64,000 nucleotides of DNA from positions 2,501,991-2,565,990 of the forward strand of contig JAEVLN010000012.1 in NCBI GenBank assembly GCA_018350325.1. Reading direction: 5' to 3'. The position numbers and the translations under genes were made by a program. Below are positions 1-64,000 of this stretch, piece after piece. The stretch's first letter is position 1. The number at the start of each line of letters is the position of its first letter. The stretch comes from Globodera rostochiensis (lineage: Eukaryota; Nematoda; Chromadorea; Rhabditida; Heteroderidae). The notes below the pieces were generated by a model. The model was given only the letters and a program-made list of their open reading frames with translations, did not search any database and was not told the DNA's origin.

Positions 1-378
1 TCAGAAGCAAATGCATGGGGATGGAGCACGGGCTTATGGGGGAGGGTCAGAAGACGAGCTTATGGGGGAGTGTCAGAAGCAAATGCATGGGGATAGAGCA
101 CGGGCTTATGGGGGAGTGTCAGAAGCAAATGCATGGGGATGGAGCACGGGCTTATGGGGGAGTGTCAGAAGCAAATGCATGGGGATGGAGCACGGGCTTA
201 TGGGGGAGTGTCAGAAGCAAATGCATGGGGATGGAGCACGGGCTTATGGGGGAGTGTCAGAAGCAAATGCATGGGGATGGAGCACGGGCTTATGGGGGAG
301 TGTCAGAAGCAAATGCATGGGGATGGAGCACGGGCTTATGGGGGAGTGTCAGAAGCAAATGCATGGGGATGGAGCAGC
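1..378. repeat. 46-bp tandem repeat inside an intron of the BPI-family gene
   Basis: About eight units of a 46-base sequence begin at 1, 73, 119, 165, 211, 257, 303 and 349, each starting with tcagaagcaaatgcatgggg; the second position (47-72) holds a shortened 26-base unit. The units from 73 onward are nearly identical, with one base change in the unit at 73. The array stops three bases before a splice donor of the lipid-binding protein gene (minus strand, exon ending at 381), so it sits in the next intron. Open frames read through it in several frames only because the unit lacks stop codons; I do not treat these as genes. The array is cut by the window edge, so its true length is unknown. 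Confidence 0.93.
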
Positions 379-380
379 AC

Positions 381-2437
381 CTTTCAAGTTCATTGTGCTG
401 CGCCCGTTCAGAAAATGCATTTCGGGCAGGTCGTGGGGAAGCAGCACAAATTTGGTGGTTGTGTTGGGGAAGTGCTTGGCGATGGCCGGGATCAGTTTGC
501 CCACACAAATTGACTTCAAATGTTTTGTTTTTGTTCGTTTTCATCCCCTCCGGCGTTTTCTGACCTGTAGAAAGTCGCCATTGACCTGTTCAATGTCAGG
601 GCACGTCGTACTTAAATTCATCTTTGATCACAAAAATATTATTTTAAAAATTCTTTCCCTTAAAACTCACCGAACAAATCCCTTGTACATCTGCGGAAGT
701 GAAGCCTCGTTCACCTTGACCAATTTAAATGCGTTATTTTAAATGAAATGTGCAAAAGTTGCCCGGATGGTCAGCCGTTCCATCTGGTAGGCGTGGTAAA
801 GCATGGAGTTCATCGTGTAGTCCGAGGCGTACAAGTACAGCATTCTGTCCGAATCCTTCGCAAAATGTGCCAAATGTGACAATTCGATCATTGGGAAATT
901 GCATCGAAAATGAAACCTTTTCGATGGGAATCGGTTGAGGGAAGAAAGGAATTGGGGCCGGCGAATCGGCGTATCGCAATTCGCCTAAAATGAAAAAGAA
1001 AGAAAATGGAAATGGACGGACTGAAATGACCTCGCTGTTGCGTTTCGAAGAAGTCGTTGGTGATGATGGGGTCGGCCACCTCAAAAGTACACGTTCAAAT
1101 TGTTGGACAGATTAATCGCTATGATTTTGCTCTAATTTTAAGACAGACAAGCGGTTTGTCTTAGGTCCCAATCTCTCAGTTCCAACTCAATGTTTTCGAC
1201 AGTACCGTTCGTCCGTCGATGAACAGTCCGTTGGCAAATCGTTCGGTGAACCTTTAACAAAAGACCGCAGCTTCAACCGTACAAATTCACCGTGTACTTC
1301 TCGATGACTCCAGTGCCGTTGCTGAACGCTCCAAAGTGCTCCATAAGAGGAATATGAGCAAGACGTTGGAACAGTTGGGGTGAGTTGCGTTCCACAATGT
1401 CACGCATTGAATGGCATAAAAGGTTGGGGATGCGTTGCCGGATCAGATCGTTGATCATTGACTGGAAAGACTTCTCAGATTAGAATGGTCATAGGCTTAG
1501 ATCAGATCAGACAGAGCAGATGTTTTGGTTATTCGATGACCTCGAATATTTTCAGAATGGGCCCCAACAGTCCGTCCGGGTTGATGCTGAAGTGCGAGTG
1601 ACGAAGCTGAGTCTGACAATTTGTGACCGCCACCGAAATGAGTCCGTCGGGCGAGGCACGGAATTCCGTCATCATTTGAATGCTTAACCCCTGGAGTTGG
1701 CCATACAGACCGCCAGGAATCTGCAGAAAGGGGCCCGCCTCGCCCAAAAAGCGGCCCGACATTCTGAATTGGAGGTGGATGCTTCGGAATGATGGGATTC
1801 CGACTCAGTAAAAATTGATCGATCTTCTTTTGGCATTCCGATCAGCTGACACTCCTTCTTTTTCTGGCATTATCAACTCACGTGATGGCGGCATCTTGCA
1901 TGCCAAAAATGATGGAATGGGGCGCCACAAATTGGAGGTTCGAGAACGAAGGCGGGCGGTAGGCCAATGTTTGCACGTCACTGAGATAAAGGTTCCCACG
2001 GATGCCGCCTTCGTTGATGGCATGCTGAAAAAGTGGTTGGCATTTCTTGTCCAAGTCCTCGTCAGATATTCCGTTTTTATCCACCAAATCTCTTTTAAAC
2101 CCCACAAATTATTTTCGGAAGCGTTCAAATGCCCTCCCCCAAACACCTGAGCTCGAAAGCCGCGAAGCGTGGCCAACTGTTCGTTGAGCAGCTTCACCGC
2201 CACATTTTTCACGTGTTCTGCCCCTTTGCGGCTCAGTCGAAGTTTGATGCCGGGATTGCCTGGCCAATTACAATGATTGGACCGGTCCGAACAAACAGTG
2301 CCGAAGTGAACCCAAAATCAATTGATCATCAACAGACCAAAATCTCTGTTCCAATGGTTGTTGGGCTGTGTAGAAATGCGCGTCTGGACGGCTTGGAGCA
2401 GCAGCAACAGCAGAACAACGACAGCAACGAAGACCAT
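381..2437 (-). CDS. BPI/LBP/CETP-family lipid-binding protein, 3' part missing (off the left edge)
   Basis: Secreted protein of the bactericidal/permeability-increasing and lipid-transfer family, which binds lipids in two elongated barrels. The start at 2437 gives a clear signal peptide: a Met, Val and Leu-rich core (VVVLLLLLL) and then a polar stretch. The next exon (2147-2259) opens with NPGIKLRLSRKG, the family's usual mature N-terminus. Further exons give an amphipathic barrel segment (1820-2105), GLLGPILKIFE with the following stretch (about 1529-1762), INDLIRQRIPNLLCHSMRDI (about 1273-1458) and DRMLYLYASDYTMNSMLYHA (about 765-870), which matches the start of the family's second barrel. 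The last visible exon (381-513) carries LIPAIAKHFPN, also typical. The C-terminal part lies beyond base 1, past the 46-base repeat. Exon coordinates are approximate. Family membership is well supported; its ligand and any role in lipid transport or immunity are inferred only. Confidence 0.82.
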
Positions 2438-3400
2438 GGCGGACTCGAGGACAATCAAACGCTGTACCAACGCAGCTTCGGCTTCAGTTTAATCCTTTGG
2501 GAACTGCAGCACACAATGAGCGGCGGAATGGTGAAAAGATGAAGCCTATGGAGGAGGGCAGATTGGGGGGGGGGGACGGGGGTGGGTGGCGTAAACGGGA
2601 ATGGCGCGAAGATGCTGCGCGACAGAGATCGCCTTGAGGCGAGTATCCTCTCAGCACTAAAATCATCGGGGGGGGGGGGGGGGGGGAGGAGGCTTCTCGG
2701 CAGAGCCCCCCCCCCGGGCATTCCCCCACCCTTTTTGTCTTCCTACTGAAAGCCTTTCCGTCATTACCCTCCCTCCCTCCCTCCTTCACCCACCCCCAAC
2801 CATCGATTGTTGTACATTTTTTGACCAGAGGCACTCATTGCCCCCTCCCGCCTATCCGGATGACCCTTCCCAGCCACCCCCCCCCCCACCAGCCCTCTCA
2901 GCACATTCTTCTCGTCAGTCAGAACAGAACTCGATTAATCCCTTTAGCCCCCCCCCCCGCCCCATCGGTTGAGTTGGGAGATGAGAGAGCCGCTGCCGCC
3001 AATGATGGACGGACTCAACCTACCAGAGCATTAATTTTATTAAACTCATAAACATACAAAAGAATTGCAAACATTTACATCAATTTTCGCTTTCGATTCG
3101 GTGCCATCGAAGTCACAATAATATAAATAAATGAAATTTTTTGATTTGAGAGAAGCTTCATCCATCGATTGGAAAAGAAAAAATATTCCAATTTTTCGTC
3201 TCGCTTCAAGGCAGAGACAACCCCAACCGCAATCACCAATTGTTTTTCAAGGTAGCTTTATTAAGTACAACAAAAAGCGGTTTGTGTCCAGATGATCATC
3301 AAAATATACACAAATTCATAAAAGTGGATAAAATGAGCCAATATGACTCGAATGGTCTCATTTTCGTTCGTTCCTTTCACTATGGAGGCTATTTGATGCG
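2438..3400. other. Intergenic stretch with homopolymer runs
   Basis: This separates the start of the BPI-family gene from the 3' end of FEM-1, both on the minus strand. It holds a 19-base G-run (2668-2686), further G- and C-runs and CT-rich blocks. Small open frames here are proline or glycine runs made by these tracts. I see no conserved protein segment. Confidence 0.7.
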
Positions 3401-6874
<3,474 letters not shown>

Positions 6875-8209
6875 TAAAAATTGACAAAGAATAAAACGTG
6901 CAAAGCTAAAAGATGTACTTTACGTTAAAAATAAATATAATTTTTTAGATATTTTTAGGAAGTCTCTAAAAAAATAAATATGACTTTTTTGGGTATTTTT
7001 AGGGAAAGTCTATCGGCACTGACGTCAGTCACATCGTTCGTAATCATAAGATAAGGCAGAAGCGACTGATGACAATTTGCCACCGGTAAATCGTGAAAAT
7101 GAACAGCTGTCCGTCCGTCCCCCTCCCTTACAAAGGGCGAAATAAATTGAATCGAAGCGAACTGGCGAAAAAGAGCTGTAGGGTTAAAGGCATTGCTCTA
7201 AAAGAAAGGTGCCCCTTCAACGGATCAGCCGGGCAGAGCCTTTCTTTCGTGCGCCCCGCCGCTGCTTTGCTCTTCATCTCTTCCTCCAACCTTTTCTTTC
7301 CTTCAAGTTCGGGAGGAAGTGTAAGCAATAATGGTTTGAACTCCTTCATGGAGATGAAGTAAAAGGACGGAATGTTGGTGGTATTCGATTTTATGCACCT
7401 ATATTTTCTTATCGCCTTTCCCCACGCCCACTTCACATTGGAACACGAACAGAGAAAAACTAAAATCGTTAAAATTGGCTGAAAGGGAACTAAATTTATA
7501 ATTTAAATGGAATGCCTAAAGGAAGACGAGACGATGATAGGCGTGAAGACATCACAGACAACAGAAATTTTATTTTGGATACAAAAACGGCTGCATCTTT
7601 TGATGGCACATGCTCCGTGTGTGGACATTTCGCCGAGTAGGCCAAAACAGACATTGTGGCAATTCAGACATTTCGCCACCCAAATCGGACATTTTGTCAA
7701 GTAGGTCAAATCAGACATTTCGCCGTAACATAATCGGACATCGCGCTAAGATTGGCCAGCGAAACACTCGCGCCAATTTGCCGAGCCAAGATACTCGCGG
7801 GAACTTGGCCGCGCTAAAATGTCTGGTTCCGGTTGAGTCACGGTTTTTTCGTCAGTAACGATGCGGTGGACGCCTTTCTTCCCCTCCAATGTCTGCTGAT
7901 GAGAGTGAGTGCTTCTCAAATACAAAGGGAGGAAGAGAAGGAGGGAAGAGACGGGAACGTGGGGGGGGGGGGGGCGTGCGTGATGTGTGGATGAACGGGT
8001 GTGTGTGTGTCAATCGGATTGCATCATCCACCCATTTGGGGAGGGGAATAAAACAACTCCAAATGCTCTATTCACCTGTCGATTAGTGGATTTCGGTTTC
8101 TTTGCCCATATTTGTTATAATTACATATGTACGTGAAGGCGGAGGATGTGAATTTTTATGTCTCATTCCTATCAAATTGAATTGCAAAAAAATTCGTTCT
8201 TTTTAGTCT
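6875..8209. other. Divergent intergenic region between FEM-1 and cysteinyl-tRNA synthetase
   Basis: This should contain the promoters of FEM-1 (minus) and CARS (plus). It holds AT-rich sequence next to FEM-1, a set of short related repeats (7623-7745, variants of GGACATTTCGCC) and a G-run near 7961-7974. The open frames here have no recognisable domain. Confidence 0.6.
7623..7810. repeat. Short degenerate repeats around GGACATTTCGCC
   Basis: Variants of the core GGACATTTCGCC occur at about 7623, 7668, 7687, 7713 and 7734, separated by pieces such as caagtaggtcaaa and gagtaggccaaa. It looks like a decayed tandem array or a fragment of a dispersed element. No coding potential is visible. Confidence 0.6.
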
Positions 8210-11200
8210 ATGCAAATTATTCGCTGTGCCTCTTACATGTTTCGTTTTTCAGCGGCATTTCTTTCGAAATTGACACAAATTCGTCGTATTGTTGCAATGC
8301 CCTGCAAATGGACTCCCTACCAAGCGGAAGTCGTGGAGGAAAAGCCCCGTCTGCGGTTGCTGAACAGTCTTACGCGGGACAAGGAAATATTTGAGCCCAT
8401 TTCAGGGAACCAGGTACTTCTGAGGAGGGTGGACATTATACAAACAAATCTCATGGGTTAAAATGCCTTTTTTCTGTCCAACTGTTCAGGTGAAATGCTA
8501 CATCTGTGGCCCGACTGTTTACGATTCCGCCCATATGGGCCATGCGAGGGCTTATCTATCCTTCGATATTGTCCGGCGAGTGCTGACCGATTACTTCAAC
8601 TACGACCTGCTATACGTTATGAACGTCACGGACATTGACGACAAAATCATTAAAAGGTCTTTTTGCTTCAATGTTTTTTCTTTCGTCCGAATTGGTTCTT
8701 AGAATAAAGTCTGTTTAAGAGCACGTCAAAACTATCTTCTCGAGCAATATTTGAATGATATTGGATCGGTTGGCATTGACACATTGGAACAACAACTTCA
8801 GGCAGCTCTCAAGCATTATCTCAGCAAAGCTTGCAATGAACCAGATGTCAATAAAAAGAAACTTTTTGCCGATACGGTAGGCACTGACACGGAGTTGCGG
8901 GTTTTGGTTCACTACCGATCGTTAAATATTCGGGTGCGGCCAAAAACCCCCGGGTCGGTTCTTGGGTTTCTGATAGCCCGTTGCTTCCCTGACCGTTTGG
9001 CTCTTCTTCATAAGCATTTCTTTTTTCAGATTGTCAGATTCGAGACTGATCTCGTCCAATTTAAAACGCGCGTTGCCCAATTTGAGAATGGGCAGTCGGA
9101 GGAGGCTCGACGCGTTTTGGTCCGAAAGTTAGTTGAAAGTGCGAAAGAAGTGCTCTCCGAATGGCTCGACGTTACCCGGGGGCGTACGGTCAATGAACAC
9201 AGCGTTTTCACGAAATTGGCCAGAAAGTGAGGAATTTGCTTAGATACTTCCACCAAAAATATGATCCTAAGTTTTTGATTGTTTGTATAGGTACGAAAAT
9301 GAATTTTTGTGCGATATGTACGCGCTGAATGTGCGCGAGCCAGACGTTTTGACCAGAGTTAGCGAGTACATCCCAGAAATCATTGAATACGTGCAAAAAA
9401 TCATCTTTAACGGCTATGCTTATGTCGCTGATGGATCTGCAAGTTCTTCTAAATCAAATTGTTTAGAAAAATCGAATAAGTATTTAAGTTATCGAAATTT
9501 TATTTTATGTTTGAAAAATTTTGCCTGTTTTTGACTTTTATTTCGGTAATTAGGGCGATTAACTCCAATTTTTACTTATTTGTCATTTATTCTAAGGCCT
9601 TACAACTTTTGGTTTGTTCATTAGAGTTCATTTGCAGGTGTACTTCAACACCGCGGAATTTGCCTCAAAACCAAACCATTCCTATGCAAAACTGCTTCCG
9701 GAGGCGTATGCCGATGATGAAAATGCGGAGAAGCATTTGCGGGAGGGGGAGGGCGAACTCAGTGTAGCGGCGGAGAGTCTGAAAGTGAGAGGACTCAATT
9801 TTGTTATGGCCTATTTATTGCATTTTTTAAAGGAAAAACGTTCGTCATCGGACTTTGCACTTTGGAAGGCCTCCAAAGACGGAGAGCCCTTTTGGGATAG
9901 CCCCTGGGGCAAAGGTACAGCGGGGGGGGGGGGGCACCGATCGCTTTTCCATTTCACCTCCGGTCGGTCTGTTCAGGTCGGCCCGGTTGGCACATTGAAT
10001 GTTCGGCAATGAGCGCCGCCGTCTGTGGGGACAAATTGGACATCCATGCCGGCGGATTCGATCTCAAATTTCCCCATCATGACAACGAAATTGCTCAGGT
10101 AGACTGCGCTTTAATCACCCGGACTTTGTTAAAATTGAATAAATACAAATTCTAATTCTTCTCTTTTTTTTACGTTTTAAGTGTGAAGCGTACACTGACA
10201 ACGACCATTGGGTGAACTTTTTCCTCCACTGCGGCACTTTGCGAATCGAGGGCTTAAAAATGTCGAAGAGTTTGAAAAACTTTGTAACAATAAGAGACGC
10301 GTTGAAGAAGTACAGCGCTCGGCAGTTGCGTATTCTCTTTCTGATGCACAATTGGACTGAAAATTTGGACTACAGGTGGGCGGGGGGCGGACCAAAAACT
10401 TGGGGAATCTCGAGTCGGGGTCCCCGTCGGGCCCAAGTTTTTAATTCAGCTTAGCAAAATTCCCAAAAAGTATATTGCTTATGCTAAATAAATGTTCAGT
10501 GAATCGACGATGGAGCACGCCATTCATTTTGAGAAGTTTTTCAGCGAATTTTTCCTCGCTTTGAAGGATAATATGCGAAAACAAATGAAAGAAATCGACG
10601 AATTGTCTCAGGTTAATTCAGAAAAAGGCGATTTACATAAAATGCACAATTTGATACTTTTGAGAAAATATCCCTTTTAAAAATCGCTTATACATCGCGA
10701 ACCGTAATGTTCGTTTCAGTGCTTCAAAAGGTACGGAGACGCGGAGTTGGAGGTGCTAAACAAATTCAACTCGCTGAAAACGGACATTCATTCGGCATTG
10801 TGCGACTCCATCAATACGCGGACAGTACTCGACAAAATTCGGGCGTCAATTTCTCTCCTGAACACTTACATTATGGAGCGTAGGCAGGAAGAAGTTGCGC
10901 CGAATTGCTATTTGCTGGTCAATTGTGCCAACTTTCTCAGAGATTTACTCTGCATGTTCGGCGCAAAACCGGACGTGGGCAAATTCGAGTTCTTCAGCCA
11001 AGACAGGTAAAATGCTTTTAAAGTACTTCAAAAACATTTTTTAAATTTGAATGACCAGTTTCTCATTCATTAATTGTGATGTATTTATTAGCCCAGTCGT
11101 TTACAGTACCACAAGTACCGACGATCGCGAGGCCATTGTAATGCCGTACTTGGAGATCCTTGCTCAGTTCCGCGAGGTTGTTAGGAGCGAGGCACGAGCA

Positions 11201-11526
11201 CAGAAGAACGTGGACATCCTCAAGGTGAACTCGCGCATTCGTAGGATGAGACTAAAATGCATTTTTTCCAGGAATGCGACAGGTTGCGCGATGAGATTCT
11301 GCCCGAGTTGGGGGTTCGACTGGAGGACCACAGCAAAGACACTTGCGTGAAACTGGTAGACCGGGAAACGCTGATAAAGGAGAAGGAACAGAAAGACGCC
11401 ATTCTGAGGGAGAAGGAACAGCGGAAGATACATTTGCAGAGAGAGAAGGAGATGAAGAGACAGGCGAAGGAGGAGCAAAAGAGGAAGACACGGGAGGCCC
11501 AGAAGAAAAGCGACGGAAACTCCTAA
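8210..11526 (+). CDS. cars-1: Cysteinyl-tRNA synthetase, cytosolic type, with possible upstream start
   Basis: Class I synthetase that charges tRNA-Cys. The HIGH region reads [17 protein letters not shown] (8490-8550), with the first zinc-binding Cys. The zinc site continues with WHIECSAM and [18 protein letters not shown] (about 9978-10100), and KMSKS appears as [10 protein letters not shown] (10255-10285). The C-terminal part has HDR-type helices and a long Lys/Glu-rich tail (11340-11520) ending at 11526, as in animal cytosolic CARS1. Exons join in frame, for example 10375 to 10500 across a 124-base intron. Two in-frame starts exist: 8297 (MPCKWTPYQ) fits the cytosolic enzyme, while 8210 adds 29 residues rich in Arg, Ser, Phe and Ala with no acidic residue. 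I took the longer span because the frame is open, but 8297 is the likelier cytosolic start. Confidence 0.93.
10376..10499. repeat. Inverted repeat inside a CARS intron
   Basis: Arms AAAAACTTGGG (10394-10404) and CCCAAGTTTTT (10432-10442) flank a GC-rich core with its own short palindromes (GGGGTCCCC). The whole lies in one intron. It looks like a small inserted palindromic element rather than a coding or RNA gene. Confidence 0.6.
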
Positions 11527-11785
11527 TGTGAGATAACGGGGCGAAGAACGCCTTTGTGGGCAAATTTAAATTGTTTTGTTGTTTCGAGTTTTGTGTGAAT
11601 GAATTGGCGGGCGAACAGATGTCCTGCGAAACTCATTCTTTTATTTTGGTCCTGAGCAAAATAAATTCCAACGTCACGAAAAAACAATTGTGGTACGGTG
11701 TAAAGCCAAAGTGGGCGTTTGTAAACATTATTGGCAACTAAAATATCCATCTGATAGCAACAACATTTAAATTCAATTCGTGACA

Positions 11786-14700
11786 TCAATTCTCCAATCG
11801 TAACAACCTTAGCTGAATAAAAAGGGAGTATATCAAAAAAAAGCATTAAATACACCCCTAAGAATCGACTTTTGGATCGGACCCCCCCCCCCCCGAAAAA
11901 AATTCCTGGCTACGCCCTTGAACCCTTTGAAAAATAATGGGAAGGAAAATTTCGGCGAAAGGGTACCTGAACTTCGAAGTTTTTGATTTTGTCGTTGCTG
12001 GCCGCCAGTTCCACCGCCCCTTTCGGCACTTCGTCCATGAACAGCGGTGTGCCGGTCGCCTGTTGGATGTTCTCGTGATGTTCCTTAAGTGCCAGACCCA
12101 GCGGAGAATCGGCTGGCATAACAGTGCAATGAGCGACTGCCTTGTCGGTCTCTACCAGTTTACCCTGAACATCCGTCATATTGCATTGCTGTCATAACTT
12201 CCAGATGAACACCTGTTTTCGCAGCTTCTGAACCCGGTTTATGATTTCCCTGGCGAATCCACGGGAAAGCAAATTGTCATCCTCTGCCGTGTTGATCATC
12301 ACAACACACTGTAAAAGTAAAAAATAGCCATTTGTTTTAGTCTTTTATTGTATTGCTTCAAGTAATAATCCGAAGTAACTGTTGTCCATCAAACAAAAGT
12401 AAAAACTCACCGAACTCCCCGCCGCCGTCTCCCATTTGTCGCTGGTTTTTGTTTTGCCGGGATCAACAGTGAACGAAACGGTCACTTCCTCTGAAGTCAA
12501 TTCGTGTTCAAGAACAGTCAGTGTTCCTGTGACCAAAAGTGCTTCAAGTTCAGCTTCTGTCACCGAATTCTGAACCAGATTGTTTTGCTAAGAGATGACG
12601 CGACCTAAACTCAGCACCTTTAAATAAGTGGTCACTGCCTTCAGACTGGACTTTAATTTTGCCCCCAAAATTTTAAAATTTGGCTCCGCCTTTAGTTGAA
12701 CACCGTATTTTTGTTTGTCCTGAGAAACGACCATCTCTTCCACGTTGCATTCGGATAGAATGTATTCTCTTAACGAGCTGAGGTCGTCGAGGAACTGTTG
12801 GTCCCTGAAAATGAATATGGTGGGTATTCAATTTTCTGAATCCAATGAAGTGGTAGTGGTGGTAACAAGGCAATTGTCGGTTTGTAATTACCTGTTTATG
12901 ATGACCATTTCCTTCAGTGGATACTATAAAAACAAAATATGATTGATTTGAATTCGCCAGTGCTTTAGGTACTTTCACAGAGATCGCTTTTCGTTCCCTC
13001 AATGTTCGGACAATTTCGATCACAGTGCGCATCGCCGCAACGCGACGCTCGACGACTTCGTCAATGAACTGAGATTCGGCCACAGGTAACATCGTAAAAT
13101 GAACAGACTTTTCGGCGCCGTCGCTTATCTGCACATAATTTTAGGGTACGGACATGAACAAACACAGGAGGGGGATTTCTTCCAAAAATGCAATACCAGC
13201 GGTTTCAGCCTCTCCCACATGTACTCGGAGAAGAAGGGCGTGAACGGCGCCATTAGTCGTGTAATTTGTAGCAGTACATGCGAAAGTGTCGATATTGCCA
13301 ACACTTGGTCGTTCCCGACAGACGCCGCTGTGCCGACGACGGTTCCTTTGATTCGCGAACGATTTAAACGGATGTAAGTGTTGGTCAGCGTCTCGAAATA
13401 GCTGACCAATGGAGCAACAACCGCGTAAAGATGGTACTGCCTGTCAACCGGGGAAGTATTTAATTGGTCGGCCATTCAAACGAAATACTTCATCTCTTTT
13501 CGCACAAAATCGATCAGACTGTTGGTGAACGACAAAATCCACAAGTCCATGACATTGGAGAAACCGGCACTGTGCAGCTCAAAGTGTTTGCCATTCTGTA
13601 ATAGGAAAAGAACGTTAGTTTGTGTTGTTTGATTAAAACAGAGAAAGTCAAATGAAATGATCAAACGTACACTTTCGTAGATGCTGACGGCAGTACTGAG
13701 GAATTTGTACGCATTGAACCACGGGTTCAGCACCTGCTTGCTGACTTCCGCGACGCCCTCCTCCTGAAAGCGCAAATTCTCCCCTCGGACAACGGGTGAG
13801 TTGATCAGATAGAGGCGCAACGCATCCGCTCCGTACTTCGTGACCACGTCCAACGGGTTGGGAAAATTCTTCTTGCTTTTCGACATTTTGCTTCCGTCTG
13901 GAGCCAGCACGAGTCCATTACAGACCAAGTTCTTGAAGGGAGGACGATCAAACAGAGCGGTAGAAATAACCAACAACGTGTAGAACCAGCCCCGAGTCTG
14001 GTCAATGCCTATAAAAGAAACACATGAAAACGAAACAAATCCGAAACCAGAACCTTCTGCAATGAAATCGGCGGGAAAATTGTGCTCAAACACCTCGGAA
14101 TTTTCAAATGGATAATGTTGTTGCGCGTAAGGCATAGAACCCGACTAAAACAACAAACACAATTTTTAGTCAACCAAAACCAAAACAACCTCAAACCAAC
14201 AGTCAAAGACTTCGCTGATACGCTTGAGCATACCACGGCCAGTTTTGGACGGAATTTGAAGATGGTCAATGCTTAAGACAATTTCGAAAGTCATTTTGTA
14301 ATCATTATGATTTTTATTCTACTTTTCTCGATGAAGATCCGTGATTTTAACGCTGGTCAATTGTTCAAGCTCTTCAATGGAACCCGGACACTCCATTTCT
14401 TGAAAGTCGTCGCTCACCCAAAGATTGATCGGAGTGCCCCAAAAGCGATTTCTGCTCACACACCAATCTCTTGCGTCGCGCAGCCAACTCAATTTTGTCA
14501 TTTGTCATTTAAAAATAAAATTTTAATCCAATACTTCGCAAAACGTTTGTCTCTGACAAAAGAAGGGACCCTGAAAAACAAAATTAACACCTGACAAACA
14601 AACAAACTGTGTAAATACTGTACCAATAGGTCTTCTCATTGTTTAGCATAAGACGGTCAACGAGCGATTCGACGCGAATAAACCAGGAAGGGACGGCCTT

Positions 14701-16499
14701 GTAGATGAGCGGAGTCTGCGACCTGTAGCAGAACGGGTAGCTGTGCTTTTGCTGTTCCTGCTTGACGAGGAGCCCTTTTTCTTTGAGCATTTTTACGATT
14801 TGTTTGTCGGCCTCCTTCACATAGAGCCCTTTGAAATCGGTCACTTCGTCCGTGAAACAACCGGAATCATCGACCGGACAAACCATTTCAGAGTCTTTAC
14901 TGATCACACCATGCTCAAGACAAGTTTTGAAGTCATCCTAAACTTTGGACAAATGTGAAATTAACCTAAAGAGTTGGCCTATCAATTGATTTCAACGCAA
15001 AAAAAAAAAAACGCTGATTGGTCGATGCTCCTAAAAATTACCTCTCCAAAATAGGGTGATTGGTGAACAATGCCTGTGCCAGCATCAGTCTTCACGTAAT
15101 TATTGGTGACCACCCGAAACACTTTTCGGCCCTCATTTTTAAGATGCGCGAAGTAGGGAAACGGAGGGGTGTACTCCAAACCCTCCAGGTCACGGCCTTT
15201 CACTTCCCCGATCAGTGTGTACGAGTCCGGTGTTTTGTACAGCTCCGACAAGCGCTCTTTCAGAATGACGACTTCCTTGCCATTTTGTTTATCTGTGGCG
15301 GCTCATTTGTCAACTTAAAGGACAGTGAGCTCCGACCTGATACGACCAAATAGTCAAAGTCTGGATGTACACAAAGGGCCAAGCTGAAGAGTTAGTAGTG
15401 TTACAATGCATTATGCTATTGTATAGAAAATAGTCCCACTTGCTTGGCAAAGTCCACGGTGTTGTTGTCCAGGCGACCAAGGAACGGTTAGGACAGAAGA
15501 CGAGGGGAAAGCGAACAAATACTTTAAAAAACACAAACACAAATTGATGTATTTGATGATTAGAGGCAATGGAGCAGAACTTCAATTTTTTGTTGTAAAA
15601 ATTGGTTGATCAGTTCTTTTTAAGTATTAACATGCATACGCCCAATTCGGAAGTGTTACCTGATGGATCCACAACATCCTTGTAGTTTTGACCAGCCTCG
15701 AAGTTGGAGAGGGGCGTTGAACAGCCCGTCGAGAAAGGCATCACTTTTACCCCTCTGTAGACGAGTCCCTTCTTGTACAGTTGCGAGAAGACCCACCAAA
15801 CGCTTTCCATAAACCATCTGAGAAGTTTTTTGTATAAAGATTGAGGCGAAACCTAAAACGTGTACGGATAAAGTGTTTTATAGTCGTTGTCAAAGTCAAT
15901 CCATCGACCCATCCTCTCGACAGTGTACTGCCACTCCGCCGCGTACCGCATCACAATGCTTCGGCCTAAAGTCGATTCATTAAAAATAAAGCCGAAATGC
16001 GGGGTTAAGTGTTTTTGACATTTCGAATTGTAGACGCCAATTCCCATCTCATGCACATCTCCGGGCCCTTTGATGCCCTCGATTTTGTCAACTTCGTACT
16101 CCACAGGAAGCCCGTGGGTGTCCCATCCAAAACGCCGTTCCACGTAAAACCCGCTTTGGTGGGCCCAACGCGTGACAATGTCTTTGATGGTTCCTAAATT
16201 ACTATAACTTTAATGCACAATTAGCTACTTTCAAAGATGGGACCTGCCAATATGTGCCCGTAGTGAGGAAGTCCGGTAGCAAACGGAGGTCCATCGTAGA
16301 ACGTATAATGGGGACGACCAAGACTCATGCTTAACCGAAATGGAGAATGGTTAAAATGCCGTAAAGAATCGAGCAAGGAAATTTAAAAAACGAACTCGAG
16401 CGAAGTCTGGAAAGTGTTTTCATCGCGCCATTTTTGCAGAATCTTTTCTTCTTCATCGTTAAAATTTATACGTTCGGAGACAGTTTCAAGACACGGCAT
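11786..16499 (-). CDS. iars-1: Isoleucyl-tRNA synthetase, cytosolic
   Basis: Class I enzyme charging tRNA-Ile, with an editing domain. The start at 16499 gives [13 protein letters not shown] followed by [20 protein letters not shown], as in cytosolic IARS1. The HIGH motif is in a segment reading [16 protein letters not shown] (about 16250-16310). Then come [19 protein letters not shown] (16060-16145), [39 protein letters not shown], the editing-domain exons, [12 protein letters not shown], and KMSKS as [14 protein letters not shown] (13850-13900). The anticodon-binding helices follow ([34 protein letters not shown]). The last coding exon appears to be only 27 bases (11786-11812, ending LRLLRLEN), reached from a donor near 11963 across an intron that holds a repeat fragment. 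MetAP2 lies upstream on the same strand; CARS ends 259 bases away on the other strand. Confidence 0.93.
11880..11922 (-). mobile_element. Fragment of a short dispersed element, in the last IARS intron
   Basis: Read on the minus strand this is aagggcgtagccagg followed by aatttttttcgg and a G-run. The same order of words occurs at 33905-33945, where it forms one half of an inverted repeat. I see it as an end fragment of a small non-autonomous DNA element. No target-site duplication was confirmed. Confidence 0.5.
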
Positions 16500-16876
16500 A
16501 CTTAGTTTGTTGTATTGCACTAAATACTAAAAATATAGAGAATAAATGGCCAAGTTGCGATCCGCATTAAAGCATTGACGACTAAAAACGAATGTTGCAA
16601 ATAATTTTAAATGTGTAAAAAACATTTTTCTGCAATAAATCATACACATGAACATTTCATTCATTGCAATGCAGAAAAGAGAAATGGCTATGAATTGCTT
16701 AAGCAATTTTGCACCAAATACATTGGTCATGTCTGATGCTAACAAAAGAACAACTACACAAACATAAATGAATCAGTCGGAATTTAAATATTAGAGTAAC
16801 GATGCCAACAACATTCTTTTGCCAGGCCCCTACCCTCCCCTCAAATGCTTCCTTCCTTCCATCGCATCAACTCTCA
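16500..16876. other. Gap between MetAP2 3' end and IARS start
   Basis: AT-rich, 377 bases, both flanking genes on the minus strand. It should hold the MetAP2 polyadenylation site and either the IARS promoter or a trans-splice acceptor. No open frame with family resemblance is seen. Confidence 0.6.
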
Positions 16877-18995
<2,119 letters not shown>

Positions 18996-19126
18996 ATTGT
19001 TTTTGATCCTCTTTCTTTAAATAAATTCTAAAAAACGTTGACAAAGCATAAAAACATATGTAAAATTATGCGACTAAACGCAGTCAGTCAAAATAAACAA
19101 CAACAAAAAATGAAGCTCCCGTTTAT

Positions 19127-22100
19127 TTACATCGATCGAAATTCACCGAAAAAGGACAAAAATTGATCATCGTTCAAAAAATCGCGTACTCTCTGCATTT
19201 TGAGCAATCTAGCAAATAGCGCTAGCAAATTGTTTTTCCTCTTCCCCTTGAAGAATTTGGGACTTTCAAACACTTTGAGCGCAATGTAATGGAGCCAGAA
19301 CACATTTGTCCGCGGCGTAAACTTTGACCAATCATTGCTAAACTCCAAAAGATTTAACTATAAAAAAGCAAAGAAAGAACGACTTATTTTCCTCTCGCAT
19401 CATCCGATAAATATCAAATTGGTAATCGCCAGTCTGATTAAAAAGATTCTCATCCGCAGAAAGATCCACGTACACAGTGGCATCATCTTAAAAATATAAA
19501 CGAAATATGATTAATCATTTAAACTTACTTTTTTTCATACGAGAGAGCGAAAAATCGATGATTGATACTTTTACGCCATGGGAAATAAGCTCGACTGGCT
19601 CGCACTCGTAAGCATAACTAAATAAGTGCAACCGAAAATCATTCAAACAACAAGAAATGGCCGTGTGTGCAGCAGAACTAACCATATTTTTGTTGTTTTT
19701 GGGCAATTGGCAATGAGAATGTTTCCGACGTGCAAATCACGGTGCTCGAATTCAAGTGCCTCTTCAGCAATTGCAAGGGACAAAGCAAGTTGATAAAAAA
19801 TCGAAAAAGATTCACGATCAGTTCGAATCTTAAAATACTTATGAAAGGTTGATTAAAAGATATCAGACTTTGTAGGCTTCTAGATCTTTTCCGCCGTCCG
19901 AAAGCCCAATGGTGACAAAATGTTGTTGTTCGTCGGCATAGCGGTCAGGCCTTTCATTTTCTGCCAGATGAGGTTTGTTCCTCCCGAATCTATCCCACGC
20001 CTTCAATAACTCGTCGGGATATTCACCTAAATGCCGAACATAAACCAGTGCAAATATAAAAGAACTACTTTTTGCATAAATGGGCTTAGTCTGACCTCTA
20101 ACGATGGTGTTCTGGACCAAGTTCACGAAAGATGACGTGACAAATCCACGAAGACTTGTAGACTCCTCATCGGAGAGCTTCGAAAGCTCTTTGGTTATAA
20201 GAAGCTCATTGTAGTTTAATTTAGGTGATTTAAGGTAATCGCCATTAACCATCTTCGCACACTGCTCGGCATTGATGGCAAAGGGAATCACCTAAAAACT
20301 TGACGTTAAAAATGCAAAAAAAAACAACCTTCAACGCCACGTGCACACCATTCATCAGGATCTTAAACACTTCGCCATACGTTCCCTCGCCAAGTTTGGA
20401 ACAGTGCTTCAGTGAACTAAATGATTTATCTCATTCAACTCGGAAATTTTCTCAAAAGAGCTCGACTTAACATGCATTTTCCCCTCTTTTTTTCCCTAGG
20501 CCCAATGGCTCAGTATTGATTATACTAACCAAGATGTACGCTGAAATTCCTCCCAAGACCAAGCAGTATCCTGTCCACAGAGGCTGAGAAAAGTCTTTAA
20601 ATCTGAAAGTGACATTGTGCTCAGGAACAAATGAGTAATCGTTTACCATCTGAATTAATTTTGTCCTCGTGTAGTTCCTCCAACTCTCTTGCGAAACCGC
20701 TAATGTTCTGAATGCTGACTACATCCGACCAATTGTTTTCCACATCAGACTGATCAACCTCAAAACAAGCAAGCAGATGAAAGGAGATGGGGGGGGGGAT
20801 CATCAACCCACATGTTTTAACGTTGTCCCCTGCTTGATCTGCTCCATCATAGTGTCCCGCATAGTTGGAGGATTTGTCGGCACGGGTGCTCTGTCTGCCG
20901 ACGGTGAGCCCACCTTCTTCAACTTTGTGCCCTGCTGAATTTGATGCAGCAGATTAGCACGGCCATCCCCCCATTGAGGCAGCTTCGAGTCTGAGCTGGT
21001 TGACGCCAACGCAGTGTCGGCCATGGATGGCTTTGATTGAGGGGGAGGCGGCGGTGGCGGTGGCGGAGAGGGCGGCGGTGGTGGGAGTAAGACCGTACTT
21101 TCTGCTGACACCGCTGGACTATTCTGAATTTGTTTTTATGAATAAAAAGTTCAAGTCAAGTTAGGGGCGCTAGAATTGCAAAGAATTATAAGCAAACTTT
21201 AATTTTAAAAACCTTTTGCTGATGAATGACCGTCGGAGGCGTTGGGGTTGGCGGCGGTTTTCCCCGATTGTTCGACGTCATCGTTGACTGGGGACGTTGT
21301 TGTACACCACCGCCCAATGACGCACCCAAAACACGTTGTGGAGGAGGCGGTACAGTCAAAAATTCGCCCATGGAATGTAAGGCCCTGTTGTTAACCGGTG
21401 GCGGTCTTGGGGGTGGTTGATGTCGAATTGTCGTCGTTGGGGTAGAGGGGGCCAAAAACTGAGTGATTTGCGAGTTGGACGCGCTAATCGATCGGTGATA
21501 GCTGCTGCTCCCGAAGGGTTCAATCGGCAGTGCGTATTTGTCCTTGTTTTCCGCAAAGAATTTGAGCGCATGATTGAGCTCATCTTGGTCCATTTTAGCG
21601 GGTTCTTTGTCTATCGAATGACACATTTTTATAAAATCTTCTAAACTCGAAGTTTCATTTAGTGTAAAATCTGTCAATTAGCATTACCATCTAACGCATC
21701 ACAGCCATTGGTGGGCAGCGTATTTCCTTCCCACCCAACATGCGATTGCGATCTGAATTCGCCCGTGGAATGTAAGACACTGTTGTCAACCGATGGCGAT
21801 TTTGTAGACGGTTGCTGTTGATGAGACGTTGATGGGGTCGAGGTAGCCAAAAACTGTGTGATTTGTGGGCTGGTCGCGCTAATCGAATGTTGATGGCTGC
21901 TGGTTCCAAGGCTTTTGTTATGCTGTTTTAAGTTTAAACCATTATGTAGTAAAATGTAAATTGTCACTTTCATTTCTTAAAACAATAAAAAACTTTTGTG
22001 CACTGTCGTAGCCAGGGGAAAGGAAACTGCCGCAAATTCTCCCCCCAAAACGAAAAAATTGGAGTTTTTACACAATTGTGGGCGGCACATCTCGGACAGC

Positions 22101-22805
22101 CAAAAAACCACCACCCACAACTTTTTAATGGCTAAAGACAATAATAGCATACCGTATCCTTCCAGAAAGATTCTTCCACCTTCCAAGAGGTTTCTTCCAA
22201 TCTGGGTTCCTAAAGAATGTAAAATAAAATTAACAATAATCGGATTTCTCTCACTTCGATAATTGAGTTTGTCCTATTAATCTTCTTCGAAGGGATTGTG
22301 TATCGCTCTTTCGGGACCATTTCGACTTGGAATTCGAAGTCTTCAACTTCGCCAAACTAAATCTCCGATTTAAAAAAGGAATACAATGGAAAGGGTCGTA
22401 GCCACGAGGGCCAAGTGGCAACGGCCCTGAACAAAAGAATAACTAACAACAGTGTTCAGCTTCTGCACTTGCTCCGAAAGGTTTACTTTGCGTTGCTCTT
22501 TTGGCTTCCCTACCCCTCTCGCACGCCTTTTGCGTTGATTTTTAATCGGTTCATTGAGTTTTGAAGTGAGATCGAGTAATTTGCTTCTTCTTGGCGTGTT
22601 ATTGATAATTAATTGATCGGACAGATTATCGTTGTAGGTCAACGCTTTCTGTAAATCAAATTCATGCAAACTAAGCAGCATAATTAATTATTACCTGGAT
22701 TTTGTCGTCGTTGTATTCGATACTTTTTCCATGATGAAGTATTTCGGGTCTTCTGACAGTCGGCCCATGAAAACGACTAACACGACCTCTTTTGGGACTG
22801 CTCAT
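19127..22805 (-). CDS. hasp-1: Haspin-family kinase fused to a WASP-derived proline-rich/WH2 region
   Basis: The C-terminal half is a haspin kinase, the family that phosphorylates histone H3 Thr3 in mitosis. Seen: P-loop [12 protein letters not shown] (about 20365-20400), lysine in [26 protein letters not shown], catalytic [12 protein letters not shown] (19715-19750), and IIDFSLSRM (haspin's variant of DFG), then [20 protein letters not shown] and the C-terminal [11 protein letters not shown]. The N-terminal half is read from eleven exons: 22695-22805, 22448-22648, 22255-22356, 22153-22209, 21688-21922, 21213-21640, 20812-21123, 20647-20758, 20530-20602, 20472-20495, 20329-20416. All junctions keep frame. 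The first four give a basic unrecognised N-terminus ([14 protein letters not shown]); the next four are WASP-like: a half CRIB (HVGWEGN), polyproline, two WH2 motifs ([28 protein letters not shown]) and a diverged central region, without the acidic tail. Exons 9-10 link to the kinase. Transcript support is needed; separate genes remain possible. Confidence 0.78.
20647..21922 (-). repeat. Inverted paralogous copy of the WASP 3' half (parent at about 44820-46110, plus strand)
   Basis: Exons and introns of this block match the plus-strand WASP gene closely. The intron after the second WH2 (20759-20811) differs from its plus-strand partner (45924-45979) by very few bases, and the intron upstream of the polyproline exon is also alike (gcccctaacttgacttgaac in both). 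Differences: one fewer exon join after SMGEF, a shorter polyproline run, a diverged central region, and the acidic tail absent. An additional diverged copy of the Ser/Pro-rich module precedes the block (about 21765-21922). It reads as a recent segmental duplication in inverse orientation, possibly kept alike by gene conversion. Confidence 0.85.
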
Positions 22806-23482
22806 TTTTAACATTTAACCAATCTTAAAGGGTTCATTCACATTTATCAACACAAAAAAAACGCTCATGAAAACTAAATAAAGATCGTCCATGAAAAGAG
22901 ACTTGGATTAAATAAAAATTGATAAAAATCTGTAGCTGTAATTATTGAAATTTGAATAATCGGGGAATAAATAATCGTTTTTATTTCCTTTGCTTCGGAA
23001 AAATCCTGGTAACAAAAAACTGCGAAAAGGAAAAAATATTACATTTTTAGTCCGGTTTTCACAACACTTTCTTGTCCCTTTATTTGAAAGTTTAATTTGA
23101 ATTTGACTGCAAATCTATTAACAAGGACACGATTTTATTAATCCCCCCGCCTCTAAAAATTTTTCTGGCAACGCCCTCCGGTCCTCTTTCTTATGAATAT
23201 AAATTTTTAACAAAATCTACTCAAAATTAGTCCGACTTTTTGAGCTTAAAATTCCATTTTTTAATCCTAATATTTTTTGACCGCCTACCCGCTAAAAAGA
23301 AAAAATGAATAAACATTGAATTATATAAACGATTTGTCTTGTACATTACAGGTTATCTGTTATTATCCGGGCCCAGGAATTTTACAGTTATGCACAATTC
23401 TCATTTGAATAAAACAATCATTTGCGTTCGAATCACAACAACGAGGAATCCAATTGAACGGTACTTTTTCGTCATCAATGTT
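22806..23482. other. AT-rich gap between UBXN4 3' end and the haspin-type gene
   Basis: About 680 bases between two minus-strand genes. It contains a piece (23140-23190) with a C-run, tctaaaaatttttctgg and caacgccctcc, resembling the dispersed element seen at 11880 and 33907. No gene is seen. Confidence 0.55.
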
Positions 23483-25958
23483 TCATAACTGCTGCGTTGA
23501 ATTCCCATTCCAAGTGGCCTCATCATCGCTATGGTCGCTTCCTTCGGCGCGAAAACTGCCGACATTTCCACTCTAAATTTGTTTTGAGAATTCACATTAC
23601 CGATAATAATAGATAATAAACAAAAAACAGGTTAGGTTTAAAACAATTAGCCGTTAACTCACCCTCTCGGTTTTCGACGATTCGCCTTTTTTCTTCTCTC
23701 CTGTCGAATTTTGTGCCGACGTTGACGCGTTGCCCGATTGTTCCGAAATTTGGCCGGAACGCCCGTCGGTGAAAACCGAAGTGAAAAAACGGCAAACGGA
23801 GCCCAACAAATAAAACGGAAAGAACACAAAACCAAGCAACATGTCCATATAGCCAGGGGACGGCAAAACGCTCAGCTGGTTTTGGACCTGCATCAAAAAG
23901 CAAGCAAATTGGAAAAAATTTATCCGATATTTTCACTTGGAACAAATAAGTATTGTAAACGGAAATGAGGGATAACAAAAATACTGAAAACCAAACAAAT
24001 ATATGTAATTGAGAAGGCTTCCGTCGTTTACACATTTTAATCCCTCTCATCGACCAAGGGACCCTTACAGCTGCCCCTATAAAATGTCAAATGTCCCAAG
24101 TGAAAAAGAATTTGCTGACATACCGCCACGACGAGCAGAGCGGAGGATGGCGTCAAATCGAGCTCCTTCAAAAAAGTCGTTGGTTGTGAGGCTAAAAAAA
24201 GGCCGACCCACCAGCAAAGTCTTGTCAAACTCAGTGAGTTTCTTGCGAGGATAAGGCTGGACCAGAAAGAAGTTCGGAGGAGCATGCGGATTCTGAGATG
24301 TACGAAATTAAACAAAGGAGGACCGGATGCCGGTAAAATGCAGCTCTTTTTTACGGAATTTGGACAAAACTTCTTAACAATCCGGGCAAATATCTAATCT
24401 AATAACAAATAGGATTTCAAGAAATTTCCACCCTAAGGGTTTTCCAGGTGAATCCTAATCCTTTTAAGTCCTGCCCTGGTCCAGGATTGTTCAAAATTCC
24501 TGTCTCTAGTTATGACACTTATAAAAACAATACTTACATGGGAAACCGCATCATAGACCACTTGAAGAGGAGCACCAGACGAGTAAACTTCAATAAGAGT
24601 GCTTCCATCCGGAAATTTGCATTGAATGCGACACTGCTCGCTAAAAATAATGAAAAATACTAAAAAGTTGGTAATAACAAACAGACGTGTTCACTGGAGT
24701 CCTTACGAGCGTACCCTCAGACTTCTCCTGCTTTGGCGGTTCCTCTTTGTTTTCCACCTCCGCTTGAGGCCCTGCGTTCCGCTTGGCCCTATCTTCTCTG
24801 CAACGATTGAGAAAAGTAAAAGAAGGATTAAAAATTTAAGCACTCAAGGCGCGACTGCGCCCTTGCGAAAACGGGGCGGCTGGAAACGGGGGACCCTCGC
24901 CTCGTACCCAGAGGAAAGTGATGAGGGAATCATCCCACTCAAATAAAACTTTTGTCTATCGGTCTGATAAAAAAAGAAAAGCCTTGGCGGATTTTAATAA
25001 AAAATATTTGCTTCTGATTACGGGTCTGCTTCATTATGTTTATGGAACAACTTGTCTTGACGAAGTTGGTCTCTAATGCGCTTCAGTGCTTGGGCGTCTT
25101 CATCCTTTTGCTTACGGCGCTGTTCCGACATCTCTTTCAACTCCTTTTCCCGCTGTTTCTCACGGATTTCAGTAAGGGCTTTGCCTAAATGGGATATTCA
25201 AAATATTATACAATAGAAAGTGTCTAATTCATTATCCAATAATAAAAAATTAAAACAAATCCTATGGAATAACCTTCGTTTCGGCGCAAAACTTCCTTTT
25301 CGCGTTCTTCCTCCTCCTTTTTCTTGGCGTCTTCTTTATGCTTCTCTTCAAGACGCTTGCGGTAACTGAAAAGTGCAAATTAGCAAAATGACCAAACGTC
25401 TTCGACTCTTACTATTCCAATTTTTGATCATCCTTCTGAGCTTCCTGGCGCGTATTAGTGGCGTCTTTCGGGAAAGCTTCAGAAGCGGCTGCAGAGTTCA
25501 AGCCCTGTTCCTTCTTTTGATCTTGGTAAAGCTAAAATAACGTCGAATAGAAAATAAATTTAAAAATTGTCTTGCCGAAATAGCTTTTTCTATCGAACTG
25601 TTCAACCGTTCAACAGTCATTTCTTCAACAGCAGTCACAACTTCGAGTGGTTGCGCATTGAGCCCAAGAATGTAACAGACCGGAAAAACCGGAGTTGGAA
25701 AGAATTGTGCAAACTGGTTTGCGCCTTCTGTGTCCTTAGCAAGTCGAATCGCAACATAAGGGACGTCATTCAGAATAGAATGGTCAAATGAGCTCCAAAG
25801 CAGCTCAAATTTTGAGGAATCTGAATCTGAAAGCAAAAATAACTTAAAAAATACAAACAAAAAACAATACCATCAGCATAGACATAAACGATCAAAATTC
25901 CTTTTTTCTCTTGGTAATTGCTCAAGGCAGAAGTAACATCACCAGAGTACCATTCCAT
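23483..25958 (-). CDS. ubxn-4: UBXN4/erasin, ER-membrane UBX protein
   Basis: UBXN4 recruits p97/CDC48 to the ER membrane for ER-associated degradation. The start at 25958 (MEWYSGDVTSALSNYQEKKG) follows a pyrimidine-rich AG, a candidate spliced-leader acceptor. The N-terminal thioredoxin-like domain continues with VPYVAIRLAKDTEGANQFAQ and FPTPVFPVCYILGLNAQPLE (25600-25770). A charged coiled region follows (25080-25380, Lys/Glu/Arg-rich). The UBX domain reads CRIQCKFPDGSTLIEVYSSG (24555-24640) and YPRKKLTEFDKTLL (24190-24260). A hydrophobic hairpin, MLLGFVFFPFYLLGSVCRFF (23780-23850), anchors it in the ER membrane. The C-terminus ends ATWNGNSTQQL, stop at 23483, which matches the conserved C-terminal end of the human protein. 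Complete as far as I can see. Confidence 0.92.
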
Positions 25959-26578
25959 TTCGCTAAAATAACTCAAAATTCATTTTCTTATTAACGATTG
26001 AAGCACTGTCACCAATATAAAGTTAGTCGCACAACTATATAGGTAACTCCAAATTCATTTTCTTATACGATTGAAGCACTGTTTCCAGCTTACAAATTAG
26101 GCGGAAATAGGTACACTGATACGTACGACTTTTCTCTAGTAAACAACGACCATTATGGGTCCACTCTAGCAGCAGAGAAAAACCCCTGTACTATCTCGCT
26201 TTTCCTTTTTATCTCTAAATGCAAAGCAACGACGAATTGTAAATTTTGGTAGGGGTAAAGGCGGAAGCACTAATTTGTAAGAAGCACGTCTGAAAAATTG
26301 CATGTTTATTTTTCAGAATTTTTACAATCTTTTTTAATCAATCAACAACTGTTTTTTTTAATCGAAAATCGGTGAAATCCGTCCTTAGTCTACCGGGGGC
26401 GAACCCCTGGCTCAGAGCAAAAAATGAACCGTTTGTTCGTTATTTTTGTCTGCTGGTGGGCTTGACCCATAGTGGGAGATCAGATACGTATTTTCTCGAG
26501 AGCATCCATTTAAAGACTCTAACCATGGCTGCGTTGAACTTCAGGTTTTGATAATTTATTCATTTCAATAAACACAAA
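25959..26578. other. Divergent intergenic region, UBXN4 and DMAC1-like gene
   Basis: It contains a direct repeat of about 36 bases (25972-26009 and 26046-26080, both carrying attcattttctta and cgattgaagcactgt). It should hold the promoters of both neighbours. A GC-rich stretch near 26392-26415 (ccgggggcgaacccctgg) is a short palindrome but does not fold as a tRNA. Confidence 0.55.
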
Positions 26579-26827
26579 ATGGCCGAGGTTCGAGGATCTC
26601 TTGGAGGCGAGATAGTTAAAGATTGCTTTGACTGCAAAGTTACCATTGCCACTGGTTCCTTCCTGCTCGGGTCCTACATGCTTTACGACAGCTTTCAGTC
26701 CACTGTCAAATCGCCGATTCTGTTGCGATCGATCGCCATTTGTGCATTCTATATTTCTGCTGCTCGAGTTTTTTACCTCCCGCCTTTCACAAAATTACGA
26801 CCTTCACCGAATGCATTTTCATATTGA
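26579..26827 (+). CDS. Small two-helix membrane protein, DMAC1-like
   Basis: An 82-residue single-exon frame. It has CFDCKV at residues 16-21 followed by two hydrophobic helices (about 22-40 and 48-67). The layout of a CxxC-(K/R)-V motif next to a first membrane helix and then a second helix resembles DMAC1/TMEM261 (distal membrane-arm assembly of mitochondrial complex I). The match is short, so the family call is tentative; it may be another small mitochondrial inner-membrane protein. DDX41 begins 149 bases downstream on the same strand with an oligo-T and AG just before its start, consistent with an operon in which this is the first gene. Confidence 0.55.
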   Translation: MAEVRGSLGGEIVKDCFDCKVTIATGSFLLGSYMLYDSFQSTVKSPILLRSIAICAFYISAARVFYLPPFTKLRPSPNAFSY

Positions 26828-26975
26828 TGGTGGTTAATACGCGATCTCCGATTTTAATTATATTTGTCCCTTCTTTGTTTTCTTATCCACACATGTTTGT
26901 GTGTCCAATTAAATATCTGAATTCGTAAGCTTGACATTGTTGAGTTAATTTATTCAATTTTTTTTTAGCTAATTA

Positions 26976-29676
<2,701 letters not shown>

Positions 29677-30224
29677 CTTTCATTTTCGAACAATTTTCGT
29701 ACTTGTATTTATTTCATACTATGTAAAAGTGATTCTAAATGACTGAGATTGCAAACTCTATAAGCGTGAACCCTCAAGTTGTTAAAACCATTACTATTCA
29801 TCGGGCAAATACATATATGATCACCAGCTTTTTTTACAATTATTAGTGAGGTGTCACAATAATAATAATATTGGTTAATTTGGTGTCAGAGAAAAACGGG
29901 GAATGGAATTCACAACGGCCATTGCATAATGAGAAAAATGGGTGATAGTGAATTAATAGGCGAAGGGTCATGACTTCCGTCCTTTCGAGATGGGATCGTC
30001 GGCACAGCGGGGGGATTAATAGAGAACCTAATTGGGCATAATAGAAGAAGTGTCTATGGGCAATCGGACGGTTAGTTACCGAAGACCGAACATGTCTTTG
30101 GTACATTAAGAAATATCTTGAAGAACGGGTACGCCGGGTAAGAACAATGTGATTTTTCAAGTTGAGTTGAGTTAATGTATGAGATGGCCTCAGCGATTGT
30201 GGCGATGTTTCATCGGCTGCTTCA
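29677..30224. other. Convergent 3' intergenic region (DDX41 and cGMP kinase)
   Basis: AT-rich, with short ATT/AAT microsatellite (29858-29872). It should hold the 3' ends of both neighbours. No gene is visible. Confidence 0.6.
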
Positions 30225-33200
30225 TTAGAAGCCTTCGTCCCAGCCACTAAAAGAAAAGTCATTTCATAGATTTCTTCAGTTACTGATTTGGCCACCTGAA
30301 CTCATCGGGCGGAATGTCCTGATCGGGTGGGTAATTGTCAAAGTTGGACACGTCAGCCGGGTTGCTCACTTTCTGACAGGAAAAACAAAGGACGGGTGGT
30401 GGACGGTTCCAAGCTTCGAACTCACCGGAATGATAGGCGGTTTCAACGTTCGTGACCGAAGTCCGTCCCAGTCAAAACCCATAAACCACCTTTCAATTTC
30501 AAAATTATAAACTTGAAATTGTCTCAATACCGTTTACCGGTGTTTTCGAATGTCATTTACACCGCCCGAGCCGGAACCGAGTCGTTCTCCGGGATTGTCA
30601 CGGCACAACTTCTTCACTAAAGCTGTCGCTGTTTTACCAATACGTCGGTTTGGGATCTCCAGAACATCAATACCCTGCAAAGAAAATTTTATTTGAAAGG
30701 ATTTGACCATTCTCTCACCTTAAGTATCAATGTGTACGTCTTCATGGGATCCGATGCCTGGAAGGGGGGCCTGCCCAGCATCAGTTCACATATGTAGATG
30801 CCGAGTGCCCAGTAATCCGCCGCCTGGTCGTGGCCCTTGTTGAGGATGATCTCCGGTGACACGTATTCGGGCGTTCCGCAAAATGTCCACGTCTTCCGCC
30901 CCGACGCCAACTTTTTTGCGAATCCAAAGTCAACCAGCTTCAAGTATCCGCTCGTGGTCAGCAGACAGTTTTCCGGCTTTAGGTCCCGGTAGACGATGTT
31001 CCGCCTGTGCAAATGCTCTAACCCCTCCAGAACGCAAGCCACATAAAAGCGAGCCGTGTAGTCGTCGAAGTGCCCCCTATCGCGCAGTGTTGTCCATAGC
31101 TCACCGCCAAGACAAGCCTCCAACAGCATGTACACTGTAAATGAAAAAAAAAATTAAGCTTAAGTTTTGGAAGTTTTTTGGCAACGTCCAGCCCATCCAG
31201 TACTCCCCCTCCCCTTTAATTACCATATTTGGAATCCCGGAATGTTTTGTAGAGGCGTACAATCCAATCCGTCCGAGTCTCCAACATTATGTTACGTTCT
31301 GCGAAAATGTGCTCCTTAATTTTAAAGGATCAGCGAATTGTTCACTGCCCAAAACGTAAATCACAATTTTAACACGGATTTATCACTTAAGTACTTGTTG
31401 CCGGGTGTCCACAACGTGTTTCTTTTTTAGAGCCTTCAGAGCGAAACTGCGACTTTTATCGGCGTTGATGCAAACCTTTGGAGAAAATTGTTTTTTTTCA
31501 CAAAACCCACGGTTTTCTCACCAGTTCCACCCTCCCAAATCCGCCGACGCCCAATGTTGCGATGCGCTTCAATTGACGGAGCTGAATTTGCGCGAATTCG
31601 TCCTCCAGTTCCGGTATTTCCGTCTTTATCGGCGATACGCGCGCGTCCTTCTCGGTACGCGCGCTTCGCCGTTTTATGTCCTCGTCGCGGTAGGCACGTT
31701 GCTGCTTCAGCAGCGGTTCCAAGTCGCCGATAAGCTTCAGAAAGCTTTCCCGGTCGAGGGTCAGCACCTCCACGCCCGGAGCCAAGGCGATGACGTTGGC
31801 AGTACGTACCTCCTCCCCTGGCGAAAAATGCAATCAATTCAGTTACACTCTGATAATGAGCATTTGAGACTACGAAACGGATACAAAAAGAAAGCATCTA
31901 CAAACACCATGTTTTTAACGTATCCATCGTACCAAGCAGCGCTTTCTCGCCGAAGAATTCGCCCTGCTTCAAGACACGGACTTCGCGCGGCTCCAACTCC
32001 CCCTCGATGGACTGAGTGACGCGCACTTGACCGCTGTTGATAACAAAGAAAGTGTCGCCCTTCTCGCCCTCCCGAATGATGTAATGATCAGCAGCGTAAT
32101 AATCCTGGTCCATCACGTCAGCCATCTTCGACAGCCGATCCTCAGGCAGTCCGACGAAGATCTCCACCTTGTGCAGGAAGTTCATCAACTGCGCATGCCG
32201 TTCCATGCCCAACCGCATTGTGATCTATGAAGTTGTGTTGGAATTATCAGAATAGGCAAAATGTAAATTGCTTTCAACCATTTGGAACACAGATCGGTCC
32301 AGACAGAAGAGCACACAGTCGGTGATGGCCTGGATGGATGCTGTTCTGAAGAAGAATGATAAGGATAAGAACATTTCGGACGTGGGGGGGGGGGAAGGAT
32401 AATTCGCCACTCAAAATGTTCAGTCATCCCTTACCGTTCACAGTTGTAAAGAATCGCCAGCTCTCCCATCGCAACGCCAGGGTTCATCACCTGCAAATAT
32501 GACGAGATGCATCCACCCCAAAAACACTTTCAGTTTATCCCGTACCCCCAGAGATTGGCCCTCTCGGGACACTTGCAATTGGCCCTCGGCGATTACGTAG
32601 AGCCGATCGCCCGGCTCACCCTCCTGGATCACCCATTGGCCGGCGCGCGCACGCATTTCGAACATACATTCGACTAACTGATCAGGGATTTATAGATAAA
32701 GATTAACAAATCGGCAAAAAGCTTCCCGAACGTACCTCGATGATCTGCTCTTTGGCCAACTGTCGTAGAAAATCGTTCTTTTGGACCGCGTCTCGGATGA
32801 GCTGCTTGCAACTGAAATTTAAATTTTGTTCGATTAAGTGGATGTGTTGCAGTTCCAAGACCCGGCCGATTTGGAGTGATGCTGCAACGTCGCCTTGTGC
32901 TGGTCCAACTTCGTCGGCTCAGCGGACACCGCCATTTTCTTAGCACGCACTTCGGGAACGACTTGCCCAACTTCTGGTAACAACGCAGCCTTCTGACGAA
33001 AAACGGATTGCCACACAAATTACAGCTCCAATGCCCCAAGGACAAACCCAGAAAAAAAATTCGGGGGGGGGGGGGGGGGGGGGGAAGAAAACCCTGGGTA
33101 CGCCACATTGTCCACAACCTGCTTCATCTCCGTGTGCAAGTCATCTGACCGTTTCTGACCGCCCAAAGTGGCGGCACTTTCTGCCTTTAAATTTGAAGTT

Positions 33201-36200
33201 TTATTATATTAATGCAAGAAAAACTGTCTCACCTTCTGATTAAGCACTGAACGCAATTTGTCGCACTCCGACGACAGCGTCTTCACCTCAACTTCCAGCT
33301 CCCCGATGCGTTTCTGATGCGCGTCCAACTCCTTTTGGTTCTGCCGCAACAGTCGGTCCTGCTTCTCCAATTCGCCTTCCATCTGCGAAAACGGCGAATA
33401 ACAATAAGTTTTGGCCCAAATTTTGTGTTACACGAGGGACAAGCTTCTGCAGTTCTTGCGCATCGTACGTCCGCGAGCCAATTTGCACCTGAAAATGCAT
33501 CGAATTTTACAAATTCCCCTAAAAATCGTACAAAACTATTCAAAATCAAGCAGTTCATTCATCCAACTTACTGTTGAGAATGGGTATTTTATGATGCTTT
33601 TGAGCATTTCAGCGCCTCCTTTCAACGGACTGACGAATTTAACACATACAAATGATTTATGTCTGAGGAAAGTGAAGGAACTGAATAAATGAAGGCAAGA
33701 TAATTAACATTATTAGGTAACAATTGTTGAAGAATTGGACAAATAAATTTAATAAACCTCAGAAGAGCAAAAAGTCATAAAACTCACTAAAAATTGATGA
33801 GAGATTTTGTGCATCAATAAACAAACAAATGCAATTTCTCGGACAGAAAAAAATAGGGGACATGGAAATGTGCCAAGAATGTACCAAAGAATTACATACA
33901 TATCAAGGGCGGAGCCAGGAATTTTTTTCGGGGGAGGGGGGGGGGCTGGGCCCACGCCCCCCCCCCTGGCTCCGCCCATGATACATATACATATCGTGTA
34001 TGAATGAACAAATGTAATTCACACAAAACGGAAATGAGAGGCTGAAATTTGGGGGGTCCATTGGGGGGGGGGTCTATTGAGGGAGGGGGGGGGGGGTGTT
34101 CTGTTTGTACTCTCTTCCCTTTTCCCCCCCCCCCCCAACGAACGAACGAGTGCACTTTTCCCGCTGATGGGAAAGAGGCCAAACAAATAAAACAAAATCG
34201 ATTCGAGACGGCGAGTGAAATTCGAGAATCATAATAAATTCATTGTAATGAAATAAGAAGTATTTGTGTTTTATTAACGAACAGGGGGAGAGAAAAAGGG
34301 AAGGAGGCGGCCAACAAATTGTCGGAGAATGGAAAACATTTTGTTTTTTTCTTTCCACCTGATTTGTGTCGTCGGCTGTCCATATGCTACCGGACAAAAT
34401 AATTTTTAACGAATGACTGAAAATTGGGCGGCGTTCTTTTTACTTTCAATGGGAGGGGGGGGGGGGGGGGGGAATTTATTGAATGGAATTTAAATTTAGA
34501 AGAATTTCGAGGGATTCGAATGCGCTCTGAGAGAAATTCCGGGAGATTCCCGTTAATTGCGATTCTAAAAGAAGTAATCGTCTCAAGTGGGTGGCCGACC
34601 CCCCTAAAGTGTTTTGTCATTAAGCGCTAACAAACACAGTAATTAAGGTTGTCTGTTGTCTTTCCATTGTTACAGTGTCAATTGTGGTGGAACAATTCTT
34701 GCATTAAAAGAAGAAAATGTCAAAAAACAATTAAATTTGTCTGTCTACGGCGCCAGACTCTGAAAGAGTGATCGGAAGGGACCATTCTTAAAAGACCCAC
34801 CAACCCTTTCGGTGGTCGGTCCTCTTCGAATTCACCTGTTGCTGTTGTTTTCGTTTGAACATTGAACTCGTCGAATGTGTCGGTGTGGGCAAAATTTGGG
34901 GAGGTTGGGACACCGGCGGGAATTGAGGTGAGGAAGAGAACATTCACTGGCCAGAAACAGCTCAAAAAATGTGAGACGGACTTTGACAGTGTTACGCATT
35001 TGTAATTAACTCTGATTTTTGTTGGAAAGGGCAAAAGAAAAGTTCGGCTACACAAACAAACGCTGTTCAACAGCGCCTCAAGGGGTCTTTGGAGTGAAAG
35101 TGATTGAACGATTAGTTCGGTCAGCAAAAAGAAGATGGATGAATTTGAGGGCGGGCAGACGGGCGGAGAGAGAATGGCCGGGCTGAAATGGATGACGGAC
35201 GAGTCAGCCCCAAGCAAAGACAGACAGAACATCAGCTGCTGCTGCTGCCGCTGTCGAACGTGGCAAGAAATCAGTCCATTTTGCAAAAACTCCACGCAAT
35301 GACAATTAATTGACAAATGACAGTTCGGGGGGGGGGGGGGGGGGGACAAGTGACAGTCGATTTTATTTGCTTTGATAGGCATGGAGGTCTGTCTCAATCA
35401 CACCAAAGAAATTACCATATTTTATTCATCCCTAAAATGCCATTCTCGCCCATAATAATCCAGCTGTGACTAAGCCTACCAATTCTCTCGGCTATACTCA
35501 CCGTGAGCATGGGCGTTAATTTGGTCGCTTGTTATCCTCGGGAACTTTGCTTCGGGAGCGACTGTCCCGCATGGAACGCCAGAGGCGACAAAAAATAATA
35601 ATTTTCCTCAACGCCTTTCCCCCGGGGCAACACTTTTCCCCGTCCCTTCAGACAAATCCGTTGCAATTTATTGGAGGGTAAAAGTTTAGTAAATTTCACA
35701 CGCGAGACAATTCCTGCAAATGCTTAAGGCATTTCTGTTGGGTAAATGTATAAAATATAATATAGAGCCAATGGAATTGTGGGGGGCCAAACGGCGCGGG
35801 TAAGCGCCGTAAAAGGCAAGAATAATTGAGCCTTCTGTTTATTAGATAGGTAAATGATTTGTATTTGCGTTTCGTTGGGGTGGGGCCAACGGATGGGAAG
35901 GGGGGGGAGTCTTTTTGAGGGGGGGGGGCTTTTTGGGGGTGAGGGGGGGGACTTTTTGAGGGGGGGGGACTTTGGGGGGGGGCAGAATTTTAAAATCCAA
36001 TGGAAAGAAAATAAAATTTCAGTGAAAGAATGGAGGCAAAATGCAACGAAGCGAGTTCATGGGGCAATGTTTTTGTTGTGTGCTGTCTGTTCCTTTTCCC
36101 CGCCCTCCAATTTTGCACATTGTGTCGCTCATCCATTCCCCCCCCCCTCCCCCTGCGGGGACGTGGGGAACGGGGGGGGGGGCGTATTCTCTGCAAAATG

Positions 36201-37399
36201 CAATTCCAATGTGAAACCCAACGCGAAGAAAACAAAAAGGGTGGTTTGGTAGTGTGCAGGGGGGGGGGGGGGGGGGGGAAGTGATGTGTGTGGCGGGAGT
36301 GGGGGCCGGGAGGGGGGGGGGAATGTTCAGTGAGGGGCTTTTTGCACGGGGGGGGGGCTGTTGTGGAAGAATTGCAGCGCTGACTGACGAGCAAATGGAG
36401 CCAAGAAGGATAGACACACAACAGCAGATAAGAGAGGGAATGTGCAAAATACGGAGAAAGGGGGGGGGGGAGGGGGGAAGGTCAGAAGGTAAATAGCGCC
36501 GGGGGGGGGAGAGAGAAGAATGAATGGCTGAAGAATTAAGCATCGCCTCAAGCAGCAAATGTGTCGCTTTTTGCGTGTACACAATTACATTTATGGCCAT
36601 TGGATAAACGACGTAAAACACTCGAAACACCCAAAAATCCATCGGAATGTTTCATTTCTTAGCTCAATGCCTAAATCCAACCCTTAAAGGGAATAAAGGG
36701 GGGGGGGGGAAGGAATGGCACTTTCCATCATTTTGTTTTGAGCGTAAAAAACCGGCACACAATTTGCTTCGCTGTGGGCGTGGGAGTAACAACAGCAGCA
36801 AAAGTGAATGGAATTTGTCGGAGCAATTTAAATGCGTAAATAAATGGCGGGGACAAATTGAATTTTTGGACAATTCGTTGTTTGTTAAATATGCAAGCAA
36901 ACGCTTGGGGGGATGGGGGGGGGGAGTTGATTGGGCATTGTGAAATTCAATTTAACAAAGAGCTGATAAACCCTTCGGGGGAAAAGTTGAGGGGGTGCAA
37001 AAAGACAGAATTGGCGGGGGGGGGGGCACAAATGACTCTCTTTGTTTGGCATAAAATTGAATCTTCTAATGATTTATAATGGACTTTAAGAAGGAATTCA
37101 ACCCAAAAAATGGGCTCATTTTGGTGGGTAAAAAGGCGGCGCGAGAATTTTAAAGCCATTTAAGGCAAATACAAAACGAATTCGCCCCTTTTAAAGAGGA
37201 AAATCATTCGCAAAAAAGGAATTGTAAACTCACGATGATTTCGGACGGTTTGCGAAGTTTGTCGAAGAACCTTCGAAAACTGAAAATGCAAAAGCTAAAA
37301 CTCGACGAAAATTTCCGGTCCAAGGCTTATTCAGGAGATTAACCATTCACTCCGTTTTGTTCTCCCATCCATCCTCAAAACCAAACCTGCCACATCCAT
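30225..37399 (-). CDS. egl-4: cGMP-dependent protein kinase (EGL-4/PKG type)
   Basis: Serine/threonine kinase activated by cGMP; in nematodes EGL-4 governs sensory behaviour, body size and foraging state. Tentative first exon 37399-37330 ([12 protein letters not shown]), then 37234-37279 ([15 protein letters not shown]), then a 3.7 kb intron. Next come [19 protein letters not shown] and a leucine-zipper-like coiled coil (33240-33380). An autoinhibitory pseudosubstrate-like site, [12 protein letters not shown], lies near 32910-32945. Two cyclic-nucleotide-binding domains follow ([27 protein letters not shown]). Kinase: [11 protein letters not shown] (31520-31555), [22 protein letters not shown] (30965-30998), [38 protein letters not shown]. 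The AGC C-terminal tail ends GWDEGF, stop at 30225. Every catalytic motif is intact. The first two exons are inferred from splice signals and frame only. Confidence 0.9.
33517..37233. other. Large first-intron region of the cGMP kinase gene, rich in G-runs
   Basis: About 3.7 kb between the exon starting VQIGSRTYD and the upstream exon at 37234. It holds many plus-strand G-runs (for example 34451-34470, 35327-35345, 36259-36278), an inverted-repeat element at 33907-33977, and CT/GA-rich blocks. Open frames (such as minus 34720-35397) show no domain and contain homopolymer peptides. It may carry alternative promoters or first exons for the kinase, as in other animals, but none could be proved. 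Confidence 0.55.
33907..33977. mobile_element. 71-bp element with 13-bp perfect terminal inverted repeats
   Basis: The ends are GGGCGGAGCCAGG (33907-33919) and CCTGGCTCCGCCC (33965-33977). Inside the left arm is aatttttttcggggg and then a G-run; on the right is a C-run. Half-copies occur at 11880-11922, and related words at 23140-23190, 22008-22050 and 33050-33110. This is the structure of a very short MITE or a folded-back element end. The flanks were not long enough for me to show a target-site duplication. Confidence 0.65.
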
Positions 37400-37430
37400 T
37401 AACTCCAAAATCTGATCAGATTTTGATTAT

Positions 37431-37903
37431 CTTTTCGGCATGTCCCCAACCCCAACCCTTCCCGTCTACGGCATGTACCCAACCCCAACCCTTCCCGTCT
37501 TCGGCATGTCCCCAACCCTCCCCATCTACGGCATGTACCCAACCCCAACCCTCCCCGTCTTCGGCATGTCCCCAACCCTCCCCATCTACGGCATGTACCC
37601 AACCCCAACCTTCCCCGTCTTCGGCATGTCCCCAACCCTCCCCATCTACGGCATGTACCCAACCCCAACCCTCCCCGTCTTCGGCATGTCCCAACCCTCC
37701 CCTTTTCGGCATGTCCCCAACCCTCCCCGTCTTCGGCATGTCCCCAACCCCAACCCTTCCCGTCTTCGGCATGTCCCAACCCTCCCCGTTTTCGGCATGT
37801 CCCCAACCCTCCCCGTCTTCGGCATGTCCCCAACCCCAACCCTTCCCGTCTTCGGCATGTCCCAACCCTCCCCGTTTTCGGCATGTCCCCAACCCCAACC
37901 ATC
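37431..37903. repeat. Compound tandem repeat of 33- and 27-base units
   Basis: Units such as cccaaccccaaccc + ttcccgtcttcggcatgtc (33 bases) alternate with shorter 27-base units ending atctacggcatgta, giving a 60-base higher-order period at 37500-37680, then becoming irregular. Both unit sizes are multiples of three, so all frames stay open over long stretches. The array lies just beyond an in-frame stop (37905) of a possible upstream exon and just upstream of the tentative first exon of the cGMP kinase. I do not call the resulting frames genes. Confidence 0.9.
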
Positions 37904-37904
37904 C

Positions 37905-38175
37905 CTACCCCGTGCCGCCCTCCTTTTGGCGTCCGGCCGAATGGCTTTGCCCGCTGTTCTGCACATGCAGTTGTGAGGAGGAGGACATGGACTCGTTTTG
38001 TTCCTGTGCTGTGCTGACCGCGAGTTTGCCAATTTTCACCGCCGCCACTTCGTCCTGAGGAGGAAAAAGGTGTCATTTATTTGGCCAAAACGCAATTAAA
38101 ATCAATCAATTAACTCGCCTCGAGGGAGTTGTGAAGACGTTTGGCAGCCAACTTGGTCAATCGGTTGGGAGACCC
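37905..38175 (-). other. Two unassigned exon-like segments
   Basis: Minus-strand open pieces at about 38117-38175 (NRLTKLAAKRLHNSLE) and 37905-38056 (DEVAAVKIGKLAVSTAQEQN, then a Ser/Gln-rich tail). The second starts after a good acceptor (tttttcctcctcag) and ends either at a stop (37905) or at a donor (gtaggg) a few bases before it. They could be the C-terminal exons of CCM2 in an alternative isoform, or upstream exons of the cGMP kinase. I cannot choose between these. Confidence 0.35.
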
Positions 38176-38398
38176 TCCGGGGGTTGGCCAAGGCAATCGG
38201 ACAGAAAAGATTTATTTGACCGTTGGCGAAACGATTACTTGTGAAAATATCAAATAAAAAATACTGAGACCTTTGAAAACGACAAAAAATTATTTTGTTC
38301 GGACTGTCAGAAAGCGGTAAAATTTATTGGAAAATGACAAAAGTTTTGAATGAATTAGTCGGGGGGGGGGGGAAGTCTTTGGGAAGGGTCAGGAGGAA

Positions 38399-41300
38399 TT
38401 CGGTCGCTGAAATTCGTTTGGCAAAGCTTTGGGAGACGGACGGAGCAGCGGCGCTGACGGCAATGAACTAAAAAGTCAGCTGATTTTGTTTTTTTCTGAG
38501 CGTTTCCAATGTCGATGACCTGGCCGTGCTTTTGGAGCTGTTCACCTCCTCCCCCAAACTCATTTCGGCCGTCAAAAGCGGCGAGGCCGCCATCGCCGCC
38601 GCGTTCTCCACGACGCCGTTGGCACGCAGAAAATCCGTCAGCGCCTCCAACTCCGACGGATCGCCGCGCAACAGCGTGCGCATTCCTGGGGAAGGTTTTG
38701 GGCTTTTTGGGGATTGGACATGAACATGGAGAAAAAGTCAAAATTTGGTACATTCTTCAAATTTAAGGACGCTTTTAGCGAAAAGAATGTGAAATGATAT
38801 TTGGGGCCATTCCCGAAAAACGACCCCCCCCCCCCCGGAGGCGGTAAATGGTAAGTAAATGGGGAGGGGCTTGGATTGGATTACCAGCAGTTGAGATGGT
38901 CGTTAACGAGTAAATGGAGGGGATTTGCTGACCCAATTTTGGTTGGTCCTTCCCCAAAATTAAATTTACTCTAAAAGCTCTTAGGAATTTTCGTTTGTTA
39001 ATTTGCCAAAGGCATTTTTAGTGTCTAATAAGCCAACAATTACGTGCGAGAAGATGTCGCCTCTCCGGGCCGTACAGCTCCAACAACTTTTGCGCGAACT
39101 CCAAAATGGGCATTTCGCGCGCGCGCCAGCGGCGCATTAAAATGGCGAATTTGTTCAACTCATCGTGGGACAGACAGGCAGAAAGCTACGGGAAAATTTG
39201 GAAATTTTACTCAAAAACTTTAAAATCGATAAACAAAAAAGTCAAAGAATGATGGGGAAGATGGTAGCGGAAAGAGCTGAAGTACTTACTACAACAGCAG
39301 CAGGTGAATGGGGGGGGCTTCTTTGCCCCCCCCCCGGGGGGACACGGTGAATGAATGGTCGGAGTCATTTGAGGATGAACAAACAAACAGACAAAGCTCG
39401 AGGAGGAGCAAATCCTCCTTTTTGGCCTGTGGATTTTTGTTTCCGATTTTTGTTACGGATGGGCCAAAAAGTGTCTATTTGCGCGTCCGGAGTGAATGCG
39501 CGTGAAAAAGGATTTGCATAAATTGGGAGTCCCCCCCCCCCCGGGGGGTTTATCATTTATTCGATCCACTCTTTCCACAGGTTCTAACACAAAATGAGTT
39601 CCACAATTAATGGGGTTTGAGTGATTATGTCTGGATGAAGAAAGGACCGAATTTTGGGCATTGAAAGTGAAAAGCCCCTGAGGGGAGGGAGGACGTGGTA
39701 CGCTCGTGCCGAGAAGGCTATGTCTAATCCAAAGGCCGTCTGCTGCCAATATTCCCCGGGGGAATTTGGGTCCGGAGGGCGTGGAAAACGAAGCGGCGGC
39801 CACTTTTAATCTCCGCCGCCAAATGCGCGCGTTGGCACACATGTCCAATGGGCCATTCCACAGCCCCCCCCCCAGGGGTAGTCAGTATCCATTTCACTTT
39901 CACTTCCCCGAGGCAGTGTTCTCCACTAATCCCTCAGACGAGAGAAATGGATGAAGAAGCTCCACTTCCCCCGAGGCGACGAGATAACTGTGCGGACTTT
40001 TGGAAAGGGAAACGTGCAAATTAGCTGCGATTTGGGAGCGGAGGAAGTCAGTCACAGTGGTGGACAACGGCAATTAGTGATAGAAGGCACTGAATGGCCC
40101 AAAACCAAACAAATGCCTCGAGTTGGAAAATTCGAACAAATTGAAACAACAAAATGCCAAAAAGGACGCATTTATTCACTGTCGCTTTTAAAAAGAAATG
40201 GACCCACCATTGTCAGATACTCGTTTATCAACTCCACCACTTGTTTTGTGGAATTGGATGAAGTTGAAGTCGAATTGGCATTGTCGACAGACGCGAGAAG
40301 CCGTTGATGGGATGCCCTGGGGGAAAGCGGCGAAAACACGGAAATTGAATCGATCACTCGGCGGGGGGGGGGGAATCACTAACGGCTGATTGTTGTGGTT
40401 GGAAGGCGAGGGGAAGGGCGAGGGGGGCAGCGAACAGAGAGAGGACGAAGTGGCGGAGGAGGGGGCGGCAGGGACAAACTTTGCTAAAAGAAAGAAAGGT
40501 AAAGTGATGTCGTCGATGGGTGGGGGGGGGGTGGGTGTTAAATGAGCAAAAGAAAGAATAACGTGATCATTATTTGGAGAAAGTGCAGCCCCAGAGGGAT
40601 GGATGGGGCTAATCGATTAGCAAAATGTAATTAAATGAATGTGATGCCAAAATAGGATGTAATGAGAGGGAAAGAGCACAGAGGTGCTGCCTCGGGGGAG
40701 GGCTCTGAAAGGAGAGGAAATGAAAGAATGTCACGTTAAATGCCTTGGCATTTTGTTGTATTACGTAGTGCAGTTCCTTTTAAAAATTGACCAGAAATGT
40801 CCCCTTGGGGGCAGTCCTTCGTGTCCCTGTCGGCTTCGTCTTCTTCAAGCGTTGACAATGCCTCTCGGTAGACGAACTGGAAACAGACGGCCAAGTGTTG
40901 GCAGATTTCGTCGGCTATTTCCTAATTTGTCGCAACTTTTATTTTGCGAATTAATTTTTGTTGATTCAATTCATTTGCCTCCGTCGGCGTGAAAAGAATG
41001 ATCAAATCGAACAGATCGGGCTTTCCCTCCTCCACGTCCCCAACTTTCAGTGCCAAAATGTTTTGCGGCGCTTCACGAACAAATCCGACCTTATCAAACG
41101 CGCAATTCAATAAAAAATGTGCAAAAAATCACACCGAAGAAAGTTGGTGGAGAGGAATGAGCGCCAGCAAATTGTTGCCCTCCGGCGCTTCACTCACTCT
41201 CAGCACGTCGCAGTCGCACTCCAAAAGTGCCATTTCCCCGTCGTCCAATGGAAAAGTGCCGTCTCTCTGAACAAATTTACCCTCTTTTTAGGCTACACAA

Positions 41301-41460
41301 AAGCGCCTCCATTTTTGTTTTGTTTTTTTGCCTTGGCCCTGTCCAAAACTTTGAGCAAATCGGTGCGTCCGCTCGGGTCAATGTGCGCGCCGTTGACCGC
41401 CTCCACCAGCCCGCCCAAACGGAGTGTCCAACGGCGCTGTTCTGGGGCCACTTCCGCCAT
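38399..41460 (-). CDS. CCM2: CCM2 (malcavernin) homologue: PTB domain plus harmonin-homology domain
   Basis: CCM2 is a scaffold linking CCM1/KRIT1 and CCM3 to MEKK3 signalling. The start at 41460 gives MAEVAPEQRRWTLRLGGLVE; then HIDPSGRTDLLKVLDRAKAK corresponds to human [20 protein letters not shown]. The PTB continues with LALIPLHQLSSVGFVREAPQ, then LFDLIILFTPTE and EIADEICQHLAVCFQFVYRE (40825-40921), all aligning without gaps to human CCM2. The join between the last two uses a GC-AG intron (40922-40978). A linker exon has KQVVELINEYLTM (about 40217-40360). The C-terminal harmonin-homology domain reads LSHDELNKFAILMRRWRA and ILEFAQKLLELYGPERRHLL (39050-39180), then LLRGDPSELEALTDFLRANG (38610-38690). 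The most likely end is at 38399 after a Ser/Pro-rich tail. The protein seems to lack the basic N-terminus of the vertebrate form. Confidence 0.85.
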
Positions 41461-42509
41461 TTTTGCGAGCGGAAACCAAAAGGAATTTAATTATAATGGA
41501 CAAAAAAGCGGGAAACGGAAGGACTAATTGAAAGGCGGCCGCCAAAAGGGAAAGAATGGACTAAAACATAAGGGGGGGGGGGTCCTTTTTGAGGTGTTTT
41601 GGAAGACGAAGAAGGCACCAAAATGAAGTCGGATAATGTGAGGAGTCAAATGAAGAAAATTGTACAGAAAAAGACGTTTATTTCATTTAATGACAAGACA
41701 CGGCCAAACGTGCCGTGCCGGTGATGGCTTTTTTTTTGTGCAGAAATTGGACGATAATCGATGGACGAACGATTCAAAATTCGAGTAAATGCGTAATATT
41801 TAAAGAGCACTTTTGGACAGGCCGCCGATGGGAGGGGGGGGGGGGGGGTTCTATACTATACATTGACTGGGTTACCAATTTGGTCCCTTGGGGTACGCGA
41901 ATCGATCGCCTCTGCCCCCCGAGGCACGCACATTTTCTTGAGGGTCCCTTAACCCATCCAAAAACGCATTTATCATTAAGCTTTGCTGGCGATGGTTTTT
42001 ATTGTTAACGCCTCTGAGAAAAAGGAAAGGTTCGGCATAGAAGGCCAAATGGAAATGGCCGCCGGCTGATGTTTAGAAGCCTTAATGAGAGAGTAATTTG
42101 ATTATTTGACAAGGAAATTTAACATATTTTTAAAAGATTTATGAAAAGAAATTTGGAATGGTCGACGGAAAGAGGCGCCCGCGAGAAAATTGCGCGTCAT
42201 TGCCATTGAATCCCCCAAAACAGCCGCCGCCCCAACCTTTTAACTTTCCGCCTCCTGACTTCGCCCTTCGCCGCAGCGAGTGGGGACTTTCCCGCAAACT
42301 CCCAACAATCCCCCCAAAATCAAGAAGACTCACCCCCCCCCCCCCTCCCCCCCGTTCCTTTGCTGTGTTCCGTCGAATGTGTCACCCCCCCCTCTTAACA
42401 CCACAAATATCACTTTTTCCTCCACTAACCGGACCACTAATAAGCAACATTTCACTCATCTGCAACTCATCCATTCATTCATTCGTTCCCCTTTCTGCTG
42501 GAAGAGGGT

Positions 42510-42540
<31 letters not shown>

Positions 42541-43867
42541 GTTGAGGGAGGAACGAAAAGAAGAAAATGGAACCGAACATCCATCCTATCGCGTGGCCAA
42601 TAATAAAACAATACTTTGAGTGCCGCCGCGGAGAGGCCGTGGTGAAAGTTTGATGAATGAGCGGAAACATGTGTACTCCATATGTGAATTGAATGAAGTG
42701 CAGCACCCGAGGGGCTGGTCGGAGATGGAGGGGAGAGAGGGGGAGGGAGAGTGGGGGGGACGCCGGAAGGGGGGGGGGCATAATGGGCAGAGGGGGCTAA
42801 ATAACACACAGAAGACGACGAAGAACAGAGCTTGCCAAGAGAGTTGCAGAGACGGCTAGAACAGTTCGGGAGCAGAGAGACAAATGAGAAATGAATGAAC
42901 GAATTCGGTTTGAACGGTTTCACTCTCAAAATGCATCAAAATGGCACCATTTCCATCAGCACATCTTTTACCGTCTCGCTAATGCAATAGGACAAAAAAC
43001 AAAAAGCGCTCAATCCATCGACACAAACCATCGTTTTTGGCGCTGACATTAACAACAGTGAATGCCTGACTTTTACGGGACGGCCCTTTAGAGACCGGGT
43101 CGGGGGTTTTCCAGGCCCGGTAGCCCGGAACCAATGCCGCGCGGTATACGGAAAATACCGGGGTAATACTGTACCTACCGTGCCGAACACTAATTCAGAC
43201 AATACCCGTCTTTCATTCACCCGCGTTTATTGTTTTTTTAAAATATGTTTTGTGATTAATTGGAATTAAACCGAAAAGTACCGATGATAGCCCCCTTTTC
43301 GAGACAAGTAATGATCGAATCCATGCTTTTTGAATGGTTTAGAGGTTAAATTGATTCCGTACTAATGGACACTTGGCCATTGTTTTAAAAAGTGCGCGTT
43401 TGCGATTCGCCTTCCTTCTTTCTCCCTTAATCGAAAAGCAATAACAAAACTTCATCATTCCAATGAATCAGCCGTGCTATTTGGTGAATTGAGCTGGAAG
43501 CCAAACATCGATATGCGATGAATAATTTCACATATTTCTCGTTCCGTTCCCCCTCTGGCGATGTTGCTGCAGTCAGTCCTATTCATCACATTCACACATT
43601 TTCGATCGATCGATTTTAGTTTTCTTCAGCCTCCCACCACCGCATAATATGCCTCAATATTTTTCCGTCATCCATTCCATTCGTCGTCACACTTTTTTAC
43701 ATTATCCACACATAATTTTCTACGCTCACATTGCATTAGCTTAGGATGTAAGCATTCAAGAAGGTGAAGGTGTAATTCCATTTGTTGAGCACTAATTTTA
43801 ATGGCTTCCCGGATATACGCTATAATTTATAAACTATTTTTAGGAGGTCCAAAATATTTTTGGGGTC
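41461..43867. other. Divergent intergenic region between CCM2 and WASP, with very long G-run
   Basis: 2.4 kb that should contain two promoters. It has a 30-base G-run (42510-42539), other G- and C-runs, and a GC-rich insert with nested short palindromes (43075-43200: gaccgggtcgggggttttcc, then aggcccggtagcccgg). Open frames here (for example plus 42158-42619, minus 42456-42929) are proline or glycine runs from the tracts. No gene is seen. Confidence 0.6.
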
Positions 43868-46200
43868 ATGAGTGCACCCGTGTCCAGAAATCGTAACTCC
43901 AACTCAATTTCAAACGGCGGCGCTAAAAAGAAGGACCAGCGCCCGGTTCAGAAGGGCTCGACATTGCTCAGTGCCGAGGAGAATTTGCAACTTTTCGAAG
44001 TCTTGGGCTTGGACAGAATATCTTTGGCCGCCGGCGTCGCCCAACTGCTCTCTGCCTATCCGGAACGACCAAACATTTGGCGCAAAGTTAACGTTGGGGT
44101 GGCCTATCTGATGAAGGATTACCGGCAAAAATGCTACCAGCTGTGCTTGTACGATTTCTTCAAGAAGGAGTTGCAATGGTGCCAAATTTTGTGAGTTTGT
44201 TTATTTTTAGGCATTTTTTGGACTTTATTCAAAGTTTTTCATTTTTAGGTACAAAAACTTCGCTGCGAATTATTATCCTAACAGCCCTCGTTTCATCTCA
44301 TTTGAGAGTGACTCTTGCGTAAATGCATTGAACTTCTCAGATTTTAAAGAGGCAGAAACATTTAAAGCGGCGCTGGAAAAGTGGAGGGTGTCTAAAAACA
44401 AGAAGAAAAGTATGTTATGAAAGGTTCTAATAATTTAATGTGTTAATTAGGTAACCAGACAAGACGTGGGTCTGCCGGAACGACCGTTTTGCCAAGCCAA
44501 CATAATCCTCCGCCATATACAAGCCAAATTAACGCTTCACCAGTTATCATTACAACGCCACATCACCTAAATGGCGTTCATTGTCAACCCAACCACCACC
44601 ACCAACAGCAGCAACATCCCGTCGGCATCACTAGTATGGGTGCCATGCCGCATTTTGTGGACAAAAGCCTCCATCTGTCCGCTGCAAAAACAACAAAAAA
44701 GAGCGGAAAAGCTGGTAAAAAGCGGAGGGAGCGAGTCATCACCAAGGAGGACATCGGGATACCTTTAAACTTTGTGTATGACTGTCCCTCTTTTGTCCTA
44801 AAATTTGTCTAACTTTAGGCACAAAGCGCATGTTGGGTGGGAAGGAAATACGCTGTCCACTAATGGCTGTGATGTGTTAGATGGTAATGCTAATTGACAG
44901 ATTTTACACTGAAACGTCGAGTTTAGAAGAATTTGTAAAAGTGTGTAAGTCGATAGACAAGGAACCCGCCAAAATGGACCGAGATGAGCTCAATCATGCG
45001 CTCAAATTCTTTGCGGAAAACAAGGACAAATACGCACTGCCTATTGAACCCCTCGGGAGCAGCAGCTATCAACGATCGATTAGCGCGTCCAACTCGCAAA
45101 TCACTCAGTTTTTGGCCCCCTCTACCCCAACGACGACAATTCGACATCAACCACCCCCAAGACCGCCACCGGTTAACAACAGGGCCTTACATTCCATGGG
45201 CGAATTCAAAACGCGACAACAGGTAATATTACATTCGGGAAGGTCCTGAAATATTGAATTGGAAATTTTGTTGAATAATAAACATTTTTACAAAGCCAAT
45301 AATGGCGCATCAACCGGTCGCTGCGGCACATGCAATTGTATTGCCGGCGCCACATTCCATTGTCCCGCCTCCTCCACAACGTGTTTTGGGTGCGTCATTG
45401 GGCGCTGGTGTACAACAACGTCCCCAGTCAACGATGACGTCGAACAATCGGGGAAAACCGCCGCCACCCCCAACGCCTCCGACGGTCATTCATCAGCAAA
45501 AGGTTTTTTAAATACGATTTATTAAAGTTTGCTTATAATTCTTTGCAATTCTAGCGCCCCTAACTTGACTTGAACTTTTATTCGTAAAAACAAATTCAGA
45601 ATAGTCCAGCGGTGTCAGCAGAAAGTACGGCCTTACTCCCACCACCGCCGCCACCTCCGCCACCCCCTCCGCCACCGCCGCCGCCGCCTCCCCCTCAATC
45701 AAAGCCATCCATGGCCGACACTGCGTTGGCGTCAACCAGCTCAGACTCGAAGCTGCCTCAAGGGGGGGATGGCCGTGCTAATCTGCTGCATCAAATTCAG
45801 CAGGGCACAAAGTTGAAGAAGGTGGGCTCACCGTCGGCAGACAGAGCACCCGTGCCGACAAATCCTCCAACTATGCGGGACACTATGATGGAGCAGATCA
45901 AGCAGGGGACAACGTTAAAACATGTGGGTTGATGATCCCCCCCCCCCATCTCCTTTCATCTGATTGCTTGTTTTGAGGTTGACCAAGCCGAAGTGGAAAA
46001 CAATCGGCGGTCTGGCGGAGGCGGCATTCAGGACATTGGCGGTCTTGCAGGAGCGTTGGCGAGGGCGTTGGAGGAACGGCGCAGGAACATAGTTAATTCA
46101 GGTAGACTTTGGGCTAGAATTTGGCATAACACAATTTTCAGATTCTTCCGACTCTGACAGCGAGACGAATAATGATGAATGGGATGACGACCAAGAGTGA
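43868..46200 (+). CDS. wsp-1: WASP/N-WASP actin-nucleation-promoting factor
   Basis: WASP activates the Arp2/3 complex downstream of CDC42. The start at 43868 gives MSAPVSRNRNSNS. The WH1/EVH1 domain follows (LLSAEENLQLFEVLGL, then AYLMKDYRQKCYQLCLYDFF, SPRFISFESDSC), then a basic linker (KKSGKAGKKRRERV) and the CRIB motif ITKEDIGIPLNFV joined to HKAHVGWEGN (about 44740-44850). A 43-base intron (44883-44925) leads to the rest of the GTPase-binding region. A long proline-rich part follows, with about 19 prolines in a row near 45645-45695. Two WH2 motifs ([28 protein letters not shown]), a central helix (IQDIGGLAGALARALEERRR) and an acidic tail (NNDEWDDDQE, stop at 46200) complete the VVCA module. 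All expected domains are present. Its 3' half is duplicated in the haspin-type gene at 20.6-21.9 kb. Confidence 0.96.
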
Positions 46201-46697
46201 CTTTCGACACCAGGGAATGGCGATTAATGCCTGCTAACAGACGCCAAATTATTTATGCACTCACTCACTAACAAAATTGTTGTCGTTAATACTAAAGCTG
46301 CAAATTCGGTTAAAAGATGTTTCTGGGGTTGTAATTTTTATTTTCCAGAAAATGGGTGACAGCAGCTTTAGTAATACCCCGTTTTCTCTACTCCATACGA
46401 TAAAGAGAATTCAGATTTTAAGCGCCATGTTCAAATAAACACCACTTAAGGCTGTTCCGAATAATGTAATTCTCGTTATTATTTTCGGAAACAATTCGTA
46501 ACAGTTGCCCTCTTCCACTTATTGGTTGTCCGCACTTGTCCAATATGTGTTAAAATTCCCCCCTCCCGTTCTGGAATAGTTTTTGCTCAATCTCACTGTG
46601 CATTTATGCTGATATCGTGATAAAGAACCAATACGACGAACCCGATTCAATGCTGTCTATATGAATTTGACATTAAACGAGGTACGGGTAGTAGTAT
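46201..46697. other. Convergent 3' region (WASP and NAA50)
   Basis: AT-rich region with a possible polyadenylation signal (aataaac near 46434). No open frame with recognisable content. Confidence 0.6.
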
Positions 46698-47571
46698 CTA
46701 ACGGTTGGTGGGTTTTTCAAGTACGAGGGCGTCGTCCGGTTCAATTTTCCGGTAATATTTCTCTACTCTTCCGGTGACTTCAAAGCCGAAATGCCTGTAG
46801 AAACTCAGCGCACTTTCGTTGTTTGTCTGGACGTGAAGATAGACACACTTTATTTGAGAGTCCTTTTGGCACAGGTACAAAATGTGCTTGAGAAGGAGTG
46901 TGCCAACTCCGTACCTAAAGATGGAAATGCTATCGGAAGGTCCGAAAAGGAGTTTACTCCGAAACAAACAGAAAGAAGCTGATTATTATAACTTTGCAAA
47001 AAAAGAACACTGTCCATGAAGACTGATAAGAAAGAGGAACTTACCGTCGATATGGTGCAAGAGTGCCCAGGGTCATGATGTACAGCTTCTTCACCCCGTC
47101 CACCACCTCCGCACGACAGCAAACACCACCGACGATAATATCATTAAAATAGGCCAACTTGGCGAGTTCGCCCGTGTTGACAACCTCCTTATAAAATTTA
47201 TCGTTGTAGAATACCTTAAAACGCAGTATGAAGTGAGAAAACAGAGAGATCGAGACCAAAAGTCAGATTTGGAAAGATTCTGTGAGGACTGTCACTTTTA
47301 AAAGACATTTAGGTTTAACGCTCCTCTCGAATCCCCATCATCTGGCTAAGGCCTTCATTAGAAATTTACCGGGAAAACGGACAAGTTCAGACGTTTTAGT
47401 TGCTAAAACATGTTCTGGTTACATTTCAATCTTCAAACAAATAAAAATCACCATGAGATTGTGCTTCGTCACCTCCCCAAGTTCGATGTCACACCGCCCC
47501 GAACAGCGAACGGTCGACTCAACATTGCACTTTTCACGAAATTCTTGGCAAATTTTTTCGCTGTTCACCAT
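46698..47571 (-). CDS. NAA50: N-alpha-acetyltransferase 50 (NAA50/San)
   Basis: GNAT enzyme of the NatE complex that acetylates N-terminal Met of nascent chains; San is needed for sister-chromatid cohesion in flies. The start at 47571 gives MVNSEKICQEFREKCNVEST, then DIELGEVTKHNLM. A 33-base microexon (47370-47402) supplies QLKRLNLSVFP, and the next exon continues VFYNDKFYKEVV, reproducing human QLKRLNQVIFPVSYNDKFYKD. Then GELAKLAYFNDIIVGGVCCR, LYIMTLGTLAPYRR (acetyl-CoA-binding loop), GVGTLLLKHIL, VYLHVQTNNESALSFYRHFG and YYRKIEPDDALVLEKP, stop at 46698. The N-terminus is about 25 residues longer than in the human protein. Complete with this exon set. Confidence 0.93.
47370..47402 (-). other. 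NAA50: 33-base microexon of NAA50
   Basis: Flanked on the minus strand by ttttag before and gtaaat after. It encodes 11 residues (QLKRLNLSVFP) that fill exactly the gap in the NAA50 alignment. Without it the protein lacks the loop before the substrate-binding Tyr, so it is almost certainly included. Confidence 0.88.
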
Positions 47572-47976
47572 AAATATCGTTTGATTGTAAATTCTTGAGC
47601 CTTAAAAGTATTTGTTTCTATAAGTGCCTATTTCGAAATGCCATAACATTTCTACTAACAAATAAAACAGTTAATATATACGAATTTTTGCATGAAGACA
47701 AAAGCTAAATGGTTGGACAACCGCAAAAAATGTACGGCCAAAATACTCGAACCAGCAGAACTAAACATGGGTTTACATTCATTTAAAAGCAATTCTCATG
47801 TCAATTTGACAATAAATAGAATGCCAATTTAAAAATGTTTTGAAAATGCAATTTGTGGATTTAGGAAAAACAAAAGTAAACTTGACTATTTTTGGTTCTA
47901 TTTTGAGCTCCTAAATCTAGAGTCTACTTATTTTATGCTAAATTTCTTAGGTTCTTAAGTTTTCCCGCGCCCTTAG

Positions 47977-50272
47977 ATGTTTCAAAGACTGTCGGGAACT
48001 TTGCTTCCCTGGGTTCGTTCAGTCTCTTCCTCGACAGGCACTGCGGGCGGTTCGAGAACTTCTTCAAATCCGAGGCAGCCAATCGTATGGAAAGAGAGTT
48101 TTCGTAAGGTGCCAAAGGATGAGAAGACCAAAGAAGCCTTTTTGAAGCAGATCGGTTGGTCATTTAAGCAATTGGTGGTAATTTATTCACCAAATTCCTA
48201 AAAATGAATTTTATTTCAGAATTATTTCATAAAACGCGCGGGAGAAGAGGCGTTGGACATGTCGAATTCATCGAGGCTGCTTTAAAGCATATGCAAGCTT
48301 ACAATCTGCACAAGGATCTCGAGATTTACAAAGCATTGATGGATGTTTTACCAAAAGGCGATCTGCTTCCCAAGAGAGTGATTCAGGTGAGGATTGGACC
48401 ATTCGGATAATGGATCGGTCGACACAAGCCAAAAAGTCAATTCTTAGGGGTGCATTCTTGGGTTTACTGCTTTTTTGTTAAGGAATTTTCAAAAATACAG
48501 AGTTCTGCTTTACTTCTGGTGGGGGTAGGGGTTGTACCGATAGCCATACAATTTTTAAAATTTTATCTTTTTCTGGTGGCTTCAAATTAATTTAAAAATA
48601 TATTTTTAAAATTTTGCCGGATTTTTCCCAGAATTCGGGCGGGCGCTCTGTGGGCAAATACTCGACCCGGGCTAAAGCACGGTGCTCGCCCGGACAAAAA
48701 TTAAAAAATACCAGCCGAAAAAACCCGCCCGCCACCGGTCTAAGCCGATTGATTATCCGAACCCTCCGTTTGGAATTGCGTCTCGACAAAAAAAAATTTA
48801 TAGTAAAAAAATGAGCGGATTTTGCAATACCAATGGGAGTTTGGGAGAAATTCTACTCATTTTTTTATTCCAAATGCTTTTTTTTTGCATTGCCGATAAT
48901 TTATTTGGAATAAATCATTTAGCGGATGTTCTGGCACTTTCCTCAGCAACAAGCGTGTGCAATTGATCTGATGGACATGATGGAATGGCACAGTTTGTTA
49001 TTTATTGAGGGGAGAGGCTTATTACAGTAATTAACAGGAATATACCCGGTATTTCAGAGTGTATTAAGGTTTTTGGATTGGAGAGGCCGGCGGAGAAATT
49101 TTTTTTAGAGTCCGTTTTTTGTGCAATTTCGCATTTTATGTCGATATTTAAATTGGCAGGTGTTCAGCCGGACAAGGAAATGCACGATTTGGTGGCCAGC
49201 ATATTTGGGAAATGGAATTATGCCACCAGAAAAGCGAAGCGGCAGCTTTATTGGCTTCCTAAACTCAAACATACGAACAAGTTTGGATAAGTTTCTTTTC
49301 CTTTTTTTTGTTCAAATTGTGCAAAAGGTACTTGGACCGGAGGGTTGTGGAAAACAAAAAGTTAGAAGCGGTGGAATTAGCCCAAATAGCGCTGAGAATG
49401 ATGTGCCGAGATGCGGGTACCCAAATCTCCAGTTTTAAAGTGAGTTTTTTAGGGGAATTCATGGCGTGCTGCTTTTCTTCAGAACTTTTGAATGTTAATA
49501 AATAATAAATGGTCGGCTAATAAAATTTATAGCGTCCTGGTCATTTTCATACAAGTCCCCCTCCCCTACAAATTGTTAGGGAAACATACTAAATTAGTCC
49601 TTAATTTAAAATTTGAGGCCTATTACGCTGAACAAGGACACGAGCACCACAATTGGATAGTGAGTGGTCAAAGTCCCCTGCAGAAGCGATTAATCGCCAA
49701 TTTGCCGGAGCAGTGCACGTGCCACGTGGACGGGCCGAGCCGAGTTTGGGTCCAGGAGCACATGGCATAATTGTAAATACAGTGCATTTTTTACGCGTTA
49801 ACATTTGCAGTTAAACTACGTCGTGCTGAGCAGTGCTGCCACAGTGGAACGTGACGAGGAAATCACCGAATTGGTGAGGAGGGAAAGAATTTTTGAATGT
49901 TCAACGGTTGTGGCTTGATGGGGGGGGGCGTTTCTAATTTGTCATAAATATGTTGAAATTGAAAGTTTCACTTTACAGAGTGTTGCTTCCCACAAAATGT
50001 TCACCGCAGAGGACCTTCACAAAAAGCTTTGGGAGGGGCAGTCCGAATTTCGCACGAATTTACATCAACAGTCTGACCAAACCATTCTTGCAATGGCAAT
50101 ATTTGGTGTGAATTCCAACGATTACGCTTCTGTATGGCTGAACCATCTGCAGGAGGACAACCCGCAGATCAGTCGGCTAAGTGTTCTGATCAGACTGAAG
50201 GAGCTGAGACGAAGCTTGGAGAAAGTCAATACGGAGGAGGACGAGGAAAACGAGGAGGAAGACTTTGAATGA
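47977..50272 (+). CDS. ECSIT: ECSIT homologue, mitochondrial complex I assembly and signalling adaptor
   Basis: ECSIT is a complex I assembly factor also linked to Toll/BMP signalling. The start at 47977, directly after cccttag (candidate spliced-leader acceptor), gives an Arg/Ser-rich presequence (MFQRLSGTLLPWVRSVSSST). Then RRGVGHVEFIEAALKHMQAY, KDLEIYKALMDVLPKGDLLP, the exon 48923-48992 with RMFWHFPQQQACAIDLMDMM, VQPDKEMHDLVASIFGKWNY (from 49160), QLYWLPKLKHTNK, RRVVENKKLEAVELAQIALR (from 49328), PLPYKLLGKHTKLVLNLKFE and NYVVLSSAATVERDEEI. The order and spacing match human ECSIT. Two joins are non-standard: after SSFK (49439) no GT-AG pair restores frame to VPLPYKLL, and the exon ending at HM (about 49764) would use a GC donor. 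The tail is acidic (EEDEENEEEDFE), stop at 50272. Confidence 0.9.
48387..48922. other. ECSIT intron with GC-rich palindromic insert
   Basis: The intron between the exons ending VIQ (48386) and beginning RMFWHF (48923). At 48640-48740 it carries gggcgggcgctctgtgggc, gacccgggc and gctcgcccgg, giving short self-complementary words separated by AT-rich spacers. No coding content. Confidence 0.5.
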
Positions 50273-51252
50273 TTTTGTTGTTACAAAATGTAAAGAGAAT
50301 AGAAAGAGACAAATAAATGCATTTGAAAGAATTGATACAATATCTTCACAAATTCAAGAACCAAAGTCTCTATTACTTGGAAACAGCCCGAGTTTATTAG
50401 AATAAACATGGGCGAACAGTGGCAATTGTGCGTTTTCTGAGTCTTTTTTTGTCAAAATCTTTTGGGTTTCAGCTCATTTTCGGCCCAATCCAATCACGGA
50501 AAGGTGGCGGCCGTTCTGTAGTAAATTGGCTATGAAAACAGGCGCCATTCTTCGTTGAATTATGCCACTTCTCTTGCCGAGTCCGATGTAGCGGAGCGCA
50601 GCGTCAAAGCGCCGAGAGCGACCAACCGAACCCGAAAAAGAGTTGAGAGCCGGAGTGTCTTAAGAAAGCACATTTTGCTGTCTCGGACTCCGGATCCGAA
50701 ACAAAAAAGCCCCTAATAGTAAGGGTAACTATCCCCCCAAGGCAAGTGCCTTTCTCCACACGTCAAAATAACCGCTGTTTACCGTAATCTGCAACGGCAG
50801 CAACATCCCTTCTCGGCATAATCACACAAAAGACGATGAAAATTAATAGAAAAATGGGTCGTGAGCAAGTTTTGTCCATGTTTGATTTTACGGCCAAATG
50901 GGGAGAGTTTTGACGTTCCCAATGTTACCCTTGAAGGTAAAATTTAAAATTGTTGGTTGCCAATCCCCCGAAGGGCTAACCCCAAATTAACAATATGTGT
51001 CACCCACCCCTTCACCACCGGTATTTTAGCCAAATGCGTTGGCGTTTAGACTGTTTTTATAGCGAAAATTGAAATTGGTCCGTTGGCCATTTGATAGGAC
51101 AAAAAAGGAATAAAGATCAAAACATTTCAGTCACATAATGAGCATTTAATTAATTAGCTGATTAAAGATTGGATTCAATTAAAAGAGTCAAATTTGGCAA
51201 TGAAAGATTTAAAATGGGAAACTATTAATTAATTAGGATGGGAAGAAATATT
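50273..51252. other. Intergenic region, ECSIT and SGF29 3' ends
   Basis: About 980 bases between convergent genes. AT-rich towards the right; a GC-richer stretch near 50570-50720 has no clear structure. I see nothing coding. Confidence 0.6.
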
Positions 51253-52836
51253 TCAGTCTGATTGCGCTTCATCGGTCAAATCGGACGATAATGGCGATTT
51301 TCTGCGCTTTCGTTGTTGCTGAGGCACTTCACAGTGGGTTAGCACATAAAGCTGCGGAACGGGCAATGTCGGCGAATATCCGGACGGGAAAGTGCTGTCT
51401 TCGAAAGCTACCCTAAAAGCAATTTAAATATTCAAACGAAAGAAGAAGCTGCAATTGGTTCAAAAAAAGATATTTAACAATGGACCGCTACAACAACAGA
51501 CTGTTTTCTGAAGTATGGGGGAAGGAATGAGCTGATTAGACATAAATTAATTTATTTTAATAATGGTCTAATTTACGACAAAAAAAAGTCTCACAAATAA
51601 TCGTCGTTTGGCCCCGTCGGCGGGCTTTCCACGATGCCTTTGTAGAAGCAGGTCGTCTGAGGGTACAGTGCAAGAACAATGGCCCCGACGGGGAACAGCG
51701 CGTGGGCATGACGTCTTGGGTCGGCACGAAAGTGGGGCAACGGTATCAGACGACCGGTCGGCACCGTCAGCAGTTTTTCTCCGTCCTCATCGTCGTCGTC
51801 AACGTCCTTCACCTCGTATTTGTAAGTGGAGATTTGTTTCTAAATTAAAGACAATTGAAACGCCGTAACTCTTTCTTTTCTCACAATGAACGGATCAAAC
51901 GAAACTCCAAACACAAGCACTTAAAAATTACCTTCACTTCAGCCAAAATCCAAATGTCTTCGACAAATGCGGCCACAAAGTCACCCTCTGTTATGTGCTC
52001 GTCCGAATCCTGTGGTATGGCGCCAACCTGAAAAGAAAATGTTTGTTTAAATTTATTTCTTTAGAAATACGAGAGGCGGAGGATGCCCATCGATGGATCC
52101 GATGTAAAGGGGAAGTCCGGCCGCGTGTTGCGCAAGAAGAACCATCAGAGATCCGCGCGAGAGTTTGTCGGACATTCTCTGCTTTAGGTGCAGTTGGCGG
52201 ACATTCTGCCAAAAACAGATAGATTTTTAGGAGAATCGAAAGTTGTAAGGAAGCGAATAACTCACTTGCATATCACTCAAAATCTGCTCCAGATACGAAT
52301 GCTCCATTTCGCACTGCTTCTGTGCCGTCTGATACAGCACGACCATCTTCGTCTTCGAATTTTGACTCATTTTCGGGCCAGAGCCCATAAGACGAACGCC
52401 TTGAGAGCGTATAGAACGAATGGACTCAGTGACCTTTTGATGCTTGGGTTGGACACGGTCGAGCTAAAATATCATTGTTGAGAACCAGGAATGCAGCGGG
52501 TCGAAAAGACCGTGTTTTGTACCCGGGTTTTAGTTCCCCGCCGGACGCTAAAAATGTCGGATAGGGTACAAAAAAAATCTCGGGTCAAAAAGACCGGGTT
52601 TCAGCATTAATTAATATTTTTTGTTCTACTTTAGTCTCTCGACTTTTCATCAATTTCGAAAAACACAGCCTTGGTTAGTTCAGGCGAATCTGAATGCCTA
52701 CTCTTTCAAAAATTCGGCCCAACAAATGCTGCGTCTGCTGATCTTGGACATTCTTCGACGAAATCGTCGGTTGGTTTTGACGGTCTTCGACAGCAAACCC
52801 ACCACGCTTAGATTTAGCCAAATGTCGGGACCGCAT
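51253..52836 (-). CDS. SGF29: SGF29 homologue, tandem-Tudor subunit of SAGA/ATAC
   Basis: SGF29 reads H3K4 methylation for the SAGA and ATAC acetyltransferase complexes. The C-terminal double Tudor is clear: RLIPLPHFRADPRRHAHALF, then IVLALYPQTTCFYKGIVESP and PPTGPNDDYL (51600-51740), joined to AFEDSTFPSGYSPTLPVPQL (51340-51415) and a basic tail, stop at 51253. The Tyr and Phe of LALYPQTTCFY form the methyl-lysine pocket in the human protein. The N-terminal helix pair is read from 52190-52465 (LDRVQPKHQKVTESIRSIRS and KMVVLYQTAQKQCEMEHSYL). A first exon at 52836-52700 (MRSRHLAKSKRGG... then QTQHLLGRIFER) is in frame with a GT donor but rests on splice logic only. ERp44 ends 335 bases upstream on the same strand. 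Confidence 0.88.
52495..52610. repeat. GC-rich mirrored insert in an SGF29 intron
   Basis: It contains gggtcgaaaagaccgtg and, about 85 bases on, gggtcaaaaagaccggg, with gtacccgggtttt and gggtacaaaa between. Each word is a small hairpin and the pair is repeated in direct order. It is similar in style to inserts at 8936, 43080 and 48650. Confidence 0.55.
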
Positions 52837-53170
52837 GGCCTACTTAAAACCGTAATTATGTGCAAAAACACAAAAGTATTGAACAAATTCAAAGAATGGT
52901 GAGCTCTCCACAACCAATCAGCAAAATTATGCTAATCACATTTAAAAGGGAACAAACAATAAATTATAAGTGAACTGAACCGGAACCGAACGCATTTCTA
53001 CGGATTATAACGCAAAAAAAAACAAACAAAGTGAAAAGTGCGTCTTAAAAGTTTTGAACGAATTGAATCATGCTGGCTTTGGATTACCCAAGCTGAAAAG
53101 GGGGAAAGCGGAAAAAGTCCGAGCAAAAGCGTCCCATTTGATTAATTCATCATCACAATTGCCAGAACAG

Positions 53171-55303
53171 TCACAATTCGGTCTTCGGTAGGATAGAATA
53201 GCGCTTATCCTTAAAGTGAAAACAAACTTTAGTGTGAATTTTTTTTTTACTTCTATAAATATTCGTTCATTTTGGTAAACCGTCGATCAAATTAAAATTC
53301 GGGATAGGACGGATATAAATTTTTTTGTAAAAACAATTCAAAATTGATTTGGCAGTTACTTTTACTGATAGATTTTCTCGACAAGCGAGCTTTAATTTGC
53401 ACAAAAAACAAACAAAATGGAAAAACCAACCGAAGGTTTAAGCTCTTTGAAAATGGACGGCACGGGCGTGGTGTCAACTTTTGGCATCGCTGCAGGGGCT
53501 CGTGCATCTCCGGCGCCGTTCCCAGCCAAAGCTTCACCAAATTCGGCGTCGAGCTGCTCTAATGCCTTCTTCTGCAGTTCCGCAATTTTCTCGTCCAAAG
53601 TTTCGTGGAACTTTTTGTGCAATTCTCCGGAGTGCATATCCATAACAAACTGAACAGAAAAATAAATCAAAATCAAAAAGAATCGACAGAAAACCTCCCG
53701 CAATTTCCCGGGCACATGCAAATCGCTCATATTTTCAAATAAAAACATGCTAAAATTGGATTTTGAGGCTTAGTTGTTCGTTCTCCCTGTTTACTGTTGG
53801 AAAGAGTCAATGGCCAGGACAGGCAAATCCCGAGACGTCTTCCCCATGTGCTTCAACGGATGCGCAAATTTGAACCCATCGGCCAAAAGGGCATTGACCG
53901 CAGTTTTTTGATCGAACAACTCGCGAGCAACCTGTAAAATTAATAAATTTTTTGTTCATCGGGTTGGATTGGGCTTAGCGACCGTTTCAATGAACTTATT
54001 GTGGATTTCTTTGTCATTTGGATCTCTGAACAGGATCAAGAACGGAATGCCCTCCTCTGTCAATTCTTCAACATTCTCAAACGTCACTTCTCTGACCAGA
54101 GGAACGCATTTGTCAGTCAGCCAATTTTTCATAAATTCATAGTCAGCAAAACTCCCGGTAAACTGAAAAGCGGACAACTTGATTAAACGTACTTTGATAT
54201 AAATACTTCCATAAAATAAAAATGAGCATTCATTAACCTTCTGTTCTTCGTGTGTGGTTGGGTCCCTAAACGACATCATGTTCTCCTTAATGGCGCTCAG
54301 AGCCGCATCTAGACCAACCCAAAAGGCACAGTCGTCACGCAAAAGCGCCGCCACTTTCTTAACAAAAAAAAAATAACAATAAGTCATAAACACACACCTG
54401 GAAGTTCTGATAATCCACACAATCTCGGCAATGGAAATAGGCAATGACGTTCCGTTTGTCCGTGTTAAGCGCCCCGTTGAGATACTCCACCGATGGAAAC
54501 TCGTTGATGCTGACCTCGAGCTGTTTCAAAACGAACTCGGTCAACGCCTCCACCGATCGCGTACTTCTAAAAATTCTGATTAGAACCGTCCAGAGATACA
54601 ATGTTTAATCTCACCTGTACTCATTTTTGATCAATTCCCCGTTTATAAAAACCTAAAAATGATAAATGAAAAACAAAGTGTCCATTAATCTTTGCGAATG
54701 CCTTCATCGTAGGGTATTTGTTGACAAAGTATTTGTCGGCAACGTCCGCTTGTTTCACGGAATCAACTAAGGCCCAGACAACGCTGCTAAACAAAAATAT
54801 TAAGTGGAAAATCATAAAAGGATTCTATGGCACTTAAATTATTAAAATAGTATTCAATTCTAAAATTCGTCCGCTTAATAGATGTTAGTTATTTGCACAT
54901 CTCCCCCCAGTTCTGTGTGCAACAATGGTACAACCTGTTTGGATTATTGTCGTGCCATTTTATTGCTGCTTCTAAAATATGAAAGAATATTTATAGAATG
55001 CGTTAAAAAGAGTTACCCTCAAAAACTGGCTTCAATTTTCTGCTAAAGGGGCACCAGTCAGCACAAAATGCGACAAAAACCACCTTAAGTCGTTCAGTAT
55101 TGACGGGTAATAGTCAAAACATTCACCTGGGCGCTCCTCAGCACAATGTCCAAGTTTTGCATATTCAATTCAGTCACTCCAATTTTGTTGTGTAAAATGA
55201 CAGGCTGCTGCTGTCCGGCATCCTGAGAAGCCAATTGGAAATTGCAATGTAAGTAAATTAAGGCCAATAATATTCCAAGCCGATGTCTGTTAAAATTCCT
55301 CAT
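53171..55303 (-). CDS. ERP44: ERp44 homologue (thioredoxin-family ER/Golgi quality-control chaperone) ending in KTEL
   Basis: ERp44 retrieves client proteins (for example oxidoreductin-1 and secreted oligomers) from the early Golgi to the ER. The start at 55303 gives a signal peptide (MRNFNRHRLGILLALIYLHC). Domain a carries ADWCPFSRKLKPVF, with the single reactive Cys in place of CxxC, as in the human CRFS. Then KYFVNKYPTMKAF, a cis-proline loop, the b domain (NVIAYFHCRDCVDYQNF; LRDDCAFWVGL) and KCVPLVREVTFENVEELTEE with GIPFLILFRD (54030-54110). Then LPVLAIDSFQHMFLFENMSD and VPGKLREFVMDMHSGELHKK. The last exon, 53171-53209, follows ttcactttaag and reads DKRYSILPKTEL with the stop, corresponding to human SEYRYTLLRDRDEL. 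It ends in KTEL rather than RDEL. Complete. Confidence 0.94.
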
Positions 55304-55941
55304 TCTGATGTGAATTTTTCTGTAATAAAAAGTTTTTAAAGATGAAATTGAAATTTAATATGCGATAAATTAATTCTCTTTTGGCAACTAAAATTAAAGG
55401 AATGGAACAAAAAGCTAATCAAATAAAACAAATCAATGCTATATTCGCTTACTATACATACAATCTACAATTATGTTATTCTTAATTGAACCCCGATCAT
55501 AGAAAGAAAGTATTAAACAATTGACACAGAAACTCATTTGTCAGTCAAATGCAATTAGAAGGGCTAAATGACGAATTAAAAAAGAATTACACATTGTAAC
55601 AGCCAAATGACAAATGGAATTTGGAGACCGCGACAGCCAAACTGACAGAGACACCCCTCCCGGTAAGGCCCCCTCCCCCTATCACTCTCACGTTCACAAA
55701 CCTTTCTTTACGTTCGCCTTCCGTGCACAATGTGCTCTCATTTTCAATTTCAACGGAACGGGCAGATTAATTTGAGTTCATGTCATAATGCCAAGAATTA
55801 CATACAATTCCGGTTCCGGATGGCAGAGCCTGATTTCTTCTGTCGTTCGGTTACACGTCGGCAACAAATAACCCTTTATTACAAAAAACGCCCATTTTAG
55901 ATGGTTCTTGTTTTAGATTAAATTTAATTTCAGTGCAACAA
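55304..55941. other. Divergent promoter region, ERp44 and DHX37
   Basis: About 640 bases, AT-rich near ERp44. The last bases before DHX37 (aatttaatttcag) form a good acceptor 9 bases before the start codon, a candidate spliced-leader site. Nothing coding. Confidence 0.6.
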
Positions 55942-58900
55942 ATGTCAGATCCAGGTCCGGATCACAGAATTAACAGGAAAAAGTTGGAGAACATCGAACG
56001 TCTCCAGCGCAAGAATGAAGCAAAAATATCAAAGAATAAAGCCAAAAAACTTGCGCAACTTTCAGCACGGAAGAGAATAAAGCAAACGGTATATTTCATA
56101 AAAAAACAAATAAAATTTAAGTCTTAAGAGGGAGTCACTGTTCGAAATGTTGCAACAATACCAGCTTGATAACGGTAGCATGAATTTGTTAACGTCCATT
56201 GCAGGCAATAAAAAAGAAAATTGCAATCAAAAGTTAGTTTAGACTTTTATTCGGTACCTTTCGTTAAAATTTAGACAAAAATCGGAAGTCGTGCGAAAGT
56301 TGAGGTGCGTTTCGGATGGACCGTCAAAAAACGGCGATTTGAAACAGAAACAGCGCAATCACATCGAAACTGACAGCAGTTCATGCGAAGAAGATTTGCC
56401 TGAGACGAATGAGCAACAACCGAATCGGACTGAAAAGTGCATTAAATTGCAACCGGTGCCAAAAACAGTCAATGAATCTGAGATTTATTTGCTTCCCGCA
56501 TATGAAGCGCAAAAATCTGACCAACCAGCTGAGAAAAATCGTATGTCAATAATTAATTCATTGCTTTTTATTTGGTGATATTTTTACAATTAGCAGTGCA
56601 AAATGCGTCAACAAAAATGGTAAAACAATTCGAAAGGAAAACGAAATTCTCCGACGACACTCTTTCACGCATCAAAGGACGCCAAATTGTTGTTCAACGA
56701 ACGGAAAGCATTGAAAGTAAAAGGCAAAAATTGCCAATTAATGCTGAGGAACAGCCGATTGTTGAAGCGATCAATGAGAATCCGGTGGTTATTATTTGTG
56801 GCGAGACCGGTTCCGGGAAAACCACGCAAATACCCCAATTTTTGTATGAGGCCGGTTACACTTCCAACGGACATTTGATCGGAGTAACCGAACCAAGACG
56901 AATCGCGGCGATTAGCATGGCTTCACGGGTTGGCTATGAGTTACACGACTCCAAAGTGGCATCATATCAGGTCGTTGAACAATTTGGCGTTCATTACACT
57001 CGAAAACCCAATTTAGATCAGATACGAGGGGAATCAAAGTAAAGAGACGAGAATATTGTTTATGACTGATGGAGTTCTTTTGAAAGAGCTGCAAGTCGAT
57101 TTTACGCTTTCGCGTTACTCCGTTATCGTCATTGATGAGGCTCACGAACGTTCCATTTACAGCGATGTGTTAATCGGACTTCTGTCAAGGATTTGCGTTG
57201 TCAGAATGAAACGTGGTTACCCGCTGAAACTAATAATCATGTCAGCAACGCTTAGACTTCAGGACTTTCTTCGGCAGAGGTCTTTTACTGTAATTTTTAT
57301 ATTTTTTGAAATTTTCTATTTAGATTGTTTTCCAATATCCAACCAAAGGTTATCAATGTAGAAGCTCGTCAGTTTCCCGTCACAATTTATTTTGAACGGC
57401 GCACTCCGAACAATTATTTGGAAGCAGTTTTTAAAAAGGTGTGCAAAATACACGAGGAGTACCCCGCTGGTGGCATTCTTGTATTCGTGACGGGCCAGCG
57501 TGAAGTGGATCATTTGGTTAAACTGCTGGGAAGCAAATACCGTCGAACACCGTCATCATCCGTGAAAAAAAGGCAACCGAAAAAGCATTGCCGGGACCAT
57601 GAAGAACACGACAACAAAATAGAGGAGGCGGAGGAGCAAATGGTGTTTGACAATGACGAGTTTGGCACTTGTGACATGGACGACGGGAATGATGAGCAGA
57701 ATGATGGCATTCTTGGAGCTATGCATCCTTTTAACACTGAACAGCCGTCGACGAGCTCATTGTTCGATAAGTGCCCACCGTTACTGCCAATTCCACTCTA
57801 TTCTCTTCTGCCAGTTCACTTGCAACAGCGAGTTTTTCGAGAAACGCCTGAAGATGGCTCCCGGTTTGCCATATTATTTGGTTCGAATTTTAGATAATTG
57901 GAACGTACTTTTCAGGATTTGTGTAATTTCGACCAATGTTGCGGAAACTTCACTGACAATTCCAAATGTACGTTATGTGATAGATTGTGGGAAGGAAAAG
58001 AGACGAGAATACGATCCGGTAACGGGCGTTTCCCGGTTTGTCGTTGATTGGTGTTCGAAGGCGTCGGCCGATCAAAGAACGGGTCGTGCCGGGCGCGTTC
58101 AGTCCGGATACGCATTCAGGTGGGCAAAATCAACCGATGGAACCGTATCATCAACTTAGGCTGTATTCTTCTGCAGTTTACGAGGATATGCGCGACTATT
58201 CTGCTCCTGAAATTCTGAATAAACCAATCGATCAATTGATTCTGATGTTGAAAGCAATGAACTTCACGAAAATGGACAATTTCCCTTTTCCGACCCCTCC
58301 TAAATTGGATCAAATCAAGTCGGCCGAACTGAGACTGACTCAATTAGGCGCATTGAAGGCTCAACAAAATGTTGGATAAATTTTCGGTTTATTTTAATTC
58401 GCTCTTTTTTTCAGGGCCTTCTCAACATTACACCGCTTGGTCAGTCACTTGCACAGCTTCCTCTCGCGCCAGCATTTGCGAAGGTCGTGGTCAGTTCAGT
58501 TCGGGATGGACTTCTGCCGTATTCCGTCACTTTGGTTTCGGCACTTTCCGTGCGGGAACCGTTGGTGTCCATTCTGAGCTTAAAGGAGGAAGGGGGGACG
58601 GATGAAACGCGAAAGAGCGTGTCTGAAATGGTCAAGCAGAGGAGACTTTGGTGTGCGATTGGAGAAGCCCGACTCTTTGGGGATCTCACCGTTATTCTAA
58701 ACATTGTTGGTGCTGCTGACTACGCCAGAGAAGTGAGTTGCAAGTGGGAAGGGACAAATGCAGTTCAGGGTAAAAAAAAGTTAAAACGGAATGTTGGATC
58801 GGCTTATCTTGCAGAATGAAAGCGCAGTGAAAGCACTTGGTCTTCGGTCTAAGGCGTTGAAAGAGATCAACAAACAGAGGAATCAGTTGGCGCTTATTTT

Positions 58901-59422
58901 GAACAGAGCCGAGTCTGTTAAGGAAAAGCTACCCACTGAATTCAGAATGGATCCGCCCTCGCAAGAACAGCTCAGAAAATTGAGGTCAGCACATCCGGCC
59001 AAGCCGTATTCAAAATCCTCGCGCCTTTGAATATAAGCTTGTGCGGTTGTCATTGGCATATTTACGGAATAATATAATTTAGGCACATAATGGTTAAGTG
59101 CCTCCCCGACAAATTAGCAAAGAAAGACAGCTCGCCGGATGCCCCGAAGGGCGCGTATAAAACACAACAATTGAAGGTGGGTACTCAACTCACTTAACAG
59201 CTCTGTTCATTTAAAAGTTCTGGTTGAGATTCTGTCATGTTCCGGTTAAATTAATCGCTTTAGGATTATGTGTTCATTGATGAGAATTCAGTACTTTACA
59301 TGGAACAGCCTGATTATGTGCTCTACCAAGAAATCGTTCAATTGGAGAACAAGAAATGTCTAAAACATCTCTCATTTGTTGAGCCCGAGTGGATTCCTAA
59401 TTTTGTTAATTTCTCTTCATAA
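55942..59422 (+). CDS. DHX37: DHX37/Dhr1 DEAH-box RNA helicase for small-subunit ribosome biogenesis
   Basis: Dhr1/DHX37 dissociates U3 snoRNA from pre-40S particles. The start at 55942 ([20 protein letters not shown]) opens a basic N-terminus. Helicase motifs: I GETGSGKT (56805-56825), Ia [15 protein letters not shown], a 46-base intron (56971-57016) joining SYQ to IRYEGN, DEAH as [20 protein letters not shown] (57128-57190), SAT as [13 protein letters not shown], then [13 protein letters not shown], an acidic insert (57600-57730), [33 protein letters not shown] (58060-58100) and [17 protein letters not shown]. The ratchet/OB part continues to [20 protein letters not shown] and YQEIVQ, and then [13 protein letters not shown] with the stop at 59422. 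The human protein runs on for roughly 130-150 residues after EVQWIP, so the C-terminus looks short here. The next gene starts 145 bases downstream on the same strand. Confidence 0.92.
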
Positions 59423-59566
59423 TTTATTAATTGTTGTCAGTTTTTATTGCGTAAAAAGAGTAACTTTGCTCTTTTAATTTATCTTATTTTTTTTCTTCGG
59501 TATTTACCCTAACTTTTCGTTCTCCGTCCTTTCATTTGTCTCAGACTTTACAAATTTAGTGCTGAA

Positions 59567-60388
59567 ATGAATAGAGCAGCGACGTCCGGAGTGGCAGTTT
59601 GGTGTCGTTTTATGATTCGTCATGCAAAAAGTTGCCGTTTTTCGACTTCTCCGATACACTCCGTCCGGCAGAGAAACGGCACAGGAAGACGTGAAACGGA
59701 CTTCCTGCAACCGACGAGCAAAATTGCTTCGCCGGCGGCCGCGTGTGTGATTAAAAATTATTTTGTTACGTTTGGTTTCGTCGAACAATCCGATGTCGGG
59801 AAGGCCGTTCAGGTGGTTGAGGTATCTTATTCATTTGTTTGCTGATTGTTGAATAGGCCGTCCAAAATTGAGGAAGTTTTTGTATTCTCCGAAAAGCTTT
59901 AAAAGACTTAAATTCAATCTTTTTTGATTTGTGGATGACAAACAATTCCGATTCTCAATTAAAATGCAACGACGCTTGGGTTTGCACAATCCAGCAATGT
60001 TAAGTTTCAAACTTTCCGATAATTTTAAGTATCATCTGAATGGTGACATAAAAGCCCGTCTCATTTTTACGCTGGCGGAATTGCGGGAAGTGTACGAGCT
60101 GGTAAAGCAAAAACAAATTGCCTTAATGGAGGGACGAGAAGCTTTTTCGCCAATTGAGAAGTTTGTTGAGCAAACAAAGTTGAGCATCTGGTTGGACACG
60201 GAATGCGGTTGGAGTTTCTACAAATTATCCTAATTGTAAAATAAACTTTAGGGTTGCGCGTGCTGAGGATAAGCCATTCAACGCCTTTTTATAGGAATCT
60301 TAGACCATTGGTTATTCCAATCTACAATCTGAAGGAATTTGTGAACGAACTGGAAAATGTGTTGATGAGCGAGCAACTACAGGATTAG
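59567..60388 (+). CDS. Unrecognised protein with likely mitochondrial presequence
   Basis: I do not recognise this family. The first exon (59567-59826) opens MNRAATSGVAVWCRFMIRHA, followed by KSCRFSTSPIHSVRQRNGTG: Arg/Ser-rich without acidic residues, as in a mitochondrial targeting sequence. It continues with CVIKNYFVTFGFVEQSDVGK. A second exon (about 59931-60180) has KMQRRLGLHNPAMLSFKLSD, HLNGDIKARLIFTLAELREV and a helix ending KQKQIALMEGREAF. The last exon (60290-60388) gives RPLVIPIYNLKEFVNELENV and ends at 60388. Beta-strand stretches followed by amphipathic helices recur. The joins between exons are uncertain: no clean GT-AG pair keeps frame at 59826. It lies 145 bases downstream of DHX37 and may be co-transcribed with it. 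Confidence 0.5.
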
Positions 60389-61385
60389 AAGATAAAGTTG
60401 GGCACCGACAAAACTCAATTTTGTTAAATGTTTATTTACGGTATTGTTCATTTTACTCGAGATTTCAGACAAAAAAAAAAGTCAGCAAACCGGAGGTATA
60501 CGTTATATTCGAATGTAATTGTCCTATATCAATAAAATCTTTTCACAATACCTAAATAATTTTGAGCAGATTGTGTTTGGATTAGCTATGGGGGGGGGGG
60601 AATATGGATCCCCCAGTCCGAAATAGAATTTACCCCAACAAAGGGAAATCGCAATTTATTTAGCTCCCAAGTTTTCTGCAATTTTGAACCGAAATTCTTA
60701 GATGTTTAGCATTAAAACTGGCAAGGCTTTCGAATGATATCGAAAATGTTTGATTTGGTTAGATTTGAAAGAAGTTATAACGAAGTGCCATTTTTCGTTA
60801 TAGTCGTTGGATTTTTCGAGAATCTCTATCGACAAAATTTTGGCTCGACCGTGATTATTCTTCTGATGCTTCAAAGTCGACGGGACGGGCCTGGCCCGCT
60901 TCGAGAATTGAACCCATGGTGACTCCGCGAAAACATTTCAAATATAAAAAAACAGATCGCCATAGAAAAAAAATTCCCGTTACCGAAGTAAAAATGATAG
61001 AAGCCGATCAGCCGGATTAAGTTTACCAAACGAGTCTATTGTCGTTGCATTTCGCTTTTTTTTTATGGAAGTTTTTAGTTTCTTCATATCCGACATACAT
61101 ACTAAAGACCGGAATTTTGAAAAACCCCGGATCAGGATTTTGGAAATGATCAGGATTTACCAGGATCAAAATCCTGGTTTCCTGGTCCTGGTGCTTTGAC
61201 GAAAATACCAGGATTTTGGATCAGGTCCTGGAAACCTGTCCGGACATATCTGATTTAATTTTTAATGATAGAGATAGTTTATAAATTGACGTATTAGGGG
61301 TCTGTTATCTATTTATATTTTCATAACGAGCCATAAAATTGAGGAAAAGTGCATAATTCGCAAAGGGATACCAACAGCGTAGGAG
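60389..61385. other. Intergenic region with CCAGGAT-type repeats
   Basis: About 1 kb. At 61128-61245 the words ccaggatttt and aaaatcctgg recur in both orientations, including a perfect palindrome with 7-base arms (61160-61177). A short G-run lies at 60591-60600. Nothing coding is seen; the frame at 60734-60922 has no domain. Confidence 0.6.
61128..61245. repeat. CCAGGAT/ATCCTGG palindromic cluster
   Basis: At least six copies of caggat, aggatt or its complement within 118 bases, arranged as nested inverted repeats. A comparable but sparser cluster is at 24435-24500 inside UBXN4 intron sequence (ggttttccaggtg, ccctggtccaggattg). It may be a foldback element or a decayed tandem repeat. Confidence 0.6.
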
Positions 61386-62661
61386 ATGCCATCGTCCAGC
61401 GGGTCGGAGAAGGGCATTGAACGCAATGGCGTTCGTGGCGGAGGAGAAGTTAAAAGGGGAGGTGAAGAAATTGCCAGCAAGACACTTATGTGCGTTTTAT
61501 CGTTTTCAGTTTTGCCGCTTAATAGGCTGGGAATGGGGCTGAGGGCATTCAGAGTTTACCAGACCGGTGATTATGCCACCAAAATTTTCCCGCCCTCTCG
61601 ATTTTTATAAATACATGCTTTTTTCAGGATTCAATCGAAACGCTTCTATTTGGACATCAAACAAAATGATCGCGGACGCTTCGTTAAATTGGCTGAGGTT
61701 GGTTGGAATTCTCCAACTATATTATGTTGAACGCGCGAAACATTCTTTAATGAAATTCTCGTCATTTGATCTGCCTTAGGTTGCCATGAATGGGCGGAAG
61801 AATCGTTTGTTTATGTCGATGCGAATGTGCAAGAACGTCAAAGAATTGCTGGAGAAATTTGAAGACCACGTTCCAAATCTGGGTAAAACTCCTTTTCTTT
61901 TGTTGTTGTTTTTTTTTTGCTGAAATTTATTGAGATTTTAGAGGAAGCAAATGGGAAATCGGACAATGCGACCATTCATTCCGAGTCGGTCGTCACCGAA
62001 AGACGTCGATATTACATCGATCTGCGCGAAAATAGACGTGGAGCTTTTTTGCGAATCACTCAAGTTGAGTCGCACTCCGGAATCCGCAACTCAGTGGCTT
62101 TGCCGTTTGAGGGCCTTGGCCAGTTGCACGATGCTTTGGACGAAATACTGGAAGAGTTTGGTGAAGGATATCTCGGTTAGCACTTTATTTTTTTGATCAA
62201 TTTAAAAGAATATCTTGGCTTTTAGAGGAAGATTCCGATCTTCCCGAGTCTCAGACGTTCCGCACTGATGGGAAGAGCTTCTTTTTTGATCCAGGCCATA
62301 ACGCTCGCGGAGACTTTTTGAAAATTACTGAGGTTAATTTGCAAAGAATTTTAGTTTATAAACTGCTTTTTAGCTGAAGCCATCCGTCGGAGTCCGTAAC
62401 ACCATTGCCATCTCGATCAGGGCGATTCCACAGTTCACCCAAATTATGTCGAAGCTCTACGATGACTTTCAGACACTCAGAGCTGGTGAAGATGTGAACG
62501 TGACCAGCTTGGTTAAGAAGGAGTCGTCGAAAGAAGACCAACTGCAGATTGACGGGGTTGGCGTTACCTCGAGCTCTTCGACTTTGACGGCTTCACCGCC
62601 TAAGAAAGAAGCTGTGGATGGCGATCAGAAGAGTGAGAAGGCGGCTGACGAGAAGACCTGA
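61386..62661 (+). CDS. plp-1: Pur-alpha homologue (single-stranded nucleic-acid-binding protein)
   Basis: Pur proteins bind purine-rich single-stranded DNA and RNA; C. elegans PLP-1 acts in endoderm and germline regulation. The start at 61386 gives a Gly/Glu-rich N-terminus ([15 protein letters not shown]). Three PUR repeats follow. Repeat 1: [20 protein letters not shown] and LAE, then [20 protein letters not shown] (61625-61870). Repeat 2: [20 protein letters not shown] and [20 protein letters not shown] (62005-62160). Repeat 3: [20 protein letters not shown] and [20 protein letters not shown] (62270-62440). The basic KxNxRGxF surface is present in all three. The tail is Ser/Lys-rich and ends at 62661. 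Five introns, all GT-AG, keep frame. Complete. Confidence 0.95.
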
Positions 62662-63157
62662 AGAGGGAAGAAGGGCAGAGAGTTCACTGGAGGTCAAGAA
62701 AAGAAGGAAGGAAAAACCCCCCATCCGATTCAGCAAGCCCTTTGGACAGATCCCAACCAAAAATTTAGTGAGGAAATTTGTATGTTGAAAATTGGTACTC
62801 ATTGCGGGTTTGGTTTAATTGCGGTTTGTTTAAAGTTTTATTACATTTATTTTTATAAAAAATAATTCCAAGTTGGGACCTGTTTATTACGGAATTGCCG
62901 AATTCCATCACACTCATTCACAAAATTGTCCATTTGTTAGCGGCATTTATGATTTCGATGTTATGACATTGCTTTTGATGGTATTCACCAAAGATCATTT
63001 GTCTACACCGCAATTTCCTATGTTTCAGCAATTCCAGTGTTCTCTAATTGATGTTGAACAAAATTATTCATTTTTTTTTATTTGAATTGGTTATAAAGCC
63101 ATCACATATAATCCAAATATTATGTACAATCGATGTTAAATTTCTGCAGTACACTAG
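62662..63157. other. Intergenic region upstream of the MYST gene
   Basis: AT-rich, about 500 bases between two plus-strand genes. A short frame at 62873-63085 has no recognisable domain. tttctgcag at 63142-63150 is a possible spliced-leader acceptor 8 bases before the MYST start. Confidence 0.5.
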
Positions 63158-63999
63158 ATGGTTTGCGAGCCAAATGACGTCGAGCTTAAGGAGGACGGCA
63201 GCGAGTCCGAAAGCTGTTCGTCAATTGTGCAGGTGTACAACAGCGGCAGTTGCGGCAGTAAAAAATGGACCACAGAGGCGTTGTACGAAAGCTGTCGGAT
63301 GAAAGTGCGATTGTTGTCTGGCATTATGAGTGAGTACCTATTTAACCGGTTCGACTATACTAGTATGTTCTATGACGTACTAGTATTTGAAGTTGAAACA
63401 AATATTTGTTTTGGATTCGTAAAACTATATTTATTTTAGTGGATGCTGAAATCATATCGAAGCGAAAAGAGCTGGACGGCACTTATAGATTTTACGTTCA
63501 CTATGTGGATTGCAACCGACGTTTGGACGAGTGGATAACTGAAGATCGGATCGATTTGATGACCGTTCGAATACCGCAACGAGTAAAAAAGTCGGCCTCA
63601 CAGCAATCATTTGCTTCGTCGGTGGACCAATCATTTGATCAAACTTTTGTGATCAGCGACGCACAAAAGTTCTGAGTTTTTATTAGAAATTTTTAAAACC
63701 AATGCTTTAAGTTCACGCAGTTCCACGCCCGAAAGAACGCTCGAAATGTTTCGAACACCCGCACGATCATTTGTAGGGAGTCGGAAAAGGAAGCATTTGG
63801 GGCACACGATTGAATATGTCGGCGCCAATTCGACCTCTTCCGATTACCCAAAGCCCGCCAACACCAACAACAACGGCCTGGTCCATTCCACAACACCGAC
63901 TGGTATTAGCAAACTTTCCATTCAATTTATTTTCTTTTACAACCAACTGAAGTTCCCAGTTTACGAGGCTCAATGTCGAAGGTCTGCTTTTATAAATGT
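63158..63999 (+). CDS. mys-1: MYST-family histone acetyltransferase, Tip60 (KAT5/MYS-1) type, 5' part only
   Basis: The start at 63158 gives [20 protein letters not shown]. The first exon ends at 63329 and joins in frame to 63440, giving [20 protein letters not shown] and [20 protein letters not shown], the chromo-barrel (Tudor-knot) domain. HYVDxNRRLDEW is closest to Tip60 and MOF; DLM after EDRI favours Tip60. The next exon (from about 63719) gives a Ser/Thr-rich linker with [14 protein letters not shown], as in the Tip60 linker. The zinc finger and acetyltransferase domain must lie beyond the right edge. A short further exon (from about 63961, [10 protein letters not shown]) may be present. 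Confidence 0.82.
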
Positions 64000-64000
64000 A

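Follow-up and report, generated by a model that had tools for sequence, protein, structure and literature searches.

The closest described systems to the gene reported here are the haspin kinases and the WASP proteins. Human haspin (GSG2; structures 2VUW and 3DLZ) has the kinase domain and the catalytic residues in common with it, but the gene reported here differs by its WASP-derived actin-binding motifs in the N-terminal part and at two hinge positions. Its kinase is also like the nematode haspins hasp-1 and hasp-2 of C. elegans, for neither of which does the available text of PMC9277076 mention an actin-binding part. The same text describes more than eight predicted C. elegans proteins with some haspin homology, in contrast to the single locus found here, and presents hasp-2 as almost the kinase domain alone, its loss bringing no obvious phenotype (PMC9277076). 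According to the portions available of two further papers, haspin acts on actin and spindle orientation in human cells via ARHGAP11A, ROCK, LIMK1 and cofilin (PMC10570125), and in yeast it influences polarity and how actin is distributed (PMC7308332); in both, its loss alters actin and spindle position through longer pathways. The one open-licence paper that pairs haspin with Globodera is a population scan of the soybean cyst nematode, in which a haspin gene is found in a table, as far as the available text of that study goes.

For the other family, the available text of PMC3298513 gives one WASP in C. elegans and in every other nematode then analysed. The polyproline region and the two WH2 motifs of WASP/WSP-1 and N-WASP are also present in the chimera together with a remnant of the C helix, and the corresponding DNA is a copy of the nematode's own WASP gene, whereas WH1 is absent, PBD is undetected, the C helix is decayed and a kinase replaces the acidic tail. 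In the open-licence literature, haspin was never paired with a WH2 domain or with Wiskott-Aldrich, and among the matches listed there for the broader themes of haspin, WASP and fusion no such protein was found. Taken singly, neither the haspin kinase nor the WASP donor is unusual; with respect to that literature, it is their combination that is new.

A predicted fusion of a WASP-derived segment with a haspin kinase

The DNA that was analysed is a single stretch of 64 kb (the window, numbered from its first letter). The chimera lies on the minus strand, and the parent WASP gene is located about 21 kb away on the opposite strand of the same window. The features are as follows.

22814-22695, 22648-22487, 22356-22255 and 22209-22153, minus strand: exons 1-4, basic N-terminal part, GT-AG introns, each exon length divisible by 3
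21973-21975, minus strand: alternative start (ATG from 21973, first exon base 21975) with the acceptor ttgttttaag/AA ATG, a candidate SL trans-splice site
21748-21922, minus strand: first part of exon 5, a diverged extra copy of WASP exon 5, 77.8% identity over 167 bp, ungapped, open frame
21688-21747, minus strand: second part of exon 5, a copy of WASP exon 4 with the half CRIB HVGWEGN, the other CRIB half being absent
21213-21640, minus strand: exon 6, proline-rich, WASP exon 5 and part of exon 6 by alignment to the parent WASP
20812-21123, minus strand: exon 7, polyproline and two WH2 motifs (six-frame WH2 matches at 20911-20970 and 20809-20871)
20647-20758, minus strand: exon 8, decayed WASP central helix, 76% identity, gaps of one and four residues
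20603-20646, minus strand: junction intron of 44 nt between the WASP part and haspin, with good splice-site scores
19127-20602, minus strand: exons 9-16, complete haspin kinase (Pfam PF12330, 2e-56; human haspin 2VUW, 2.1e-62)
43868-46200, plus strand: intact parent WASP, 9 exons, 627 aa, in the order WH1, PBD, proline-rich region, WH2, WH2, C, acidic tail (Pfam, spliced)
44824-46059, plus strand: duplication arm B, the donor segment, from self-comparison of the window
20680-21747: duplication arm A, the inverted copy of 44824-46059, from the same self-comparison

The minus-strand model runs from 22814 to 19127 in 16 exons, and its product is 863 aa from the ATG at 22814 or 860 aa from that at 22805. 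Each of the 15 introns has GT-AG ends and no stop codon interrupts the frame; the first-pass annotation had stated as much for the exons up to the P-loop. Its eleven exons from the start codon to the P-loop should be ten, one '2' in its list of phases being surplus. When the spliced 16-exon product was searched against Pfam, the match to Haspin_kinase (E 2e-56) lay in one frame with two WH2 motifs (1.7e-11). In exon 6, the pieces of WASP exons 5 and 6 are fused in frame via the loss of about 45207-45360 of WASP. The intron sizes of the chimera and WASP genes are 37-230 nt, and the junction intron is within this range.

Around these genes, a methionine aminopeptidase 2-like gene, recognised by eye only, lies directly downstream of haspin (17390-19000, minus strand). 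Parts of a DEAD-box helicase (27940-28329, plus strand, 6.4e-18) and of an ordinary protein kinase (30692-31153, minus strand, Pfam 3.7e-46) were also observed. Upstream of exon 1, 23137-23247 has three partial matches of 74-83% on contigs C6, C45 and C9 and is probably a dispersed repeat, and self-comparison showed tandem-repeat-like blocks at 1-376 and 37434-37905.

The kinase scores 192 bits with PF12330 against a curated cut-off of 25, and in the Protein Data Bank it matches human haspin 2VUW at 2.1e-62 with 120 of 278 aligned residues identical. The catalytic Lys, the alpha-C Glu, the HRD Asp and the metal-binding Asp are kept as K563, E592, D712 and D751, respectively. We take their counterparts in human haspin to be K511, E535, D649 and D687. 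The acidic residues of human haspin that bind histone H3 are presumably D611, E613, D707 and D709, and three of these four positions are kept while that of D709 is Asn. One other label, M667, does not fit the chain, and the residue list is therefore not wholly dependable. The stretches [19 protein letters not shown] and IIDFSLSR named in the first-pass annotation are present, in line with its complete haspin kinase, and on the sequence features examined the assignment to haspin holds. Every haspin match in the 92.6-Mb assembly, three of three by Pfam and seven of seven by protein, fell within the chimera locus; no second haspin was found among the best candidates of the six-frame search, which a very diverged copy could escape.

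The WASP part retains some features of its parent and lacks others. The half CRIB, the polyproline, the two WH2 motifs and the shortened central helix of the earlier description all align to the intact WASP gene in the window. At the protein level the WH2-WH2 segment does not differ from that of the parent, and it can be aligned with the WH2 pair of N-WASP in the solved structure 3M3N; binding of actin monomers is therefore expected. The central helix is homologous to that of WASP, at the identity and with the gaps given above. Pfam gave no match to WH1 in the chimera at E 0.1 (1.2e-13 in the spliced parent), and the CRIB/PBD region, reduced to a half motif, gave none at E 0.1 either (1.7e-5 in the spliced parent). 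The acidic tail is gone, as had been stated: the parent ends with NNDEWDDDQE, while the chimera runs on into haspin. With WH1, a PBD match and the acidic tail all absent, the predicted product fails as a member of the WASP family of Arp2/3 activators. Because it has no WH1, only half of the CRIB, a C helix that is partly lost and no acidic tail, it should neither activate Arp2/3 nor be controlled by Cdc42. The proposed WASP-haspin fusion and its expected loss of Arp2/3 activation are thus both supported at the level of sequence; the earlier reading had left out the parent WASP gene, the mosaic divergence, the splice forms that are free of WH2 and the doubt about the N-terminal exons.

Inverted duplication and divergence of the two copies

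WASP exons 4-8 are copied and inverted in front of haspin. When the DNA of the copied part was searched against the whole assembly, with simple repeats skipped, the six matches were the part itself, two in WASP and three on contig 9, the latter being 44-46 nt each within the proline-coding stretch. The WASP protein gave 19 matches, eight in WASP, five in the chimera and six elsewhere, the last with E above 9e-4 and all within residues 402-599. Pfam found no WH1 across the unspliced genome, which is uninformative because spliced WASP has one. An intact parent is present and the DNA homology spans introns, and the segment is, by all appearances, a copy of exons 4-8 of the neighbouring WASP gene. 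In D. yakuba, chimeric genes reportedly arose through partial duplication and exon shuffling. A partial local duplication captured by splicing is common to those genes and this one, but here the copy is inverted and apparently underwent later gene conversion with its parent. The chimera contains WASP exon 5 in two copies, which form an internal direct repeat (21361-21512 and 21756-21907, 78% identity, start-to-start spacing 395), and this doubling suggests more than one round of copying.

Comparison of the chimera copy with WASP revealed a mosaic. The core is 93-99% identical including its introns, and the edges are 76-78% identical. With the junction at 21360-21347 left out of the counts, the core has 25 differences in 970 columns, exon 8 has 26 in 109 and the extra exon-5 copy has 37 in 167. 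In order, the core comprises the exon-4 part (4/60), an intron (1/43), exon 5 (11/280), the exon-6 part (2/134), an intron (2/88), exon 7 (4/312) and an intron (1/53). A run of identical columns as long as the longest one observed, 199 of 1079, arose in 0.14% of 20,000 shuffles, and no shuffle gave a block as well conserved as the best one. The dS values were 0.057 and 0.026 in the core and 0.34 and 0.46 at the edges. Core introns differ in 4 of 184 columns and core exons in 21 of 786; recent homogenisation predicts this pattern, in which introns are as similar as exons. Selection alone for a near-identical core is ruled out by the equal similarity of the introns. The simplest reading seems to be that the duplication is old and that gene conversion, presumably with WASP as the donor, has rewritten its core in recent times; a second, later copying would look alike. 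The comparison is between two copies within one species.

Because a single assembly is the source, an assembly artefact or a pseudogene has to be considered. However, substitutions, indels private to one copy and unique flanks tell the two copies apart, as would not be expected of a duplicated contig, and an assembly duplication is therefore unlikely; moreover, the kinase has intact residues and the assembly yielded no further haspin. We regard the artefact or pseudogene as very improbable.

Whether the WASP segment is maintained as protein was considered from its divergence. The dN/dS values of 0.55-0.81 indicate little constraint. In the aligned segments, all four coding gaps are multiples of 3 compared with one of four intronic gaps, which favours translation of the WASP segment, although the numbers are small and one coding gap, at the exon-8 donor, depends on the model. 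The open frames of the edges are weak evidence, because they also stayed open in 16-38% of neutral simulations. The fusion may be without function, that is, an insertion which is tolerated in front of an ordinary haspin kinase and whose WASP segment stays open mainly through conversion. The dN/dS values and the decayed C helix fit such a passenger, conversion by itself could hold the core open, neutral runs often leave the edges open, and the nearly kinase-only hasp-2 of C. elegans shows no obvious loss phenotype in the available text (PMC9277076). Against it, all coding gaps keep the frame, the WH2 pair is intact and, at the diverged edge, the splice sites have good scores. Taken as a whole, this explanation is possible, falling a little short of an even balance. 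For the N-terminus itself, a passenger is about as likely as a working part, because of the dN/dS values and the share of neutral runs that stay open.

As the preferred course of events, we suggest that an inverted duplicate of WASP exons 4-8 came to lie ahead of haspin and that splicing through a phase-1 intron captured it. The resulting protein order would be half CRIB, polyproline, WH2, WH2, decayed C helix and haspin kinase. After that, gene conversion by WASP or another round of copying would have held the WH2 core nearly identical to the parental sequence while the edges drifted. The two arms, 20680-21747 and 44824-46059, are inverted with a near-identical core; if they recombined, the 23-kb interval could become inverted, with WASP and the chimera exchanging their ends.

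Transcript structure and the N-terminus

The WASP-to-haspin splice junction scores well. Within the gene, using a leave-one-out matrix, the donor of the junction intron is at the 85th percentile of 187 GT and the acceptor at the 94th percentile of 211 AG. None of seven polyadenylation-like hexamers that we scanned occurs between 21202 and 20431, a range covering exons 7-9 and the junction. The nearest are ATTAAA at 21203 and GATAAA at 20430, both intronic, and the sole AATAAA within 22900-19000 overlaps the haspin stop (19129-19127). We consider it likely that the WASP part and haspin form one chimeric gene with a single predicted transcript. This reading is weakened by two features, an acceptor at 20649 and an in-frame skip of exon 7. 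The AG inside exon 8, after which the first base is 20649, has an acceptor score of 8.91, and the WH2 motifs would be removed in frame by several skips, among them those of exon 7 alone, of exons 6-8 and of exons 5-7, while skipping exons 5-8 together is out of frame.

The same acceptor in exon 8 bears on a model of two partly overlapping transcription units, in which a short haspin would begin at ATG 20615 and the truncated WASP copy, either with exons 1-4 or without them, would form the other unit. A possible start for haspin by itself ([12 protein letters not shown] 20615; MSLSDLKTF) lies in frame within the junction intron ahead of the kinase, exon 8 hits a stop when it is read into the intron, and the exon-8 acceptor is only 34 nt ahead of ATG 20615. 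In addition, the assembly contains 131 SL1 sequences with up to one mismatch versus 0 for the reversed control, which marks its source as a nematode and makes trans-splicing credible. However, the two parts are just 44 nt apart with no scanned polyadenylation-like hexamer nearby, and a transcript from 20649 meets an out-of-frame ATG ahead of ATG 20615. The AG nearest ATG 20615 scores 1.95 versus 9.42 for the cis acceptor with the same matrix, and trans-splicing at the cis acceptor leaves no ATG ahead of the P-loop. We judge two transcription units to be unlikely.

The basic N-terminus of the first-pass annotation, exons 1-4, is compatible in frame, but its link to exon 5 is doubtful. The acceptor of exon 5 (21922), with a leave-one-out score of -0.64 at the 55th percentile, is the weakest link of that model. 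The acceptor ahead of 21975 scores 9.41, the best in 22170-21900, versus 2.43 for the 21922 acceptor with the same matrix, and the ATG at 21973 is in frame and gives a 733-aa WASP-haspin product. Pfam on exons 1-4 gave no match up to E 1. Codon usage, trained on 1726 codons (WASP exons 1-6, the kinase exons and 7 of 29 open stretches picked by eye), placed exons 1-4 at the 63rd percentile of the null, but it has no power here, the homologue-bearing exons 5-10 reaching only the 55th-93rd. The support for exons 1-4 is splice consensus alone, and they are perhaps the N-terminus of the haspin gene or a separate small upstream gene.

If they are a separate gene, the arrangement would be operon-like, the WASP-haspin gene would start at ATG 21973 and the fusion would be unaffected. 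The top-scoring acceptor right before this ATG, the weak cis acceptor at 21922 and the stop at 22134-22132 that exons 1-4 reach past the exon-4 donor, with ATTAAA at 22129, are consistent with this arrangement. On the other hand, the phases of exons 1-4 all fit exon 5, and ATTAAA-type hexamers are common in the stretch. We consider a separate gene nearly an even call, and the N-terminus as annotated in the first pass stands at about an even chance; the 733-aa protein from 21973 is at least as likely as the model with exons 1-4.

Predicted function of the chimera

If it is made, the chimera would bind G-actin or profilin-actin, without Arp2/3 activation or a response to Cdc42; we infer such actin binding as the probable outcome. 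The N-terminus could hold the catalytically intact kinase near actin-rich sites, or could make it sensitive to G-actin. The reports on haspin and actin in human and yeast cells make an actin-tethered haspin plausible. As a whole, we hold it probable that the locus is a chimeric gene with an actin-tethered haspin as its most likely mode of action. A functional coupling of actin and kinase, which the first-pass annotation had suggested through H3 Thr3 phosphorylation or spindle polarity, is a more tentative step, below an even chance. In its strongest form, the sole haspin found would be an actin-binding kinase whose WH2-WH2 part, refreshed by conversion from WASP, couples its chromosome-directed activity to the state of actin or to the cortex, and we regard this as rather unlikely.

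The locus clearly exemplifies a chimeric gene with its parent only 21 kb off, and conversion between the inverted copies appears to have partly rewritten it. If the transcript is real, two normally separate cell machineries, actin binding and haspin, which places marks on chromosomes in dividing cells, would be physically joined in one protein. A natural fusion of haspin with an actin-binding part would be direct evidence that both functions can join, and would offer a simple object for testing this. On the strongest reading, the link from haspin to actin and polarity, which is indirect in yeast and human cells, would be hard-wired in this nematode.
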